NCBI GenBank assembly: GCA_019637105.1
Contig: JAHBWF010000001.1
Coordinates: 62,001-126,000 of the forward strand
Direction: 5' to 3'
Source: Labilithrix sp.
GTDB taxonomy: Bacteria; Myxococcota_A; Polyangia; Polyangiales; Polyangiaceae
DNA: 64,000 bases
The notes beneath the pieces are model-generated. The model ran no database searches. It was not told where the DNA came from and was given only the letters and a program-made list of their open reading frames with translations. Below, in pieces: positions 1 through 64,000 of the stretch. How positions within the stretch are numbered: position 1 is the stretch's first letter; each line of letters begins with the position of its first letter. A program made the translations under genes and the position numbers.

Positions 1-233
1 GCGTAGTGGCCGTACGCGCCGATCGTGAGCACGCCCGGGCCTGGCGTCACGGCCGGCTCGATGACGAGCGACGCGTTCGGATCCGTCGAGGGCCGCCACG
101 TCCGCATGTCGAGCGCGGGGCGCTCCTGGGCGCGCGCGGAGGTCGGCGCGCCCGCGAGCGCGAGGGACGCGCAGGCTATCCCGCACGCGAGTCGAGTCAA
201 GGCGGCGGCTGCGAGCCTCTTCGGGAGCCCCAT
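1..233 (-). CDS. Secreted protein N-terminus, probable OmpA-family outer membrane protein (partial)
   Basis: About 77 codons are visible and the gene runs off the left edge. The ATG at 231-233 opens a signal peptide (MGLPKRLAAAALTRLACG..., predicted cleavage after ARAQ). A mature start with WRPSTDPNASLVIEPA and then GPGVLTIGAYGHY follows. That Trp-Arg-Pro-Ser, Leu-Val-Glu-Pro, Gly-Tyr pattern resembles the N-termini of myxobacterial OmpA/thrombospondin-repeat outer membrane proteins. This family assignment is from memory of the family and is not proven, because the diagnostic C-terminal domain is outside the window. It is transcribed away from ribA in the same direction, with an 80-bp gap. 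Confidence 0.55.
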   Translation of the reverse strand, partial: MGLPKRLAAAALTRLACGIACASLALAGAPTSARAQERPALDMRTWRPSTDPNASLVIEPAVTPGPGVLTIGAYGHY

Positions 234-311
234 CGATGCGTCGTACAGTACGCGACGCGCGGCGCCGGGGTCTACCGCATATGGCCCGCGCGTTCGGGCC
301 GCGCGCGCCGG

Positions 312-995
312 CTACTCCGCTTCGCCGTGCGTGATCGTCGACTCGCTCGGATCGCACCGGACGGGCAGCTCGTGCGCCATGCGCGCGCGCTTCGTCTCGA
401 GGTAGTGTCGCGAGAACGGGTTCGGCGGGACGACGACCGGGAGGCGCCCGGCCACGGTCACGCCGAGGGCCGAGAGCGCGTCGACCTTCGCCGGGTTGTT
501 CGTCATCAAGAGGACGCTCTTCACGTCGAAGTGCTCGAGCATGTGGGCCGCGGCGTTGTACTCGCGCGCGTCGTCCGGGAGCCCGAGGAGGCGGTTGGCG
601 TCCACGGTGTCGTGCCCCTGCGACTGCAGCTCGTACGCGCGGATCTTGTTGGCGAGGCCGATGCCGCGGCCCTCCTGCCGGAGGTAGAGGACCGCCCCGG
701 CGCCGCGCCGCGCGACCTCGGCCATCGCGTGGTCGAGCTGTTCCTTGCAATCGCACTTCAGCGAGCCGAAGACCTCGCTCGTCATGCACTCGGAGTGGAT
801 GCGGATCGGCACGGCCTCGTGCCCGCGCACGTCGCCGAAGACCAGGGCGACGTGCTCCTTCGCGCACGCGCCGTCACCCGGCTCGGTCGTCAGGAAGACG
901 TGCGTAGTGAAGAGGCCGAAGCGGGTCGGAAGCTCGGCCGACGCGAGCCAGCGGGTCTGGACCTGAGGCCGGATCACCCTCTCGGGGACGTGCAT
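312..995 (-). CDS. ribA: GTP cyclohydrolase II
   Basis: This 227-residue protein converts GTP to 2,5-diamino-6-ribosylamino-4-pyrimidinone 5'-phosphate, formate and pyrophosphate, the first step of riboflavin synthesis in the cytoplasm. The signature RIHSECMTSEVFGSLKCDC (about residues 65-83) supplies the three zinc-ligand cysteines C70, C81 and C83. LYLRQEGRGIGL and a DTVDAN stretch form the catalytic and GTP-binding part. The length fits a standalone RibA; there is no fused RibB domain and no other rib gene nearby. The start is supported by an upstream CAGGAG ribosome site. I looked for an FMN riboswitch in the leader and saw none. Family assignment is secure. Confidence 0.95.
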   Translation of the reverse strand: MHVPERVIRPQVQTRWLASAELPTRFGLFTTHVFLTTEPGDGACAKEHVALVFGDVRGHEAVPIRIHSECMTSEVFGSLKCDCKEQLDHAMAEVARRGAGAVLYLRQEGRGIGLANKIRAYELQSQGHDTVDANRLLGLPDDAREYNAAAHMLEHFDVKSVLLMTNNPAKVDALSALGVTVAGRLPVVVPPNPFSRHYLETKRARMAHELPVRCDPSESTITHGEAE

Positions 996-1406
996 CTCAA
1001 TGCTCTCCTGATGTTTCGAATACTTACGAACGAACGGACCAGCTCGACGTGGTGTCGAAAGGCTCTGCGTGTCCGCAAACCCTAAGGCCGACGTGGGGTT
1101 CTGTCATCCATGGCTGCGTCACGCAAGGTCAGATGCAGCCGCGCCCGGCGGCGTTGTCGCCGGCGAGGCCGGGGGCTGTCGGCCCTTTCTCCTGCCGTCG
1201 GGGCGCGGGGACGCTCTCGGGGCGAGCCGGCGCTCGGGGCGCTCGCGGGACGCTCGGCGATCGCGTCGGGCGCGCGAGGCCGCGGGCGAGCCCGCGGCGC
1301 GAGTGTTGCTAGGCGCGTCGTCGGCGGGTCTCGCGCCAGCCTTTTCGCCTGTAAACGCTGAAAATCGCGGCGCCCGTTGCCCGGCGCCAACCAGGATTCA
1401 CGCCCG
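996..1406. other. Non-coding gap between divergent ribA and lipoprotein genes
   Basis: About 410 bases separate the divergent starts of ribA and the lipoprotein gene. The ribA side (1000-1040) is locally AT-richer and includes the ribosome site. 1341-1370 on the other side has a modest AT-rich patch that could hold a promoter. I found no convincing RNA structure, no FMN riboswitch consensus, and no conserved small ORF. Open frames here on both strands look like GC-driven shadows. Confidence 0.5.
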
Positions 1407-1844
1407 ATGTCTCGTATCGCCGCGCTCGCGCCGCTCTTCCTCCTCCTCTCCTCCCTCTCCGCGGCGTGCGCGTCGAGCCCGCCGACCGCCGCCACCACCG
1501 CGTCCGGCGCGCTCGCGCCGCGCGGGGGAGCCGCCGTCGACGACGAGCCGAGCGACGCGCCGCACGACGCCCCGACCGCGCCCTCCGGCAACGGGTTTCC
1601 GCGCGACGAGGCGCGGACGGCCCTCCGCGCAGCCGAGGGCGGCCTCCACTCGTGCAACGACGGCGCGGCCCCGCGGTCGTTGGACGTGACGTTGCGCTTC
1701 GAGCCGAGCGGCAAAGTGAGCGACGTCGACGTCGCGCCCGCCGACGATCGCGCCGCCGCGTGCGTCCGCGCCCGGTTGAGCGACGTCTCCGTCGTTCCGT
1801 ACGAGGGCGAGCCGGTCACCCTCCGCGTGTCCGTCACGCTCTGA
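1407..1844 (+). CDS. Predicted lipoprotein with a TonB-C/AgmX-like C-terminal domain
   Basis: The 145-residue product has a lipoprotein signal (LSAAC, Cys21) and an Ala/Pro/Asp-rich linker to about residue 65. A small alpha/beta-looking domain of about 80 residues follows. The C-terminal part, with SCND, LDVTLRFEPSGKVSDVDV and a paired Cys (AACVRARL), resembles the domain common in myxobacterial secreted proteins (energy-transducer or gliding-protein-like C-terminus). Predicted to be attached to a membrane facing the periplasm; function unknown. I chose the ATG at 1407 over an upstream TTG at 1377 because the signal peptide begins there. It converges with the efflux operon. Confidence 0.6.
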   Translation: MSRIAALAPLFLLLSSLSAACASSPPTAATTASGALAPRGGAAVDDEPSDAPHDAPTAPSGNGFPRDEARTALRAAEGGLHSCNDGAAPRSLDVTLRFEPSGKVSDVDVAPADDRAAACVRARLSDVSVVPYEGEPVTLRVSVTL

Positions 1845-1871
1845 ATGGACCGAGCATGACATGATTCGGAG

Positions 1872-4800
1872 TCATGTTCGGCCGTCCTTCCCGAAGGCGG
1901 CATAGACGACCGGCAGGACGAACAAGGTGAGCAGCGTGGCGGTGATCAGGCCGCCGATCACGACGGTCGCGAGCGGTCGCTGGACCTCGCTGCCGGGCGC
2001 CGTCGAGAGCGCCATGGGCACGAAGCCCAGCGCGGCCACGAGCGCGGTCATCAGCACGGGCCGGAGGCGGCGCTCCGCGGCCGAGCGGATGGCCTCGACG
2101 TGCGTAAGCCCGTCCTCCTCGAGGTGGCGGGCGAAGGAGACGAGCACGAGCCCGTTGAGGACGGCGACGCCGAAGAGGGCGATGAATCCCACCCCCGCCG
2201 AGATGGAGAAGGGGAGGCTCCTGATCCAGAGCGCGAGGACGCCTCCCACGACGGCGAAGGGGACGTTGAGGAAGATGAGGAGCCCGCTCCGCGTCGAGCG
2301 GAAGGCGAGCCAGAGGAGGAACAGGATGAGCGCGAACGCGAGCGGGACGACGATCGCGAGGCGCGATCTCGCCTCGGTGTAGTGCTCGAACTGCCCGCCC
2401 CACTCGGCGCGATAGCCCGTCGGGAGCGCCACCTCCTCCGCGACCGCGGCGCGCGCGTCCTCCACGACCGACAGGACGTCCCTGCCGCGGACGTTGAACT
2501 CCACCGTCAACCTGCGCGACTGGCTCTCGCGGCTGACCTGGGCGGGCCCCTCGGCGAAGGTCAGCTCGGCGACGTCGCCGAGCGGGACGACCTGACCGCT
2601 CACCGAACGGAGCGGAAGCATCCGGAGCGGCTCCGGATCGCCGGCGAAGTCGTGCCGCGTCTTCACGACGATCCCGAAGCGCCGCTCGCCTTCGAGGACC
2701 TCGCCCGCGCCGTAGCCGACCGCCATGGTCTCGGTGATCTGGTTGATGTCCTCGATGGTGAGCCCGTAGCGCGCGAGCCTCGCGCGATCCGGGACGACGC
2801 GGAGGTACTTGAGCCCCGCCACCTGCTCGGCGCGCACGTCGACCGCGCCGGGGATCGCGCGGACGGCGCCGGCGACGCGATCGCCCAGCGCGCGGAGCTC
2901 GTCGAGGTCGGGGCCGTAGAGGAGGACGGCCACGTCGGAGCGGACGCCGGCGACGAGCTCGTTGGTGCGCATCTGGATCGGCTGCGAGACGGCGCCCGCG
3001 ATCTCGGGCACGGCCTCCTCCGCGACCTCGGCGATCTCCTTCGCGAGCTCGTCCTTGGTGAGGTCCTTGCGCCACTCGCGCCGATCCTTGAGCCCGACGT
3101 AGACGTCGGACTGCTCCATCCCCATGGGATCCGTCGCGACCTCCGGGGCGCCCGTCCGGCTCACGACGTGGCTCACCTCGGGGACGGCGGAGAGCGCCTT
3201 CTCGAGGCGGAGCGCGGTGGCCACCGACTCGTCGAGCGCGATCCCCGGGAGGCGTCGGGCTTCGACGAGCGCGTCCCCCTCGTCGAGCTGCGGGACGAAC
3301 TCGGCGCCGATGCGCGTGAAGAGCGCGGCCGCCCCCGCGAGATAGAGGGCGCCCGCGCCGAGCGTGAGCCAGCGGCGCGACATCACCTTGTCGAGGAGCG
3401 GCGCGTAGGCGGCGTGGATCTTTCGCAAGAGCCACGTCTCCCGCTCCGACGCCTTCGGCTCCACGACGTAGCTGGTGAGCACCGGGACGACCGTCAGCGA
3501 GAGGATGAACGCGCCGGCGAGCGCGAGCAGCACGGTCGTCGCCATCGGGCGGAACAACTTCCCCTCGACGCCGGTGAGCGCCAGGATCGGGACGTAGACG
3601 ATCGCGATGACGGCCTCGCCGAAGACGCTCGCGCGGCGCACCTCGAGCGTCGCCCGCTCGACCGTCTCCGTCCGCTCCTCGGCGGTGAGGAGGCGGCCCA
3701 GCCGAGCGCGTCGCTCGGAGAGCCGGCGGGCGGCGTTCTCGACGATGATGACGGCGCCGTCGACGATGAGCCCGAAGTCGAGCGCGCCCAGGCTCATCAG
3801 GTTGCCCGAGAGCCCGAGCGCGCTCATCACGGTGACCGCGAAGAGCATCGCCAGCGGGATGACCGCGGCGACGACGAGGCCCGCGCGGAGGTCTCCCAGG
3901 AGGACGAAGAGCACGGCGATCACGAGGAGCGCGCCTTCGAGGAGGTTCGTCCCGACGGTCTCGATGGTGCGGTCGACCAGGACCGACCGGTCGTAGAACG
4001 GCTCGATGGTGGTGCCGGGCGGGAGCGAGGGCTGGATCGCCGCGAGCTTCGCCTTGACGGCCTCCGTGACGGTGCGCGAGTTCTCCCCCAGCAGCATCAT
4101 GGCGACGCCGATGACGACCTCGCCGTCGCCGTTCATGGTCGCCGCGCCTCGTCGGAGCCGAGGTCCGAGCTGCACCTCACCGACCGTGGAGAGCGTGATC
4201 GGGACGCCCTCCGGCGTCGCGCCGATCACGATCCGCCGCAGGTCGTCGACGTCCTTGACCAGGCCGTCCGTCCCGATGACGAGCTGCTCGCGGTTGTGCT
4301 GGACGTACCCGCCGCCGGCGTTTCGGTTCGATTTCTCGAGGGCGTCGATGACCTGGGCGACCGAGACGCCGGCGGCCTGCAGGAGCTTGGGATCGAGGAC
4401 GACCTGGTACTGTCGCTCCTCCCCGCCGAAGCTGTTGACCTCGACGACGCCGGGCACGGCGCGGAGCTGCGGGGCGATCTGCCAGTCGAGGATCTCCTCG
4501 CGCTGCATCAGCGAGAGCCGTTCGTTGTGGACCACGAACTGGTAGATCTCACCGAGCCCGGAGGTGATCGGTCCCATCTCGGGCTTGCCGTACTTCGCGG
4601 GGACGGCGCCCTCGACCTCGCGCATGCGCTCGCCGACGAGCTGGCGGGCGAAGTAGATGTCGGTCTCGTCGGTGAAGACGACGGTCACCACCGAGAGCCC
4701 GTACTTGGAGATCGACCGGATCTGCGTCGAACGCGGCACGCCCGCCATCGCGCGCTCGACCGGCACCGTCACGTACTTCTCGACCTCGACGGGCGACAGC

Positions 4801-4970
4801 GCGGGGGCGGCGGTGATGACCTGGACCTGGACGTTCGTGACGTCGGGGACGGCGTCGACCGGCAACGCCGCCGCCGACCGGAGCCCGAAGAAGACGAAGA
4901 GCGCCGTCGCGACGAGGACGACCACGCGGTTTTGGAGCGACCACGCGACGACGGAGGAGAGGAGGGGCAC
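1872..4970 (-). CDS. czcA: Heavy-metal efflux RND pump, CzcA type
   Basis: This 1032-residue inner-membrane proton/metal antiporter is the pump subunit of a tripartite efflux complex. The length is typical. The decisive motif is in TM4, ALDFGLIVDGAVIIVEN, placing D398, D404 and E411 where CzcA-type proteins carry their proton/cation-relay acidic residues. This pattern is associated with divalent cations (Zn, Co, Cd, Ni) rather than Cu/Ag. Two periplasmic porter halves (about 40-340 and 560-860) and C-terminal TM helices are evident. It is the last gene of the merR-tolC-adaptor-czcA operon, one base after the adaptor stop. Exact metal specificity cannot be read from sequence. Confidence 0.93.
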   Translation of the reverse strand: MPLLSSVVAWSLQNRVVVLVATALFVFFGLRSAAALPVDAVPDVTNVQVQVITAAPALSPVEVEKYVTVPVERAMAGVPRSTQIRSISKYGLSVVTVVFTDETDIYFARQLVGERMREVEGAVPAKYGKPEMGPITSGLGEIYQFVVHNERLSLMQREEILDWQIAPQLRAVPGVVEVNSFGGEERQYQVVLDPKLLQAAGVSVAQVIDALEKSNRNAGGGYVQHNREQLVIGTDGLVKDVDDLRRIVIGATPEGVPITLSTVGEVQLGPRLRRGAATMNGDGEVVIGVAMMLLGENSRTVTEAVKAKLAAIQPSLPPGTTIEPFYDRSVLVDRTIETVGTNLLEGALLVIAVLFVLLGDLRAGLVVAAVIPLAMLFAVTVMSALGLSGNLMSLGALDFGLIVDGAVIIVENAARRLSERRARLGRLLTAEERTETVERATLEVRRASVFGEAVIAIVYVPILALTGVEGKLFRPMATTVLLALAGAFILSLTVVPVLTSYVVEPKASERETWLLRKIHAAYAPLLDKVMSRRWLTLGAGALYLAGAAALFTRIGAEFVPQLDEGDALVEARRLPGIALDESVATALRLEKALSAVPEVSHVVSRTGAPEVATDPMGMEQSDVYVGLKDRREWRKDLTKDELAKEIAEVAEEAVPEIAGAVSQPIQMRTNELVAGVRSDVAVLLYGPDLDELRALGDRVAGAVRAIPGAVDVRAEQVAGLKYLRVVPDRARLARYGLTIEDINQITETMAVGYGAGEVLEGERRFGIVVKTRHDFAGDPEPLRMLPLRSVSGQVVPLGDVAELTFAEGPAQVSRESQSRRLTVEFNVRGRDVLSVVEDARAAVAEEVALPTGYRAEWGGQFEHYTEARSRLAIVVPLAFALILFLLWLAFRSTRSGLLIFLNVPFAVVGGVLALWIRSLPFSISAGVGFIALFGVAVLNGLVLVSFARHLEEDGLTHVEAIRSAAERRLRPVLMTALVAALGFVPMALSTAPGSEVQRPLATVVIGGLITATLLTLFVLPVVYAAFGKDGRT

Positions 4971-4971
4971 G

Positions 4972-6162
4972 TCAGTCCTCCTCGGCGAGCGATCCGCGCA
5001 GGATCGCGCTCTTCACCGTGAAGGCGCCGTCCACGACGACCTGCTCCCCGTCGCGCAAGCCGGAGAGCACCTGCACCTTGCCGAGGTTCGACCGCCCGAG
5101 CAGCACCTCGTGGCGCTCGAAGTCGCCGTCGGGCTGGCGGACGAAGACGACCGGCTTCCCGCCGATCTCGACGATCGCCGTTCGAGGGACGACCAGCACC
5201 GGCTCCGTCTCTTCGGCGCCGACGGCGACGTGGGCGATCCCGAAGAGGCCGAGGCGGAGGACGTCGTCCTGGTTCGTGAGCCGCACGCGCGCGGTGACCG
5301 TGCGCGCGACGGGATCGATCCGCCGGCCGACGTACTCGACCGCGCCGGCGAACCGGCGCTTGGGGAAGGCGTTGAGCTGCACCTCCGCCCTCGCGCCCAC
5401 CCGAATGTCGTCGAGGTCCTTCTCGAAGACGCGGCCGAGGAACCACACCTCCGAGAGATCGGCGATGTCGGCGATGGTCTCGTCGGCGGTGAGCGGCTGC
5501 CCCACGACCGCGGCGCGCGAGATCACGACCCCGGAGATCGGCGCCCGGAGCGTCAGCTCCGAGCCTTCGCCGCTCGCCCCCACGCCGAGGGCGCGCCGCT
5601 GCTGGTCGAGCGCCGCCGCCTCGGCCTCGAGCGCCTCGGCCTCCGCCCTCGCGTCGAGCGCCTCCTGGTTGGACGCGAGGCCCTTCTGCGACAGCTCCTG
5701 GAGGCGCGTCGCGTTGACCCGCGCGCTCGCGGCCTTGGCGGACGCGGCGGCGTACGACGCGCGCACCTTCGCCAGGTCCGGGATGCGCACCCTCGCGAGC
5801 ACGGCGCCCCTCCGGACCGCGCTGCCTTCCTTGAAGAGCACCTGCGACAGCCGACCCGGGACCGGGCTCGCGACGCGCGCGTTCTTGTCGGGATCGACCG
5901 AGACCTCGCCCGGGAGCGCGAGCGTGATCGCGAGCGCCTCCCTCGTCGCGGGCTCGACCCTGAGCTTGGCGTCGGCGACGACCTTCTCGGAGAGCTTCAC
6001 CCGCCTCGGCAGGGCCTCGTGCTCCGGCTCGTCCTCGTGCTCCCCGGCGCCGCCGGGCGCCGCCGGGGAGACGGCCTCGCCCTCGGGCGCGGGCTCACCC
6101 GACCTCTTGCGATCGCACGAGGCGAGGGCCAAGGCGACGATCAGGAGGACGGACGCCCTCAT
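4972..6162 (-). CDS. czcB: Efflux RND periplasmic adaptor (membrane fusion protein)
   Basis: The 396-residue membrane-fusion subunit bridges the RND pump and outer-membrane channel. It is a predicted lipoprotein (LASC, Cys16). An acidic/His patch EHEDEPEHE near residue 45 could bind metal in the periplasm. Typical adaptor parts follow in order: a beta-barrel strand and lipoyl half (VASPVPGRLSQVLFKEG), an Ala/Glu-rich coiled hairpin (about 130-190), the second lipoyl half (LRAPISGVVISRAAVVGQPL), and C-terminal barrel and proximal domains. The frame stays open far upstream, but the ATG at 6160-6162 overlaps the upstream TGA as ATGA, so translation is coupled to the channel gene. Confidence 0.92.
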   Translation of the reverse strand: MRASVLLIVALALASCDRKRSGEPAPEGEAVSPAAPGGAGEHEDEPEHEALPRRVKLSEKVVADAKLRVEPATREALAITLALPGEVSVDPDKNARVASPVPGRLSQVLFKEGSAVRRGAVLARVRIPDLAKVRASYAAASAKAASARVNATRLQELSQKGLASNQEALDARAEAEALEAEAAALDQQRRALGVGASGEGSELTLRAPISGVVISRAAVVGQPLTADETIADIADLSEVWFLGRVFEKDLDDIRVGARAEVQLNAFPKRRFAGAVEYVGRRIDPVARTVTARVRLTNQDDVLRLGLFGIAHVAVGAEETEPVLVVPRTAIVEIGGKPVVFVRQPDGDFERHEVLLGRSNLGKVQVLSGLRDGEQVVVDGAFTVKSAILRGSLAEED

Positions 6163-7436
6163 CGGAGCCCCTCTTCCAGCGGGAGGCCGAGCGCGCGCGC
6201 GAGCCTCACGGAGGCGAGGCAGAGCGCGCGTCGCGCGGCGATCTCGGTCTGGAGGAGCTCGATGAGCGTCTGCTGCGCGACGAGCGCCTCGCGCACGCCG
6301 ACGCGTCCGGCTTCGATCTCGACCTCGAGCTCCCGCAGGCTCTCGGCGGCGCGCGCGAGGCGCTCCGGCGTCATCGCCTCGAGCGCGAGCCGATGAGCGG
6401 TGTACGCGGCGTGAGCCTCCGCGAGCTCGAGCCGGAGCCCGCGCTCGACGCGCGAGCGCTCGATGGACGCCTGCCGGGCGAGGGCGTCCGCCTCCGCGAT
6501 CTCGCCCGCGTAGGTGCGCCCGACCGGGGGCGGCAGCGGGATGGGGATCGCGACGCCCAGCCCGAAGACGCGCTCGCTGAACCCGTCGTTCTGCGCGAAC
6601 GCGGAGACCGTCGGGTTCGGCACGCGGGAGCGGCGGAGCGCCTCCGCGCGGTAGGACGACGCGCGCTCTTCCGCCTCCGTCGCTCGCACCTCGGGGCGCC
6701 GCGAGACGTCCGCCGTCTCGGCGCGCGCGTCGAGCCCGGGCAGCGGGGTGAGGGCGCCCTCGACGGCGAGGCCCGCCGACGGCTCGCGCCCGAGCACGAG
6801 GAGGGCGAGGCGAGCGTTCGCGGTGGCGACCGACCGCTCCGCGGCGAGCTTGCTCTTCAACAGGCGGAGCGTCGCGGCGTCCGCGAGGTCCGCGTCGAGC
6901 GTCGCCGCCACGCCCTCGTCGGCGCGGGCGCGCGCGACGACCGCCATCCGCTCGCTGGTGGCGAGCAGCCGATCCGCCAGGCGGAGCTGCTCGCGCGCGG
7001 CGAGGGCCTCGAAGAACGCCGACCACGCGAGCGCCGCCGCGTCCCGCTTGCCGAGGAGCAGGCGCTCTCGCTGCGCGGCGAGCGCGGCGTCCGCCGCCCG
7101 CGCTCGGCTGCTCCGCTGCCCCGCGACCTCGATCTCCTGCGAGAGCGTGGCGTACCAGTTCGTGGCGGACTCGGACGCGCTCGATCGCGTCCCTCCGGAG
7201 AGCGCGAGCACCGGGTTGGCAGGCAAGAGCGCTCCGCTCGCGACCCTCCGCCCCTCGAGGGCGTCCACGCCGGCGCGCTCGGCGCGGACGTCGAGGCTCG
7301 CCTCGAGCGCGCACGGCACGATCGTGGCTCGCGTGATCGTCCCGAGGCACTCCGGACGGCCTTGGGCCTCGGCCCCCGAGGCGAGCGACAGGCACGCCGC
7401 CGCGACGGCGGCGGCTCTTCCGATCTTCTTCCACAT
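6159..7436 (-). CDS. TolC-family outer-membrane efflux channel
   Basis: The 425-residue protein has a signal peptide (cleavage near SGAEA) and two long helical repeats rich in Ala, Arg and Glu, typical of the outer-membrane efflux protein family (CzcC/TolC). The second repeat begins near ADALARQASIERSRVERGL. Position decides the role: it lies between a MerR-type regulator and the adaptor/pump pair and overlaps the adaptor start by four bases. It would form the outer-membrane exit of the metal pump. A 93-base gap separates it from the regulator gene. CzcC is the likely name but the family is too divergent to be certain. Confidence 0.88.
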   Translation of the reverse strand: MWKKIGRAAAVAAACLSLASGAEAQGRPECLGTITRATIVPCALEASLDVRAERAGVDALEGRRVASGALLPANPVLALSGGTRSSASESATNWYATLSQEIEVAGQRSSRARAADAALAAQRERLLLGKRDAAALAWSAFFEALAAREQLRLADRLLATSERMAVVARARADEGVAATLDADLADAATLRLLKSKLAAERSVATANARLALLVLGREPSAGLAVEGALTPLPGLDARAETADVSRRPEVRATEAEERASSYRAEALRRSRVPNPTVSAFAQNDGFSERVFGLGVAIPIPLPPPVGRTYAGEIAEADALARQASIERSRVERGLRLELAEAHAAYTAHRLALEAMTPERLARAAESLRELEVEIEAGRVGVREALVAQQTLIELLQTEIAARRALCLASVRLARALGLPLEEGLR

Positions 7437-7529
7437 GACGAGGACTCCGACCGTGCTCGCGCGACGACCGCGCGAGGCGACTCCGAGCGCGCGTCGGGAC
7501 GCTCTGCCGACGTGCGTCGAGACCGAAAA

Positions 7530-8003
7530 TCAGGACGGGCGCGGGGAGGTCACGACGGCCTTCCCCTTGCGGCGTGGTGACGAGCCGTGCTGGCCGCGAA
7601 CGAGCGGCTTGGTGCCGCGTGAGATGGCGTCGAGGATGGTGCAGTCGTCGATGCCTTCGTCGCCGCTGCAACGGTCGACGAGGGCGCTGAGGGCGCGGCG
7701 CATCCGCCGCAGGTCGTTCATCTTGCGGTCGATGTCGGCCAGCTTCGCGAGCCCGCGGTCCCTGACCGACCGACAGGACTTGCCGTGGGTCACCTTGAGC
7801 GCCAAGAGCTCGCCGATCTCGTCGAGGGTGAACCCGAGGTCCTTGGCGCGCCGGATGAACCGCACGCGCTCGACGGCGTCGTCCGGATAGACGCGGTAGC
7901 CCGAGCGACTCCGGGCGGGCTTCGGGAGCAGGCCCTCGCGCTCGTAGTAGCGGATGGTCTCGACGCCCACGCTCGACTTCTCGGCGAGAGCTCCGATGGT
8001 CAT
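7530..8003 (-). CDS. MerR-family metal-responsive transcriptional activator
   Basis: The protein has an N-terminal winged helix (MTIGALAEKSSVGVETIRYY then GYRVYPDDAVERVRFIRRA), a coiled-coil dimer helix and a C-terminal metal loop. Counting from the ATG at 8003 the cysteines are C77, C112 and C121, spaced 35 and 9 residues, the spacing of the metal-binding triad in MerR and PbrR. That predicts sensing of a soft divalent metal such as Hg(II) or Pb(II); CadR-like sensing is also possible. I chose the ATG at 8001-8003 over one at 8016-8018: it has an AGGG ribosome site, and the predicted promoter would leave the upstream ATG leaderless. It heads the efflux operon and probably regulates itself. 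Confidence 0.9.
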   Translation of the reverse strand: MTIGALAEKSSVGVETIRYYEREGLLPKPARSRSGYRVYPDDAVERVRFIRRAKDLGFTLDEIGELLALKVTHGKSCRSVRDRGLAKLADIDRKMNDLRRMRRALSALVDRCSGDEGIDDCTILDAISRGTKPLVRGQHGSSPRRKGKAVVTSPRPS

Positions 8004-8026
8004 GGGCGCGCCCTGCATGCCCGCAG

Positions 8027-8058
8027 AGTATGGACCTTGGACTCGAATCGAGAGTCAA
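8027..8058 (-). promoter_or_regulatory. MerR-type promoter/operator with 20-bp spacer
   Basis: Reading the minus strand: -35 TTGACT (8053-8058), a 20-base spacer, and -10 CATACT (8027-8032). The spacer region contains GACTC-N7-GAGTC (8040-8056) overlapping the -35. An overlong 19-20-base spacer with a dyad is the hallmark of promoters activated by MerR-family proteins through DNA untwisting, and the start TTGACTCT is the same as in the E. coli zntA promoter as I recall it. It lies directly upstream of the merR-like gene and would drive the whole efflux operon. Confidence 0.65.
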
Positions 8059-8099
8059 TGACTATTTTTGGTTGTCATTTCATATGGATGTTCAAAACA

Positions 8100-8123
8100 A
8101 CAGTTGCGCATATGTACAACTGT
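8100..8123. promoter_or_regulatory. Inverted repeat in AT-rich island
   Basis: A perfect 7-base inverted repeat, ACAGTTG-N10-CAACTGT, is centred on CATATG. It sits in a strikingly AT-rich patch (about 8057-8125) in a genome near 70 % GC. It lies between the MerR-type promoter and the plus-strand gene at 8253. It could be an operator for an unidentified regulator of either divergent transcript. No T-tract follows, so a terminator is less likely. Confidence 0.35.
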
Positions 8124-8252
8124 CGTTCGGGGGACCGCTGTGCAGAGCTCTCCGGACGACGCGACGGCGCCCGGGTGCGGAGGCGGCGTCGCGTCCGCCC
8201 GGGAGGGCGCGTCGCGCCGCCTCCGCGGCGCGCGAGGCGGTATCATCGGAGC

Positions 8253-8678
8253 ATGGGCCTCTTCGACAGGCTGAAAGAGCGCGTCACCGACAAGCTCACG
8301 GAGCGCGCCGCGAAGCACGGCGCCGCCGCGGCGAAGGCGGCGGCGAGGAAGGGCGCCGAGGCGGCCACCAAGGCCGCGAAGGACGCGGGCAGGAAGCTCG
8401 AGGAGGCGCTCTTCGGCGAGCGCGACGCGCTCCCGCCGCCGGACGACGACGCTCCGAAGAGCTCCGACTCCCGCGCCGAGCGCAAGCGCAAGGAGGAGGC
8501 CCGGCGACGCAAGGCCGAGGCGGTCGGCGAACGCCTGCGCGCCGCCGACCGGCGCGTGAAGGAGCGCGAGGCCGAGGCCGAGCGCGCCGCCGCCGAGCGC
8601 GAGGCCAAGCGCGCGCGCGCCGAGGTCGAGGTCGACGCCGAGCTCGCCGCGCTGAAGAAGAAGCTCGAGCGACGCTGA
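8253..8678 (+). CDS. Small highly charged coiled-coil protein, unknown function
   Basis: The 141-residue product starts MGLFDRLKERVTDKLTERAA, an amphipathic helix, then an Ala/Lys-rich stretch (about 22-50). An acidic Pro/Asp linker (about 58-70) and a long Arg/Glu/Ala coiled coil (about 75-138) follow. There is no signal peptide or membrane span; probably cytoplasmic. The first helix resembles membrane-surface-binding helices of small structural proteins, but I cannot name a family. A GGAG ribosome site precedes the ATG. The frame is open further upstream, but that region is the non-coding AT-rich island. Confidence 0.65.
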   Translation: MGLFDRLKERVTDKLTERAAKHGAAAAKAAARKGAEAATKAAKDAGRKLEEALFGERDALPPPDDDAPKSSDSRAERKRKEEARRRKAEAVGERLRAADRRVKEREAEAERAAAEREAKRARAEVEVDAELAALKKKLERR

Positions 8679-8694
8679 CGCCGCCGCGCGCCCT

Positions 8695-9744
8695 TCAAGC
8701 CGTGCGGCGGCAGAGGCGCGTGAACATCTCCTCGAGGATGGCGTCGGGCGCGCGTCGCGAGCTCTTGAGGGCCACGTCGGTCTCTTGCACGACGACGAGC
8801 CAGCGCTCGAGCTCGCGCGGTCGAAACGCCTTCAGCTTCCTCGCGTGGTCCCGCGCCTTGAACGCGGGGTAGATGCCGGCGCGCCGGGCGGCCTCGTCGA
8901 CGCTCGCGCCGTCGCGGAGCGCGGACTCGAGCTTGAGGAGCTGGCGCAGCGACCAGGCGATCGCGCCGACCAGGGGCAAGCCGCGGTCGCGCGGATCGTA
9001 GACGTCGGCGAAGAGCGCGAGGACCTTGCCGAGGTCCTTCGTGCTCGCCGCGTCGACGAGCTTCCAGGTGTCCGCGAGCTTCACCCGCGTCACGCAGATC
9101 GAGACGGCGTCCTCGGTGATCGGCGCGCCCAGCCCGACGTAGAGCGAGAGCCGCTCGAGCACGTCGTCGAGGTACGAGAGATCGGGGCCGCCGATCTCCG
9201 CGATGAGCTCGCACGTCTCGGGGTCGATCGCGTGGCCCTTCGCCTCGGCGCGCTGCTTGATCCAGCCCGGGAGGCGGCGGCCGTCGACCGTGGCGCAGTC
9301 GACGAGGAAGCCGGCCTTCTTCGCCAGCGTCACGAGCTTGCGCCGGCCGTCGAGCTTCTGCGCGACGAGCACGAGGCACGTGGTGTCGACGGGCTCCTTC
9401 GCGTACTCGGCGAGGCGATCGAGCGGCGGGAGCGCCTTGCCGTCGTCGTCTCCGGACGCGCTCGCGTCCGCGGAGCTCGCGTCCCAGCGCTCGAGCCCGC
9501 GCACCAGGACGACCCGGCGCTTCGCCATCATCGGGACCGTGCGCGTCGCGGCGACGACCTTGTCGATCGGGGTCTCGCCGGCCGTGAACTTGTCCAGATT
9601 CAGCTCGGCGAGGCCGCCGCCGATCGCGGCCTTGGTGATCGCGGCGAGCGCTTGGTCGCGGAGCAGGCGCTCCTCGCCCGCGAGGAGCCAGACCGGCAGG
9701 ACGTCGCCGCTCTCCGCGCGCTTGATCGCCTCGTCGGGCGTCAT
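8695..9744 (-). CDS. holA: DNA polymerase III subunit delta
   Basis: The 349-residue delta subunit of the clamp-loader complex opens the beta sliding clamp. Recognisable parts are an N-terminal AAA+-like fold (PVWLLAGEERLLRDQALAAI, then MMAKRRVVLVRGLERW), a middle domain (KAGFLVDCATVDGRRLPGWI, IGGPDLSYLDDVLERLSLYV), and a C-terminal helical domain (GAIAWSLRQLLKLESALRDG, PAFKARDHARKLKAF). As usual for delta, no Walker A is seen. Length matches the family. The start lies 3 bases after the stop of the upstream MYXO-CTERM gene, so the two are probably co-transcribed. Confidence 0.9.
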   Translation of the reverse strand: MTPDEAIKRAESGDVLPVWLLAGEERLLRDQALAAITKAAIGGGLAELNLDKFTAGETPIDKVVAATRTVPMMAKRRVVLVRGLERWDASSADASASGDDDGKALPPLDRLAEYAKEPVDTTCLVLVAQKLDGRRKLVTLAKKAGFLVDCATVDGRRLPGWIKQRAEAKGHAIDPETCELIAEIGGPDLSYLDDVLERLSLYVGLGAPITEDAVSICVTRVKLADTWKLVDAASTKDLGKVLALFADVYDPRDRGLPLVGAIAWSLRQLLKLESALRDGASVDEAARRAGIYPAFKARDHARKLKAFRPRELERWLVVVQETDVALKSSRRAPDAILEEMFTRLCRRTA

Positions 9745-9747
9745 CGC

Positions 9748-10608
9748 TCAGGCCGCGGCGTCGTTCTGCTTCGCGCGCGCGCGCGACGAGCGGCGCCGCG
9801 CGGCGGCGAGCCCGATCCCGACGACGGGGAGGAGGAAGAAGAGCGCGGCGCCCGGGCCGCCGAAGAGGCCCGACGGCGTGACGCCGACGACCTCGCAGCC
9901 GCAGCCCTTCGGCCGCGTCTTGAGCTTCTCCTCGTCGGTCTCCTCCAGGCCCTCGGCGGGGACGAAGCCGGTGGCGGTCCCGGTCGGCGTGACCTCCGCC
10001 GGCCCGTTGTCCACCGGCGCGACGGGCTCGTCGTTCTTCGCCTGGTTGGCGCCGGCGTCGTAGCCGTCGACCTTCTTGATGCTCTTCTCCTTCGCGTTGA
10101 ACGCCATCGCGCGGCGGTCGACGACCGGGTTGTCGCCCTTGAGGACGAGGTGGGCGGGCGACCCGATGGTGGTGCCGTCCGAGGTGCGGACCTCGACCTT
10201 GTACTCGCCGGCCTCGTAGCCGCGCGTGCGCGTCAGACCGAAGTCGAAGCGCGTGCCCTTGAAGATCTTGCCGCTCGGGTCGGCGAAGTCGACGTCGAGG
10301 CTCTCGACGCTGGGCGACTGGTTCTGGAGCGCCTGCCGGTTGAGGACCGGCTCGTTGTGCCCGTCGATGAGCGATCGCTCGTACGCGACCGTCTTCGTGA
10401 ACAGGAACTTCATCGACTGGTGGGCGGTCAGCGGCGCCTTCGGCAGCTCGATGGTCACGTAGATGTGCCACGCGCCCGAGACCTCGGTCGCCTCGGTGCT
10501 CTTCAACTTGAACGTCCCCACCGCCTGCGCGGCGCGCGGGAAGGCGACGAGCGTGGCGATCGCAGCGAGGAGGGCGAACAGTGCCTGGCGGATCTTGTGG
10601 GCGTGCAT
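9748..10608 (-). CDS. Secreted protein with MYXO-CTERM-like sorting tail
   Basis: The 286-residue product has a signal peptide (cleavage near RAAQA). A beta-rich domain of about 150 residues follows (WHIYVTIELPKAP, KFLFTKTVAYERSLIDG, GKIFKGTRFDFGLTRTRGYE, GEYKVEVRTSDG), then a Thr/Gly/Glu linker. It ends in a tripartite tail: GCGCEVVG, a hydrophobic helix (ALFFLLPVVGIGLAA), then Arg-rich RRRSSRARAKQ. Such a Cys-motif, TM helix and basic tail is characteristic of MYXO-CTERM surface-sorted proteins. I chose the ATG at 10608 because the signal peptide begins there; the frame stays open upstream. Function of the domain is unknown. Confidence 0.75.
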   Translation of the reverse strand: MHAHKIRQALFALLAAIATLVAFPRAAQAVGTFKLKSTEATEVSGAWHIYVTIELPKAPLTAHQSMKFLFTKTVAYERSLIDGHNEPVLNRQALQNQSPSVESLDVDFADPSGKIFKGTRFDFGLTRTRGYEAGEYKVEVRTSDGTTIGSPAHLVLKGDNPVVDRRAMAFNAKEKSIKKVDGYDAGANQAKNDEPVAPVDNGPAEVTPTGTATGFVPAEGLEETDEEKLKTRPKGCGCEVVGVTPSGLFGGPGAALFFLLPVVGIGLAAARRRSSRARAKQNDAAA

Positions 10609-10784
10609 CACGGCGGGAACGCTACCCGAAGTCGGAGGGGCCGGACAACGCGCGTTTCTCGGGAATCGGCCGCCCTCTTCCGGGCTCTGCCGCCGGCGAT
10701 GTCCCGACAAATCCAAGGAATTGGCGGCTGCGGCGTACGTAAGAAGAGAGCGCGTCTCGGGCCCATTTCAGGGGAGTGGCCGCG

Positions 10785-10813
10785 TTGACACCCCCCGGCC
10801 CGACAGGCACACT
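10785..10813 (+). promoter_or_regulatory. Sigma-70-like promoter upstream of the kinase gene
   Basis: A perfect -35 TTGACA (10785-10790) is followed after 17 bases by a weak -10, CACACT (10808-10813), 75 bases before the kinase ATG. A GGCAC/GTGCC hairpin (10806-10829) followed by TTATTTTT (10830-10837) overlaps the -10 end. The segment could alternatively act as a terminator or attenuator in the leader. Confidence 0.4.
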
Positions 10814-10887
10814 TACCCGCGGGCGTGCCTTATTTTTCGTAGATTTCCGCCCGCTTTGCCGAATCGAGAATCGGAGCTCCGAGAGTG

Positions 10888-12561
10888 ATGACCGAGGGTC
10901 AGGCGACGGCGACGAAGTCGGGGGCACCGGACCCCCTGATCGGTCGCGTCATCGCGGGGCGGTTCAAGATCACGTCGCTCATCGCGCGCGGCGGCATGGG
11001 CAAGGTCTACCGCGCGGAGCAGGCGCCGCTCGGGCGTCAGTGCGCGATCAAGGTCCTGAACCCCAACTACAACGGGGACGCCGATCCGGAGTTCCACCGC
11101 CGCTTCTTCCGCGAGGCGAGCATCACGTCGAAGATCACGCACCCGAACTCGGTCACGATCTTCGACTACGGCAAGACGGAAGACGACATCTACTTCATGG
11201 CGATGGAGTATCTGGAGGGCCAGACGCTCCACATGGCGCTCCGCGAGGTCGGCGTCATGAACGAGCTCCGCGTCGGGCGGATCACCTCGCAGATCTGCCG
11301 CGCGCTCCGCGAGGCGCACAAGCTCGAGGTCATCCACCGAGACCTCAAGCCCGCGAACATCTTCCTCACGCGCCCGAGCGCGCGCTCGCCGGACGCGTCG
11401 GGATCGATCCCGCCGACGGGCGAGGAGGACGAGGACTTCGTGAAGGTCCTCGATTTCGGTCTCGTCAAGCACCTCTCCGAGCGGCCGGAGGAGCAGCTCA
11501 CGCAGACCGGCCTCTTCATGGGCTCGCCGAAGTACATGGCGCCCGAGCAGATCCAGGGCGGCCACGTCGACGAGCGGACGGACATCTACTCGCTCGGCAT
11601 CATCATGTACGAAATGCTCGCGGGGAAGGTCCCGTTCGAGCGCGCCACGAGCGTGAACATCCTGATGGCGCACGTCGGCGAGCCGCCGCCGCCGATGCGC
11701 GCGGTGAACCCGAACCTCGTCTGCTCTCCGGCGTTCGAGGAGATCGTGATGTCGTGCATCGCGAAGGATCCGAAGGAGCGGATCGCCTCGATGGATCAGC
11801 TGCTGCAGGCGATCCGGCGCGCGCACGGCGGATCGCTCACCGGCCAGATCGCGGCGGTCAACGTCAGCGGGCAGTACACGCCGCCCGGCGGCAACTCGGC
11901 GCCGCCGCCCCCGGTCTTCGCGAGCGGGCCGGCGGCGATGGCCGCGGCGAGCGGCTCGCACTCGATGGGGATCCTCCGGGCGCCGCCGTCGAACGACACG
12001 GGCTCCGGGCCGCTCCCGCAGCCGCGCTCGAAGCTCTGGATCCCGTTCGGCGTCCTCGTGGCGGCGGTGCTCGGCGGCGGGCTCGGGATGCTCGCGTTCC
12101 ACTGGACCGCGCCGGAGCCGACGGTGACGTCCCCGGCCGGGACGGCGTCCTCGGCGGCGTCCGTCTCGGCGGTCTCGGCGGCGACCGTCATCGCGGCCGA
12201 GAGCACGTCGCCCGCGCCCGCGCCGGAGCCGACGCCCGCGGCGGTCGCCCGCCCCGGCCCCGCGACGCTCGAGCTCACGACGGAGCCTCCGGGCGCGTCC
12301 GTGCGCGAGGACGGCAAGGAGATCTGCTCGGCGACGCCGTGCGACCTCACGCTCAAGGGCGATCCGTCGAAGGCGCACAAGCTCGTGATCCTGCGGGCGG
12401 GGTACAAGACCGAGACGCGCACGGTCCGGGCGAGCGACTCGCCCGTGCACGTGAAGCTCTCGCACGCGAGCGGCGGCTCGTCGCGTTCGCACGCGCCGTC
12501 GACCCCCGCGACGAAGCCGGAGAGCACGACCCCCGAGGGCTTCAAGGGCCTGCCGTACTGA
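10888..12561 (+). CDS. Eukaryotic-like Ser/Thr protein kinase with TM helix and PEGA domain
   Basis: The 557-residue product has an N-terminal kinase domain with all catalytic motifs: glycine loop RGGMGKV (34-40), K55, E76, HRDLKPANIF (D152), DFG (189-191) and APE (218-220). A Pro/Gly linker follows, then one TM helix (about 384-405), a Ser/Ala/Pro region, and a C-terminal PEGA domain (about 459-527) with TEPPGASVREDGK and a Cys pair. The kinase faces the cytoplasm and the PEGA domain faces outward. PEGA kinases are typical myxobacterial signalling proteins; the substrate is unknown. An insert of acidic and Pro residues (about 163-183) before the DFG is unusual. GTG at 10885 is an alternative start. 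Confidence 0.92.
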   Translation: MTEGQATATKSGAPDPLIGRVIAGRFKITSLIARGGMGKVYRAEQAPLGRQCAIKVLNPNYNGDADPEFHRRFFREASITSKITHPNSVTIFDYGKTEDDIYFMAMEYLEGQTLHMALREVGVMNELRVGRITSQICRALREAHKLEVIHRDLKPANIFLTRPSARSPDASGSIPPTGEEDEDFVKVLDFGLVKHLSERPEEQLTQTGLFMGSPKYMAPEQIQGGHVDERTDIYSLGIIMYEMLAGKVPFERATSVNILMAHVGEPPPPMRAVNPNLVCSPAFEEIVMSCIAKDPKERIASMDQLLQAIRRAHGGSLTGQIAAVNVSGQYTPPGGNSAPPPPVFASGPAAMAAASGSHSMGILRAPPSNDTGSGPLPQPRSKLWIPFGVLVAAVLGGGLGMLAFHWTAPEPTVTSPAGTASSAASVSAVSAATVIAAESTSPAPAPEPTPAAVARPGPATLELTTEPPGASVREDGKEICSATPCDLTLKGDPSKAHKLVILRAGYKTETRTVRASDSPVHVKLSHASGGSSRSHAPSTPATKPESTTPEGFKGLPY

Positions 12562-12672
12562 GGTCCGTCCGCGGTCCCTTCCAAGACGTCCGAGCTGGAG
12601 CTCCCGTGGTCGATCGGCGAGGCCCCAGCGCGGCGCCTGGACCTGCGCGCCGGCGAGCGAAAGACGCCCACC

Positions 12673-14307
12673 ATGCACGCCATCGAGATCGTCCTCGCCA
12701 TGCTCCTCGCCGTGGTCCTCAGCGGCTACTGCGCGCGCGTGATTCCCTTTCCGCTCCCGCTGCCGCTCGTGCAGATCGGGCTCGGGGCGATCATCGCGGG
12801 CGTCCTCCACCACGGCGTGAAGCTCGATCCGCAGATCTTCTTCCTCCTGTTCCTGCCGCCGCTCCTCTTCCTCGACGGCTGGCGCATCCCGAAGGACGAT
12901 CTCTTCCGCGACAAATGGACGATCCTGGAGCTCGCCCTCGGGCTCGTGGTCATCACGGTCCTCGGCGCGGGCTTCCTGCTCCACTGGCTCATCCCGGCGA
13001 TGCCGCTGCCGGTCGCGTTCGCGCTCGGGGCCATCGTCTCGCCGACGGATCCCGTCGCCGTCTCGTCGATCGCGAAGCGCGCGCCGATCCCGGAGCGGCT
13101 CCTCCGCATCCTCGAGGGGGAGTCGTTGCTCAACGACGCGAGCGGCCTCGTGTGCTTTCGCTTCGCGGTCGCCGCCGCGATGACCGGCGCCTTCTCGGCG
13201 GCGCAGGCGTCGCTCACGTTCCTCTGGGTCGCGCTCGGGGGCCTCGGCGTCGGCGTGGGGGTGACCCTCGGCGTGTCGCGCGTGCAGCACGTCCTGTCGC
13301 GCCGCTTCGGGGAAGAGAGCGGCTCGCCCATCCTGATCAGCCTGCTCATCCCGTTCGGCGCGTACCTCGGCGCCGAGCACCTGCACGCCTCCGGCATCCT
13401 GGCGGCCGTGTCGGCCGGCATCACGATGAGCTACGTCGAGCTCACGGGGCGCGCGCTCGCGACCACCCGGGTCCACCGCGCCGCGGTGTGGGACACGATC
13501 CAGTTCTCCCTGAACGGCGTGATGTTCGTCCTCCTCGGCGAGCAGCTCCCCGAGATCCTCCGAGGCGCCAACGACGTCGTTCGGCAGAGCGGCCGGGAGG
13601 AGCCGTGGATGCTCGCGGTCTACGCGCTCGTGCTCGGCGCCGGCCTCGCCGCCCTGAGGTTCTTCTGGGTCTGGGCGTCCATGCGCGTGAGCCTCCTCCG
13701 CGCCCGGCGGCGGGGCGAGGAGAGAGAGGCGACGCCGTGGCGGTTGGTGGCGGCGACCTCGCTCGCCGGCGTGCGCGGCACCATCACCCTGGCCGGCATC
13801 TTGACGTTGCCGCTCGCGCTGCCGGACGGCGCGCCCTTCCCCGCGCGCGATCTCGCGATCTTCCTCGCCGCCGCGGTCATCGTGCTCTCGCTCGTCGGCG
13901 CGAGCGTGGCGCTCCCCCGGCTGCTCGTCGGCCTCGAGCTGCCGGCCGAGGACCGCCACCAGGAGGAGCTCGACCTCGCGCGGCGCGTTTCGGCGAAGGC
14001 CGCGATCGCCGCCATCGACGCGGCCCAGCCGGCGTCGTCCGCCGCCGCGGTCGCGGTGGACCTGTACGCACAAGCCGCGGTCCGCGTGATGTCGCTCTAC
14101 GAGCGGCGCCTCGGCGAAGACGGCGTCACGACCGGCGCCGCGGCGCGTCTCCGCGAAGGGGATCAGGCCGAGCGTGAGCTCCGGCTCGCCGGCTTGAAGG
14201 CCGAGCGCGAGGCCGTCTACCAGCTCGCGCGCGACCGGAGGATCTCCGACGATACGGCGCGGCGCCTCGTCCGAGAGGTCGACCTCCTCGAGGAGCGCCT
14301 CCGTTAG
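12673..14307 (+). CDS. Na+/H+ antiporter, CPA1 (NhaP-like) family
   Basis: The 544-residue inner-membrane transporter has about 12 hydrophobic helices to residue 420 and a hydrophilic, helical C-terminal tail of about 120 residues. Core signatures are GAIVSPTDPVAVSSIAKRAP (TDP at 125-127, the unwound-helix motif) and LEGESLLNDASGLV with N154-D155, the CPA1 ion-binding pair. It exchanges cytoplasmic Na+ (or K+) for protons and supports pH and salt homeostasis. The tail probably regulates activity. It lies 111 bases after the kinase gene on the same strand; a functional link is possible but not shown. Confidence 0.9.
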   Translation: MHAIEIVLAMLLAVVLSGYCARVIPFPLPLPLVQIGLGAIIAGVLHHGVKLDPQIFFLLFLPPLLFLDGWRIPKDDLFRDKWTILELALGLVVITVLGAGFLLHWLIPAMPLPVAFALGAIVSPTDPVAVSSIAKRAPIPERLLRILEGESLLNDASGLVCFRFAVAAAMTGAFSAAQASLTFLWVALGGLGVGVGVTLGVSRVQHVLSRRFGEESGSPILISLLIPFGAYLGAEHLHASGILAAVSAGITMSYVELTGRALATTRVHRAAVWDTIQFSLNGVMFVLLGEQLPEILRGANDVVRQSGREEPWMLAVYALVLGAGLAALRFFWVWASMRVSLLRARRRGEEREATPWRLVAATSLAGVRGTITLAGILTLPLALPDGAPFPARDLAIFLAAAVIVLSLVGASVALPRLLVGLELPAEDRHQEELDLARRVSAKAAIAAIDAAQPASSAAAVAVDLYAQAAVRVMSLYERRLGEDGVTTGAAARLREGDQAERELRLAGLKAEREAVYQLARDRRISDDTARRLVREVDLLEERLR

Positions 14308-14373
14308 CCGCGGCCCGCCGCGGCGCCGCGTGTCCGGGCTCGCCGTCGGGCCGCCGATCGGGCGAGATCGGCG

Positions 14374-14694
14374 TCAGCTCGCCTTGCGGCGCACGAGCGG
14401 GACGACGCTGCTCGTCCGGCGCTCGTCGCGCGCGCGGGCCTCTTCGCGCACGTCCTCGAGGTACGCCTGCGCGTGCGCGAGGAGGATCTGGTTGCAGCGG
14501 AGATCGGGCTTCAGCTCCTCGAGGGCGGCGAAGAGCGGCGCGCGCTGGGCGGCGGGCGTCTCGCGGAGCGCGCGGAGGACGAGCTCCTTGGCGTCGTTCG
14601 CGCGCGCGATGAGCACGGCGTCGAACCGCAGGATTCCCTCGCGCTCGTCGGCGAGGACGGCGCGCATCTTGTGGAGGAGCTGGTCGGCGGTCAT
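14374..14694 (-). CDS. flgN: FlgN-like flagellar chaperone, second copy
   Basis: The 106-residue helical protein starts MTADQLLHKMRAVLADERE and is clearly a paralogue of the 98-residue FlgN-like protein encoded at 16985-17281. Shared features are the MTAD(Q/E)LL start, a K-E-x-x-L-R turn, PAAQRAPLFAALEELK, and LLAHAQAYL. FlgN proteins chaperone the hook-junction subunits FlgK and FlgL to the export apparatus. This copy has an extra basic tail (RRTSSVVPLVRRKAS). It follows flgL by 56 bases and has its own GGGAG ribosome site, so it may be the last gene of the flgG-L operon. The family call rests on length, helical pattern and position. Confidence 0.7.
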   Translation of the reverse strand: MTADQLLHKMRAVLADEREGILRFDAVLIARANDAKELVLRALRETPAAQRAPLFAALEELKPDLRCNQILLAHAQAYLEDVREEARARDERRTSSVVPLVRRKAS

Positions 14695-14750
14695 CGTCGA
14701 TCTCCCATCGTGTCGAGAGCAACGGCCGCTCGCGACGAGACTTCAGTCCG

Positions 14751-15626
14751 TCAGCTCGAGCTCGCGATCGACAGGAGCTGCTTCGTCACGGCGACGCTCC
14801 GCTCGTACGCGGTCCGCGCGAGCGTGAACTCGGTGAGCTGCGCGGCGGGGTCGCCCTCGATCTCCTGCTGGAGCTGCTCGGCGATCGCCGTCCGCGTCGA
14901 GGCGATCACGTCGACCGCCGTGCGGAAGCGCTCGGCGCCGAACCCGGCCTCGACCTGCGCGCGCACGATCTGCCGGTGCCCGGCCTCGAGCGGGTCGATC
15001 GCCGCGCGGATGGCCGCCTGGTCGTCGGAGTAGAGCGCCTGCACGAGCGCGTCGAGGTCCGCGAAGATGTCGCGGCCGCCGGCGGCGGTGAAGGTCGTCG
15101 CGCCGCTGATGTTGGCCGGCGTGGCGACGCCCTCGAGCACGGGGACGCGGACGGTCTGGTCGTTGCCGACGAACGCGCCGGTCGCGGGGTCGAACGGCGC
15201 CGTGTCCGTCCGGGTCCCGCCGAACAGGTACTTGTTGGCGTAGCGCGTGTTCGCGAGCGTCATCAGCGAGTCGCGGATCAGCTTGACCTCGTCGCCGAGG
15301 AGGCCGCGCGCGTGCGCGTCTGCGGTCGTGTTGGCGCCGGCGATGGCGGCCTGCCGCGCGCGAGAGAGCAGATCGACGCACTCGGTCAGGGAGGTCTGCG
15401 CGATCTCGAGCTCGCCCTGGGCGCGGGTGGCGATCTGCGAGTGCTGATCGAGCAGCGCGACCGCGTAGTTCTTGCGGATCATCGAGCCGTAGGCCGCCGG
15501 ATCGTCCGACGGCTTGGTGACGCGCTGCCCGTTCACCGCGACGCGCGACGCCTGATCGAGCCGGCTCGACGCGCGGCTCTGCGCGAGCACCATCATGCCG
15601 ACCCGCGAGCGATCCGTGACGCGCAT
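14751..15626 (-). CDS. flgL: Flagellar hook-associated protein 3
   Basis: The 291-residue hook-filament junction protein is exported through the flagellar apparatus and lies between FlgK and the filament. The flagellin-like N-terminal coiled coil is clear (MRVTDRSRVGMMVLAQSRAS, then RVAVNGQRVTKPSDDPAAYG, with the conserved P-S-DDP motif). So is the C-terminal coil (FTLARTAYERSVAVTKQLL). The length is short to average for FlgL. ATGA overlaps the flgK stop. No flagellin gene follows, so the filament subunit must be encoded elsewhere or be missing. Confidence 0.9.
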   Translation of the reverse strand: MRVTDRSRVGMMVLAQSRASSRLDQASRVAVNGQRVTKPSDDPAAYGSMIRKNYAVALLDQHSQIATRAQGELEIAQTSLTECVDLLSRARQAAIAGANTTADAHARGLLGDEVKLIRDSLMTLANTRYANKYLFGGTRTDTAPFDPATGAFVGNDQTVRVPVLEGVATPANISGATTFTAAGGRDIFADLDALVQALYSDDQAAIRAAIDPLEAGHRQIVRAQVEAGFGAERFRTAVDVIASTRTAIAEQLQQEIEGDPAAQLTEFTLARTAYERSVAVTKQLLSIASSS

Positions 15627-16981
15627 CAGAAGGCCTCCATCAGCGTCTGCAAGAGCTCGTCGACCGTCCGGAGGACCTTGGACGCGGCCTGGAAGGCGCG
15701 CTGGTACTGCGTGAGGTCGACCATCTCCTCGTCGATCGAGACGCCGTTCGCGCTGCTCTCGAGCTGCTCGGCGACCGCGAGCGTGTCGGTCCGCAGCAGG
15801 GTCTCGGCGTTGGCGCTCGACTTGCGCAGGCCGATGTCCGTCGCGATCTCCGCGAAGCGATCGGCGAGCGTCCAGCCGCCGAACGCCGCGGCGCTCCCGA
15901 GGTCGCCGAGCCGGAGCGCGACGCCGTTGCCGCCCGGGAGCTCGGCCAGGGACGCCGCCGCCGCGACGTGCTCGGGGCGGCCGAGGAGCGACGGGTCGAT
16001 CTCGAGGAGGGCGGCGGCGCCCTTCTGGCTCGCGGGCGGGACGAAGAGGCTCCGCCCGGTGGCGCCCGTCGAGTCGTAGCCCGTCGTGTGGATCGCGTTG
16101 AACGCGTTCGCGACGTCGAAGGCGTAGGCGTCGAGCTTGTCGCGGCTCGCCGCGAGGTCGACGTCGCGCGCCTCGCGGAGCCCGCCGAGCACGCCGGTGT
16201 CGATCCGCGACGTGATCTCGCTCTTCGTCGCGCCCGTCGCGAAGAAGCGCATGGCGCCGTTCGCGTCGAGGTCGACCGACAGCGGCGCGAAGCCGTTGCC
16301 TTCGACGAGCACCGTGCCCGCGGCGAAGAGCGTCACGCGGCCGTCGGGGCCCTCGACCGCGCTGGCGCCGATCCGCTCGCCGACCTGCCGGACGGCGAGG
16401 TCGCGCTGATCGCGCAGACCGCTCGGATCGCCGCCGGCGCCGAGCGCCGTGGCGATCTGCTTGTTGAGGTCGGCGATGGTGGAGAGGCTCGCGTTGAGGT
16501 CGTTGACGACGTCGCGCGAGCGGCCGAGGAGGCTCTCCGCGGTGGCCTCGAGCGTCTTGGCCGTGCCCGAGATGGTGGCGGCGAGGTTCTGCGTCTTCGC
16601 GATCACGTCCATCCGCAGCGAGGGATCGGTCGGGAAGGCGGCCAGCGCGTTGAACGACTGGACGAGCGCCATCGCCCGGTCTCCGACCGAGCCGTTCGGC
16701 GGAGCGAGCGCGGTCTCGATCTCGGTGAGCGCGTTGCCGCGCGCGGAGGCGGCGCTGAGCTTCGACTGCTGCGCGACCATGTGGCCGAAGGCGAACCGGT
16801 CGAAGGTGCGCTGAGGCGCGGCGACCCGGACGCCGCCGGCGAACGTCGTCTCGAGGACCGCGCGCCGCCGCACGTACCCGGGCGTCGAGGCGTTGGCGAC
16901 GTTCTGCCCCGTCGTCATCAGCGCCGAGCTCTGCGCGAGGATGCCGTCGCGCGCCGTCCCGAGGAGGCCGATGAGGCTCAT
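15626..16981 (-). CDS. flgK: Flagellar hook-associated protein 1
   Basis: The 451-residue hook-filament junction protein has the rod/hook-type N-terminus (LIGLLGTARDGILAQSSALM, TTGQNVANASTPGYVRRRAV), where NVANAxTPGY is the family signature. Its C-terminus, with DEEMVDLTQYQRAFQAASKV and LRTVDELLQTLM, matches the flagellar basal-body/hook C-terminal motif. Both terminal coils needed for export and assembly are therefore present; the central domain is compact. It follows the FlgN-like chaperone gene by 3 bases and overlaps flgL. Confidence 0.93.
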   Translation of the reverse strand: MSLIGLLGTARDGILAQSSALMTTGQNVANASTPGYVRRRAVLETTFAGGVRVAAPQRTFDRFAFGHMVAQQSKLSAASARGNALTEIETALAPPNGSVGDRAMALVQSFNALAAFPTDPSLRMDVIAKTQNLAATISGTAKTLEATAESLLGRSRDVVNDLNASLSTIADLNKQIATALGAGGDPSGLRDQRDLAVRQVGERIGASAVEGPDGRVTLFAAGTVLVEGNGFAPLSVDLDANGAMRFFATGATKSEITSRIDTGVLGGLREARDVDLAASRDKLDAYAFDVANAFNAIHTTGYDSTGATGRSLFVPPASQKGAAALLEIDPSLLGRPEHVAAAASLAELPGGNGVALRLGDLGSAAAFGGWTLADRFAEIATDIGLRKSSANAETLLRTDTLAVAEQLESSANGVSIDEEMVDLTQYQRAFQAASKVLRTVDELLQTLMEAF

Positions 16982-16984
16982 GGC

Positions 16985-17281
16985 TCAGAGCTTCGCTTCG
17001 AGGCGGCCGCGGCCCGTGGGGTGGCAGAGCTCGATCGCCTCGCGCAGGTAGTCCCGCGCGTGCGCGAGCAAGAGGAGGTTCCGCCGGAGCTCGATCTTCA
17101 GCTCCTTGAGCGCCGCCACGAGCGCGGGCCGCTCGGCGGCCGGCGCGCCGTGCACGCCCCGGAGGATCTCCTCCTTGACGGCGGCGGCCTGGGTCACCGC
17201 GTCGCCGTCGAGCCGGCGGATCGCCTCGCGCTCCGCCTCGAGCGCGGCGCGCATCGCGGAGAGGAGCTCGTCGGCCGTCAT
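16985..17281 (-). CDS. flgN: FlgN-like flagellar chaperone, first copy
   Basis: The 98-residue all-helical protein (MTADELLSAMRAALEAEREA, RRNLLLLAHARDYLREAIEL) is encoded between flgM and flgK, the usual place for flgN. The predicted role is binding the C-termini of FlgK/FlgL and delivering them to the export gate. It overlaps the flgM stop by four bases. Its paralogue at 14374-14694 lies on the other side of flgK-flgL, suggesting the two chaperones may have split clients. Confidence 0.75.
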   Translation of the reverse strand: MTADELLSAMRAALEAEREAIRRLDGDAVTQAAAVKEEILRGVHGAPAAERPALVAALKELKIELRRNLLLLAHARDYLREAIELCHPTGRGRLEAKL

Positions 17282-17568
17282 CCCTCGTCTCCCACGAGGC
17301 CGACGAGGGACGCGGCGATGCGTCTAGAGTCGACGCGGAAGCTGCCGTCCTTGATCGCCGCGCGGAGCTCGTCGATGCGCGCCGTGCGCGAGGCGAGCTC
17401 CTGGGCGCGCCCCGAGACGGAGACCTCGAGCGCGCCGCCGGCGGGCGGCCTGCCCTTGGCGGCCGCGGCGCTCGCGCCGGCGTCGATCTTCTCGGTCTTG
17501 TCGACGGGCTTGGCCGCGGCCGGGGCGGCGCGGTCCATCAGGTCGAGGTAGCGATCGGTGATCCTCAT
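17278..17568 (-). CDS. flgM: Anti-sigma-28 factor
   Basis: The 96-residue protein starts MRITDRYLDLMDRA. A disordered Ala/Pro/Lys middle follows, then the FlgM sigma-binding pattern near the C-terminus (VSGRAQEL, ARIDELRAAIKDGSFRVDSR, IAASLVGL). FlgM holds sigma-28 inactive until exported through the completed hook. An in-frame GTG 15 bases upstream is an alternative start; I prefer the ATG at 17568. The presence of flgM implies a FliA-type sigma factor elsewhere in the genome. Confidence 0.85.
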   Translation of the reverse strand: MRITDRYLDLMDRAAPAAAKPVDKTEKIDAGASAAAAKGRPPAGGALEVSVSGRAQELASRTARIDELRAAIKDGSFRVDSRRIAASLVGLVGDEG

Positions 17569-17572
17569 GGTC

Positions 17573-17947
17573 TCATTCCCCACTGTCTCGAACGGCCGGC
17601 CCCGGCGGGACTTGAGGGCCGGCGTTCACTTTCTTCGTCTCCGAGCCGGGCGTCGTCGGTGCGACATGTGGGGCGCTCGCGGCGCCGTGCTGCGCCGCGG
17701 CGATCGCCTGCTCGATCGCGCGGCCCATGCCGAGCCCACCGGCGGCGCTGATCGACGAGGCGAGCGACTCGATCGCCATGTCGGCGTAGCCGCCGCCCTT
17801 GCCGGCGACCTTGGTGGACGAGAGCATCTGGCGGACGAGGATGGCCTCGAAGTCGCGACCGACCTTGGCCGCGTCCTCCTTGGCCTTGGCCTCGCCGGCG
17901 CTCGGGGCGGGCGCGTTCGGGGGCGGAGCCTGGACGCGGAAGCTCAT
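17573..17947 (-). CDS. flgJ: Rod-binding protein FlgJ, N-terminal domain only
   Basis: The 124-residue protein contains the rod-binding (FlgJ N-terminal) pattern: AAKVGRDFEAILVRQMLSST, then a glycine-rich turn, MAIESLA and GGLGMGRAIEQAI. It lacks the C-terminal muramidase half found in enterobacterial FlgJ, so peptidoglycan would have to be opened by another enzyme. Such short FlgJ proteins are common in deltaproteobacteria-type loci. The frame stays open far upstream but that is the shadow of flgI. The ATG at 17945-17947 overlaps the flgI stop as ATGA. Confidence 0.85.
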   Translation of the reverse strand: MSFRVQAPPPNAPAPSAGEAKAKEDAAKVGRDFEAILVRQMLSSTKVAGKGGGYADMAIESLASSISAAGGLGMGRAIEQAIAAAQHGAASAPHVAPTTPGSETKKVNAGPQVPPGPAVRDSGE

Positions 17948-19053
17948 TGGACGACGAGCTCCGCCTCGAGGACGTTCGCGCCCCGGAGCGCCTGCAGCAC
18001 GCCGGCGAGCTCGCGCGGCGCGAGGCCGAGGGCGCCGAGCGCCTGCGCCACGTCGGCGAGCGTCGGCGCCTCCTTCATGTAGCCGACGGTAGGCTTCGCG
18101 TCCTCCGCCTTCACGTCCGAGCGCGGGAGGACGGCGGTGCTCCCCGCGCCGAACGGCGCGACCGGCTGCGAGGCGACGGGGGCCTCCTTCACCACGATCG
18201 TGAGGTTGCCGTGGACGACCGCCGCGGGCGACAGCCGGACGTCGCCGCCGGCGACGATCGTCCCGGTGCGCTCGTTGATGACGACGCGCGCGCGGCGCAC
18301 GGGGACGACCTCGAGGTCCTCGAGCGCGGCCATCAGCTCGACGGGCTTCGTCTCGAAGCCCGCCGGCACCTTCACCTTGACGACGCCCCCGTCGAGGGCG
18401 CTCGCCGCGCCGGGGAACTTCTGGTTCACCGCCTCCGCGATGCGCGAGGCGACGGTGAAGCCCGGGTTCCGGAGCTCGAGCCGCAGCGCGCCGCCCTCGA
18501 GGATGTTGGCGGCGACCTCGCGCTCGACGATCGCCCCCTCGGCGATGCGCCCCGACGTGAGCGAGCCTTGCTTCACGCTCGAGCCGCTCGCGCCGCGCGC
18601 GTCGATCCCGCCGAGCACGAGGCTGCCCTGCGCCACGGCGTACGTCTTCTGGTCGGCGCCCTTGAGGACCGTCTGGACCAGCATGCCGCCGCTGAGGGAG
18701 CGCGCGTTGCCCACGGAGGCGACGGTGACGTCGAGCTTCGTGCCCTGCTTGGCGAAGGCGTGGAGGTTCGCCGTCACCATCACCGCCGCGACGTTGCGGA
18801 GGCGGATCTGCGGAGAGTCGACCTGCACGCCGAGGCGGCGGAGCATGGAGAGGACCGACTGCGAGGTGAACGGAACGGTGACGTCGTCGCCCGTGCCGGC
18901 GAGGCCGGTGACGAGCCCGTAGCCGACGAGCTGGTTGTCGCGGGCGCCGCCGGCGTCGACCAGGTCGCGGAGCCGCTCGGCCCGCGCCTCCCTCGGCGAG
19001 ACGAGGCACACGAGCGCGGTGAAGAGCGCGAGGACGAGCGAGAGACGACGCAC
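17944..19053 (-). CDS. flgI: Flagellar P-ring protein
   Basis: The 369-residue periplasmic P-ring subunit has a Sec signal peptide (cleavage near REARA). FlgI signatures follow: RLRDLVDAGGARDNQLVGYG, GLVTGLAGTGDD, VAAVMVTANLHAFAKQGTKL, DVTVASVGNARSLSGGML, and VVINERTGTIVAGGDVRLSP. Its length is normal. The C-terminus has TLADVAQALGALGLAPREL, the usual FlgI end pattern. It lies 17 bases after flgH. Together with FlgH it makes the bushing through peptidoglycan and outer membrane, consistent with a Gram-negative envelope. Confidence 0.96.
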   Translation of the reverse strand: MRRLSLVLALFTALVCLVSPREARAERLRDLVDAGGARDNQLVGYGLVTGLAGTGDDVTVPFTSQSVLSMLRRLGVQVDSPQIRLRNVAAVMVTANLHAFAKQGTKLDVTVASVGNARSLSGGMLVQTVLKGADQKTYAVAQGSLVLGGIDARGASGSSVKQGSLTSGRIAEGAIVEREVAANILEGGALRLELRNPGFTVASRIAEAVNQKFPGAASALDGGVVKVKVPAGFETKPVELMAALEDLEVVPVRRARVVINERTGTIVAGGDVRLSPAAVVHGNLTIVVKEAPVASQPVAPFGAGSTAVLPRSDVKAEDAKPTVGYMKEAPTLADVAQALGALGLAPRELAGVLQALRGANVLEAELVVQ

Positions 19054-19070
19054 GGAGGGGCTCCTGAGGC

Positions 19071-19805
19071 TCAGAACGGGTTGGCGGATTCGATGAGGCG
19101 GGCGAGCCAGCCTTTGCGCTGCTGGTCGGCGATGTCGCCGCGGCCGGTGAACTCGATCTGCGCGTCGGCGATGCGCGACGACGCGATCGTGTCGTCCTTC
19201 TCGATGTCGACGCGGCGGACGAGGCCGGAGACGTAGAGGTGGTACTCCTCGTTGTTGATGAGCACGACCTTGGTGCCCTCGAGGAAGAGGTCGCCGTTCG
19301 GCATCTCGCGCGAGACGCGCACGGCGATGCTGCCCTTGAGCTCGCCGGCGCGCGCGGTGTCGCCGGCGCCCGCGAAGCCCGACTTCGACGCGTACTCCAT
19401 GAGCTTCGTCGGATCGATCTCCGGGTAGGCCTTCTTGAGCGCCGGCAAGAAGCCCATGAGCGCGCTCGCGCCGCTCGTCCCGGTGCTCTCCTGCTTCAGG
19501 TTCGTCGTCGACGCGCCCTTCGCGTTCGCCTGCTCGTCGATCTTGATGACGACGAAATCGCCCACGCGGGTCGCGCGTGTGTCCTCGAGCCAGCCGCCGC
19601 TCGTCTCGCTGAACAGCGAGCCGTTGGCGGGTCGCGCGGACGCGGCGTCCTGCGCGTAGGCGCCGGGCTCGTAGACGCGCTGCCGCGGCTTGAACGGCGC
19701 GATGTGCCGAGGGCCGCAGCCCGCGAGCGACGCCGCGGAGGCGAGGAGCACGCCCGCGGCGACGAGCCGGCCGAGGGCGCTCTGGCGGCGCGCGCGCGGC
19801 GTCAC
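19071..19805 (-). CDS. flgH: Flagellar L-ring lipoprotein
   Basis: The 244-residue outer-membrane lipoprotein has lipobox SLAGC with Cys30 as the lipidated residue. FlgH hallmarks are present: NGSLFSETSG, then DTRATRVGDFVVIKIDEQAN, VRVSREMPNGDLFLEGTKVV, and INNEEYHLYVSGLVRRVDIE. The C-terminus GRGDIADQQRKGWLARLI is the conserved FlgH end. It forms the L-ring around the rod. It overlaps the flgA stop by four bases. Confidence 0.95.
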   Translation of the reverse strand: MTPRARRQSALGRLVAAGVLLASAASLAGCGPRHIAPFKPRQRVYEPGAYAQDAASARPANGSLFSETSGGWLEDTRATRVGDFVVIKIDEQANAKGASTTNLKQESTGTSGASALMGFLPALKKAYPEIDPTKLMEYASKSGFAGAGDTARAGELKGSIAVRVSREMPNGDLFLEGTKVVLINNEEYHLYVSGLVRRVDIEKDDTIASSRIADAQIEFTGRGDIADQQRKGWLARLIESANPF

Positions 19806-20581
19806 GGGTCCTCCAGGGCGACCGCGTGGTCCTTGTCGATCGAGCGGGCGCGGAGCACGCGGCCCGACGGCTTGATCGTGACCGGGAGGACGGCGCCGAC
19901 GTCGCTGTCGATCGCCGCGACGCCCGCGACGCTGACCTCGACGAGGCCGCGCCGGATCACGAGCGTGATCGGCGCGCCGCGCGGGATCTCGGCGAACGCG
20001 GCGTCCGGCGGGAGGGCGAGCACGATCGGCGTGATCGTCTTGTGGAGCGCGGCGCCCTCGCCGTCGAGGAACGTCACGGTGGCCTGCGCGGTCGCGGGGC
20101 CCGCGCGTCGCGGGAGGACGGGGAGGTCGACCGTCACGCGCTGGAACTCGGCGGGGACCTCGACGGCCGCGGCGCGCACGTCGGAGAGCGCCGCGCCGCG
20201 CGGCAGGCGAGCGCTCGCGAGGGCCGAGCGGATCGCGTCGGCGACCTCGGCGGCCGTCAGGCGGCGGCTCCTGCGCGCGACGCGGACCGCCGCGGGGACC
20301 TTCCTGGGCGGAGCCTCGCCGGCCGCGGCGAACGCGCGCTCGATCTCGCCGCGCTCGACGATGCGCGAGGCGCCGATCGGCGGCGTCGGGCCGAGCTCGA
20401 CGTCCGGAGCCGACGCGCCGAGGATGTCTCTGGCGTGGACCTTGGCGGCCCGGACCTCGACGCGCGGGATCGCGGCGGGGCCGGCGGCGACGCGCGCGGG
20501 CGCCTCCGGCGCGGCGCCCTCGGCCTTCGCGACGTTGACGAGGAGCGCGAGCAGGAGCAGCGACAACGATGGCGTCTTCAT
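19802..20581 (-). CDS. flgA: P-ring assembly chaperone FlgA
   Basis: The 259-residue periplasmic chaperone for P-ring assembly has a signal peptide (MKTPSLSLLLLALLVNVAKA). A SAF domain near the C-terminus carries the FlgA pattern of basic and small residues (GAPITLVIRRGLVEVSVAGV, VLPVTIKPSGRVLRARSI). The N-terminal half is divergent. The frame could begin at GTG 20584, but ATG at 20579-20581 forms a TGATG junction with flgG. The assignment rests on the SAF-like end and its place between flgG and flgH. Confidence 0.85.
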   Translation of the reverse strand: MKTPSLSLLLLALLVNVAKAEGAAPEAPARVAAGPAAIPRVEVRAAKVHARDILGASAPDVELGPTPPIGASRIVERGEIERAFAAAGEAPPRKVPAAVRVARRSRRLTAAEVADAIRSALASARLPRGAALSDVRAAAVEVPAEFQRVTVDLPVLPRRAGPATAQATVTFLDGEGAALHKTITPIVLALPPDAAFAEIPRGAPITLVIRRGLVEVSVAGVAAIDSDVGAVLPVTIKPSGRVLRARSIDKDHAVALEDP

Positions 20582-21363
20582 CACCGAACCTGGGTCGCGT
20601 TGCGGAGCATGTCGTCGGCGGCGGAGATGACCTTGGAGTTGATCTCGTAGGCGCGCTGCGTGCGGATGAGGCCGATCATCTCGCTCACCATCTCGACGTT
20701 CGAGCCCTCGAGCGCGCCCTGGAGGATCGTGCCGCGGCCGTCGGTCCCGGGCGCGCCGATGACCGGCTCGCCGCTCGCGGCCGTCGCGGTGTAGAGGTTG
20801 TGCCCGAGCGCCGTGAGCCCGTTCGGGTTCGGGAACGTCACGAGCTGGAGCTGCCCGAGCTGCGCCGGCGCGCGATCGCCCGCGCTGAGCGCGCTCACGG
20901 TGCCGTCCGACGCGATGGTGATCGCCACCGCGTCCGGCGGCACGTTGATCGGCGGCTCGACCGACAGGCCGTCGTTCGTGCAGAGGCGGCCCTGGGCGTC
21001 GACCTTGAGGTTGCCCGCGCGGCTGTAGGCGATCTCGCCCGACGCGCGCTGGACGCCGAGGAAGCCGCTGCCTTCGATCGCGACGTCGAGCGGGTTGCCG
21101 GTCTGCTGGATCGAGCCCTGCGCGAAGGCGCGCGAGGTCGTGACGACGCGCACGCCGGAGCCCACCTGCGTGCCCGACGGGGCCGTCCCGCCCACGGCGT
21201 TCGGGGTGGCGGCGCGGACGTTCTGGTAGAGGAGGTCCTCGAACTCGGCGTCCTGCCGCTTGTAGCCCGCGGTGTTGGCGTTCGCGAGGTTGTTCGCGAT
21301 GGTGTCGAGCTTCGTCTCCTGCGCGACCATGCCGGTGGCTGCCACGTTGAGCGATCGGAACAT
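20581..21363 (-). CDS. flgG: Flagellar distal rod protein
   Basis: The 260-residue distal rod subunit has the N-terminal motif ETKLDTIANNLANANTAGYK with RQDAEFEDLLYQ. The FlgG-type middle follows (TSRAFAQGSIQQTGNPLDVA, IEGSGFLGVQ), then the C-terminus SNVEMVSEMIGLIRTQRAYE with INSKVISAADDML. Length and motifs fit FlgG rather than FlgF. No flgF is found beside it, which is unusual because the two are generally paired. A GAGGGA ribosome site precedes the ATG. Confidence 0.94.
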   Translation of the reverse strand: MFRSLNVAATGMVAQETKLDTIANNLANANTAGYKRQDAEFEDLLYQNVRAATPNAVGGTAPSGTQVGSGVRVVTTSRAFAQGSIQQTGNPLDVAIEGSGFLGVQRASGEIAYSRAGNLKVDAQGRLCTNDGLSVEPPINVPPDAVAITIASDGTVSALSAGDRAPAQLGQLQLVTFPNPNGLTALGHNLYTATAASGEPVIGAPGTDGRGTILQGALEGSNVEMVSEMIGLIRTQRAYEINSKVISAADDMLRNATQVR

Positions 21364-21374
21364 GCGGTCCCTCG

Positions 21375-21391
21375 ATGCGAAGGGGATGCCA
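21375..21391 (-). promoter_or_regulatory. Sigma-54-like promoter element before flgG
   Basis: Minus strand TGGCATCCCCTTCGCAT has GG and GC exactly ten bases apart, with TGGCA and GCAT matching the -24/-12 sigma-54 consensus (TGGCACG-N4-TTGCA). Against it: the predicted start of transcription would fall only 2-3 bases before the flgG ATG and downstream of its ribosome site. It may be fortuitous. Confidence 0.3.
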
Positions 21392-21591
21392 GGACGATTT
21401 TTCCTCGAGTTCCGGCGATCGTCGCCGTTCAGGAGCGCGGGAGCGTCACGCCGGCGTCGGCGAGCGCCGGAACCATGACGCTCGGAGGCTCGCCGCGCGT
21501 CGCCGCCCCGACGCCCTCGGGCGGCACCAACGCGAACGGCCCGGGTGCGGGCACCCGAGCCGTCGCGGCGTCGCCCGCGCTCGGCGGTCGA

Positions 21592-23088
21592 TCACTCGGC
21601 CGAAACGGCGACGCCGAAGCGGCCGCCGCGTCGTTGCACGGACTCGACGACGATCGTGTAGTCGCCCGCGGGCACGTCCTTCAGCACGAGCTCCGAGGCG
21701 TATCCCTTCGCGTCGTCGTTGCAGCCGAGCGCCGCCGCCGAGGAGGCCGCGCAGGCCGGGACGAGGTAGAGCGCCGTGTCGAAGCTGGTCTCCGGCAGGG
21801 CCGTCGTGATGGTGAGCGTGCGCGCCGCGCTGGCGAGGTGGAGCTGCACCGCCGCCTCCGGGCGGCCCGTCGCGTCGTTCGGGACGCAGCCGGTCGGGGC
21901 GTCCCACAGGCTGACCCCGGAGACGGCGCCGTACGCGCGCGTCACGCCCTTCGCCGGATCGAGGGCCGGCGCGTCCTTGCACTTCTGCGTCCGCGTGGTC
22001 GAGGCCGCCCTGCAGGTGTTCTTCTCGGAGCGGATCCCCGGGAAACAGACGGCGTTCGGCGCGCAGGCGTCGAAGCCGTCGGGATCGCACACCTGGCCGC
22101 TGCTCCGCACCGGGAGCGTGGCGAGCGGCGTGATGAGCCGGGTGCTCGTGCGGCCGACGCGATCGGCGGCGGTGGCGGCGATCCTCGGGACCTGCGAGAC
22201 GAAGCTCGGCGCCGGGAAGGCCTCGACGAAGAACGTCGAGCCGAAGGCGCTGCCCTCGGCGTCGATGACGACGCTGCTCCCGCTGGTCCCGTCCTGGGCC
22301 TCGCCGGTCAAGACCACGGTCTTCGGCTGGTTCTGGCCGTCGAGGAACTCGACGGAGACCGAGGCGATGTCCTCGTCCGGATCCTCCCCGCGGAAGAGCA
22401 TCTTGGGCGCGGCGCCTCCGACGTACGCGACCTTGGAGATGCTCGGCGCGCTGCCGGGCTGGCAGACCGCCGGAGCGCCGCCGCACGCGAGCCCGGCCTC
22501 GCACCGACTCTCGACGTGCCGAGGATCGCACGGCTCGTCGTCGAGCTTGAGGGCCTGGAAGGTCATCGTCGCCGCGAGCTCGGCCGAGCGCGCGCCGGCC
22601 TCGTCCTCGAGGGCCACGAAGGCCTTCTTGATCTTCGAGGTCGGGCCGAAGGACGACGGGATCGTGATCGTCGCCTCGAAGCTCGCGCTCCCGAGGGCGC
22701 TCGTGTCGAAGTGGAACGTGCTCTCCGCCGCGTCCGCGATCCCGTCCCAGTCGGTGTCGAGCGCCTTCACGGGCGCGTCGGCGTCGTCCGTGAAGCGGAC
22801 GTGGGCGGCCGACGTCCGCATGGCGGCGTCCGTGCCGACGACGTGGAGGACGATGTCCTCGCCGCGCCGGCCGACGTTGCGGAACGACGCCGACGTCAGG
22901 CCGGGCACGGCGGGGGAGCCGGGATCGCCCGGGCCTCCGGGCTCGGCGCCGGGATCGTCGATGACGTCCTCGCCCGGCTCGTCGAGGTGCGCGTCGTCGC
23001 CGACGGCCGGATCGCCGCTCGAGGAGGCCGAGCTGCAGGCGACGACGGCGGTGGCGGACAAGACGAGCGACAGGAGACGGTTCTTCAT
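21592..23088 (-). CDS. Secreted lipoprotein with C-terminal PPC-like domain
   Basis: The 498-residue predicted lipoprotein (VVAC, Cys18) has an Asp/Gly/Pro linker (about 20-62). Two beta-rich repeats follow (about 65-180 and 215-330), containing calcium-binding-like DTDWDGIAD and DPDEDIASV. Between and after them are small Cys modules (CDPRHVESRCEAGLACGG; CDPDGFDACAPNAVCFPG). The C-terminus (about 400-498) resembles a pre-peptidase/DVUA0089 beta-sandwich: RPEAAVQLHLASAARTLTIT, FDTALYLVPAC, and CNDDAKGYASELVLKDVPAG. No enzyme domain is present. It is a longer paralogue of the next gene upstream (23180-24259). Probably a surface protein. Confidence 0.75.
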   Translation of the reverse strand: MKNRLLSLVLSATAVVACSSASSSGDPAVGDDAHLDEPGEDVIDDPGAEPGGPGDPGSPAVPGLTSASFRNVGRRGEDIVLHVVGTDAAMRTSAAHVRFTDDADAPVKALDTDWDGIADAAESTFHFDTSALGSASFEATITIPSSFGPTSKIKKAFVALEDEAGARSAELAATMTFQALKLDDEPCDPRHVESRCEAGLACGGAPAVCQPGSAPSISKVAYVGGAAPKMLFRGEDPDEDIASVSVEFLDGQNQPKTVVLTGEAQDGTSGSSVVIDAEGSAFGSTFFVEAFPAPSFVSQVPRIAATAADRVGRTSTRLITPLATLPVRSSGQVCDPDGFDACAPNAVCFPGIRSEKNTCRAASTTRTQKCKDAPALDPAKGVTRAYGAVSGVSLWDAPTGCVPNDATGRPEAAVQLHLASAARTLTITTALPETSFDTALYLVPACAASSAAALGCNDDAKGYASELVLKDVPAGDYTIVVESVQRRGGRFGVAVSAE

Positions 23089-23179
23089 CGATTCCTCCGG
23101 ACGTCGGCCGGAGCAACGGACGTGCCGCGCCTGACTTCGCGGCGTTACGCGCCGAGCGTCATGGAACCGGCGCTCGTCG

Positions 23180-24259
23180 TCATCGCGACGTCACCGCGAG
23201 CTCGAAGGTGCCGCCGGCGCGCGCGAGCGAGTCGACGACCACGACGTAGTCGCCGGGCGCCACGTCCGTGAGCCTCACGCGCGAGACCGGCGGGGGATCG
23301 TCGTCGTTGCACGCCAGCGCGTTCGCGCTCGCGCCGCAGCCGTCGAGGACGGTGAGCACCGAGTCGAAGTCCGTGCCGCCGATGCGCGTCTCGATCGTGA
23401 GCGAAGGCGTCGCGCGCGCGACGTGGAGGCGGAAGACGGCCTCCGGGCGCCCGCGCCGGAGCGCCGACGCGCAGCCGTCCGGGGGTTCCCAGAGGCTCGC
23501 CCCGCGGGTCGTGCCCGTGACGACGGCACCGACCGACAGGAGAGGCGCGGCCGCGCATCGCCGCGCGCGCGCCGCGCCGAGGTCCTCGCAGAGGCCGGCC
23601 GACGACGCGGTTTGGCGGGCGCGCGGGTCGCTTCCGTCGCGGGGCCGCGCGTCATCGGAGGTGGGGCCGCGAGCGAGCGCGTCGTCGCAGACGAGGTCGC
23701 CTTCGCAGGCGTCGAACCCGTGCGTGTCGCACGGCTCGCCAGCGGAGCGGACGGCGGGCGAAGCGAGGTCGGCCGTGTGAACGGCGCCCATCGTGCCGTC
23801 CAGTCGCTGCGCCCGCGCGACGACGCGCTTGGCGAAGCGCTCGAGCCCGGCGGCGCCCTGGACCTCGAGGAAGAAGGCGGTGCCGGGGACGTCGAGCTCC
23901 TCGCGCGCGATCTCGAGCTGCCCCGACTCGGGGTTGCCGTCGCCGTCGGTGTCGATCGAGGCGGGCTCGCCGCGCTCATCCAGCAGATCGAGCCACACGC
24001 TCTCGAGCCGGCCGTCGGGATCGGTCCCCGCGACGAGGATCCGCGGGCCGCTCGGGCTCTGGACGAAGGCGAGCCGATCGATCTCCGGGGCCGCCGCCGA
24101 GCTCGCGCCGGCGTCCCGAGCGCCGCCGCCCGCGCTCGGCCCTCGCGCGGGCTCGTCGCGCTGCGCGTCGCCAACCGTCGAGCACGCGCCGACCGCGAGC
24201 GCGACCGCGACGAGCGACAGGACCGTGACGGTTCGAGGCACGACCCGACCGAGCAGCAT
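23180..24259 (-). CDS. Secreted lipoprotein, paralogue of the downstream gene
   Basis: The 359-residue predicted lipoprotein (VGAC, Cys26) has one beta-rich repeat (PEIDRLAFVQSPSGPRILVA, SIDTDGDGNPESGQLEI). A CDTHGFDACEGDLVCDD module and the same PPC-like C-terminal domain follow (RPEAVFRLHVARATPSLTIE, FDSVLTVLDGC, CNDDDPPPVSRVRLTDVAPG). It matches the second half of the 498-residue neighbour and so arose by tandem duplication. The frame stays open well upstream, but the ATG at 24257-24259 begins the signal peptide. It diverges from the gene at 24410. Confidence 0.72.
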   Translation of the reverse strand: MLLGRVVPRTVTVLSLVAVALAVGACSTVGDAQRDEPARGPSAGGGARDAGASSAAAPEIDRLAFVQSPSGPRILVAGTDPDGRLESVWLDLLDERGEPASIDTDGDGNPESGQLEIAREELDVPGTAFFLEVQGAAGLERFAKRVVARAQRLDGTMGAVHTADLASPAVRSAGEPCDTHGFDACEGDLVCDDALARGPTSDDARPRDGSDPRARQTASSAGLCEDLGAARARRCAAAPLLSVGAVVTGTTRGASLWEPPDGCASALRRGRPEAVFRLHVARATPSLTIETRIGGTDFDSVLTVLDGCGASANALACNDDDPPPVSRVRLTDVAPGDYVVVVDSLARAGGTFELAVTSR

Positions 24260-24409
24260 GGAGCGTGCCGGTGCCGAGCGGCGCCGCGCATGCGGCTCGC
24301 GCTCGCGCCGGTCGCGTTCGAGCCGGCGCGTCTCGTGCTCGCGGGTGACGTCCTTCCGTGCTCTCCTCGACGGCTCGTGCCGGTGCGTCTCGGGAAGCCG
24401 CGTCAAGCC

Positions 24410-25432
24410 ATGGTCGATCGACCGCGGGCGATCGTCCTGCTCCTGGCGGCGCTCGCGAGCGCGCCGAGCGCGGCCAGCGCCTCGGAGTCGGCGCCGATCG
24501 CGGTGCGGATCACCGAAGACGTCCACGAAGGTTGCCCAAGAGAGCCGACGATGCTCGAGCGGATCCGCGCGAGGCTCCCGCGCGTCCGCGAGGCTGCCGA
24601 GGGCGAGCCCGCGGTCGACGTCGGCGTGACCGTCGCGCGGCGCGGCGGCACGAGCCATGGAACGATCTCCCTCGTCTCGGCCGGCGAGCGCGCGGAGCGG
24701 GAGGCGTCCTCCGCGTCGTGCGATCGTGTCCTCGTCGCGCTCGCCGTCATGGCGGCGATCGGCCTCGACGCGGGGGAGTTGCCGGCGCCCGCGGAGGAGT
24801 CGGACGAGGCGGCGCCCTCCAGCGGGACGGACGACGCCGCGCCCGCGCCCGCCCCGCCGCCGCGGCCCTCGCGGAGAGCGACGCCTCGACCGTCGCCGCG
24901 TCCCGCGCCCGCGCCTCGCCCGCGCGTCTCCGTCGCGCTCGGCACGAGCGCGGAGGTCTCGGCGAATCGCTCGCTGGTCGTGACGCCGGGCCTCTTCGGG
25001 CAGCTCGGCTTTCCGGGGCGGTTCGCGCCCGTCGTCCGGGCCGGCGTCCGCCGCAGCTTTCGCGCGGACAGGGTCTCTCCGTTCGGGACCGTCGGCCTTC
25101 GATGGAGCGAGGTGGCCGTGGCTGGCTGCGGCGACGTCGTCCAGCGGCCGACGATGCGCCTCGGACCGTGCTTGAACGCCGAGGGCGGCGTCCTCGAGGC
25201 CGTCGTGATCGAGCCGCTGCCTTCGCGGGTCCGGTCGGCCGCGTGGGTGAGCGCGGGCGCCTCCGCGCGGCTCTCGTGGCGGCCGCTCCAGGCCATGTCG
25301 TTCGAGCTCCTCGGCGGCGTGCGCGCGCCGTTGATCCGCAACCAGCTGCTCTTCGAGCCCGCGGCGCTCGTGTATGAAGCTCCACTGGTCGTGCCTTTCG
25401 TCGGGGCTTCGGTGCTGGGGCACTGGCCCTGA
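24410..25432 (+). CDS. Outer-membrane beta-barrel-like protein with N-terminal periplasmic domain
   Basis: The 340-residue product has a signal peptide (cleavage near AASAS). A domain of about 100 residues follows (IAVRITEDVHEGCPREPTML, ERIRARLPRVREAAEG, with a second Cys near CDRVLVALAVMA). A Pro/Ala/Arg-rich linker (about 125-165) and a C-terminal half of alternating beta strands come next (VSVALGTSAEVSANRSLVV, APVVRAGVRRSFRA, GLRWSEVAVAGCGDV), compatible with a small outer-membrane barrel. This two-part architecture is common and uncharacterised in myxobacteria. It sits just before the sigma-factor operon on the same strand and could be its first controlled gene or independent. Confidence 0.65.
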   Translation: MVDRPRAIVLLLAALASAPSAASASESAPIAVRITEDVHEGCPREPTMLERIRARLPRVREAAEGEPAVDVGVTVARRGGTSHGTISLVSAGERAEREASSASCDRVLVALAVMAAIGLDAGELPAPAEESDEAAPSSGTDDAAPAPAPPPRPSRRATPRPSPRPAPAPRPRVSVALGTSAEVSANRSLVVTPGLFGQLGFPGRFAPVVRAGVRRSFRADRVSPFGTVGLRWSEVAVAGCGDVVQRPTMRLGPCLNAEGGVLEAVVIEPLPSRVRSAAWVSAGASARLSWRPLQAMSFELLGGVRAPLIRNQLLFEPAALVYEAPLVVPFVGASVLGHWP

Positions 25433-25562
25433 GCCGCTCCACGGTCGAGCTCGTGCGGGAGGCCGAGCCACGGCTGGGCTTCGGCGCTCCGTGAAGCTCG
25501 GAGGGCGAATCTGAAATACGATCGCGCTCCCGTCGACATCGCTCCGGGTTGGAAGGTCGCGC

Positions 25563-26150
25563 GTGGTTGCTTCACAGACAGCGAGACTCACGGCCGACGA
25601 GGTCGGACCGATGCAGGCCCCGGCCTACCATGCGCGCCTGCGCGAGCTCGCGGACGAGCACTACGAGTTCGTGTGGCGTTCGCTCCGGCGTCTCGGCGTG
25701 AGGCCACCCGAGACCGACGACGCCGCCCAGCGCGTCTTCCTCGTCCTCGCGCAGAAGCTCTCGAGCATCCAGCCGGACAAGGAGCGAAGCTTCGTCTTCG
25801 GCGTCGTCATGCGGGTCGCCTCGAACGTCCGGCGCGACCTCGCGACCGCGCGCGCGCGCGAGGTCGCGGAGAGCGAGTCGCCCGAGTCGATCGCGCAGGG
25901 GCCAACCGCGGAGTCGGCCGTAGCGCAGGCCGAGGAGCGAGCCACGCTCGACGAGATCCTCGCCGGCATCCCCGCGGAGCGCCGCGCCGTCTTCATCCTC
26001 TTCGAGCTCGAGGAGCTCACCCTGACGGAGATCGCAGAGCTGCTCGGTCTCCCGGTCGGGACGGCCGCCACGCGCCTCAGACGCGCGCGGCAGGAGTTTC
26101 AGGCGTCCGTCGCCCGGCTTCACGCGCGGGGCCAAGGAGGAATGCCGTGA
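25563..26150 (+). CDS. ECF-type RNA polymerase sigma factor
   Basis: The 195-residue sigma-70-family factor has a region 2 that recognises the -10 (LADEHYEFVWRSLRRLGVRP, DDAAQRVFLVLAQKL, FVFGVVMRVASNVRRD). Region 4 is a helix-turn-helix (EILAGIPAERRAVFILFELE, LTLTEIAELLGLPVGTAATR, LRRAR). No region 1 or 3, as expected for ECF. The GTG at 25563 is preceded closely by GGAAGG; an ATG at 25611 is the alternative. It is translationally coupled (GTGA) to the next gene, a single-pass membrane protein that may be its anti-sigma partner. It heads a set of surface lipoprotein genes. Confidence 0.9.
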   Translation: MVASQTARLTADEVGPMQAPAYHARLRELADEHYEFVWRSLRRLGVRPPETDDAAQRVFLVLAQKLSSIQPDKERSFVFGVVMRVASNVRRDLATARAREVAESESPESIAQGPTAESAVAQAEERATLDEILAGIPAERRAVFILFELEELTLTEIAELLGLPVGTAATRLRRARQEFQASVARLHARGQGGMP

Positions 26151-26887
26151 CGATCTCCGAATTCGAACCGCTCCTCCGAGGCACGGCGAACGAACGTGAG
26201 CGGAGCCTGCTCCGGTCTGCGAAGGACGACGCCTCGCGCTCCGGCGCGCGCGAGCAGATGCTCGCGTCGCTCGGCGTGCCCGCGGCGGCCCCGTGCGAGC
26301 GCTGGCTCGATCGCCTGGCTCGGAGCTCGGGCGCCTCGCACGTGCACGGCGTCGCGCTCCTCTTGCTCGTCGGGGCCGTCGTCGGCGGGGCGTTCCTCGC
26401 CTTCTCCGAGCGCGGCTCCTCGACGGCTGCTCTCCCGGCCGGCGCCGCGACGCTCGCCGCCCCGGCCACGGACCTCCTCGAGCGCGACGACGAGACGGCC
26501 AAGGCGCCGGTCGTGACGCTGGACTCCTTGCCGAACGCGCCGGCGCTCGACGCTCCTCCGCGGAGAGCAGCCCCCGCCGGCGCTGGGGCCTCGGCGCCGA
26601 GCGACGCGCTCGATCGGGAGATCGCGCGCGTCGAAGCGGCTCGAGCCGCGCTCGCGAGCAGCGAGACGGCGAGGACGCTTCGGCTCCTCGACTCCTACGA
26701 CCGGGACTTCCCCCGCGGCGCCTTCTCCGTCGAGGTGTCGGTGCTCCGCATCGAAGCCCTCGCACGCGCCGGCCGCGTGGACGAGGCGCGCCGCCTCGGC
26801 TCGCGCTTCCTCGCCGAGCACCATGAGGGCGCGTTCGCGCGCCGTGTCACCGCCACCCTGGCCAAGTCGCCCGCCGGCGGCGACTGA
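26147..26887 (+). CDS. Single-pass membrane protein, candidate anti-sigma partner with TPR-like C-terminus
   Basis: The 246-residue product starts at GTG 26147, overlapping the sigma-factor stop and preceded by a strong AAGGAGG (26134-26140). The N-terminal cytoplasmic part (about 1-65) is followed by a TM helix (about 68-86, HGVALLLLVGAVVGGAFLAF). An Ala/Pro linker follows, then a helical region with TPR-like spacing (DREIARVEAARAALASSETA, RTLRLLDSYDRDFPRGAFS, VLRIEALARAGRVDEARRLG). ECF sigma factors are often paired with a membrane anti-sigma factor encoded next, so this is a reasonable role. However, I do not see a canonical zinc anti-sigma (HxxxCxxC) motif. Confidence 0.7.
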   Translation: MTISEFEPLLRGTANERERSLLRSAKDDASRSGAREQMLASLGVPAAAPCERWLDRLARSSGASHVHGVALLLLVGAVVGGAFLAFSERGSSTAALPAGAATLAAPATDLLERDDETAKAPVVTLDSLPNAPALDAPPRRAAPAGAGASAPSDALDREIARVEAARAALASSETARTLRLLDSYDRDFPRGAFSVEVSVLRIEALARAGRVDEARRLGSRFLAEHHEGAFARRVTATLAKSPAGGD

Positions 26888-26940
26888 GCGCTCGCTCGCG
26901 CCCCGCGGACGTTCCTCGCACATCCCAAGGAGATCGAATC

Positions 26941-28074
26941 GTGCAACGTCGCGTCGTTGGCCTCACGTGCGTGTTCGCCGTCGCGAGCGTCCTCGTGCAG
27001 GCATGCACCAGCCAGACCTATCTCGGACGTGGGTTCGACGACGACGCAGGAGCGCAGCCGCCCCCGTTCACCGTCGATGCCGACGGGGGTGATGCGCAGG
27101 CGAGCGCACCCGAGACGCCGCTCGTCGACATGTGCCCGAGCGACAAGTGCAAAGCTCCGTGGGCGACGTGCTCGACCTCGCGGTTCCTCTGCGACGTCGA
27201 TCTCTCCACCGACTCGGAGAACTGCGGTAGCTGCGGGAACAAGTGCCCGACCGACGACTGGAGGAGCTCCGAGCTCAACGCGAAATGGATCTGCGTCGGC
27301 GGCACGTGCCAGATGTCGTGCAGCTCGACCTTCTGGCAGGACTGCAACGGCAGCATCGAAGACGGCTGCGAGACCCGGATGGGTACGAAGGAGAACTGCG
27401 GCACGTGTGGCAACGCGTGTCCCGACGGCGCGATCTGCAACAGCGGCGCCTGCCAGGGGTGCAAGGCGACCGAGGACAACTGCTCCGGGGTTTGCACGCA
27501 TCTGAGCTCGGACGACTTCAACTGCGGCGCGTGCGGGACGTTTTGCGACGGATATCCTTTCGATAAAGATCCGCCACCAAGCAATATGTATTACGGATGC
27601 GCCGACGGCGCGTGCGAAAACCTGAAGTGCGTCAATGGTTTTGCCGATTGCGACGCGAAATTGGAGACCGGCTGCGAAGTGCGTGTGGTCAACGACCGCG
27701 ATAATTGCGGGGCTTGCGGCACCAAATGCGCCGCGGGCGAGATCTGTGAGAACGGCACGTGCCAGTGCGACCGCGGCCCGAGCGGCTGCGATTGTCTCCC
27801 CGACTTCGAAGCCGATTTGATGAACTGCGGCGCCTGCGGTGTGCGCTGCGACGGACGACCGAACGCGACGCCGACGTGCAGGTTCGGACGCTGCGGGACG
27901 AAGTGCAACGCGGGATATGGTGATTGCAATAGTGACCTGTCCGACGGGTGCGAGATCAATATATCGAAGGATCCCCAGCACTGCGGGGCGTGCGGGATGG
28001 CGTGCGCGACGGGGCAAGCCTGCGTCGACGGCCTCTGCGTGGTCGAACCTTGCCCGCCCGGAGTGACGCACTGA
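26941..28074 (+). CDS. Cys-rich repeat lipoprotein (NCGxCG repeats)
   Basis: The 377-residue predicted lipoprotein (LVQAC, Cys22) starts at GTG with an AAGGAG site upstream. The mature chain is built of about six repeats of the form NCGxCGxxC...G..C..G.C, for example NCGSCGNKC, NCGTCGNACPDGAICNSGAC, NCGACGTKCAAGEICENG, and HCGACGMACATGQACVDG. About 15 % of residues are Cys, presumably disulfide-bonded outside the cell. Repeats of this kind are abundant and uncharacterised in myxobacteria. Codon use is less GC-biased in places (27540-27960 has several AT-ending codons). The stop overlaps the next start (TGATG). Confidence 0.78.
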   Translation: MQRRVVGLTCVFAVASVLVQACTSQTYLGRGFDDDAGAQPPPFTVDADGGDAQASAPETPLVDMCPSDKCKAPWATCSTSRFLCDVDLSTDSENCGSCGNKCPTDDWRSSELNAKWICVGGTCQMSCSSTFWQDCNGSIEDGCETRMGTKENCGTCGNACPDGAICNSGACQGCKATEDNCSGVCTHLSSDDFNCGACGTFCDGYPFDKDPPPSNMYYGCADGACENLKCVNGFADCDAKLETGCEVRVVNDRDNCGACGTKCAAGEICENGTCQCDRGPSGCDCLPDFEADLMNCGACGVRCDGRPNATPTCRFGRCGTKCNAGYGDCNSDLSDGCEINISKDPQHCGACGMACATGQACVDGLCVVEPCPPGVTH

Positions 28075-29267
28075 TGCGGCCCATCCCTCTCTTCGACCGG
28101 CGCGATCTCTGGCTCGTCGCCACGATCCTGTTCGGGGTCCGCGCCGCCGGGTGCGCCGCGAGCGGCGAGGACGCGCGAGCCGAGCCCGACGAGCCCGGCG
28201 GCGAGGCCCTCCCCGGAGATCCCGCGGCGGACGCCTCGACCTCGGACGGATCGGCGAGCGACGGCGGCGCGCCGGTCGACGAGCGCTGCAGCGACGACGG
28301 CTGGTGTCGCGTGGCGATGCCGAGCGACAAGGAGGCGCTGTACGGAGTCTGGGGGAGCTCGGCGAACGACGTCTGGGTGGTGGGCTCCTTCGGAGCGGTC
28401 CTCCACTGGAACGGCGCCACCTGGAGCCAGCAGCGCGTCCGGACCGCCGCTGGCCAACCGAAGCCGCTCTTCGGGATCTGGGGGAGCGGGCCGGGCGACG
28501 TCTGGGCCTTCGGCGTCAACGAGATCTTCCACGCGGACGGCTGGGACGACACCGAGACCGCGTGGTCGACCATCGAGGCTCCGAGGCTCGACGCCTTCAC
28601 GCCTACGTCGGCGCGGGCGATCTGGGGGAGCAGCGCTATGGACGTCTGGCTCCTCCTCGCCCCGCTGAACTCGTTCTCGTCGAACATGCTCAACAAGTGC
28701 TGGCACTCCACCGGCTGGAGCGGCGCCGAGACCAAGCTGAACGCGGCGCTCGACCACTACGTCGCCGGGAACCCGGGGATGAACTTCGCGGGGATCTGGG
28801 GGACGGGGCCGAGCGACGTCTGGATCGTCGGCGCGTCCGGGCGAATCCTTCATACGGACGGCTACCGGAACGGAGCCGCGGAGTGGGTCCAGCCGAACAG
28901 CCACACGCGGCAGCACCTGACCGGCGTCTGGGGGAGCGCGACCGACGACGTCTGGGCCGTGGGGGAGAACGGCACGATCCGCCACTATACCTACGACGAG
29001 GTGGGCGCCCTCGGGTGGGCCCCCTCCGACTCCACGGTCACGACGCACCTCCGCGCGGTCTGGGGGACGAGCGCCACGAACGTCTGGGCGATCGGAGACG
29101 AGGGCACGATCCTCCACGGCGACGGCTCCGGCTGGTCTCGCTCGAAGGTCCCGACCTTGCCACCGTCGACGCCGCTCTACGGCATCTGGGGCAGCGGGCC
29201 CGACGACGTCTGGGTCGTCGGCGAGCGCGTCGTCCTTCATCGAGGCCCCCGCGGGGTAGCGAAATGA
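28074..29267 (+). CDS. Beta-propeller-like lipoprotein (WGSGPxDVWxVG repeats), first copy
   Basis: The 397-residue predicted lipoprotein (RAAGC, Cys27) has an acidic Ala/Ser/Asp linker (about 30-75) and a CSDDGWCRV module. About seven repeats follow, each with a Trp-Gly-x-Gly core and DVW(V/A)VG strand: VWGSSANDVWVVGSFG, IWGSGPGDVWAFG, IWGSSAMDVWLL, IWGTGPSDVWIVG, VWGSATDDVWAVGENG, VWGTSATNVWAIGDEG, IWGSGPDDVWVVG. Seven blade-like repeats suggest a closed propeller, probably a binding platform on the cell surface; no catalytic motif is seen. ATG at 28074 overlaps the preceding stop; its own stop overlaps the next ATG. Confidence 0.78.
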   Translation: MRPIPLFDRRDLWLVATILFGVRAAGCAASGEDARAEPDEPGGEALPGDPAADASTSDGSASDGGAPVDERCSDDGWCRVAMPSDKEALYGVWGSSANDVWVVGSFGAVLHWNGATWSQQRVRTAAGQPKPLFGIWGSGPGDVWAFGVNEIFHADGWDDTETAWSTIEAPRLDAFTPTSARAIWGSSAMDVWLLLAPLNSFSSNMLNKCWHSTGWSGAETKLNAALDHYVAGNPGMNFAGIWGTGPSDVWIVGASGRILHTDGYRNGAAEWVQPNSHTRQHLTGVWGSATDDVWAVGENGTIRHYTYDEVGALGWAPSDSTVTTHLRAVWGTSATNVWAIGDEGTILHGDGSGWSRSKVPTLPPSTPLYGIWGSGPDDVWVVGERVVLHRGPRGVAK

Positions 29268-30439
29268 TCATGAAGCGTCTCCCCAGGCAGCGCGCGATGG
29301 GCGCGGTCCTCGTCCTTCTGGCGTTCGCCGCGTGCTCCAGCGCGAACGGTGAAGCCCCCTCCGCGCTCGATGACGCCGGTGACGGCGGCGCCGGCGTGGA
29401 CGCCGCTCCGCTCGAGCTCGTCGACGCGGCGGCGTCCGACGCGAGCGACGCGGCGGCCGAGGCCGACGCGGGCGGCGTCGCGAAGTGCACGGCGGATTGG
29501 TGCGAGACGCCGCTCCCGATCCCCGACGGCGGCACGCTCTCGCTGATGGACGTCTGGGCGCCCGCGCCGAACGACGCCTGGGCGGTCAGCGAGCAGGGCC
29601 TCGTCCTGCGCTGGAACGGCGCGCAGTGGACCGTGGTCTGGGACGCGCAGACGCCGCTCTATGGGATCCGAGGCGATCACGAGGGCGCGATCTGGGTCGT
29701 CGGCGCCGCGGGAGCGATCTTCCGCGGGCACGCGGGCGCGACGTGGACGCCCATCCCGAGCGGGACGACGACCGATCTCATGGAGATCTGCGAAGCGTCG
29801 CGCGACGCAGAGCGCCCGCGAAACGTGGCGATCGTCGGCGAGGCGGGCATCGTGCTCCGGTGGACCGGAGCCGTCGGAGAGGACGGAAACCCTTCCTGGG
29901 AGACGTCCAACCCCGCCGTCGATCACGAGCTCTTCTCGGTCTCGTGCGCGGGGGCCGACGTGTGGGTGGCCGGCCGAGCGACGGACTGGTTCGAGGGCGG
30001 CCCGCGCATCTATCGCGAGAGCGCAGAGGGTTGGCTCGCTCAGCCGACGATCGCGAACGCGAGCCGAAACGACTCGTACTCCAAGATATGGGCGTTCGAT
30101 CGTCAGAACCTCTGGGTGCGCGGGAGGGGGAACATCCTGCGCGCGACGCCGGCCGGCGACCGGGGCGCCCTCGGCTGGGCCGAAGAGCACGCGCCCGTCG
30201 CGGGAGCCATGAAGCGCCCGTCGTCGATCTGGGGCACCGGCCCGAACGACGTCTGGATCGCGTCGTCCCGCGGACGCGTGCACCACTGGGACGGCTCCTC
30301 CTTGAAGATCACGGCGACGGCCAAGGGCTGGGACGTCCTTCCGAACAACCTGCGCGCCGTGTCCGGCAGCGGACCCGACGACGTCTGGGTCGTCGGAGAC
30401 GGCATCGCCCTCCACCGCAACGTCAACGGTCAGGATTGA
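29264..30439 (+). CDS. Beta-propeller-like lipoprotein, second copy
   Basis: The 391-residue predicted lipoprotein (FAAC, Cys24) has an Asp/Ala linker to about residue 70, a CTADWCETPLP module, and propeller-type repeats like the upstream gene but more diverged: VWAPAPNDAWAVSEQG, GDHEGAIWVVGAAG, SCAGADVWVAG, IWAFDRQNLWVRGRG, IWGTGPNDVWIASSRG, VSGSGPDDVWVVGDG. It probably arose by duplication of its neighbour and has a related binding role. It is coupled by ATGA to the upstream gene and lies four bases before the next, so the three are almost certainly one transcript. Confidence 0.77.
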   Translation: MIMKRLPRQRAMGAVLVLLAFAACSSANGEAPSALDDAGDGGAGVDAAPLELVDAAASDASDAAAEADAGGVAKCTADWCETPLPIPDGGTLSLMDVWAPAPNDAWAVSEQGLVLRWNGAQWTVVWDAQTPLYGIRGDHEGAIWVVGAAGAIFRGHAGATWTPIPSGTTTDLMEICEASRDAERPRNVAIVGEAGIVLRWTGAVGEDGNPSWETSNPAVDHELFSVSCAGADVWVAGRATDWFEGGPRIYRESAEGWLAQPTIANASRNDSYSKIWAFDRQNLWVRGRGNILRATPAGDRGALGWAEEHAPVAGAMKRPSSIWGTGPNDVWIASSRGRVHHWDGSSLKITATAKGWDVLPNNLRAVSGSGPDDVWVVGDGIALHRNVNGQD

Positions 30440-30443
30440 GCTG

Positions 30444-31835
30444 ATGGACTTCATCTCGCGGACGACGGGTATCGTCGCGCTCCTCCTGGGAGCGGGCGTC
30501 TTCTGCGGCGCGTGCTCGGACAGCGACCGAGAGCTGGGACACGTCGACGGGGACGCTGGGAGCGATCCCGCGCCCACGGTCGACGCCGGCCCCGCCGACG
30601 GCTCGAGCGAAGTCCCACCGGACGCCTCGGTGCAGCTCGCGTGCAAGGTCACGCCTTGCGTCACCGCGCTCGCCGCCAAGGGAGGGAGCCACGTCTGCGC
30701 GCTCCTCGCGGACGCGACCGTCCGCTGCTGGGGCAGCAACGCGAGCGGCCAGCTCGGCGCCGAGACGCCTGCGGAAAGCGACGCGGGCGACGCGGGGGCC
30801 GGCGGGCCGCACTCGGCGCGCCCCGTGCGCGTCGCGAACGTCGCCAACGCCACCCAGATCAGCGTGTCGGGCGTCGGGACGAGCTGCGCCCGCCTCGAGG
30901 ACGGCGCCGTGATGTGCTGGGGCGCCAACACGCACGGGCAGCTCGCGCGGAGCGCCGACCGGGTCGTGGCCGACACGGAGGCCCACCCGCGCGCGTCCCG
31001 CGTCGAGGGCCTGCCCTTCGCGAGCCGCGTGGACGTGGGCGGCGCCTTCGCCTGCGCGGTCGGCGAGCTCGGCACGAACGGGACAGGCGGGAGCATGCAC
31101 TGCTGGGGCGACAACTCCGTCTTGCAGCTCGGCCGAGGGTACACGCCGATCGAGAGCGGCGTCGTCGGCGCCGTCGGGCTGCGCTTCCGTCGCGTGCTCT
31201 CCGGCGCCGGGACGATGCGCGTCGGCTTCGCCGTCCGCGACAACGGCGCGCTGCTCTCGTGGGGCGGGGCCGACTGGAAAGAAGGGAGCTTCGGCATGCC
31301 CGGCGTGAAGGACGCGCTGGCCCGCGAGACCTCGTTCTCTCCCGACGGCGACCCCCTCGAGATCCCCGGGCTGAGCGACGTCACGGGCGTGGTCGCCGGA
31401 GCGCGCCACGCCTGCGCCGTCTCCCGAGGAGACGTCTACTGCTGGGGACAGAACGGCACCGGAGCCGTCGGGAACAGCAACAAGTCGGACGTCTTCGCGC
31501 CCTACCAGGTCACCATCCTGGGCGCGGGCGCCGTCGAGGACGTGGCCGTGAGCGACCTCACGACGTGCGCCAGGACGCGCGAGGGGCGGGCCTACTGCTG
31601 GGGCGACAACGAGAGCGGCCAGCTCGGCGCCGGCAACGCCGACGTCGTCTTCAAGCCGGTCGCCGTCGGGAGCCTGGTCGCGCGCGTCGTGCAGATCGCC
31701 GCGATGGACCAGGCGACGTGCGCGCTGCTCGAGGACGGCTCGGTCCAGTGCTGGGGCAGCAACGCCGACGGGCAGCTCGGGATCGGCACGCGCGATGACC
31801 TCCCGCACTACAGGCCGGAGCCCGTCGTCTTCTGA
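30444..31835 (+). CDS. RCC1-repeat lipoprotein, first copy
   Basis: The 463-residue predicted lipoprotein (CGAC, Cys24) has an acidic linker (about 27-62) and a Cys pair (CKVTPC). A seven-bladed RCC1-type propeller follows. Blade signatures are HVCALLADATVRCWGSNASG, SCARLEDGAVMCWGANTHG, FACAVGELG, HACAVSRGDVYCWGQNGTG, TCARTREGRAYCWGDNESG, and TCALLEDGSVQCWGSNADG. Each blade carries the C-x-CWG.N..GQLG core typical of secreted bacterial RCC1 proteins, whose Cys probably pair. Predicted extracellular binding protein. It starts four bases after the preceding stop. Confidence 0.85.
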   Translation: MDFISRTTGIVALLLGAGVFCGACSDSDRELGHVDGDAGSDPAPTVDAGPADGSSEVPPDASVQLACKVTPCVTALAAKGGSHVCALLADATVRCWGSNASGQLGAETPAESDAGDAGAGGPHSARPVRVANVANATQISVSGVGTSCARLEDGAVMCWGANTHGQLARSADRVVADTEAHPRASRVEGLPFASRVDVGGAFACAVGELGTNGTGGSMHCWGDNSVLQLGRGYTPIESGVVGAVGLRFRRVLSGAGTMRVGFAVRDNGALLSWGGADWKEGSFGMPGVKDALARETSFSPDGDPLEIPGLSDVTGVVAGARHACAVSRGDVYCWGQNGTGAVGNSNKSDVFAPYQVTILGAGAVEDVAVSDLTTCARTREGRAYCWGDNESGQLGAGNADVVFKPVAVGSLVARVVQIAAMDQATCALLEDGSVQCWGSNADGQLGIGTRDDLPHYRPEPVVF

Positions 31836-31872
31836 GCCCGAGACGACACGCAGAGCTTCGAGGAACATACGG

Positions 31873-33804
31873 ATGAAGACCGCTCCGACGGAGAGAGAGG
31901 GGCACGTTCGCGCGAGGGCCGGATCCGCCACCGGCCGCGCCTGGCGGTGGGGGCGGCTCGGCCTGCTCGTGCCCCCCGCCTTGAGCGCTCTCGTGGTCGC
32001 TGGCGTGATGAGCGCGTGCGGAAGCGCCGACCGTCCGTCGTTCGAGCACGCGGACGCCGGTGCGTTCGGCGTGGCCGACGCGCAGGCCAGCGACGCCTGC
32101 GAGACGTCCATCTGCTCGCGGGACCTCCACTCGATCCTGAGCGGGTGCACCGGCGACGTCATCAGGGAGTGCCCCCCCGAGACGGGATGCGCGAACGGGG
32201 CTTGCGTGCCGGCGTGCTCGAGCGCCGAGGCGAACGAGGGGACGATCGGGTGCTCCTTCTGGACCACGTCCTCCGTCGCGACGGTCGGAGGCCCGCCCTC
32301 GACCGCTCCGCTGCAGGACCACCGGAGCTCCTGCCTCGCGGCGTTCGTCGCGAACACCTGGAACAGCCCCGTGAACATCCACGTCGAGTTCGGGGGCGCG
32401 GAGCTCGATCTCTCGCGAAGCGTCGCGATCCCGCGCACGCGAGGGAAGGAGGTGGACTACGAGCTCCTCCAGGGGCCGCTCCCGCCGGGCGAGATCGCGA
32501 TCGTCTTTCTGAACCAGAGCGCCGACCCACCGGCCGCGAATCCGGACCACATCCGCTGCCCGCTGCCCGCGGCGGTGGAGTCGAACGAACCTACGATTCC
32601 GCTCTATTCGGGTGAGGGCGCGGCGTTCAACGTCACCACGGACAGGCCCGTCAGCGCGTACTCGATCTACCCCTACGGCGGCGCCAAGAGCTACATCCCC
32701 GCGGCGACGGTCCTCTTGCCGACCAGCACGTGGGACACGAACTACCTCGTCGTCGACGCGTGGGACGCGATCGATCGCGGGATGTCGGGGATGAACCCCT
32801 CGCTTCAGGTCATCGCCGCGAGCGACGACACCGAGGTGCGCATCCGCCCGACGGACGACCTGATCGAGCTGCCTGGCGGGACGAAGAGCGCGGACGGACG
32901 AACGTCGATCTACAACCTCGCCCGGGGCGAGATCTTGCAGATCACGCAGCCGCGCGCGCTCGTCGGGAGCCCCATCGAGTCGAACAAGCCGATCGGGGTG
33001 TTCGGCGGGTCCACGTGCACGATCTACCCGAGCGCCATGATGACGAGCTATTGCGACGTCTCCCACCAGCAGATCCCGCCGCTCCGCGCGTGGGGGAGCG
33101 AGTACGCGGCGGTCCGCTACGAGACGCGGCGGTCGATCCTCGCCGGAAAGGGCTCCGGCGTCGCGGTCATCGAAGAGTCGGTCCCCTGGCGCCTCGTCGG
33201 TGCCGCCGACGGTACGACGCTGACGTATCGCCCGGAACGCCCGCAGGGCGCACCGGAGACGCTCTCGCAAGGCGAGGCGGTGACGTTCTGGACGGACAAG
33301 CCGTTCGTCGTCAGCAGCCAGGACGGGCAGCATCCCTTCTACCTGGCCAGCTACATGACGAGCCTCTGGTACCACGACGGCCCGAGGACGGTCGACTCGC
33401 AGATCGGCGATCCGGACTTCGTCAACGTGATCCCGGTCCAGCAATACCTGGACACCTATACGTTCTTCACGGACGTGACGTTCAACTACACGAGCCTCGT
33501 CGTGGTCCGTCACGATCGCGGGGACGGGTTCAAGGACGTCACGCTCGACTGCGCGGGGACGATCACGGACTGGAAGACGATCGACGCGGAGGGGCGCTAC
33601 CAGTACGCGTACGTCACGATGGTGCTGAACGGCGAGCCCCAGCCGTTCGGAGACCAGGCCTGCGCGAACGGTCGGCACGGGATCCGCAGCGACGCGCCGT
33701 TCGCGCTGACGGTCTGGGGAATGGATGTCGCTGCCAGCTACGGCTATCCGGGCGGGGCGGGGCTGCGAGCTCTCTCCTCCGTCGAGATCCCCGTGGTGCG
33801 CTGA
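31873..33804 (+). CDS. IgGFc-binding-domain protein, predicted lipoprotein
   Basis: The 643-residue product has an unusually long basic N-region and then a hydrophobic segment ending VMSAC (Cys49), probably a lipoprotein signal. A short Cys module (CETSICSRDLHSILSGC, CANGACVPAC) precedes a large beta-rich domain. That domain has the IgGFc-binding family pattern: AYSIYPYGGAKSYIPAATVL, TWDTNYLVVDAW, VFGGSTCTIYP, and CDVSHQQIPPLRAWGSEYAA. The family is named after a mammalian mucin-like protein; in myxobacteria its ligand is unknown, so adhesion is only a guess. The frame opens upstream inside the RCC1 gene; ATG 31873 is the sensible start. Confidence 0.8.
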   Translation: MKTAPTEREGHVRARAGSATGRAWRWGRLGLLVPPALSALVVAGVMSACGSADRPSFEHADAGAFGVADAQASDACETSICSRDLHSILSGCTGDVIRECPPETGCANGACVPACSSAEANEGTIGCSFWTTSSVATVGGPPSTAPLQDHRSSCLAAFVANTWNSPVNIHVEFGGAELDLSRSVAIPRTRGKEVDYELLQGPLPPGEIAIVFLNQSADPPAANPDHIRCPLPAAVESNEPTIPLYSGEGAAFNVTTDRPVSAYSIYPYGGAKSYIPAATVLLPTSTWDTNYLVVDAWDAIDRGMSGMNPSLQVIAASDDTEVRIRPTDDLIELPGGTKSADGRTSIYNLARGEILQITQPRALVGSPIESNKPIGVFGGSTCTIYPSAMMTSYCDVSHQQIPPLRAWGSEYAAVRYETRRSILAGKGSGVAVIEESVPWRLVGAADGTTLTYRPERPQGAPETLSQGEAVTFWTDKPFVVSSQDGQHPFYLASYMTSLWYHDGPRTVDSQIGDPDFVNVIPVQQYLDTYTFFTDVTFNYTSLVVVRHDRGDGFKDVTLDCAGTITDWKTIDAEGRYQYAYVTMVLNGEPQPFGDQACANGRHGIRSDAPFALTVWGMDVAASYGYPGGAGLRALSSVEIPVVR

Positions 33805-33964
33805 CGGGAGGCCTCTTGCATCGACCTCCGACACACCTTCGCCGGTCGCGAGCGCGCGTGGATCGCCGCTTCCAGGCGTGCTCGCGTGAGGCGACCGATT
33901 CGATCTCTCGATCTCGGCGGAGCTGGGCTCCGTCGTGTCAATGCCATCGCGGTGAGGCGCAATC

Positions 33965-35215
33965 ATGAATAGGTTTGGACTGCGGGGTGGTCTCTTGGCC
34001 TGCGTGGCGCTCGGGCTCGTCGCTCCCGTGGGGTGCGGCGAAGGTTCGGACGGCGCGACCACCGGCGCCGACGAAGACGCGGGCGCGGCGCCCGCCGACG
34101 CGGGCGAGCTCGACTCCGCGCTCGTCGACGCCACGACCTCCGACGTCGTCGACGATCGCCGCATCGAATGGGACGCCGGTCCCGACCCCGAGGCGCCGAT
34201 CGTCGAGGCGATCTGGGCTCGAGGCTCGATCTTCTGCGCGCGCCTGAGGCGACCGACCGGCACCGCGATGGAGTGCTGGGGCAACAACACGAACGGTGAG
34301 CTCGGCAGGGGAGCGGTCTCCCAGGCCGGGACGACCTTCAAGCCGTTCCCGATCGCGTCCGCGGAGGCCGTGGGCTTCAAGAAGATCGCGAACAACGGCT
34401 CCCCGCTCAACGGCGCCGTGTGCGCCGTCACGGCGGACGACGATCTGAAGTGCTGGGGGCGGGGCTACGGCGGAGGCAGCCCGCCACAGCCGAGCGTCCC
34501 CGACGAGCCGCTCTTGACCGGCATCGCGGACGTCGACATGGTCGAGGCGAACGCGTGCGCCCTCACGACGAACGGGAACGTCGCGTGCTGGGGCGGGAAC
34601 ACGCAAGGTCAGCTCGGCCTCGGGACGAGGGACTTCGTCAACCATCCCGTGCCCGAGGAGATCCCGGGCTTCACCGCCGATCAGGTGGCCTGCGGCCTCA
34701 CGACCACGTGCGCCGTCAAGGACGGAGAGGTCTGGTGCTGGGGAGCGATCGCTCAGCTGGGCAACGGCATCGGGTTCGGCTGGAACGCGACTCCGGGGAA
34801 GGTCCTCGGCCTGACCGACATCAAGAAGGTCCAGACGCATCGCTACGCGACGTTCGCGCTCGCGAGCGACAAGACGCTCTGGTTCTGGGGGATCTTGGGG
34901 AGCACGACGGCCTACACGCCGACGAAGGTCCTCGATCCGACCCCCGGCGATCCGAACCGCGTGCTCTCGGACGTGGAAGACATCGCGGGCAGGTGCGTCC
35001 GCTTCACGAGCGGCAAGGTCCGCTGCTTCCCGTTGAACGCAACCTACGAGCTCATCGAGGTGCCCCGCGTGGAGAACGCGGCGGTCCTCGAGGACTCGTG
35101 CGCGTTGAGCTCTGCCGGTGAGCTTCGATGCTGGGGGGCCAACAGCTACGGTCAGCTCGGGCTACCGCCGACCGTGCTCCCGATGGCGACCTCATCCGTG
35201 GCGATGGAGCTCTGA
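33965..35215 (+). CDS. RCC1-repeat lipoprotein, second copy
   Basis: The 416-residue predicted lipoprotein (PVGC, Cys24) has an Asp/Ala linker and RCC1-type blades: FCARLRRPTGTAMECWGNNT, VCAVTADDDLKCWG, ACALTTNGNVACWGGNTQG, TCAVKDGEVWCWGAIAQLG, and SCALSSAGELRCWGANSYGQ. It is shorter and more diverged than the RCC1 protein at 30444. A 160-base gap separates it from the IgGFc-like gene, so it could have its own promoter. No enzyme motifs. Likely another surface binding module of the same gene set. Confidence 0.82.
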   Translation: MNRFGLRGGLLACVALGLVAPVGCGEGSDGATTGADEDAGAAPADAGELDSALVDATTSDVVDDRRIEWDAGPDPEAPIVEAIWARGSIFCARLRRPTGTAMECWGNNTNGELGRGAVSQAGTTFKPFPIASAEAVGFKKIANNGSPLNGAVCAVTADDDLKCWGRGYGGGSPPQPSVPDEPLLTGIADVDMVEANACALTTNGNVACWGGNTQGQLGLGTRDFVNHPVPEEIPGFTADQVACGLTTTCAVKDGEVWCWGAIAQLGNGIGFGWNATPGKVLGLTDIKKVQTHRYATFALASDKTLWFWGILGSTTAYTPTKVLDPTPGDPNRVLSDVEDIAGRCVRFTSGKVRCFPLNATYELIEVPRVENAAVLEDSCALSSAGELRCWGANSYGQLGLPPTVLPMATSSVAMEL

Positions 35216-35401
35216 GCCGGATCACGCCCGCGCGCGACGCCGACCGACACGACCCTACCGACATGCGCCCGGTGTCGATCCTTTCGCTTGCGTCGCGGGT
35301 GTGGACGGGCGACGGGAGATCGTCCCCGTCATCGGTCGCTCGCCGACGATGGCGCCAACCACCGAGGTGCGCCGCCGCGCGCTCTCGAAGCGAAGGACCC
35401 C

Positions 35402-36463
35402 ATGCGCCGATCGAAGCGAACGTACGTAGCCCATCTCCTCGCGGCCGCCGCGCTGGTGGCCTGCAGCAGCGACCGACCGTCGTCCGGCGGGGAGCCGGAG
35501 CCTGACGGAGGCGCCCCCGCGCCTGCCCCCGTCACCGCGGAGGCGGCCTGCGAGCACCAGTTCCGCGTCCGCGTCGAGCGCTGCACGAAGGGCAACCTCG
35601 CTCCCGCGACGATGGCGAGCGCGCGCACGCGCTACGTCGCAGACTGCGTGACCGCGCTCGGCCTCCCGGGGTCGACGCGCACGGCGGACGAGGTCGAAGC
35701 GTGCGCGAGCGCGCTCGAGCCCGAAGAGTGCGGCGTCGTCGCCGAGCTGCTCCCCGCGTGCGCCCCGAAGTCGGGCACGCTCGCGACCAACACGGCGTGC
35801 AACGTCGGCGCGCAGTGCGCGAGCGGCAACTGCGAGCTCCGCGCGGAGGGCAAGGGGTGCGGCGTCTGCAAGGATCCCGCCGCCGAAGGCGAGGGGTGCT
35901 CGGCCGAGAACCCGGCCTGCGCCGTCGGGACCTTCTGCGTGGGCGAGCCGAACGCCTCGCGGATGACCTGCAAGCGCGTCAGCTACGTCGCCGCGGGCGC
36001 GTCGTGCAACGGGTTCGACGCGCAGTGCCGCCCGGGCTTCATCTGCGCCGCCGTCGACGGCGCCCCCCCGGTGTGCATCCAGGCGCTCGACGTCGGAAAG
36101 GAGTGCCGCGACGACGCGCACTGCGCGAAGGGCACGTACTGCAGCCAGCGGTCGGCGCAGTGCACCAAGCGCGGCGCCGCCGGAGACGCCTGCGACGCGA
36201 CTCAACCCTGCGGCGATGGGCTCGGCTGCGACCGCGAGAGCCAAACGTGCGCGGCCCTCACCTTCGCCGAGCCCGGCGAGAGCTGCGGAGGAAGCGTCGC
36301 CTGCCGCGAGGGCGTCTGCGGACAGGGCACCGGCGCCCCGCGCTGCGCCCCGATCGTCGAGGATGGCGCCGGGTGCCTCGCGGCCGCGCACATGACGTGC
36401 CGCGCGCCGGCCGTCTGTGTCGGCGGCGGGTGCGTGATGCCGACCACGGCGACCTGCCAGTAG
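35402..36463 (+). CDS. Cys-rich lipoprotein with EGF-like spaced cysteines
   Basis: The 353-residue predicted lipoprotein (LVAC, Cys21) has a helical segment of about 80 residues (ACEHQFRVRVERCTKG, RYVADCVTALGLPGS, VEACASALEPEECGV). About seven Cys-rich modules follow (CNVGAQCASGNCELRAEGKG, CSAENPACAVGTFCVG, CNGFDAQCRPGFICAAV, CRDDAHCAKGTYCSQRSAQC, CDATQPCGDGLGCDRESQTC). This architecture, a helical head plus Dickkopf/EGF-like repeats, is frequent in myxobacterial surface lipoproteins of unknown function. It is the last gene of the co-directional run that starts with the ECF sigma factor; the 186-base gap before it could hold a promoter. Confidence 0.78.
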   Translation: MRRSKRTYVAHLLAAAALVACSSDRPSSGGEPEPDGGAPAPAPVTAEAACEHQFRVRVERCTKGNLAPATMASARTRYVADCVTALGLPGSTRTADEVEACASALEPEECGVVAELLPACAPKSGTLATNTACNVGAQCASGNCELRAEGKGCGVCKDPAAEGEGCSAENPACAVGTFCVGEPNASRMTCKRVSYVAAGASCNGFDAQCRPGFICAAVDGAPPVCIQALDVGKECRDDAHCAKGTYCSQRSAQCTKRGAAGDACDATQPCGDGLGCDRESQTCAALTFAEPGESCGGSVACREGVCGQGTGAPRCAPIVEDGAGCLAAAHMTCRAPAVCVGGGCVMPTTATCQ

Positions 36464-36464
36464 G

Positions 36465-36561
36465 GGCGAGGGCGCTCTTCAACCGGGGCCGCTACGGGTA
36501 CGAGGCGCTCGTCTTCCGGCAGCGCCACGTCCTCCAGGAGCTTTCGGGCCGCGTCACTCAT
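36465..36561 (-). pseudogene. Relic of an addiction-module antitoxin-type gene
   Basis: On the minus strand from the ATG at 36559-36561 the translation MSDAARKLLEDVALPEDERL closely resembles the start of the short 'putative addiction module component' family, whose members begin with a helix of this kind ending in ALPEDER. One residue appears to be missing before ALPEDER. Similarity fades after about 20 codons, and the frame runs into the 3' end of the Cys-rich lipoprotein gene. No partner toxin is seen. Probably a truncated remnant. Confidence 0.4.
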
Positions 36562-36947
36562 GCCGACCATTCTGGCTCACGGGCAGGCTTCATGCCGCGA
36601 GCCGAATGCTGAGCTCGATCCCCACCTCGTAAAACTCCGGGAGATTCCTCCCGCGCAACCCAGTGGTTGTAGCACGGTGCCCTGAGCCCCAAATGGCTCG
36701 GGGCACTGTCGTATTCAGGGTCAGCGCTTGCAGGGGGAACCACCGGCTCCGGGCCAGGTCGTACGCCTTCCTTCGGGCTCGGGCTCCAGGACGAGCCGCC
36801 CGTGCTCGAAGAGCTGTAGCAACGTCTCTACGCGTCCGGCCACTCAAGCAGCGGATACCGATATCCGCGCCCACAAACGGCGACCGGCGCCGCGACTCGC
36901 GTCGCGGCGCCGGTGTCCGTGTGGAGCGCTGTCGCTTCGACGCTCGC
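36562..36947. other. Non-coding or decayed stretch between convergent genes
   Basis: This stretch lies between the antitoxin relic and the RTX gene end. On the minus strand short coding-like runs appear in different frames, for example GRVETLLQLFEHGRLVLEPE (near 36760-36840) and a run ending FYEVGIELSIRLAA near 36590. They do not join into one protein and I could not name a family; they may be remnants of a lost insertion. A strong hairpin lies at 36677-36706. Confidence 0.4.
36677..36706. terminator. Hairpin between convergent genes, possible bidirectional terminator
   Basis: GTGCCCTGAGCC (36677-36688) pairs with GGCTCGGGGCAC (36695-36706), a 12-base stem with one T/G wobble and a six-base loop. 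It lies in the gap between the plus-strand lipoprotein genes and the minus-strand RTX gene. No T-run follows, so classical intrinsic termination is uncertain. Confidence 0.35.
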
Positions 36948-38624
36948 TCAGATCTCGCAGTCGGGGTTGATCGTGTCGGTGCCGACGCGGCCGACCGTGA
37001 CGTCGAAGCCCGAGCCGCAGTTGATGACGTCGTCGCCGGCGCCGCCCTCGATGGTGTCGTCACCGCCGAGGCCGTGGAGGGTGTCGTCGCCTCCGTTGCC
37101 GACGAGCTCGTTCGCCGACGCGTTGCCGGTGAGCTCGTCGTCGCCGGAGCCGCCCTCGAGGTTCTCGACGTCGGCGCCGAGGATGTCCGCCTCGTTCGCG
37201 GCGAGGTCGCCGGACGGCGTCACGCCGTCGAGCGCCGCCGTGATGTCCGCGCTGCGGAGCGAGTAGTCGACCTTGTCGACGCCGGCGCCGCCGCTGATCG
37301 TGTCGTTGCCGTCCGCCGCGGCGCCCTGCGGGAAGACGTCGTCGCCGGCGCCGCCGCTGAGGACGTCGTTGCCCGGGCCGCCCGTGATGACGTTGCTGAG
37401 CGCGTTGCCGGTGATGGTGTCGTCGCCGGAGCCGCCCTTGATGTTCTCGATGTCGCCCTTGACGTTGTCGTTCTCGCCGGCCTCGCCGTCGTTCGCCGCG
37501 GCGCCGTCCATCGTGACGACGAGCGCGACGGTGCGGGCGCTGTAGTCGACCGTGTCGATGCCGGGGCCGCCGTTCATGATGTCGGCGCCGTTCGCGGTGG
37601 ACTCCTCGTCGAACGTGTCGTTGCCGTCGTCGCCGTTCATGACGTCGTTGCCGGCCTTGCCGCGGAGGATGTCGTTGCCGGGGCCGCCGCTCAGCGTGTC
37701 GTTGCCGCTGTCGCCGATGAGGGTGTCGTCGCCGGGGCCGCCGTTGAGCGTCGCGCCGACGCCGGCGGCCGCGGTGAGGGTGTCGTCGCCGGCGCCGCCG
37801 GTCACGACCTCGACGTCGGCCAGGACGTCGTCGTTCTCGGACGCGGCGCCGTCGTTGGCGCCGGCGCCGATCGTGACCGTGACCGCCGCCGTGCGCGCCG
37901 CGTACGAGACCGTGTCGGTGCCGGTCCCGCCGGAGATCGTCTCGCCCGGCGTCGCGACCGCGCCCTGGTGGAACGTGTCGTTGCCCGGTCCGCCGAAGAC
38001 GGCGATCGGCTGGCCGAAGGCGGCGCCGGCCGCGCCGCCGCCGCCCGCGGTGTAGACGTCGTCGCCATCGCCGAGCGACACGACGAACGACTCGACGTTC
38101 GCGTACGTGATGTCCTTGTTCGCGTCGGTGTTGAGCAGGATGCTCGCCGCGCCGAAGTTGAAGTTGTCGGCCGACGTCGTGCCCTTGATCGCGAGCTTGT
38201 CGCCGCTGCCGCCGCCGAGGTCGACCGAGATGCCGCTCGACGCGGCCGAGCTGGTGCCGAGCGCGAAGAGGCCGTTCGTGAAGTCGAGCAGCAGCGTGTC
38301 GTCTCCCGCCGACCCCGTGACGGTGATCTTCTTCAGCGTCGAGGCCGTGACGGGGTTGTCGCAAGGCTGGCCGTTCTGGAGGATCGCCGAGTCGGCGGCG
38401 CTGCGCGCGATGACCGCGGTCTCGCCGGCGGCGATCGACACGGTCATGAGGCCGGTCGTCTTGTTGAAGGTGCACTGCGTGGCGAGCGGCGTGAGCGATT
38501 GCTCCATGTCCGCGAGCGGGTCGTCGGCGTCGAACGCGCTCGGAGACCTCCGCTCCGGAGCGCCGGCGCACGCCGCGATGGTCGCAGCGAGCAGAAACGT
38601 ACCTACCTTGGAAACCTTGTCCAT
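36948..38624 (-). CDS. RTX-type calcium-binding repeat lipoprotein
   Basis: The 558-residue product has a lipoprotein signal (IAAC, Cys19), a domain of about 90 residues with a Cys pair (QCTFNKTTGLMTVSIAAGE, NGQPCDN), and a long array of about eighteen GGxGxD-type nonapeptides, for example GGPGNDTFH, GGAGDDTLT, GGPGDDTLI, GGSGDDTIT and GGAGDDVIN. These are expected to form calcium-loaded parallel beta-rolls. Between clusters are repeated blocks of the type GxDTVSYAARTAAVTVTI and ENDDVLADVEVV. The unusual point is the N-terminal lipoprotein signal: classical RTX proteins leave by type I secretion with a C-terminal signal. A GGGAGC site precedes the ATG. Confidence 0.85.
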   Translation of the reverse strand: MDKVSKVGTFLLAATIAACAGAPERRSPSAFDADDPLADMEQSLTPLATQCTFNKTTGLMTVSIAAGETAVIARSAADSAILQNGQPCDNPVTASTLKKITVTGSAGDDTLLLDFTNGLFALGTSSAASSGISVDLGGGSGDKLAIKGTTSADNFNFGAASILLNTDANKDITYANVESFVVSLGDGDDVYTAGGGGAAGAAFGQPIAVFGGPGNDTFHQGAVATPGETISGGTGTDTVSYAARTAAVTVTIGAGANDGAASENDDVLADVEVVTGGAGDDTLTAAAGVGATLNGGPGDDTLIGDSGNDTLSGGPGNDILRGKAGNDVMNGDDGNDTFDEESTANGADIMNGGPGIDTVDYSARTVALVVTMDGAAANDGEAGENDNVKGDIENIKGGSGDDTITGNALSNVITGGPGNDVLSGGAGDDVFPQGAAADGNDTISGGAGVDKVDYSLRSADITAALDGVTPSGDLAANEADILGADVENLEGGSGDDELTGNASANELVGNGGDDTLHGLGGDDTIEGGAGDDVINCGSGFDVTVGRVGTDTINPDCEI

Positions 38625-38725
38625 TCTCGAGCTCCCTTTGAACCTGACGGGCGTTGGCGTCGGTGGTTGTCGAAGGGGAGAACGGATCTCCGCGCCGAGC
38701 CTTTAGCGAAAAGCGTCCGTCGAGC

Positions 38726-39070
38726 TCACGACGCGTCCGTCGACGGGCCGTCGGCGCTCGCGTCGGACGGGCCGGCGTCGCTCGAGGCGTCGCGCGACGC
38801 GTCGGCCACCCCGGCGTCGGCGCGGCCGGAGCGCGAGCCCGCGTCGGCCGCCGCGGCCGTCGCGTTCGGCGCGTCGGCGGGCGTGTCCGAGGTGCACGTC
38901 CCCTCGACGCACGTGTAGCCGGTGTCGCAGTCGCTCATCCGGAGGCAGTCGCCGTCGCCGATCTGACACGCGGCGCTCGAGAGCCAGACGATCGAGAGCG
39001 CCCCGAAGAGGACCCCCGCCTTGACGGCGCGGACGAGGCGCGCGCCCGCGCCGGCCTCAGAAGGAGACAC
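38726..39070 (-). CDS. Small predicted lipoprotein, coupled to the motB operon
   Basis: The 114-residue product has a long N-region and hydrophobic segment ending SSAAC (Cys35). A compact Cys module follows (CQIGDGDCLRMSDCDTGYTC, VEGTCTSDT), then an Ala/Asp/Ser-rich disordered tail full of DAS/DAG repeats. The start is GTG at 39070, overlapping the end of the barrel gene by 14 bases; the ribosome site is weak, so the start is uncertain. Predicted outer-membrane-attached. Being last in flbD-motA-motB-barrel-lipoprotein, it may act in the flagellar envelope structure, but nothing in its sequence proves this. Confidence 0.6.
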   Translation of the reverse strand: MSPSEAGAGARLVRAVKAGVLFGALSIVWLSSAACQIGDGDCLRMSDCDTGYTCVEGTCTSDTPADAPNATAAAADAGSRSGRADAGVADASRDASSDAGPSDASADGPSTDAS

Positions 39071-39566
39071 GCATCCCCACGTGGAAGAGGGCCTGCCAGA
39101 GGATCGTACGATCCGGGAGATCGGTCCCGACGACGAACACGTCGAGCTCGGGGCCGGCGGTCAGGACGAACGATTTCGAGAGCGGGTGCCGGTACTCGAA
39201 CGCCGCGACGGGGCCGACGAGGCTCCCGGGCTGGAGGTAGCCGACGACGCCGCCGCTGAAGGCGAACCGCTCGCGGACGAGGCGCGTGTAGCGCGCGTCG
39301 AGCCCGAAGGCCGTGCGCGGCTCGACCGCGACGAGCACGGCCGCGCCGAAGACGTCCTCGGGCGACTCGTCGACGGCGAGATCGGCGCCGATGCGCATGC
39401 GGGTCTGCGCGCGCCCCATCGACTGCGCGCGGCCGCCGCCGCCTTCGAGGCCCGAGGAGGCCTCGGACACGCCGTTCATGATCCACTGCTGGGCGCTCGC
39501 CGCGGGCGCGGCGGAGAGCGTCGCGCACGCGACGAGCGAGGACAGGACCTTCGAGAGCGTCTTCAC
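39057..39566 (-). CDS. Small outer-membrane beta-barrel protein coupled to motB
   Basis: The 169-residue product has a clear signal peptide (MKTLSKVLSSLVACATLSAA, cleavage near ASA-QQW). Alternating hydrophobic strands follow (MRIGADLAVDESPEDVFG, AAVLVAVEPRTAFGLDARYT, RFAFSGGVVGYLQPGSLVGP, FVLTAGPELDVFVVG), ending in ALFHVGMRVSF with a C-terminal Phe. That is typical of eight-strand outer-membrane barrels. Its ATG overlaps the motB stop as ATGA, so it is translated together with the stator. Such a partner is not part of the standard flagellar set; it could anchor the motor to the outer membrane. Confidence 0.7.
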   Translation of the reverse strand: MKTLSKVLSSLVACATLSAAPAASAQQWIMNGVSEASSGLEGGGGRAQSMGRAQTRMRIGADLAVDESPEDVFGAAVLVAVEPRTAFGLDARYTRLVRERFAFSGGVVGYLQPGSLVGPVAAFEYRHPLSKSFVLTAGPELDVFVVGTDLPDRTILWQALFHVGMRVSF

Positions 39567-40411
39567 GGGTGTTCTTTCGGGTGAGCGGAGGGCGGCGGGG
39601 CGAGCGGTGGAGCCAGCGCCGGCGCGGCGTGGGTGGGCGCGGTCGCGGGCCCTGCGTCGGCGACGGCGCTCGGGGCGTCGTCGCTCGTCTCGACCGCGAC
39701 GACCGGCATGCTGACGACGAGATCGACGCGGCGGTTCTGCTTGCGTCCTTCGTCCGTCGCGTTCGACGCGAGCGGGTGGAACTCGCCGTAGCCGGCGGCC
39801 GAGAGGCGCTCCGGCGAGATGCCCCCGGCGGCGAGCCGCGCGACGACCGCCGTGGCGCGCGCGGTGGACAGGTCCCAGTTCGAGCGGAAGCGCGCGGTGT
39901 GGATGGGGCGATCGTCGGTGTGGCCCTCGACGCGCACGTAGAGCGGGCGGTCGCGCAGCTCGGCCGCGAGCCGCGCGACGACGCGGAGCGCGCGCTCCTC
40001 GAGCGCGTCGGTGCCGCTCCCGAAGAGGAAGCCCTCCGAGAGGCGGAGCACGAGCTCGTTGCGGCGCGAGAGGATCTGCACGTCGCTGAGCTCCTCCTTG
40101 ACCTCGGGCGTGCTCAGCGCGGTCTTGAGGTTCACGAGATCCGGCGGGAGCGGCGATCCCATCGCCGGCTCGGGCTCCGCGAGCGTCCCTTGCGACGCGC
40201 CCGCGAGCAGGCCGTGCCCCGCCTCGGGGAACATGTCGATCCCGACGGCCTTCGAGAACGACTCGGTGAACCGGCCGACCTTCTTCGAGTCTACCTGGGA
40301 GACGGCGAACATGACGACGAAGAAGGCGAAGAGCAGCGTGATGAAGTCGGCGTAGCTCACGAGCCAGCGCTCGTGGTTCACGTGCTCCGGGTGCTTCTTC
40401 TTGCGCGCCAT
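39563..40411 (-). CDS. motB: Flagellar stator protein MotB
   Basis: The 282-residue stator subunit has a basic N-terminus (MARKKKHPEHVNHERW) and one TM helix (about 17-38, LVSYADFITLLFAFFVVMFA) with D22, the proton-carrying Asp. A plug/linker region follows, then an OmpA-like peptidoglycan-binding domain (about 130-235: VRVEGHTDDRPIHTARFRSN, WDLSTARATAVVARL, LSAAGYGEFHPLASNATDEG, RKQNRRVDLVVSM). The C-terminus is a Pro/Ala tail. It has a TGATG junction with motA. Proton-driven rather than sodium-driven is likely from the general MotB pattern, but not certain. Confidence 0.93.
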   Translation of the reverse strand: MARKKKHPEHVNHERWLVSYADFITLLFAFFVVMFAVSQVDSKKVGRFTESFSKAVGIDMFPEAGHGLLAGASQGTLAEPEPAMGSPLPPDLVNLKTALSTPEVKEELSDVQILSRRNELVLRLSEGFLFGSGTDALEERALRVVARLAAELRDRPLYVRVEGHTDDRPIHTARFRSNWDLSTARATAVVARLAAGGISPERLSAAGYGEFHPLASNATDEGRKQNRRVDLVVSMPVVAVETSDDAPSAVADAGPATAPTHAAPALAPPLAPPPSAHPKEHP

Positions 40412-41202
40412 CAGCCGGCCGCCTTCGCCGGAGCGCCCGCGGCGCCCTTCTTCGGGCCGTGCTCGACCAAGAACTGCGAGAGGCGCTCGCGGACCAGCTT
40501 CGGGTTGAGCCCGGCCTGGATCGCGAGGACGCCGGTGAGCGTGAGCTCGCGGAGGAGCGCCTTCTCGCGCACGATCAGCTTGATGCGGCCCGCGATGGGG
40601 AGAAACAGGATGTTCGCCACCGCGACGCCGTAGATCGTCGCGACGAACGCCGCGGCGATGCCCTGACCGACCGCCGCGATGTCGCTCAGGTTGCTCATGA
40701 CGTGGATGAGGCCGAGGACCGCGCCGATGATGCCGACCGTCGGCGAGTAGCCGCCCGCGGCCTCGAAGACCTTGGCCGCGTCCTCGCCGTGCTCCTCTTC
40801 CTGGCCGATCGCGACCTCGAGCGTCTCGCGGAGCGTCTGCGAGTCGACGCCGTCGACCGCCATCATCAGCGCCTTGCGGAGGAACGGGTCCGACGCGGTC
40901 TCGGAGACCTTCTCGAGCGCGAGGATGCCGTCGCGTCGCGCGCGGTTCGCGTAATCGACGATCTCGTCGACGATCTTCGCGGGATCGACCCCCGGCTTCT
41001 TGAACGTCGCGCCCGCGGCCTTGAGCGCCGAGGTGAGCGTCGCGAACGGGTACTGGACGATGACCGCGCCGATCGTCCCGCCGAGCACGATGAGCGCCGC
41101 CGGTCCGCCGACCATCGAGCCGGCGTGGCCGCCCTCGAGGTAGTTGCCGATGAGGATGGTCAGGAGCGCGAACGCGATCCCGATCAGCGGGCCGGGCTGC
41201 AT
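40411..41202 (-). CDS. motA: Flagellar stator protein MotA
   Basis: The 263-residue inner-membrane stator subunit has two N-terminal TM helices (GIAFALLTILIGNYLEGG, PAALIVLGGTIGAVIVQYP) and a cytoplasmic loop with torque residues (VDYANRARRDGILALEKVSE, FLRKALMMAVDG). Two C-terminal TM helices follow with the conserved Pro/Gly pattern (PTVGIIGAVLGLIHVM, GIAAAFVATIYGVAVANILF). The long frame upstream is a shadow; ATG 41200-41202 overlaps the flbD stop. With MotB it forms the ion channel that drives rotation against FliG. Confidence 0.93.
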   Translation of the reverse strand: MQPGPLIGIAFALLTILIGNYLEGGHAGSMVGGPAALIVLGGTIGAVIVQYPFATLTSALKAAGATFKKPGVDPAKIVDEIVDYANRARRDGILALEKVSETASDPFLRKALMMAVDGVDSQTLRETLEVAIGQEEEHGEDAAKVFEAAGGYSPTVGIIGAVLGLIHVMSNLSDIAAVGQGIAAAFVATIYGVAVANILFLPIAGRIKLIVREKALLRELTLTGVLAIQAGLNPKLVRERLSQFLVEHGPKKGAAGAPAKAAG

Positions 41203-41552
41203 CACTCGCCTCCTTCGTCTTCGCCCGCGCCGAGCCGGCGCGCGCCGAAGCCGAGCTCGTCGTCGCCGACGACGCGCGGGGCGGGCGCGGACGGGTAGCC
41301 GGACGGGCGCCCGGAGATCGACGTCGTCCGTCGGCCGTTCGACGGCGGCGCCGCCTGGACGCCGAACGCCGTACACCCGACGCGCGCGCGCGCCGTCACG
41401 AAGCGCTCGACGACCTCGTCGAGGCTCTCGCGCACGATCACCTTGCGATCGCCGAGGAGGCAGAGCGTCGTGTCGGGCGTCGCCTCGACCCACGCGACGT
41501 GGTCCGGGTTGATGGCCACCGTTCGGTGGTCCAGGCGTGTGAGCTTCAGCAT
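41202..41552 (-). CDS. flbD: FlbD-family flagellar protein
   Basis: The 116-residue protein has an N-terminal 60 residues (MLKLTRLDHRTVAINPDHVA, WVEATPDTTLCLLGDRKVIV, RESLDEVVERF) matching the small FlbD family often found beside motA. It is not the Caulobacter sigma-54 activator of the same name. The family function is unknown. The extra 50 residues of Gly/Ala/Ser-rich tail are longer than usual. The start at the conserved MLKLTRL is preferred over an upstream ATG. It diverges from flgB across 88 bases. Confidence 0.82.
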   Translation of the reverse strand: MLKLTRLDHRTVAINPDHVAWVEATPDTTLCLLGDRKVIVRESLDEVVERFVTARARVGCTAFGVQAAPPSNGRRTTSISGRPSGYPSAPAPRVVGDDELGFGARRLGAGEDEGGE

Positions 41553-41567
41553 CGTCGGAGGCCGGTC

Positions 41568-41582
41568 GCAACCTCCGGGCCA
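41568..41582 (-). promoter_or_regulatory. Sigma-54-like promoter element before flbD-motAB
   Basis: Minus strand TGGCCCGGAGGTTGC agrees with the sigma-54 -24/-12 consensus (TGGCACG-N4-TTGC) at all but one base, with GG and GC ten bases apart. The implied transcript would begin only about four bases before the flbD ATG, which is a difficulty. Sigma-54 control of flagellar genes is common in deltaproteobacteria-type organisms. Confidence 0.35.
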
Positions 41583-41598
41583 GCCACTTCCATGACGC

Positions 41599-41614
41599 TG
41601 GCACGACGCGTGGA
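41599..41614 (+). promoter_or_regulatory. Imperfect sigma-54-like promoter element before flgB
   Basis: Plus strand TGGCACGACGCGTGGA has a perfect -24 half (TGGCACG) but GG instead of GC at -12. Spacing to the flgB start (leader of about 17 bases containing AGGAG) is sensible. It faces away from the flbD element across the same 88-base divergent gap. Confidence 0.3.
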
Positions 41615-41640
41615 TGAAGCGGCGGCAGGAGCACCACGTC

Positions 41641-42042
41641 ATGGCCCTCATCGACTCCGTCGAGCACCTGCGAGGAGCGCTCGACTACCACCTCTCGCGC
41701 CACAACCTGCTCGCGTCGAACCTCGCTCACATCGACACGCCAGGGTACAAACCGGTCGATCTGGAGCGCACGGGCACCTTCGCCGGCGCGCTCCACGTCG
41801 CGCTCGAGGCGACGCAGCCGGGCCACCTCTCCTCTTCCCACGGCGCGCAAGGGACGGCCTCGGTCGGCCGCGTGATCGAGGACCCCGGCGCCGCCGGCGG
41901 CGCGGACGGCAACGGCGTCGATCTCGATCGCGAGGCCGTGAAGATCGCCACCAACCAGATGCGCTACGACGTGCTCGCGCAGCTCGCCTCGAGTCAGCTC
42001 GCGTCGCTCGCGTGGGCCGCCAGCGACGGGAAGCACGGATGA
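41641..42042 (+). CDS. flgB: Flagellar proximal rod protein FlgB
   Basis: The 133-residue proximal rod subunit shows the family pattern VEHLRGALDYHLSRHNLLAS, NLAHIDTPGYKPVDLE near the N-terminus. The C-terminal half has GNGVDLDREAVKIATNQMRY and DVLAQLASSQLASL. Start: ATG 41641 with AGGAG upstream; an in-frame ATG at 41614 is possible. First gene of the large plus-strand flagellar operon. The stop overlaps flgC (ATGA). Confidence 0.93.
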   Translation: MALIDSVEHLRGALDYHLSRHNLLASNLAHIDTPGYKPVDLERTGTFAGALHVALEATQPGHLSSSHGAQGTASVGRVIEDPGAAGGADGNGVDLDREAVKIATNQMRYDVLAQLASSQLASLAWAASDGKHG

Positions 42043-42485
42043 AGACCGGCCCCGTCCGCCCCGGCGTCTTCTCGGCGATGGAGGTGGCCGCCTCCGGCCT
42101 CTCGGCCGAGCGCAGCCGCATGAACGTCGTCGCCGGCAACCTCGCGAACGCGCGGACGACGCGCACCGCCGAGGGCGGCCCCTACCGCCGCCTCGATCCG
42201 GTGTTCGAGGCCAAGCCGATCGCGCCGCGGAGCTTCGACCCCGTCCTCCGCAAGGTCGAGACCGTCGAGATGGCCGAGGTGCGACCCGACCTCACGCCGG
42301 GCCAGATGGTGTACGAGCCCGGTCACCCGGACGCCAACGCCGACGGCTACGTCGAGTACCCGAACGTCAACGTGGTGACAGAGATGGTCAACATGATGAC
42401 GGCCTCCCGGGCCTACGAGGCGGGCGTGACGTCGATCGAGTCGCTCAAGGCGATGGCCCGCGCCGCGCTCCGGATCGGCAAGTGA
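42039..42485 (+). CDS. flgC: Flagellar proximal rod protein FlgC
   Basis: The 148-residue proximal rod subunit has an N-terminal motif MEVAASGLSAERSRMNVVAG with NLANARTTRTAEGGPYRR. The C-terminal motif is DANADGYVEYPNVNVVTEMV with NMMTASRAYEAGVTSIES, both diagnostic of FlgC. Normal length. It is coupled to flgB by ATGA and to fliE by a GTGA overlap. Confidence 0.95.
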   Translation: MKTGPVRPGVFSAMEVAASGLSAERSRMNVVAGNLANARTTRTAEGGPYRRLDPVFEAKPIAPRSFDPVLRKVETVEMAEVRPDLTPGQMVYEPGHPDANADGYVEYPNVNVVTEMVNMMTASRAYEAGVTSIESLKAMARAALRIGK

Positions 42486-42829
42486 GCGCGAAGATCGACC
42501 CGACCGGCGCCGGGAGCCTGGCGGCGGCCGCCGCCGCGATGCGCGAGGACCTCCGCGTCGGCGGCGAGCCGGGCGTCGGCATCGGAGGTGCAACGGACCC
42601 GGTCGGCGGCGCGAGCTTCGGGGACGTCCTCGAGAAGACCGCCATGGCGGCGAGCGCGAAGGAGCGCGAAGCGGTGGGCAAGGCGGAGGCCCTCGCGCAG
42701 GGCCGCCTCGACGACCTTCACGGGACGATGATCACGATGAAGGAAGCCGACATCTCGCTGAGGCTGGTCGGCTCGGTCCGCGACAAGCTCCTCGACGCGT
42801 TCCACGAGCTCTGGAGAATCAATGTCTGA
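42482..42829 (+). CDS. fliE: Flagellar MS-ring/rod junction protein FliE
   Basis: The 115-residue protein starts at GTG 42482 and joins the MS ring to the rod. The Ala/Gly-rich N-terminus is followed by the FliE core: GASFGDVLEKTAMAASAKER, and MITMKEADISLRLVGSVRDK with LLDAFHELWRINV. The last part is the conserved FliE end (M..A..S......VRNK..AYQE..RM). Position between flgC and fliF is standard. The stop lies inside the start of fliF (8-base overlap). Confidence 0.92.
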   Translation: MSAKIDPTGAGSLAAAAAAMREDLRVGGEPGVGIGGATDPVGGASFGDVLEKTAMAASAKEREAVGKAEALAQGRLDDLHGTMITMKEADISLRLVGSVRDKLLDAFHELWRINV

Positions 42830-44477
42830 CAAGCGCCTCATCGACTCCCTCCCCGCGCCGCTCCGCCTCTGGGCGGAGAGGGCGGCGGCCTGGGCGAAGG
42901 GCCTCCCCCGGTCGGCGCGGATCTTCGTCGTCACGACCGCGCTGGCGCTCGCGGCGCTCGGCGGGTTCGTCGCCCTCCGCACGTCGAACCCGCCGTACGC
43001 CGTGCTCTACTCGAACCTCGATCGGGACGACGCCGCGGCGGTGGTGGCGAAGCTGAAGGAGATGAAGGTCCCGTACCGGATCGAGGCCGACGGCGCGATC
43101 ATCGAGGTCCCCGAGGCGAACGCCCGCGAGCTCCGCCTCGAGCTCGCCGGCGGCGGGCTGCCGCGCGGCGGCGCCGTGGGGTTCGAGAGCTTCGACAAGA
43201 TGCGCCTCGGCGCGACCGAGTTCGAGCAGCGGATCCTCTACCGGCGCGCGCTCGAAGGCGAGCTCGCCCGGACCATCGGCACCGTCGCCGCCGTCCAGAC
43301 CGCGCGCGTCCACCTCGTGTTGCCGGAGAAGTCCGTGTTCGTCAGCCGGAACGAGCCCTCCTCGGCGTCGATCGTCCTCAAGCTTCGCGGCGGCCGCGCG
43401 CTCGGCGCCGGCGAGGTCGCCGGCATCGTCCACCTCGTGTCGACGTCGGTCGCCGGCCTGAGCCCCGATCACGTCGCGGTCGTGACCACCGAGGGCGCCG
43501 TCCTCCACAAACCGCGCCGTCCGGGCGAGGACGGCTCCGGCGACGACGACCGGGCCTCGCAGGCGCGCTCGCTCGAGGCGACGCTCGAGGAGCGCGCCCG
43601 CTCGATGGTCGAGAAGGTCACCGGCCCCGGCCGGGTCGACGTGCGCGTCACGGTCGACCTCGATCCCGCGCGCGTCGAGCGCGTCGAGGATCACTACGAT
43701 CCGAGCAAGACGGCGCTCCGCAGCGAGGAGCGCAACGTCGAGCGGAGCGGCGAGGACGTGCCCGTCGCGGGCGTCCCCGGGGCGGAGAGCAACCTCCCCG
43801 GCGGCGCCGCCGCGCGCGCCGCGGCCGCGGACGGCGGAGCCCCCGAGGTCGCGGGCGTCGCGCCCGGCGCCACGCGCGACGCGCACACGCGGAACTTCGA
43901 GGTCGATCGCGTGACCGAGAAGCGCACGATCGCGGGCGGCGCGCTCCGGCGCGTCACCGTCGCGGTCGTCATCGACGGCTCGCCCGTCGCGGGCGGCGCG
44001 CCCCGCTCGAAGGAGGAGATCGAGAAGATCGCCGGCCTCGTGCGCAGCGCGGTCGGCTTCGACGAGCGCCGCGGCGACGCCGTCACCGTCGAGGCGGTGC
44101 CGTTCCTCGCCCGCGAGGCGCCCGACGCGGCGCCGGAGCCGAAGGCGCTGCCCGCCTGGCTCGAGCCGAAGAAGGTCGCGCCGTTCGCCGGCGGCGCCCT
44201 CGCGCTCCTCGCGCTCGTCTCGGCGGGCCTCGTGGTCCGCGCCCGCCGCCGGCGCCGCAAGGTCACGGCGGCCCTCGCCCTCGCCGCCGCGAAGGAGAAG
44301 GCCAGCGCCGAGGCGGTCACCGTCGAGCTGCTCGACGCCGCCGCCGACAAGCCCGAGTCGCCCGACGACCTTCGCCGCCTCGTCCGCGAGCGCGCCGCGA
44401 GCGATCCCGCGACCGCCGCCCTCGTCGTGCGCTCCTGGCTCGGTCAGCACGAGGCCGTCCGCGAAGAGGCGGCTTGA
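42822..44477 (+). CDS. fliF: Flagellar MS-ring protein FliF
   Basis: The 551-residue inner-membrane ring protein is the assembly base. TM1 lies at about 33-53 (FVVTTALALAALGGFVALR). Ring-building motifs follow (AVLYSNLDRDDAAAVVAKLK, YRIEADGAIIEVPE), then YRRALEGELARTIGTVAAVQ with TARVHLVLPEKSVF and VHLVSTSVAGLSPDHVAVV. TM2 is near 447-468 (GGALALLALVSAGLVV), followed by a cytoplasmic tail that binds FliG. The tail is shorter or more diverged than in enterics, without an obvious acidic last motif. Confidence 0.94.
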   Translation: MSDKRLIDSLPAPLRLWAERAAAWAKGLPRSARIFVVTTALALAALGGFVALRTSNPPYAVLYSNLDRDDAAAVVAKLKEMKVPYRIEADGAIIEVPEANARELRLELAGGGLPRGGAVGFESFDKMRLGATEFEQRILYRRALEGELARTIGTVAAVQTARVHLVLPEKSVFVSRNEPSSASIVLKLRGGRALGAGEVAGIVHLVSTSVAGLSPDHVAVVTTEGAVLHKPRRPGEDGSGDDDRASQARSLEATLEERARSMVEKVTGPGRVDVRVTVDLDPARVERVEDHYDPSKTALRSEERNVERSGEDVPVAGVPGAESNLPGGAAARAAAADGGAPEVAGVAPGATRDAHTRNFEVDRVTEKRTIAGGALRRVTVAVVIDGSPVAGGAPRSKEEIEKIAGLVRSAVGFDERRGDAVTVEAVPFLAREAPDAAPEPKALPAWLEPKKVAPFAGGALALLALVSAGLVVRARRRRRKVTAALALAAAKEKASAEAVTVELLDAAADKPESPDDLRRLVRERAASDPATAALVVRSWLGQHEAVREEAA

Positions 44478-44518
44478 ACGTTGCATCCCGAAGTCGCGAA
44501 CCCGCCCGGAGACCCTCG

Positions 44519-45487
44519 ATGATCACGAACGCCGAGAAGGCCGTCCTGTTCTTGCTGTCGCTCGACGAAGAGGTCGCGCGGCCGATCGTCGACGAGCTCG
44601 ACGAGGACGACATCCGGAAGCTGCGCTCGGTCGCGTCGACGATGCGCGTCGTGCCGAAGGACGCCGTCGACCGGACCTTCAAGGAGTTCCTCGAGAAGTC
44701 GGACACGGCCGTCGCCGTCCCGCGCGGCGGGCTCCGCTACCTCCGTCGCCTCTCCGCCGGCTCGATCGGCGAGGACCGCGCGCGCGCGCTGTTCGAGGAC
44801 GGCGTGACGAGCCCGCTGGCGCGCCTCGAGGCCGCCTCCCCCGAGGACGTCGCCGGGCTCCTCGGCAACGAGCCGCCGCAGCTCGCGGCCGCCGTGCTCT
44901 CGATGCTGTCGCCGACGGCGGCGGCGGAGATCGTCAACGCGCTGGGGGACGAGCAGAAGACCCCGCTCGTGAAGCACATGAGCCGGATGAAGCAGCTCCC
45001 GGCGAGCGTCCTCGAGGACGTGGCGTCGGCGCTCGCGGCCCAGCTCCCCGAGCCGGAGGCCACGGCGCTCGTCAGCGTCGACGGCGTCGCCAAGGCGGCC
45101 GAGCTCCTCAACGCGTCGTCGAAGACCGCGTCGACGTCGATCCTCTCGAACCTCGAGGCCGAGGATCCGGATCTCGCCGCGATCGTCCGCCAGGCGATGT
45201 TCACCTTCGACGACCTGGCGCGCATCGACGTCCGCGGCATGCGGACGCTGCTCCGCGAGGTCGCGACCGATCGGCTCACGCTCGCCCTGCGCGGCGCCTC
45301 GGACGCCGTGCTCGAGGCGGTCTTCCGCGGGCTCTCGCAGCGCGCCGCGGACCTCATCCGCGACGACCTCGAGAACATGGGCCACGTCCGGAAGGCCGAC
45401 GTCGAGGCCGCGCGCCGCGAGGTCGTCGACGTCGCCCTGACGCTCGAGGACCAGGGCAAGCTCTCGCTCGGGCGGGAGGACGAGTGA
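44519..45487 (+). CDS. fliG: Flagellar rotor/switch protein FliG
   Basis: The 322-residue rotor subunit carries torque. The N-terminal FliF-binding domain (ITNAEKAVLFLLSLDEEVAR) is followed by a middle domain whose usual EHPQ motif is here NEPPQLAAAVLSMLSP. The C-terminal torque domain contains MFTFDDLARIDVRGMRTLLR with charged residues and a long helix (LSQRAADLIRDDLENMG). Start: ATG 44519 with GGAG eight bases upstream; a TTG at 44474 would add 15 residues. It appears intact, which matters because its C-ring partners FliM and FliN do not. Confidence 0.93.
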   Translation: MITNAEKAVLFLLSLDEEVARPIVDELDEDDIRKLRSVASTMRVVPKDAVDRTFKEFLEKSDTAVAVPRGGLRYLRRLSAGSIGEDRARALFEDGVTSPLARLEAASPEDVAGLLGNEPPQLAAAVLSMLSPTAAAEIVNALGDEQKTPLVKHMSRMKQLPASVLEDVASALAAQLPEPEATALVSVDGVAKAAELLNASSKTASTSILSNLEAEDPDLAAIVRQAMFTFDDLARIDVRGMRTLLREVATDRLTLALRGASDAVLEAVFRGLSQRAADLIRDDLENMGHVRKADVEAARREVVDVALTLEDQGKLSLGREDE

Positions 45488-46170
45488 TGGGGGCCGCGCG
45501 CCGGATCTCGCCGGCCCCGTGGGCGCGGCCCGGGGCGCCGCGGGTCTCCGGACGGCCCTCGTGGATCGGAATGCCGCGCGTCACGCCGGGATCGGTCGCG
45601 CCGCCGCCGCGCGCGCCGTCGATGCCCCCGCCGTCGGAGGGGCCGCGCCGGCCGTCGCAGTCGATGATCGCGCCCTCGATCGTCCCGCTGGCGCGGGCGT
45701 CGGCGCCGCCCTCGTCGCCGATCATCCAGTCGGCGCGCGAGCTCGAGCTCGAGCGCGAGGTCCTCGCCCTCCGCGAAGAGGTGGCGCGCCTCGCCGTCGA
45801 GCTCGCGTCCGTGCGGGCGCGCGTGCTCGAGGAGAGCGAGCCCGAGGTCGTCCGGCTGGCCGTGACGGTGGCCGCGCGCGTCGTCGGGCGCGAGCTGGCG
45901 ACCGAACCGTCGCTCGTGACGGGGTGGATCCAGGACGGCCTCGCCGCGCTGCCGGGCAAGGAGGCGCTCGTCGCCGTCGCCCCGGACGTCGCGGCGGCCG
46001 TCGCGCCCGACGCGCTCGCGGCCGCCGCCGCCGGCGCGCGCGTCGTCGTCGACGCCGGGCTGCGGCCCGGCACGTGCGAGCTCCGCGAGGGCGCGACCGT
46101 CGTGCCGATCGGCGCGGGCGAGCGGATCGCGGCCATCTCCGACGCGCTCGGCGTCGATCGGGAGTCGTGA
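45487..46170 (+). CDS. fliH: Flagellar export regulator FliH
   Basis: The 227-residue protein regulates the export ATPase FliI. The Pro/Arg-rich N-terminal 80 residues include several PPP stretches. A coiled coil follows (ELELEREVLALREEVARLAV), then the FliH C-terminal domain (EVVRLAVTVAARVVGRELAT, VTGWIQDGLAALPGKEALV, GTCELREGATVVPIGAGERI). ATG 45487 overlaps the fliG stop; a GTG three bases earlier is possible. The assignment follows the domain pattern and its place before fliI. Confidence 0.88.
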   Translation: MGAARRISPAPWARPGAPRVSGRPSWIGMPRVTPGSVAPPPRAPSMPPPSEGPRRPSQSMIAPSIVPLARASAPPSSPIIQSARELELEREVLALREEVARLAVELASVRARVLEESEPEVVRLAVTVAARVVGRELATEPSLVTGWIQDGLAALPGKEALVAVAPDVAAAVAPDALAAAAAGARVVVDAGLRPGTCELREGATVVPIGAGERIAAISDALGVDRES

Positions 46171-46172
46171 CG

Positions 46173-47486
46173 ATGATCGATCTGTCGAGCTACGAGGCCG
46201 AGGTCCGCGCCGCCCCGCTGGCGCGCGCGGAGGGGCGCGTGGAGAAGGTCGTCGGCCTGCTGGTCGAGATCTCCGGGCTCGACGGCGCCGTCGGGCGCGA
46301 GCTCGAGATCGACCTGCCCGGCCGGCGCGTCACGCTCGAGGTGATCGGCTTCCGCGACGGCCGGCTCCTCGCGGCGCCGCTCGGTCCGACGTCGGGGATC
46401 GCGCCCGGCGCCCGGGTCCGCCTCCGGACGAGCGAGGCCAGCGCCGAGGTGGGAGAGGCGCTGCTCGGCCGCGTGATCGACGCCTTCGGCCGGCCGCTCG
46501 ATCAGCGGCCGCCGCCGCGCGGAGCCGCGCGCTCGCCGCTCCACGCGGAGCCGCCCGCGCCGTTCGCGCGCCGTCCGATCGACACGCCGCTCGAGACCGG
46601 CGTCCGCGCGCTCGACGCGCTGCTCGCCTTCGGAGAGGGGCAGCGCATCGGGCTCTTCGCCGGTACCGGGGTAGGGAAGAGCACGCTCCTGGGGATGCTC
46701 TGCCGCCACGCGAACGCCGACGTCATCGTCGCCGCGCTCATCGGGGAGCGCGGGCGCGAGGTCGGCGACTTCGTCCGCCACGCGATCGGCCCGGAGAGCC
46801 TCTCGCGCTGCGTCGTCGTCGCGGCGACCAGCGACGCCCCGCCGCTCGTCCGTGTCCGAGGCGCCCTCCGCGCGACGGCGATCGCCGAGCACTTCCGCAA
46901 GCAGGGCAAGCGCGTGCTGCTCGTGATGGACTCGGTCACACGCTACGCGATGGCGCTGCGCGAGGCGTCGCTCGCCGCCGGCGAGCCGCCCCTCACGAAG
47001 GGGTACACGCCGACGGTCTTCGCGGCGCTCCCGCCGCTGCTCGAGCGCGCCGGACGCGACAGCGGCCCCGGCTCGATCACCGCGGTCTACACGGTGCTCG
47101 TCGAGGGCGACGACATGAACGACCCCATCGCCGACACCGTGCGCGGGATCCTCGACGGGCACGTCATCCTCTCGCGCAAGCTCGGCGATCGCGGGCACCA
47201 CCCGGCCATCGACGTGCTGCGCAGCGTGTCCCGCGTGGCGCGCGACGTCTCGACGTCGGAGCACGTGGGGGCCGCCGGGCGCGTGCGCGAGCTGCTCGCC
47301 GCCTACGAAGAGGCGGCGGACCTGATCCAGATCGGCGCTTACGTCCCCGGATCGGACGCGCGCGTCGACGCGGCGCGCGCGTTGCATCCGGTCATCGAAG
47401 CGCTGCTGCGACAACCTCCTGACGAGGTCACCTCGCGCGGCGAGACGATCGCCCGGCTCCGTGCGATCGCGGAGAGGTCACGCTGA
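46173..47486 (+). CDS. fliI: Flagellum-specific ATPase FliI
   Basis: The 437-residue ATPase of the flagellar type III export machine has the P-loop GLFAGTGVGKSTL and Walker B RVLLVMDSVTRYAMALREAS. The substrate/arginine region includes GYTPTVFAALPPLLERAGRD, and the C-terminal domain includes SRKLGDRGHHPAIDVLRSVS. All family elements are present at normal length. The frame is open upstream, but ATG 46173 just after the fliH stop is right. The GTG 46167 overlap is an alternative. Confidence 0.95.
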   Translation: MIDLSSYEAEVRAAPLARAEGRVEKVVGLLVEISGLDGAVGRELEIDLPGRRVTLEVIGFRDGRLLAAPLGPTSGIAPGARVRLRTSEASAEVGEALLGRVIDAFGRPLDQRPPPRGAARSPLHAEPPAPFARRPIDTPLETGVRALDALLAFGEGQRIGLFAGTGVGKSTLLGMLCRHANADVIVAALIGERGREVGDFVRHAIGPESLSRCVVVAATSDAPPLVRVRGALRATAIAEHFRKQGKRVLLVMDSVTRYAMALREASLAAGEPPLTKGYTPTVFAALPPLLERAGRDSGPGSITAVYTVLVEGDDMNDPIADTVRGILDGHVILSRKLGDRGHHPAIDVLRSVSRVARDVSTSEHVGAAGRVRELLAAYEEAADLIQIGAYVPGSDARVDAARALHPVIEALLRQPPDEVTSRGETIARLRAIAERSR

Positions 47487-47488
47487 CG

Positions 47489-47920
47489 ATGAAGACGAAG
47501 CAGATGAAGACGATGGGACGCCTGATCGACGTGAAGCGGCGGGCGGTCGACGCCGCGGAGGCGGCGCACGCGGCGGCGCACGCGCGGACGCGCGCCGCCG
47601 AGCAGGCGCGGATCCACGCCGATCGGACGTGGCTCGCCGCGCTCGACGCGGCCGACCACATCGGCCTGGTGGCCGATCTCGAGGACCGCGACGCGCAGAT
47701 CCGCGCGCTCCGTCGCGCCGTCGACCAGGCGGAGCAGCGCCACGCGCTCGCGCGCTCCGAGGAGCTCGCGGCGCGCGAGGCGATGACCGAGGCGCGCGTC
47801 GAGCTCCGCCGGTTCGAGCGGTGGCTCGAGAAGGCCGTCGCCGAGGGGCAGGCCGAGCAGCGGCAGCGCGAGCGCGTCGCCGAAGACGAGGTCGCCGCGC
47901 GGAAGCTGCGCGCCGGATGA
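47489..47920 (+). CDS. fliJ: Flagellar export chaperone FliJ
   Basis: The 143-residue almost entirely helical protein forms a two-stranded coiled coil. The core is AVDAAEAAHAAAHARTRAAE, then DAQIRALRRAVDQAEQRHAL and RVELRRFERWLEKAVAEG. FliJ sits in the FliI hexamer and escorts chaperones. It follows fliI by two bases; several Met codons near the start (47489, 47504, 47513) make the exact N-terminus uncertain. The assignment is by coiled-coil form, size and position. Confidence 0.82.
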   Translation: MKTKQMKTMGRLIDVKRRAVDAAEAAHAAAHARTRAAEQARIHADRTWLAALDAADHIGLVADLEDRDAQIRALRRAVDQAEQRHALARSEELAAREAMTEARVELRRFERWLEKAVAEGQAEQRQRERVAEDEVAARKLRAG

Positions 47921-47960
47921 CGCCGCGCCCGTCCGGGGACGGGCCACGAAGGAGCCAGCC

Positions 47961-49878
47961 ATGAACAGCGTTTCCCGCCCGGCGGCCGACGGCCTCGCGG
48001 CGATCGATCTCTCGCGCGCGCTCGGCGGTCCGGGCGCGCGGCCCCTCGAGCCGGGCCGAGCCGCCTTCGACGCCGCGCTCGCGCGCGTGCAGGGAGGCGC
48101 GGACCCCGAGCTCGAGGTCGAGGTGTCGGCCGAGACCGAGGACGCGGAGGAGGCGGAGCGATCCGCGCCGCCGGCCGTCGCGTCGCCGGCGGCGTTCGTG
48201 CCTCCGCCGGTCCTCGGCGCGTCGCCGTGCCGGCGTTCGAGGCCGATCCGGCGGCGGTCGCATCGCGCGTCGCGCCGAAGGGGCGCGCGGGCGGCGAGGG
48301 GGCCGTGGGGTCGCGGGCGGACGCGGTCGGGTTCGGGGAGGCGAGCGGGTTCGCGGGCGGGGAGGGGGTTGTCCGCGGGAGGGGGCCGGGTTCGCGAGGG
48401 CGATGGGCCTTTGCGGGCGGGGGAGGTGAGGGGGAGCGCGGACGCGGCGGGCCTCGCGGGCGGGGTGCCGTCGGCGTCGCCGCAGGCCTCCCCGTCGAGG
48501 TCGGCTGACGACGTGCGGGCGGCCGTGGGCCGAGGCCGCCGTACCGCCGAGGGCGCGGCGACGGCGCGGACACGCGCACCGCCGAGGCGTTACCCAAGCG
48601 ACGTCGTCTGGCGCGAAGCCTCCGACGAGGGACGCCGCGCGCGACGCGCCGGCGCAAGGCGTACTCCGATGCCGGCGCGGCCGCGACGCTGGCGGCGATC
48701 CCCTGCGAGCGCCGACGCGCGCGGCGACGGCGGGAGATCCCCTGCGGCGCCGGCGCGGCCGCGTCGTTGGCGGGCGATCCCGCGAGCGTGGTCGCGCCCG
48801 CGGTCGGTCGCCGATGCCAGGAGCGCCGGCGCGCCCGCGGTGCGTCGCCCGTCGCCGGCGCCGCGAGCGCGCCTGCGGCGCCGCTCTCTCGCCGCCCACG
48901 CGAGCGCCGCCGCCCGTTCCGTCGATCCCGCGGCGGCGTCACGCTCGGCCGGCGCGCCGCGCTGCATCCCGCGCGACGCGGCAATGATGGCAGAGGCCGC
49001 CCATGCCATACGCCTGCCGCGAGATACGCGACGCGCCCGGTGACGTCTCCTCGGCGCGCGACGCCCCTCGCGGCGCCCGGCGCGCCTCGGTGCTGGCGCC
49101 GTCGCGGAGACGGCTCCCCTGCCGACGCCGGTGGCCGAGCGCGGATGCCGCGCCCGTCCCCACCGCCGCGCGCCGCGGCCCCTGGCCACGGAGAGCATCG
49201 CCCGCCGGTCCGGTCGAAGCGAGCGTCGGCGAGCGCACGGCGGCGTTCGCCGATCGTCTCTCGGGCGGCGACGCGGACGCCCGCTCGGGCGGCGACGCGG
49301 ACGTCCTCTTCGGCGCCTCGGACGCCGCCGCGCCGTTCGCGAACGGCGACGCCTCGGCGGCCCTCGCCGCGCCGCCGGGCGTCGGCGCGTCGTCGGAGGC
49401 CGTCAGGACGATGGCGCCCGTCACGGTTCCGTCGCCCGCCGCCGGCGCGGCGAGGGCCGCCGAGGGCCGCGAGGCCGGCGTCCGCGCGGCCGAGGTCGCC
49501 GGTCACCGGCGCGCGCTCGCCGGCGAGGCCCACGGGCGGATCGTGGTCCCGGAGCTCGGCAACGTCGAGGTCCGAGCGATCGCCGACGCCGCGAAGATCG
49601 ACGTTCACGTCCGCGCGGACGACGAGCGCGCCACGCGCGTGATCGCCGCCCACGCCCCCGAGCTCTCGGCGCACGTGCAGCGCGAGGTCCCCGAGGCGCG
49701 GGTCTTCGTGGAGCGTCCCGCCGGCGGCGACGCGACGGCGCGCGATCTCGGGGGCGACCACGGCGAGAGCCGCCGCGGAGCGCGCGAAGAGCGCGGCGAC
49801 GGCGACCGCGCGTCGCGGGTCGGCGTCGAAGGACCGTCGGTCCGACGTCAAAGAGCGCGGGTCCGGATCGTGCTTTGA
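47961..49878 (+). pseudogene. fliK: Hook-length control protein FliK, frameshifted
   Basis: The start is clear: AAGGAG before ATG 47961 and MNSVSRPAADGLAAIDLSRA, then a clean frame to about 48230. Coding character then switches frame (FEADPAAVASRVAP from 48227, ending at a TGA near 48508) and is scrambled in 48500-49100. Traces such as SDAGAAATLAAIP and GAGAAASLAGDPASVVA appear in it. A clean third frame resumes before about 49220 and runs to 49878 with a FliK C-terminal domain (HGRIVVPELGNVEVRAIADA, KIDVHVRADDERATRVIAAH, APELSAHVQREVPEARVF). It follows fliJ and precedes flgD, the expected place. Either a real pseudogene or indel errors in a repetitive linker. Confidence 0.65.
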
Positions 49879-49886
49879 GGATCGAC

Positions 49887-50564
49887 ATGGCGCTCTCCTC
49901 CGTCACGTCCGCCGCGGGCACCAACACGCCGACGACCTCCGAGCCGACGGAGAAGTCGGCGCTCGACAAGGACGCCTTCCTCAAGCTCCTCGTCGCGCAG
50001 CTCTCCCACCAGGACCCGCTCCAGCCGACCGAGGGCACCGAGTTCGTGGCCCAGCTCTCGCAGTTCGCGATGGTCGAGCAGTCGATCGCGCAGTCGGCGA
50101 AGCTCGACGTCCTCTCGGCGCAGATGACGGGCCTCGCGAGCAACGAGGCCGCCGGGCTCGTCGGCAAGGACGTCACCGTCCGCGGCAACGGCATCGCGTT
50201 CGACGGCGTCACCGCGACGGGCTCGAGCGTCAACCTCGACGCCGCGGCCGCGAAGGTCACCGTCCGCATCCAGGACGCGTCCGGCAAGACGGTGCGCACC
50301 CTCGAGCTCGGCCCGCGCGGCGCGGGCGCGGTGCCCATCACGTGGGACGGCAAGGACGACGCCGGCCAGCCGGTCGCGAAGGGCACCTACGCGATCAAGG
50401 TCGACGCGCAGACGGCCGACGGCAAGTCGGTGAACACGTCTCAGGACGTGAGCGGCAAGGTCACGAAGGTGTCGTTCGAAAAAGGTTACCCGGAGCTCCT
50501 TCTCGACTCCGGTGTCACGGCTCCAATCTCGGAGCTCGTGAGCGTAGGAGGAACGGTTCGATGA
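49887..50564 (+). CDS. flgD: Hook scaffolding (capping) protein FlgD
   Basis: The 225-residue hook cap has the N-terminal FlgD signature KDAFLKLLVAQLSHQDPLQP, then EFVAQLSQFAMVEQSIAQS. The central Ig-like domain contains FlgD-type TVRTLELGPRGAGAVPITWD, GKDDAGQPVAKGTYAIKV. Normal length. The frame is clean throughout, in contrast to the neighbouring fliK and fliL-M. Its stop overlaps flgE (ATGA). Confidence 0.95.
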   Translation: MALSSVTSAAGTNTPTTSEPTEKSALDKDAFLKLLVAQLSHQDPLQPTEGTEFVAQLSQFAMVEQSIAQSAKLDVLSAQMTGLASNEAAGLVGKDVTVRGNGIAFDGVTATGSSVNLDAAAAKVTVRIQDASGKTVRTLELGPRGAGAVPITWDGKDDAGQPVAKGTYAIKVDAQTADGKSVNTSQDVSGKVTKVSFEKGYPELLLDSGVTAPISELVSVGGTVR

Positions 50565-51850
50565 GCATTACGAAGGCCATGTACTCGGGCGTCTCTGGAC
50601 TCACCGCCGAGAGCAACACGCTCAGCATCGTGGGTGAGAACATCGCCAACACGAACACCATCGGCTTCAAGCGCACGCGCGCGACGTTCGAGAACGTCCT
50701 CGGCGGCGCGATCGGCTCGCCCGACAACGTCGGCGGCGGCGTCCGACTCGGCCGCGCCCAGCAGATCTTCGCCCAGGGCGCGCTCGTCAACACCGGGCAG
50801 GCCACGGACGTCGCGCTCTCCGGCGACGGCTTCTTCGTCGTCAACGGCACGATCAACGGCGTCTCCGGCAACTTCTACACGCGCGCCGGCCAGCTCACGA
50901 TCCGCAACGACGGCGTCCTGGTCAACCCGCAGGGGATGGAGGTGCAGGGGTACGCGCCGAACGCGAGCGGCGGCTTCGACTCGCGCGTCGGGCGCCTCCA
51001 GCTCTCGACGGCGCAGCTCCCGCCGAAGCCGACGTCGTCGATCCGCGCCACGGCGAACCTCGACGCCTCGGCGACGCCGCCGACGGTCGCGTGGGACCCG
51101 CAGAACCCGGGCGCCTCGTCGAACCTCTCCACCACGATGACGGTCTACGACTCGCTCGGCAAGGCGCACGCGGTCGACCTCTACTTCACGAAGACCGGCG
51201 ACGGCACGTGGGACGTCCACGCCCTCGCGAAGGGCGACGAAGTGAACGGCGGCACGCCGGGAGAGAACTTCGAGTTCGCCACCGGCCAGCTCACGTTCGA
51301 CTCGGCCGGCGCGCTCCAGGACGTCCAGTGGAACCCGGCGGGGCAGATCAGCTTCAACGGCGCGACGCCGAACCAGGCGATCGACTTCGATTTCGGCACG
51401 TCGATCGCCGCGGGCGGGACGGGCCTCGGCGGGACGACCCAGTTCGGCTCGGCGAGCGCGGTCAGCGCGCAGTCGCAGGACGGCTACGGCTCGGGTGACC
51501 TCGCCGGCGTGAAGATCGACTCCGACGGCACCGTCAGCGGCGTCTACTCCAACGGTCAGACCGTGGCGGCGGGCAAGATGGCCGTCGCCAAGTTCCGCTC
51601 GAACGACGGCCTCGGCCGCGCGGGTCAGAACATGTGGGTCGCCACGCGTGAGTCGGGCGAAGCGGCCGTCGGCGCCGCCGGCGAGGGCGGTCGAGGCGCG
51701 ATGGTCGCCGGCTCGCTCGAGCAGTCGAACGTGGACATCGCCGAGCAGTTCGTGGGCCTCATCGCGCACCAGCGCGCCTTCCAGGCGAACAGCAAGACGA
51801 TCACGACGGCCGACCAGATGCTCCAGGAGATGATGGCCCTGAAGCAGTGA
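50561..51850 (+). CDS. flgE: Flagellar hook protein FlgE
   Basis: The 429-residue hook subunit has the N-terminus MYSGVSGLTAESNTLSIVGE with NIANTNTIGFKRTRATFENV. The central domain is beta-rich (STTMTVYDSLGKAHAVDLYF). The C-terminus SNVDIAEQFVGLIAHQRAFQ with ANSKTITTADQMLQEMM is diagnostic. AGGAGG precedes ATG 50561. Normal length and intact. It is the last clean gene before the broken fliL-fliM block. Confidence 0.96.
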   Translation: MSITKAMYSGVSGLTAESNTLSIVGENIANTNTIGFKRTRATFENVLGGAIGSPDNVGGGVRLGRAQQIFAQGALVNTGQATDVALSGDGFFVVNGTINGVSGNFYTRAGQLTIRNDGVLVNPQGMEVQGYAPNASGGFDSRVGRLQLSTAQLPPKPTSSIRATANLDASATPPTVAWDPQNPGASSNLSTTMTVYDSLGKAHAVDLYFTKTGDGTWDVHALAKGDEVNGGTPGENFEFATGQLTFDSAGALQDVQWNPAGQISFNGATPNQAIDFDFGTSIAAGGTGLGGTTQFGSASAVSAQSQDGYGSGDLAGVKIDSDGTVSGVYSNGQTVAAGKMAVAKFRSNDGLGRAGQNMWVATRESGEAAVGAAGEGGRGAMVAGSLEQSNVDIAEQFVGLIAHQRAFQANSKTITTADQMLQEMMALKQ

Positions 51851-51891
51851 CGTAGTCCGGCCGTTGGAGGAGACGAAGCGAAGAGCCCGCC

Positions 51892-52401
51892 ATGAGCACC
51901 GAGTCCAAGCCGAACACGCCCGCGCCGGACGCACCGGCCGGGGTCCCGACGAAGCCGTCGCCGATCGGCGGGCTCTTTCGCATCTTCCCGCGAACCGCAG
52001 TTACGCCGTGGGCGTTGCCTACGGTGGTACCGTGCGTCCGCGGCGCATCAGCGGCTGGCGCCCTGAGCACGCTCTGCGTACGTGCCGCTCAGAGCAAGCC
52101 TCCGGGGCCGACCCCCCGCTCGAGCTGCTCCTCATGACGCTCTTCGACGCGAGCAAGAAACCCCACCCGATGAAGATAAAATGACGCCGTCGAGTTCGAT
52201 CCGCACACGACCGAGGACCTCAAGAACTTGGTGCCCCTGCAGTGACGCCGTGCTCACGTACCTCCGCAGCGCTCACCCATTGAGGCAGGTCGTCGATCCC
52301 GGCACATTGGTATGATGCGCGCCGAGCCGACTGAGCGTTACGCCGCGGGCGAACAACGCCGAGCGGATCCTCCTTCGTCACGGACTTTCGTCGTCCAATG
52401 A
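51892..52401 (+). pseudogene. fliL: FliL remnant, frameshifted
   Basis: The start is MSTESKPNTPAPDAPAGVPT with KPSPIGGLF, a typical FliL cytoplasmic N-terminus. The frame is lost before any TM helix. Further on, fragments in different frames spell FliL: VEFDPHTTEDLKNLVPL (about 52190-52240), DAVLTYLRSA (about 52245-52275), VVDPGTL, and at the end the pieces TDF and VVQ, as in the usual FliL C-terminus. The stop TGA (52399-52401) overlaps the fliM ATG as ATGA. The total span is a multiple of three (170 codons), so net length is preserved despite several indels. FliL normally supports the stator. Confidence 0.6.
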
Positions 52402-53249
52402 GCGCGCGACTCGAGGCCTCGCCGTTCTTTGCGGATCGTAGTGGTCGCGCCGCGTCGGCTCGCGTCGCCGAGGTCGCGTCGGCGCTCGCCGGCGCGCCCT
52501 GGCGTGCCGTCCCGTTCGCGCCGCCGCGTGGCGGTCGACGCGAAGCCCGTGCGTTGCGTCGCGCTCGCCGGGATCTGGCCGGCGACGGCGGTCGCCCACG
52601 CCTCGGCGCGTTCGCCCGTCCGCGCGGCCCCGGCGCCTCGCCGAGCTGCCGCCGCGATGCGCGGGCCTGTCTCGCTCGACGACGTCGCGCTCGCCCGCAT
52701 CCTCGACGGCGTGCTCGGCGGCGACGGTCGCCCTCGAGGTCCGCGTGCCCTCGACCTCGGCGCAGAGCGCGCTCGCGTCGCGCGTCACCGGCAGCATGCT
52801 GCGCGCGTTCGGAGACGTGCTCACGTCGCGCCTCTCGCTCGCGATCGAGCCCACGACCTCGAAGGACGTCGAGGCCGGCGCGGCCGTCGTCCTGCCGCTG
52901 GCGATGGAGGGCGGCGGCGCCGTCCTGCTCGCCCTCCCGCTCTCCGCGGTCGCGCGGGACGAGGAGGCCGCGGAGCCGCAGCAGGTCGACAGCGGCATCG
53001 CCGCGGCCATGACCGACGCTGCTTCCGACGCAGCACGTCGCCGAGCTCGGCAAGGTCCGCCTCCCGCTCGAGGCGATCGCCCGGCTCGCGGTCGGCGACG
53101 CGTCATCTCGTCTCGCTGCCGCTCGACGAGCGCGCGCGCATCTGCGCGGGCGGGGCGACGCTCTTCCACGGCCGGCCGACCGCGAGCGGTCACGTAATGT
53201 TGTCGCGATCGAGCGCCCGGCGAACGAGCTCTCTCCGGCGCGCCCTTGA
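52398..53249 (+). pseudogene. fliM: FliM-like C-ring (SpoA-domain) protein, frameshifted
   Basis: From ATG 52398 the translation MSARLEASPFFADRSGRAAS runs about 45 codons, then the frame changes several times. Recognisable pieces are LTSRLSLAIEPTTSKDVEAG with AAVVLPLAMEGGGAVLLALP (about 52820-52950), HVAELGKVRLPLEAIARLAV (about 53035-53095), and PLDERARICAGGATLFHGRP with TASGHV (about 53115-53195). The last two are the SpoA/FliMN C-terminal domain, LG.V.LP......L..GD and L......I...G...GR. The end IERPANELSPARP stops at 53247-53249. The length, about 284 codons, is short for FliM. Its N-terminal FliG/CheY-binding motifs cannot be recognised. Confidence 0.6.
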
Positions 53250-53263
53250 GCCTCCGTCGCCGA

Positions 53264-54276
53264 TCACGGCGCGGCGTCGCGCGGAGCAAGCCCCCACAGG
53301 TCCGCCACGATCCTTCGAACGAGCGTTTGCGCGCGTCGTGGTCGAAGACGTCAGACCACCATCAGCTCGTCGGTCTGGTCTTCTCGGCAGCGCTCGAGGC
53401 CGGCGCGGACGGCCCTCGTGAGCCGACGATGGAGTGGGGCGAGCATGCTCGACGCTGCGGCCTCGGCGGGCGTCCAGCAGGCGTCGATGTCGTCAGGACG
53501 GCGGCTTCTGGAGGCTGCGCGTTCCGCGATGCAGGTCGGTGAACGCTTGCTGCAGTGTCGTGAAGAGGCGTCGTGCCCGTCAGTCCGTCTCGGCCGGGTG
53601 ACGACGTTCACGTCGGCCATCGCGTGTACGGTCGTCGAGCCAGTCGTGAGGGCCTGAACGCGCCGGTACGTGGCGAAAGGCGCTCTCGAGTGCCGCGGGC
53701 GCTGAAGTGGAGGCGAACGCAGCACAAGCCCTGGAACGCGGCAGCCTCCGCGCCGAACAGGCCGGTTTGAGATCCGTGAGCGGCACGCGGAGCCCGCCGC
53801 CCGGTACGGCCTGGACGCGCTGACCCGCGGACGGGCGCGAACAGCGCCTTGAGCTCCTGGACGTCGCGCGGAACTCCTCGGACGCCCGCGGATCAGCGCC
53901 GCATCGCGCGCACCGTCAAGGGGACGGTGCGCCCGGCGCGCGGCCGGTTCGGCGGTTTCCAGATAAAACCGGTAGAGCGACTCATGAGCTGTGCCAAACT
54001 GCTCGGCGATCTGCAGCGGCGAGTGGTTCGGCGCAGCATGATCCCGCTGGCCCCGACGCGAATGGTTCTGTCTGCCGGCGGCAGAAAGCTCGATCACCAC
54101 CGACGTCGCGGCGCTCGCGATGCCCGCCATGTTGTGATGCTCGGCGACCCAGTAGCGCGCGTGTACCCGAGGGCTTCGGCGTGCCCGCGAGCTCTCTCCG
54201 AGGTTGCACCTGAGCGCTTGCCTCGGCGTGGAGCCCTGGACGACGGGGACGAGGTCGAGGACCGACAGGGAATCAT
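53264..54276 (-). pseudogene. Luciferase-like (LLM class) flavin-dependent monooxygenase, frameshifted
   Basis: On the minus strand, from ATG 54276, the family pattern is unmistakable but split over frames: SVLDLVPVVQGSTPRQALR, GHAEALGYTR, YWVAEHHNMAGIASAATSVV, TIRVGASGIML, PNHSPLQIAEQFGT, VQELKALFAPV, MADVNVVT, DDIDACWTPAEAAASSMLA, VRAGLERCRE, TDELMVV, then DVFDHDARKRSFE and IVADLWGLAPRDAA ending at 53264. The 1013-base span equals a normal LLM gene of about 337 residues. Members oxidise small substrates with FMNH2 and O2. It lies antisense between fliM (14-base gap) and fliN, an odd place. Indels dominate over substitutions except around 53870-53990, so recent decay or consensus errors are both possible. 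Confidence 0.7.
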
Positions 54277-54559
54277 ATGCCTTACACCGTACTGGCGGAC
54301 GCCGGCCTTCCTGATGTCGCTCGGCGGTGCGGTTGCGCGGGCATCCCCGCTGGCGCGAGCGTCGGTCGCGGCTCCGGCGGTCCTCGCTGGCGCGGGGCGC
54401 GTGACACGTTCTGGACGCTCGTACGCGGCACGGCCCTTGAAACAGGGCAGGTTTGTCCACACACCCGACGGACGGAACGCTCCCGCTTCACGTACCCTCT
54501 GGGCTCCTTGCGCGATGCTGATATCGAGAGGCGCTTCGAGATTCGGCGCGGATAGATCG
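54277..54559. other. Unresolved stretch, probable fliN 5' part and LLM promoter
   Basis: This stretch lies between the LLM start and the recognisable fliN C-terminus. The size would fit the first half of fliN on the plus strand, but no frame gives a coherent FliN N-terminus. The sequence near the LLM start (54268-54290) is locally AT-richer (aatcatatgccttac) and could hold its ribosome site. I cannot assign it further. Confidence 0.35.
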
Positions 54560-54790
54560 TGCGATCTCCGCCTCTGCACCGGCAGACGCGCTCGAGCTCG
54601 ACAAGGCGGCGGGTGAGCCCCTCGAGATCGTCGTCAACGGTCGGCTCATCGGACGGCGAAGCGGTCGTCCTCGGCGATCGCTACGGGGCTGGTGGATCAC
54701 GGAGATCGTCACGTCGCCGGCCGAGCACGACGGCGCGAAGGTGTCGCCGGAGCCGGCCGCGCCGGTCCGGCGCCGGCGGAGCCGCAGTGA
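54560..54790 (+). pseudogene. fliN: FliN C-terminal remnant, frameshifted
   Basis: Three consecutive pieces in three frames spell a SpoA/FliN C-terminus: DALELDKAAGEPLEIVVNGR with LIG (54585-54650), then GEAVVLGDRYG (54655-54690), then ITEIVTSPAEHDGAKVSPEP (54694-54757). A final frame ends PAPAEPQ at a TGA (54788-54790) that overlaps the fliO GTG start as GTGA. So the gene boundary is intact while the body has indels roughly every 40-100 bases. FliN forms the lower C-ring with FliM. Confidence 0.6.
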
Positions 54791-55575
54791 AGGCCCTCCG
54801 CGCAGGCGCGTGTCATCGCCTGACGCTCGTCGCCGTCCCGACGCTCGCGCTCGCCGCCGAGCCCCCGGCGCCGGCGGCCGCGCCGGCGGCCTCCGCCGCT
54901 ACCCTGGCGGCCCCGCGGCCCGGCGGCGGCCTCCGCGGCGCGCCTCCGGTCGAGGTCGCGGCCCTGCCCGAGACGCCCGCCCCCGCCGCGACGCCGCTCG
55001 CGACGCGTCCGAGCAAGCCGCTCACGTTGGCGAGCCCGAACGAGGGGACGCCGTTCGCCTACAAGCTCTTCGCCGGCGTCGGCGTGGCGGCCGCCGCGGG
55101 CCTCTGGCTGAAGAAGAAGCGGAGAGGCCACGCGCCCACGACGGCGAGCCGGATCGACGTCCTCGGCCGGACGTCGGTGGGCGTGCGCAGCGAGCTGATC
55201 GTCGTCGAGGTGGAGGGCACGCGCCTGCTCGTCGGGATGACGCCGAGCGCGATCCAGACCTTGGCGGTGCTCGACGCCGTCGACGCGCCCGCCGTCGAGG
55301 CGTCGGCGCCGCTCGAGCTCCCCGCGCGCGAGCGCGCGCCGATCGCCCGGGCGGAGGAGCGCCCGCTGCTGGAGATGGCCGATCGCGCGCGCAGCCTGCT
55401 CGGCGGCGTCGGGGCGCCCGCGAAGGCGGCGGCGCCGAAGCGCGCCCCCGCCCCGAAGACGGCGAAGCTGCCGCGCGTCGCCGGTCAAGCGAAGGGCCTG
55501 CTCCTCGCGCTCGAGCAGCCGGACGACGCCCGCAAGGGCCCGCCGGACCGATCGCTCCGCCTGGGGGACGGGTGA
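54787..55575 (+). CDS. fliO: Flagellar export-gate assembly protein FliO
   Basis: The 262-residue protein starts at GTG 54787. A short signal-like segment (RLTLVAVPTLALAA) and an Ala/Pro linker are followed by a TM helix (about 97-113, AYKLFAGVGVAAAAGLWL). A basic stretch and the FliO cytoplasmic domain come next (SRIDVLGRTSVGVRSELIVV, EVEGTRLLVGMTPSAIQTL). The C-terminal 80 residues are an Ala/Lys/Pro tail. FliO helps assemble the FliP ring. From here to flhB all frames are clean. Its stop overlaps fliP. Confidence 0.85.
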   Translation: MKALRAGACHRLTLVAVPTLALAAEPPAPAAAPAASAATLAAPRPGGGLRGAPPVEVAALPETPAPAATPLATRPSKPLTLASPNEGTPFAYKLFAGVGVAAAAGLWLKKKRRGHAPTTASRIDVLGRTSVGVRSELIVVEVEGTRLLVGMTPSAIQTLAVLDAVDAPAVEASAPLELPARERAPIARAEERPLLEMADRARSLLGGVGAPAKAAAPKRAPAPKTAKLPRVAGQAKGLLLALEQPDDARKGPPDRSLRLGDG

Positions 55576-56324
55576 AGCCGGCGCGCGTCGGCGCTACGGC
55601 CGCGGCGCTCCTCCTGGGGCTCGTCGCGTCGACCGACGCGCTGGGCGCGCCGGCGGCGCCGCCGGACCTCCTCTCCGTGGCGACCACGGGCCCGGGGCTC
55701 GCGCCTCAGCTCAAGATCCTCGCGCTCCTCACGCTGCTCTCGCTCCTGCCGGCGATCGTCCTGACGATGACGTCGTTCACGCGGATCGTCGTCGTCCTCT
55801 CCTTCGTCAAGCAAGGGGTCGGCGCGCAGCAGTCGCCGCCGAGCCAGGTGCTCGTCGGCCTGGCGCTCTTCCTCACGATGTTCACCATGGCCCCCGTCAC
55901 CAACACGGTCCTCACGGAGGCCTACGATCCCTACGCGGCGGGCAAGATCGACGAGTCGGCGGCGCTCGAGCGCGCGGCCGCGCCGCTCCGCTCGTTCATG
56001 CTCCGCCAGACGCGCGAGGCCGATCTCGCGCTCTTCTACGAGGCGTCGCGCACCCCGCTGCCGTCGACGGAGGAGGAGGTCCCGATGCGGATCGCCTCGC
56101 CGGCCTTCGTCGTGAGCGAGCTCACGACCGCGTTCCAGATGGGCGTGCTCGTGCTCTTGCCGTTCTTGGTCATCGACCTCGCCGTCGCGGCCATCCTGAT
56201 GGCGATGGGCATGATGATGGTGCCGCCCGCGTCGATCAGCCTGCCGCTGAAGCTCCTTTTGTTCGTCGTGGTCGACGGCTGGCACCTGCTCGTCGGCTCT
56301 CTCCTCCGGAGCTTCTCCACGTGA
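55572..56324 (+). CDS. fliP: Flagellar export-gate protein FliP
   Basis: The 250-residue polytopic protein starts at GTG 55572 with a signal sequence. TM helices carry the FliP signatures: LLTLLSLLPAIVLTMTSFTR, IVVVLSFVKQGVGAQQSPPS, VLVGLALFLTMFTMAPV. Near the C-terminus PFLVIDLAVAAILMAMGMMM with VPPASISLPLKLLLFVVVDG is highly conserved. The periplasmic loop (EAYDPYAAGKIDESAALERA) is typical. Core pore ring of the export gate. Confidence 0.96.
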   Translation: MKPARVGATAAALLLGLVASTDALGAPAAPPDLLSVATTGPGLAPQLKILALLTLLSLLPAIVLTMTSFTRIVVVLSFVKQGVGAQQSPPSQVLVGLALFLTMFTMAPVTNTVLTEAYDPYAAGKIDESAALERAAAPLRSFMLRQTREADLALFYEASRTPLPSTEEEVPMRIASPAFVVSELTTAFQMGVLVLLPFLVIDLAVAAILMAMGMMMVPPASISLPLKLLLFVVVDGWHLLVGSLLRSFST

Positions 56325-56590
56325 ACGGCGACCAGGCGCTCGCGATGGTGCTCGAGGCCCTGCGGGTCACGCTGTGGATCTCCGGGCCGATCCTCGCCGT
56401 CGCGCTGATCGCGGGCCTGCTCGTCGGCGTCGCGCAGACGGTGCTGCAGATCAACGAGGCGAGCGTCAGCTTCGTGGTGAAGCTCGTCGCGCTCGTCGGC
56501 GTCCTCGTCGTGCTCGGCCCGACGCTCGCGAGCAAGGTGATGGACTACACGCGCGGCTCGCTCCAGGCGATCGAGCACGTCGTCCGGTGA
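56321..56590 (+). CDS. fliQ: Flagellar export-gate protein FliQ
   Basis: The 89-residue protein starts at GTG and has two TM helices joined by a short turn: ALRVTLWISGPILAVALIAG, LLVGVAQTVLQINEASVSFV, VKLVALVGVLVVLGPTLASK. The QTVLQINE and SFVVKLV motifs are diagnostic (normally Q..TQI.E.T..F.PK). Four-base overlaps with both fliP and fliR. Confidence 0.95.
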   Translation: MNGDQALAMVLEALRVTLWISGPILAVALIAGLLVGVAQTVLQINEASVSFVVKLVALVGVLVVLGPTLASKVMDYTRGSLQAIEHVVR

Positions 56591-57366
56591 CGTCGCTCCC
56601 CGCGTTCGCCCTCGCCGAGGCGGCGGCCTTCGTGCTCGCGGCGACGCGCGTGGCGGGCTTCGTGGTCGCTTCGCCGTTCCCCGGGCGCAACGTCCCGAAC
56701 CAGGCGAAGATCGGCCTCGTCCTGATGCTCGCGTGGATCGCGCGGGCGGCGCAGCCGGCGACGCCGGACCTCGGCCTCGATCTCGCGCTCTTCGGCCTCG
56801 TCCCCGGCGAGCTCGGGATCGGCCTCGTCATCGGCTTCACGGTGCGCGTGACGTTCTCGGCGGCCGAGGTGCTCGGCGCGAGCTTCGCCCAGGCCACCGG
56901 CCTCACGTTCGGGCAGGTCTACGATCCGACGCTGGGCGGCGAGGACTCGGTGCCTTCGCGCGTCGTCACGCTCTTCTCGATGCTGCTCTTCCTCGGGCTC
57001 GGGGCCCACCGGGTCGCGCTCGCCTACGCGCTCGAGTCGTTCCGCGCGCTGCCGCTCGGCCACGCCGTCGCGATCGGCGCGGCCGCGCCGTCGATGGTGG
57101 ACTTCCTCGGGCAGGCGATGGACGCCGGCGTCCGGCTCGCGGTGCCCGTCATGGCGATCGCGCTCGCGGTGCAGATGGCGCTCGCGCTCGTCGCGCGCGC
57201 GTCGCCGTCGCTGCAGGTGTTCAGCGTCGGCATGGGGGTGACGGTCGCCGCCGGGCTCCTCGCGATCCTCGGCACGATCGACGACGCCGCCGTCGGGCTC
57301 GCCGGGGAGCTCGAGCGCGAGGGTCCGAGGATCGAAGAGGTCGTCTCCGACGTGGCCGCCCCATGA
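56587..57366 (+). CDS. fliR: Flagellar export-gate protein FliR
   Basis: The 259-residue protein starts at GTG 56587. It has about six TM helices and the FliR patterns ATRVAGFVVASPFPGRNVPN, QAKIGLVLMLAWI, GELGIGLVIGFTVRVTFSAA and EVLGASFAQATGLTFGQVYD with P, plus a C-terminal amphipathic end. Normal length. It forms the top of the export-gate spiral with FliP and FliQ. It overlaps flhB by four bases. Confidence 0.95.
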   Translation: MTSLPAFALAEAAAFVLAATRVAGFVVASPFPGRNVPNQAKIGLVLMLAWIARAAQPATPDLGLDLALFGLVPGELGIGLVIGFTVRVTFSAAEVLGASFAQATGLTFGQVYDPTLGGEDSVPSRVVTLFSMLLFLGLGAHRVALAYALESFRALPLGHAVAIGAAAPSMVDFLGQAMDAGVRLAVPVMAIALAVQMALALVARASPSLQVFSVGMGVTVAAGLLAILGTIDDAAVGLAGELEREGPRIEEVVSDVAAP

Positions 57367-58436
57367 GCGCGGACAACGGCGACAGGACCTACGACCCGAC
57401 GGACCAGCGCCGGGAGGAGTTCCGCAAGCAGGGCCGCTTCGCGAAGGCGCGCGACGCGGGCGGGGTCGTCGCGACGGCCGCGGTGATCGCCGTCCTCGCC
57501 GGATCGCAGGAGCGCCTCGCGGACGCCTCCCGCCGTCTGATGGCGGGCACGCTCGGAGACCTCGGCGCGCTCGAGCGCCTGGGCCCGGCCTCCGTCCTCT
57601 CGTCGGCCGGGGGCGAGCTCCTCGCGCTCGCCGGCGCCGCGGTGCTGGCGGCCGTCACGGCGTCGACGGCGCTGGGCGCCGCGCAGGCGGGCTTCCGCTC
57701 GTACGGCGAGCTCTTGACCCCGGATCTCTCGCGCCTCGATCCGTCGAAGGGGCTCGAGCGCTTCTTCTCGCCGAAGCGCGCCGGCCTCGAGACGCTGGTC
57801 GCGGTCGCGCGCGTCGCGGCGGTCGCGGCGGTCGCCTGGCACGCGCTCTCGAAGGAGCTCCCGCTCTTGACCGCGCTCGCGCGGATGCCGCTCCAGGGCA
57901 GCGTCCCGGTGATGCTCGCCGCGATCGCGCGCATGGTCGGCATGGTGACGGGGGTGCTCGTGCTCGTCGCCGCGATCGACTACGCGCAGAGCCGCTACAC
58001 GATCTCGCGCGACATGAAGATGACCCGCAAGGAGCGGGAGGACGAGTCGAAGCAGTCCGACGGAGACCCGAAGGCGAAGGCGCGGATGAAGTCGCGGGCG
58101 AGGGCGCTCGCGAAGAAGCGCGCGATGAACGCGGTGAAGAACGCCGACGTCGTCGTGACCAACCCGACCCACGTCGCCGTCGCGCTCCGCTACGGCCCGA
58201 AGGACGCCGCGCCCGTCGTGATCGCCAAGGGCCACGACGAGGTCGCGCTCCGGATCCGCGCCGAGGCGCGCAAGCACGGCGTCCCGATCCTCGAGAACCG
58301 TCGCCTCGCGCGCGCCCTCGACGCCGAGGTCGCGATCGGCCGCCCCGTCCCGGCCGCCCACTTCGCCGCCGTCGCCCGCGTCCTCGCGTTCGTCTACCGC
58401 CTGCGCGGCGCGCGCGGCCGCGGCGCTCGTCGTTGA
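57363..58436 (+). CDS. flhB: Flagellar export switch protein FlhB
   Basis: The 357-residue protein has four TM helices in the first 210 residues and a basic linker (ISRDMKMTRKEREDESKQSD, GDPKAKARMKSRARALAKKR). The cytoplasmic domain carries the autocleavage motif NPTH at 267-270 (VVVTNPTHVAVALRYG). It switches export from rod/hook to filament proteins. The N-terminus DPTDQRREEFRKQGRFAKAR is also conserved. Last gene of the operon; flhA is not adjacent, which is unusual. Confidence 0.96.
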   Translation: MSADNGDRTYDPTDQRREEFRKQGRFAKARDAGGVVATAAVIAVLAGSQERLADASRRLMAGTLGDLGALERLGPASVLSSAGGELLALAGAAVLAAVTASTALGAAQAGFRSYGELLTPDLSRLDPSKGLERFFSPKRAGLETLVAVARVAAVAAVAWHALSKELPLLTALARMPLQGSVPVMLAAIARMVGMVTGVLVLVAAIDYAQSRYTISRDMKMTRKEREDESKQSDGDPKAKARMKSRARALAKKRAMNAVKNADVVVTNPTHVAVALRYGPKDAAPVVIAKGHDEVALRIRAEARKHGVPILENRRLARALDAEVAIGRPVPAAHFAAVARVLAFVYRLRGARGRGARR

Positions 58437-58715
58437 CGCCGCGAGCGCCCGCGTCGCCGGAGAGATCTCGCGGCTCACGCCCGTCCGCCCCGATCGCGAT
58501 CCCGCTGGGGTGCGAGAGCGCGGGGCCCTCGGGGGCGCACGCGGCGGGCGACCGGCGTCGCGGGCGCCGCCGAGCGTGGAGCTTCGTCCCAGCGACGCCC
58601 GCGCGTTCGAGCGTGCAGTCGCCACGCTCGAGCTGCGCGGCGCTGGCGAAGGCTTACTGATGGAGCGTGCCCGGTCGCGACGGCGTCGGGCGCTCGAACA
58701 GAAAGGTGGTCCCCC

Positions 58716-58853
58716 ATGGGTGACAAATCTCCGAAGGCGAAGGCCCGCGCGAAGAAGCAGCAAGAGATGCGGTCGAAGAACGACAGGAAGGCCGCCGCCG
58801 CGCCGAAGTCGCCGCCGCCGACCGAGGTCGTCACGGCGCCCAAGGCGCCCTAG
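58716..58853 (+). CDS. Tiny basic protein (MGDKSPK family-like)
   Basis: The 45-codon ORF begins ATG 58716 with an excellent ribosome site (AAGGTGG, eight bases upstream) and encodes MGDKSPKAKARAKKQQEMRS, a Lys/Arg/Ala-rich stretch, then a Pro-rich end (APKSPPPTEVVTAPKAP). It ends at TAG 58851-58853. Very short basic proteins that start MGDKSPK are, to my recollection, widespread hypothetical proteins in soil bacteria; the role is unknown. The good ribosome site and this start make it likely real. The 279 bases between flhB and this gene show nothing else clear. Confidence 0.6.
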   Translation: MGDKSPKAKARAKKQQEMRSKNDRKAAAAPKSPPPTEVVTAPKAP

Positions 58854-58935
58854 CGGACGCGCGCGTAGCCCCGCGCGTCCTACGGCCGCCGGCGCACCTC
58901 GGCGGGTCGCGCGCCGCCTCGCCGCGCGCGACCGC

Positions 58936-59445
58936 TCAGGGCGAAGACGCCGCGCCGGAGTCGGCGGGCGCGTCCTTCACGACGTCGCCCGCCGTCTTCG
59001 CGCCCGCCTTCGGCGCGGGCTCCTGCCCGCCGCCCTCGTCGGGCCCGGCGACGCGCGACGTCGTGAGTGCGTTCGTCCCCTGCGCGTAGACGACGCCGTT
59101 CAATTCATCGAGCGCCTCGGTCGTCCGCGCCTTCCAGTCGGCGGCCAGGACGCCCGGCGATCGCTCCTCGTGAGCCTTCGCGACGGAGAGCCAGTGACGC
59201 GCGTCGGACTTGTAGCCGATGCGGTAGTCGCTCATCCCGCGCAGGTACGCGTAGCTGGCCTGCTCCGGCGGCGTGAGCCGCTTCATGTCGGGCTCGAGGT
59301 CTCGCAGGATCGCGAGCGCGCGATCGTGCTCGTTCTGGTCGAAGGCGTGCTGTCCGCGCGCGAGCTGATCGCGGTACGTGGTGCAGCCGGCGGCGCTCAG
59401 GGCCGAGAGGACGAGGATGCCAGCGAGGCGCCGCCGAACGAGCAT
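58936..59445 (-). CDS. TPR-like periplasmic lipoprotein
   Basis: The 169-residue predicted lipoprotein (SAAGC, Cys21) has helical pairs with tetratricopeptide spacing: YRDQLARGQHAFDQNEHDRA, LAILRDLEPDMKRLTPPEQA, SYAYLRGMSDYRIGYKSDAR, HWLSVAKAHEERSPGVLAAD. A short Lys/Ala/Asp tail follows. Proteins like this often assist outer-membrane or cell-wall complexes. No operon partner: the flanking gene upstream on the same strand begins 90 bases away. Function unknown. Confidence 0.7.
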   Translation of the reverse strand: MLVRRRLAGILVLSALSAAGCTTYRDQLARGQHAFDQNEHDRALAILRDLEPDMKRLTPPEQASYAYLRGMSDYRIGYKSDARHWLSVAKAHEERSPGVLAADWKARTTEALDELNGVVYAQGTNALTTSRVAGPDEGGGQEPAPKAGAKTAGDVVKDAPADSGAASSP

Positions 59446-59534
59446 GGACGAAGTATCGACGGACCGTCCCACCTTGCCAAGCGGGCCGACGAGGCGCGCG
59501 TACGGAGGCGCGGGGGGCGTCGAGCGATCGTCGC

Positions 59535-60224
59535 TCACCGCTCGAAGCAGTAGAGGCGCGCCTTCGTCTGACAGCCCCAGTTCCGGAACCCGGGCGCGGG
59601 GCCGCCGTTGTCGGTCCACCCCCGATCGCGACGGTTGAGCGTCCCGATCGCCCCGAAGACGACCACGTTGTCGGTCGACCAGTTGTTGCAGTCCGCCGAG
59701 CGCGCGCCGTTCTCGAGGGTGCCCGTCCACACCAGCCGGTTCTCGGCGACGGCCTCCCCCGTCTCCGTGAGCTCGATCGCCACGGTCAGGATACCCGATC
59801 GGAGCTGAGCCTTGTTCCTGACCACGCGCGCGCCGTCGAGGCGGACGTAGGGACCGTCGTGCTCGATCCGCGCGATCGCGTCCTCGCCGTCGGCGCTGAT
59901 CCACGCGATCCAGTCGCCGCCGAGCTCGGCCCGGTCCGCGGCCGCGACGCAGCGCGTGTCGGCGCCGCTCAGGCCGCCCATGACGCCGTTCCACGCGTCC
60001 GACGTGACGAAGACACGCTTGTCGCGGCCTGCGTCGTCGGGGCCTGCGTCGGGGGGCGCGGGCGCCGGCCCGGCCTCGGCCTCGGCCTCCGAAGCCGCGT
60101 CGGCGTAGCTCGGGGGCGCCGCGTCCTCGGTGACGATGGGCTCCGTGGTCCCCTGGAACTGGGTGCACGAGGCAGTGATCGCCGCCGCGAGGACGGCTCC
60201 ACGGAACGACACCATCACGTACAA
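59535..60224 (-). CDS. Secreted DUF1554-like (C-type-lectin-like) lipoprotein
   Basis: The 229-residue predicted lipoprotein (ITASC, Cys20) has an acidic Ala/Pro linker (about 22-68). A C-terminal domain of about 160 residues follows, starting KRVFVTSDAWNGVMGGLSGA, DTRCVAAADRAELGGDWIAW, with VRLDGARVVRNKAQL in the middle and SADCNNWSTDNVVVFGAIGT, GWTDNGGPAPGFRN, and C-terminal WGCQTKARLYCFE. The spaced Cys and Trp residues match the DUF1554 lectin-like fold known from Leptospira and myxobacteria. It is probably a surface-exposed carbohydrate- or protein-binding module. Confidence 0.75.
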   Translation of the reverse strand: MYVMVSFRGAVLAAAITASCTQFQGTTEPIVTEDAAPPSYADAASEAEAEAGPAPAPPDAGPDDAGRDKRVFVTSDAWNGVMGGLSGADTRCVAAADRAELGGDWIAWISADGEDAIARIEHDGPYVRLDGARVVRNKAQLRSGILTVAIELTETGEAVAENRLVWTGTLENGARSADCNNWSTDNVVVFGAIGTLNRRDRGWTDNGGPAPGFRNWGCQTKARLYCFER

Positions 60225-60343
60225 GCCTCACACATACGCGGGGAGTGAGCAATCGGCTGCCTCCCGGCGCTCTCGCGCCGCGCGCGCCGCCCGGGGCGGT
60301 CGACCTCGACCATGAGGGTCGGAGCCCGACCGGGGAGCCGGGG

Positions 60344-61633
60344 TCACGGGTCTCCGGCTCCTCGAGGAGGAGGCGAGGGCTCGCGCGGGCCGGCGTCGCC
60401 GGGAGGGCGAACGCGGCGGAAGAGGCGGTAGAGCGCGAGGTCGTAGGCGATCTTGAGAGCGCCCGCGACGACGAACGGCGCGCCGCTCATGCCCATCAGC
60501 CCCGCCGCGAACGGCCCGAGGCTCGAGCCGACGAGCTTCGCCTGGTTCGCGAGCGCGCTGGCGGCGGAGCGCTCGTCGTCGTCGACGATCGCCATCATGT
60601 AGCTCGTGCGCGCCGGCACATCCATCTGCGCGACGAGGAACCTGCCGAGCAGCGCCGCGACGCTCGTCTCGAGGGTCGGCATGAACGGGAACGCGATGAG
60701 GAGCATGTTCCCCGGCACGTGCGTCCACACCATCGTGTTGACGAGGCCGAAGCGCCGGGCGATGGGCGCGCTCAGGAGCGACGAGAACCCGGCGACGACG
60801 TTGGTGGCGAAGAAGACGCCGCCGAGGACGCCGACGTCGGCGCCGAAGCGGCGGTGGAGCCAATAGGCGAGGAGCGTCTGCACGGCGAGGCCCGAGCCGA
60901 AGGAGTCGAGCGTGAAGAGCGCGGCGAGCGTCGTGACCGCGCGCCGTGAGCGGTGGAGCCCCCCGCGGGCGCGCGCGCGCCCCGCCGGCTCGACGCCGGG
61001 CGAGAGGCGGAGGAAGAGGGCGGCCATGACCACGCCGAGGGCGGCGTAGAGCAGGATCACGGCGCGGTAGGCGTCGACGTCGGCGTGGCCGCGCGTCGTG
61101 ATCCGCTGCGCGATCCACCCGCCCGTGAGCGCGCCGGTCGCGCTCGAGAGCGATCCGGCGAGCTGGTAGTAGCCGAAGGCCCGCGTGCGATCGCGCCCGT
61201 CGACCTGTTGGCTGATCGCCGCTTGCTCGATCGACAAGAACGGGCCGACCTCCGCTCCGCTCGGGCTGATCGTCCCGATCACGGCCGCGAGCGTGAGGAC
61301 GATCGCGCTCTCCGTGGTGACGAAGACGACGCCCGCGACGACGACGAGCACGCAGCTCGCGACGAGGACGCGCCGGCGCCCCATGCGATCGGCCACCCCG
61401 GCGATGCCGAGGCTCAAGACCGCGTCGCCCACGAGCGTCAACGTGAAGATCAGCCCGATGTGCTCGTCGGAGAAGCCCCGGGCGGCGAGGTAGAGCGCGA
61501 GGATGACCGCGAGGAGCCCGTACGCGAAGGTGCGCACCGCGCGCGTCGCGAAGAGGATGCGGGCGTCGGGGGTGAGCGTCATGAAGTCCGGGAGCCCGTC
61601 TCTGCGCGGCGCTCGTCGCGTGATCGCCGTCAC
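60344..61633 (-). CDS. MFS transporter
   Basis: The 429-residue protein has 12 predicted TM helices. MFS motif A appears between TM2 and TM3 as GIAGVADRMGRRRVLV, and the start of TM1 is RTFAYGLLAVILALYLAARG. Middle features are EVGPFLSIEQAAISQQVDGR with RTRAFGYYQLAGSLSSATGA, a pattern seen in drug/sugar efflux-type MFS. Substrate unknown. It diverges from the SDR gene with a 131-base gap; no regulator is adjacent. Confidence 0.85.
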   Translation of the reverse strand: MTAITRRAPRRDGLPDFMTLTPDARILFATRAVRTFAYGLLAVILALYLAARGFSDEHIGLIFTLTLVGDAVLSLGIAGVADRMGRRRVLVASCVLVVVAGVVFVTTESAIVLTLAAVIGTISPSGAEVGPFLSIEQAAISQQVDGRDRTRAFGYYQLAGSLSSATGALTGGWIAQRITTRGHADVDAYRAVILLYAALGVVMAALFLRLSPGVEPAGRARARGGLHRSRRAVTTLAALFTLDSFGSGLAVQTLLAYWLHRRFGADVGVLGGVFFATNVVAGFSSLLSAPIARRFGLVNTMVWTHVPGNMLLIAFPFMPTLETSVAALLGRFLVAQMDVPARTSYMMAIVDDDERSAASALANQAKLVGSSLGPFAAGLMGMSGAPFVVAGALKIAYDLALYRLFRRVRPPGDAGPREPSPPPRGAGDP

Positions 61634-61764
61634 GCGGCTCAGGGCGCGCGGGGGAGGAGAGGAGATGAAGCGGAGCGGGGCCGCACGTCAAGCGCGGCCG
61701 GAGCGCGCCGCCGTCCGGACGTCGTCCGGCGCCCCTTGACGGGCACCGCCGTCCGGGCAAATCG

Positions 61765-62655
61765 GTGAGCGTGCGACGCGTTCTCGTGACCGGGGCGAAC
61801 AAGGGGATCGGGCTCGCGATCGCGGAGGCGATCCTGCGGGAGCACGCGGACACGTTCGTCTACCTCGGCTCTCGCGATCCCGAGCGCGGCCGCGCGGCGG
61901 CGGCGACGCTCGCGCGCGCCGACGCGACGTGGCGAGCGCGCGTCGAGGTCGTCGAGCTCGACGTGTCCGACGATCGCTCCGTCGCGGCGGCCGAGGCGCG
62001 GATCGCCGCGAGCCGCGGCGAGGACGGGCTCTACGGCGTCGTCAACAACGCCGGGATCGGCTCCGGCGCGGGCGCGGACCTCGCGACCGTCTTCGAGGTC
62101 AACACGCTCGGCGTCCGTCGCGTCTGCGAGACGTTCCTGCGGTCGATCGATCCGCGGGAGGGGCGGATCGTCAACGTGACGTCGGCGTCCGGGCCGAGCT
62201 TCGTCGCCACGTGCAGCGCCGAGCGGCGGAGGTTCTTCCTCGACGACCGCATGACCTGGGACACGCTCCGCGCGTTCATCGACGAGTGCGTCGCGATCGA
62301 CGGCGACGAGGCCGCGTTCGCCGCGCGAGGGCTGGGGGACGGCTCCGCCTACGGTCTCTCGAAGGCGTGCGCCAACACGTACACGATGCTCTTCGCTCGC
62401 GAGCACCCGAACCTGCGCGTGAACGCGTGCACTCCGGGGTTCATCGCCACGGACATGACGCGCCACTACGCGGAGTCGGAAGGCAAGTCGCCCGCGGAGC
62501 TCGGGATGAAGCCGCCCTCCGAAGGAGCGAGGGCGCCGATGTTCCTCCTGTTCGGTTCTCCCGAGGGCAACGGGCGCTTCTACGGGAGCGACGCGAAGCG
62601 CAGCCCGCTCGATCGCTACCGGGCGCCGGGCAGCCCTCCGTACACCGGCGCCTGA
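61765..62655 (+). CDS. Short-chain dehydrogenase/reductase, carbonyl-reductase-like
   Basis: The 296-residue NAD(P)H-dependent oxidoreductase has dinucleotide motif TGANKGIG (9-16), NNAG (94-97), catalytic Ser140 (NVTSASG) and YGLSK with Tyr196 and Lys200. An insertion of about 40 residues between Ser and Tyr (CSAERRRFFLDDRMTWDTLR) is like eukaryotic-type carbonyl reductases (CBR1), which have a long loop there. The C-terminus (PEGNGRFYGSDAKRSPLDRY) is also CBR-like. Start GTG 61765. Substrate unknown, probably a ketone or quinone. Confidence 0.88.
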   Translation: MSVRRVLVTGANKGIGLAIAEAILREHADTFVYLGSRDPERGRAAAATLARADATWRARVEVVELDVSDDRSVAAAEARIAASRGEDGLYGVVNNAGIGSGAGADLATVFEVNTLGVRRVCETFLRSIDPREGRIVNVTSASGPSFVATCSAERRRFFLDDRMTWDTLRAFIDECVAIDGDEAAFAARGLGDGSAYGLSKACANTYTMLFAREHPNLRVNACTPGFIATDMTRHYAESEGKSPAELGMKPPSEGARAPMFLLFGSPEGNGRFYGSDAKRSPLDRYRAPGSPPYTGA

Positions 62656-62725
62656 GCGGCCGCCCGCGCGCGGGCGGCCCGAGCGTCGCCGCGCGGAGAG
62701 AGCGCGCGAGCGACGGCGGCGTGGA

Positions 62726-63199
62726 TCAGGGCGCGGTCACCATGTTGAAGCCGCCGAGGACGCAGAGCGGCGTCCGCTCCTGGAGCGCGTAGGCGTCGAG
62801 CCGGTACGTGGTGCCCGAGACCTTCTCGCCGGCCTTGACGACGGTCTCGGCCTGGACGCGCTCGACCATCTTCTCGCTGGGGAGCGCGTCGCTGCCGGCC
62901 GGACCCTTCGCGAGCCGCACGGCGTAGTGCGTCGTCTCGGCCGGCGCGCCGCTCAGCGTGAACTCGACGTCGTTCGCGGAGACGCCCGGCGTGATCCGAC
63001 CGCACGCCTCCAGCGCGACCGGCATCGCGATCCCGTCGATCACGTCGAGCGTGTCGGATCCGCCGGAGCTCGACGCGGAGCCGCTCGCGCCGCCGGAGCT
63101 CGAAGAGGAGCCGCTCGAGTCGTCTTCGCCGCTGCAGGCCGTCGAGGCGCAGACGATCGAGGCGGCGACGAGGAGCGAGCGAAGGCGAGCGAAGGGCAT
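62726..63199 (-). CDS. Predicted lipoprotein, unknown function
   Basis: The 157-residue product has a lipobox ASTAC (Cys22). A very low-complexity Ser/Gly linker (about 27-48, runs of S and G) and a domain of about 105 residues follow, with GIAMPVALEACGRITPGVSA, VEFTLSGAPAETTHYAVRLA, VQAETVVKAGEKVSGTTYRL and a final LCVLGGFNMVTAP. Two further Cys could pair. I do not recognise a family. It is convergent with the SDR gene and upstream of it is the M15 peptidase gene on the same strand. Confidence 0.6.
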   Translation of the reverse strand: MPFARLRSLLVAASIVCASTACSGEDDSSGSSSSSGGASGSASSSGGSDTLDVIDGIAMPVALEACGRITPGVSANDVEFTLSGAPAETTHYAVRLAKGPAGSDALPSEKMVERVQAETVVKAGEKVSGTTYRLDAYALQERTPLCVLGGFNMVTAP

Positions 63200-63255
63200 G
63201 GCGAACCGAGCCTACCGAGGCGGCGCGCCGCGTCTCCTGCATGAACATGCGATGC

Positions 63256-63318
63256 GCGCTCGCCGACGAGAGCTCGCGCTCGCCGACGAGAGCTCGCGCT
63301 CGCCGACGGGAGCTCGCG
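63256..63318. repeat. Three tandem 20-bp repeats
   Basis: The unit CGCCGACGAGAGCTCGCGCT occurs at 63261-63280 and 63281-63300. A third copy with two changes lies at 63301-63320, preceded by a partial GCGCT. The array fills the space between the start of the lipoprotein gene and the stop codon of the M15 peptidase. It is GC-rich and contains GAGCTC palindromes. It could be a slippage-prone spacer or a binding site; no gene is encoded. Confidence 0.85.
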
Positions 63319-64000
63319 TCAGGGGACGACGCAGTTCTTCCCGATGTACGGGCTCGGATCCTCTCCGCACGCGACGCGGCCGTCGGTCCGCTCCGCGCAG
63401 TCGACGCGGCGGTAGGCGCCGCTCGCGCACCACTCGAGCACGCTGCCCGTGCAGCGGCCCTCGAAGGGCACCGCGCTGCAGTCGGGCGCCGCGGGAGCGC
63501 CGCCTCCTCCGCTCGCGCCGGCGTCCGGCCCGGCGCTCGCGGGCTCCGAGGCGTCCTCGGGCTCGTCCGAGAGCTCGAGCGACTCGCGCTCGCTCGCCGA
63601 GAGGCTCGCGACGAACACGGGCACCGCGAGGCGGAGGCCGCCGGCGAGCCGAGCTTCGCGCGCCTTGAGCTCGGCCGCGGCGCGTACCCCGATGTACCGG
63701 TAGTGCCACGGCTCGTGGACGTAGCCGTCGTTGTGCCGTCGATCGGCGTTGGGGTACGAGCACGCGAAGCCGTGCTCGTGCGCGTGCGCGCGCAGCCACA
63801 GGTCCGCGGCTCCGCCCGCCGCGATGAACGAGCTGCCGGCGCCCGCGAGGGCCACGTCGCAGACCGTGCCGAGCTGGTGCTCCGAGTGCCCGGCGTTCGC
63901 CGCGTACGTGTTGGCCGCCTCGCATCCGTCGCGGTCGGCGTAGCTCCGGAAGAGCGCGCACTGCGTCTGGAAGGAGCGATACCCGGAGAGGCACGCGAGG
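63319..64000 (-). CDS. M15/VanY-family D-alanyl-D-alanine carboxypeptidase-like protein (partial)
   Basis: The 5' end is outside the window; about 227 codons remain. The visible domain begins LACLSGYRSFQTQCALFRSY and carries the M15 zinc motif GHSEHQLGTVCDVAL (His and Asp ligands). The second motif is HEPWHYRYIG, with catalytic Glu and ligand His. These enzymes trim peptidoglycan stem peptides in the periplasm. The C-terminal extension of about 110 residues is an acidic/Pro/Gly linker and a small Cys-rich module (CSAVPFEGRCTGSVLEWCAS, DCAERTDGRVACG), suggesting secretion and perhaps substrate or surface binding. ATG 63855 begins inside the domain and is not the real start. Confidence 0.85.
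   Translation of the reverse strand, partial: LACLSGYRSFQTQCALFRSYADRDGCEAANTYAANAGHSEHQLGTVCDVALAGAGSSFIAAGGAADLWLRAHAHEHGFACSYPNADRRHNDGYVHEPWHYRYIGVRAAAELKAREARLAGGLRLAVPVFVASLSASERESLELSDEPEDASEPASAGPDAGASGGGGAPAAPDCSAVPFEGRCTGSVLEWCASGAYRRVDCAERTDGRVACGEDPSPYIGKNCVVP

What the first reader, a model, noticed from the sequence alone, without database searches (positions are those of the whole stretch)
51892..54790. C-ring genes fliL, fliM and fliN all broken by indels while their gene boundaries stay intact
fliL, fliM and fliN can each be reassembled from pieces in different frames, for example DAVLTYLRSA in fliL, LGKVRLPLEA and FHGRPTASGH in fliM, and DALELDKAAGEPLEI in fliN. The coupling junctions survive: ATGA between fliL and fliM, GTGA between fliN and fliO. 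The spans of fliL and fliM remain multiples of three. flgE before and fliO-flhB after are clean. If real, the flagellar switch has been lost very recently in a cell keeping fliG, fliF, the stator and export genes. If not, this is a local block of consensus errors. Either answer matters for interpreting motility.
Basis: partly seen in the sequence, partly recalled or inferred. Interest (0 to 1): 0.72.

Follow-up and report, generated by a model that had tools for sequence, protein, structure and literature searches.

The report
Assembly artefact in flagellar switch genes
The broken flagellar motor genes are a patch of badly assembled sequence, because the same draft genome holds intact copies of fliM and fliN on a small separate contig that fits that very spot; the finding is ordinary and says nothing about loss of motility.

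Summary
Window 52.0-54.83 kb is scrambled by substitutions and indels. fliM and fliN are not neighbours there: an antisense luciferase-like monooxygenase gene lies between them and is scrambled too. The same genome carries a 4,395-bp contig, C231, that matches window 52,153-54,831 and holds open fliM, monooxygenase, a PAS histidine kinase and fliN, plus the 3' part of fliL. Over fliL-3'/fliM the window and C231 share exact runs of 262, 79 and 65 bp; the other ~670 bp hold 94 substitutions and 51 indel events. Decay does not make that mosaic; error-rich gap-fill can. Twenty of 38 relatives keep an adjacent FliM/FliN pair without stops in the matched stretches. Best explanation: the true contig stayed unplaced and the gap was filled with error-rich sequence, probably uncorrected long reads, possibly of a sister strain, since the kinase gene is missing from the fill. 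Unresolved: the intact 5' half of fliL was not found, and no raw reads were available.

The parts
51892..52401 (+). fliL: first ~100 bases clean, rest scrambled (error-rich stretch begins about 51,990)
   Evidence: G004 FliL aligns at 40% with 3 TGA and 1 TAA inside (39%); left edge from the alignment; intact 3' part (81 codons) on C231:3-245
52398..53230 (+). fliM, scrambled, with three patches identical to the intact copy (52,757-53,018; 53,036-53,100; 53,111-53,189); 3' end approximate
   Evidence: intact copy C231:245-1084, 279 aa, FliMN_C E 8.5e-15
53270..54276 (-). luciferase-like monooxygenase gene lying between fliM and fliN, scrambled
   Evidence: tblastn 40%, two frames; intact in C231:1157-2161 (Bac_luciferase E 2.4e-40) and matched at 92% and 89% in G004 and G003
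54481..54790 (+). fliN, scrambled; start not recognisable, so the first coordinate is approximate
   Evidence: intact copy C231:4022-4357, FliMN_C E 3.7e-25
51990..54830 (.). whole error-rich stretch, read as a gap-fill; right edge coincides with the end of contig C231, left edge lies about 160 bases before its start
54787..55575 (+). fliO; its first ~40 bases are touched by the error-rich stretch
   Evidence: Pfam FliO E 8.5e-12, alignment

Best explanation
The stretch is an assembly artefact. A true 4.4-kb contig (C231) with intact fliM, a monooxygenase gene, a PAS histidine kinase gene and fliN was left unplaced. The gap that it should fill in contig C1 was closed with error-rich sequence, most likely uncorrected or barely corrected long-read sequence with a few corrected patches, possibly from a sister strain without the kinase gene. 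Shown: the intact copy, its fit to the gap, the patchwork of perfect and scrambled stretches. Inferred: the sequencing technology, the gap-filling step and the sister-strain origin. The organism most likely has intact fliM and fliN.
For: Intact fliM (90% to G004), fliN (95%) and the 3' part of fliL (93%) on C231 of the same genome. C231 aligns to window 52,153-54,831 in the same order, in two pieces with 102 gap openings. Exact runs of 262, 79 and 65 bp between scrambled parts; in 20,000 simulations of evenly spread differences at the same rate the longest run was 92. Within fliM, window-C231 substitutions fall evenly on codon positions 1/2/3 (20/21/22), whereas C231-G004 differences lie mainly at position 3 (19/6/51); over fliL-3'/fliM there are 51 indel events against 3. 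At four-fold sites C231 is about as far from G004 (fliM 22.9%, fliN 23.6%, fliL-3' 9.1% on 44 sites) as the clean neighbouring genes of C1 are (flgE 19.1%, fliP 17.9%, flhB 21.5%, fliQ 10.2% on 59 sites), so nothing marks C231 as foreign. An unrelated antisense gene is scrambled too. 20 of 38 relatives have an adjacent FliM-FliN pair without stops in the matched stretches.
Against: C231 holds a histidine kinase gene that the window stretch lacks, so the two are not the same haplotype throughout. In the monooxygenase part the window is no nearer to C231 than to G004 (809 v 813 matches; diagnostic sites 47 v 36). In fliN the window-C231 substitutions are not even over codon positions (19/7/23), as they are in fliM. 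Indel events are hardly concentrated in homopolymers (8 of 51, 8 of 57 and 3 of 21 against C231 in fliL-3'/fliM, monooxygenase and fliN, where 13-16% of the reference is homopolymer), so a plain Nanopore homopolymer signature is absent. The error-rich stretch begins about 160 bases before C231 does. No raw reads were seen, and the intact 5' half of fliL was not found.
Confidence: 0.95

Rival explanations
1. Real, recent loss of the flagellar switch by accumulated mutations, with C231 contributed by a second strain in the bin.
For: The genome is a draft (91.5% complete, 2.08% contamination) and C231 differs in gene content from the window stretch. In fliN the substitutions lean to codon positions 1 and 3 (19/7/23).
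Against: Three exact runs (406 of 1,078 bases) lie next to parts with about 15% substitutions plus 51 indel events; steady decay does not give that. In 8 of the 14 bins of 52,001-54,800 substitution against G004 is 24-35%, above the four-fold divergence of clean genes (10-21.5%); this argument is weaker than the first, because the other aligner counts fewer substitutions and more gaps (13-16% in the monooxygenase gene and fliN). An antisense gene of unrelated function is damaged too.
Confidence: 0.03
2. A sub-version of the best explanation: the filler is error-rich sequence of a sister strain without the kinase gene, so that C1 is a chimera of strains here. (Its confidence is contained in that of the best explanation, not added to it.)
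For: The kinase gene is absent from the window stretch and from the G004 stretch, and C231 holds the only match in the genome at E<=1e-60; in the monooxygenase part the window is equally near to C231 and G004.
Against: In fliM the clean patches equal C231 exactly, and diagnostic sites in fliL-3'/fliM favour C231 59 to 24.
Confidence: 0.35
3. The scrambled stretch is a second, decayed copy of the C-ring genes, and C231 is the working copy placed elsewhere in the genome.
For: Two copies exist in the assembly.
Against: The scrambled copy sits in the order shared with G004 (flgE, fliL, fliM, monooxygenase, fliN, fliO, fliP); C231 begins inside fliL and ends inside fliO, so it has the same neighbours and no flanks of its own.
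Confidence: 0.02

Closest known systems
Gene-fragmenting errors in long-read assemblies (PMC12007338; abstract and outline seen)
   Same: Frames broken by sequence errors that look like pseudogenes.
   Different: Here the errors are packed into one 2.8-kb block and are substitutions as well as indels, as in an unpolished fill.
Flagellar gene order fliL-fliM-fliN-fliO of Myxococcota relatives
   Same: Order and domain content of the intact copies.
   Different: In this genome and its two nearest relatives a monooxygenase gene (and on C231 a histidine kinase gene) separates fliM from fliN.

Membership tests
FliM/FliN (FliMN_C, PF01052) | FliMN_C domain over the curated cut-off in an open frame | tested here: met
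   Met on C231: fliM 54.9 bits, fliN 88.1 bits, cut-off 23.8. In the window none of the 9 frames tried from the block matches.
Recent pseudogene | No intact copy with the same neighbours in the same genome | tested here: not met
   Intact fliM and fliN on C231 between the 3' part of fliL and the start of fliO
Recent pseudogene | Differences spread along the gene without long exact patches | tested here: not met
   Exact runs of 262, 79 and 65 bp between scrambled parts; simulated maximum 92
Assembly consensus error / bad gap-fill | Damage ignores gene function, strand and codon position | tested here: inconclusive
   Antisense monooxygenase gene broken too; substitutions even over codon positions in fliM (20/21/22) but not in fliN (19/7/23)
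Assembly consensus error / bad gap-fill | An accurate copy of the same stretch exists elsewhere in the assembly | tested here: met
   C231, except the 5' half of fliL
Assembly consensus error / bad gap-fill | Raw reads contradict the consensus | not testable with these tools
   No reads available

The most novel reading that the evidence does not exclude
A co-existing sister strain without the kinase gene has a truly degenerate C-ring stretch, and the assembler mixed the two haplotypes, so that the population holds both a switch-intact and a switch-less form.
Probability: 0.02. Interest if true: 0.45.

Novelty: not a real feature. Interest (0 to 1): 0.06.

Why it matters
It removes a false claim of lost motility in this organism, and gives a simple check for similar cases: look for a small unplaced contig of the same genome that fits a scrambled stretch of a large one.

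Tried and rejected
Searching the own genome with Pfam FliM (PF02154) found nothing, but this was uninformative: the relative's intact FliM matches only PF01052. The frame-contrast scan of C1 flags the block, but also many other stretches of C1 and of G004, fliK of the relative among them, so it was not used as proof. In one search the fliR row was taken in the wrong frame and is dropped. Diagnostic sites gave no clear strain origin for the monooxygenase part. The alignment of fliK was started at a place chosen by eye, so its first bins are rough. One literature search for such artefacts (10 papers listed) and one for a likely source study (8 listed) were made; one paper was opened (abstract and outline only), and the source study was not identified. 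Linking G004 to 'Labilithrix sp. isolate ACE_MYX5' (JAHBWA010000001.1) and G003 to 'Myxococcales bacterium 68-20' (MKVQ01000004.1) rests on equal contig lengths.

Full report
What is there. The window lies in contig C1 (positions 62,001-126,000) of an 8.45-Mb, 334-contig draft genome. The nearest named relatives found with its FliP are MAGs called Labilithrix sp. and Myxococcales bacterium 68-20 (96% each). The flagellar genes run flgE, fliL, fliM, fliN, fliO, fliP, fliQ, fliR, flhB (names of fliP-flhB from my reading of the frames). Against the nearest relative, G004, 200-base bins differ by 2.5-8% with no indel in 50,001-51,800 (9 bins), and by 4.5-13% with no indel in 55,601-58,400 (14 bins). 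The 14 bins of 52,001-54,800 hold 59 indel events and 6.5-35.2% substitutions; only the bin 52,801-53,000 is clean. The bins between (51,801-52,000: 1 event; 54,801-55,600: 9 events in 4 bins) and three bins before 50,001 (2 events, 10.5-15%) were not counted as flank.

Corrections to the observation. In G004 the order is fliL (170 aa), fliM (279 aa), an antisense luciferase-like monooxygenase, fliN (111 aa), fliO. The window has the same order, and the monooxygenase is scrambled as well (40% by tblastn; two frames). Two junctions survive (ATGA at 52,398-52,401; GTGA at 54,787-54,790), but the fliM stop and the fliN start are not recognisable.

The intact copy. Searching the same genome with G004's FliM and FliN gives matches over 278 of 279 and 111 of 111 residues without stops on contig C231 (90%, E 4.2e-148; 95%, E 9.0e-62); FliL gives its last 81 residues there (93%). 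C231 is 4,395 bases long. It begins inside fliL and ends inside fliO, and carries fliM, the monooxygenase (334 aa), a PAS histidine kinase (501 aa) and fliN. It corresponds to window 52,153-54,831; the scrambled stretch begins about 160 bases earlier and ends within a few bases of C231's end.

Why it is not decay. Over fliL-3' and fliM (1,078 window bases) the window and C231 share exact runs of 262, 79 and 65 bases; the rest carries 94 substitutions and 51 indel events, 46 of them not multiples of three. Evenly spread differences at that rate never gave a run above 92 in 20,000 simulations. Within fliM the substitutions are even over codon positions (20, 21, 22), while C231-G004 differences in fliM are 19, 6, 51; over the whole stretch C231 and G004 differ by 3 indel events. 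In fliN the window-C231 substitutions are less even (19, 7, 23), with 21 indel events in 306 bases; the monooxygenase part has 57 indel events in 986 bases. At four-fold sites C231 is 22.9% (fliM), 23.6% (fliN) and 9.1% (fliL-3', 44 sites) from G004, close to the clean genes of C1 (flgE 19.1%, fliP 17.9%, flhB 21.5%, fliQ 10.2% on 59 sites), so nothing marks C231 as foreign. Among 50 G004 open frames with coding-like composition in 69 kb (antisense and overlapping frames included), 42 match C1. Five of the 42 are flagged as split over frames: two are fliM and the monooxygenase, and three lie in 60.4-63.4 kb, where an alignment finds 0-3 indel events per 200 bases. fliL and fliN are damaged but were not flagged, as each gave one low-identity match (39%, 61%).

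Relatives. Of 38 relatives searched with FliMN_C, 20 hold two matches within 5 kb of each other on one contig, taken as the FliM-FliN pair, with no stop in the matched stretches; 13 have one match and 5 have none (counted by me from its table). In 17 of the 20 the two matches start within 0.55 kb of each other; the exceptions are G003, G004 and G006. The third match in G000 (C324, 463-aa frame) lies on a contig of its own and may be the type III secretion counterpart (inference, not tested).

What is left open. The histidine kinase is on C231 (the only match at E<=1e-60 in the genome) and was not found in the window or in the G004 stretch. In the monooxygenase part the window is equally near to C231 and G004 (809 and 813 matches). 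The filler may therefore come from a sister strain. Indels are hardly concentrated at homopolymers (8 of 51, 8 of 57, 3 of 21). The sequencing technology and the filling step are inferred; no reads were available. An intact 5' half of fliL was not found in the assembly. Whether the remaining flagellar genes are complete was not checked.

Verdict. Not a real biological feature: an error-rich stretch in C1 beside its true, unplaced counterpart C231. That sequence errors can mimic pseudogenes in long-read assemblies is described (PMC12007338, abstract and outline).

Noticed in passing
window 53270-54276; L114 (C231) 1157-2161; L013 7342-8340; L014 8006-8986: A luciferase-like monooxygenase gene lies antisense between fliM and fliN in this genome and in its two nearest relatives (G004, G003). 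In 17 of the 20 relatives with a FliM-FliN pair the two matches start within 0.55 kb; G006 has about 2 kb between them, but no monooxygenase match in its stretch.
   Followed up: partly
L114 (C231) 2390-3895: A PAS histidine kinase gene sits between the monooxygenase and fliN on C231; tblastn at E<=1e-4 did not find it in the window, in the G004 stretch or in the G003 stretch, which has about 3 kb of other sequence there.
   Followed up: partly
window 47961-49880 (fliK): The two conserved ends of FliK lie in different frames, with 33-47% substitution against G004 in the bins of 48,141-49,340: either a second error-rich stretch, or fast evolution plus a frameshift. No second copy was found in the genome at E<=0.01.
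   Followed up: partly
window 60371-63412: Three overlapping G004 open frames match here in two frames each, but few indels are seen; probably ordinary indels or frames that are no genes.
   Followed up: partly
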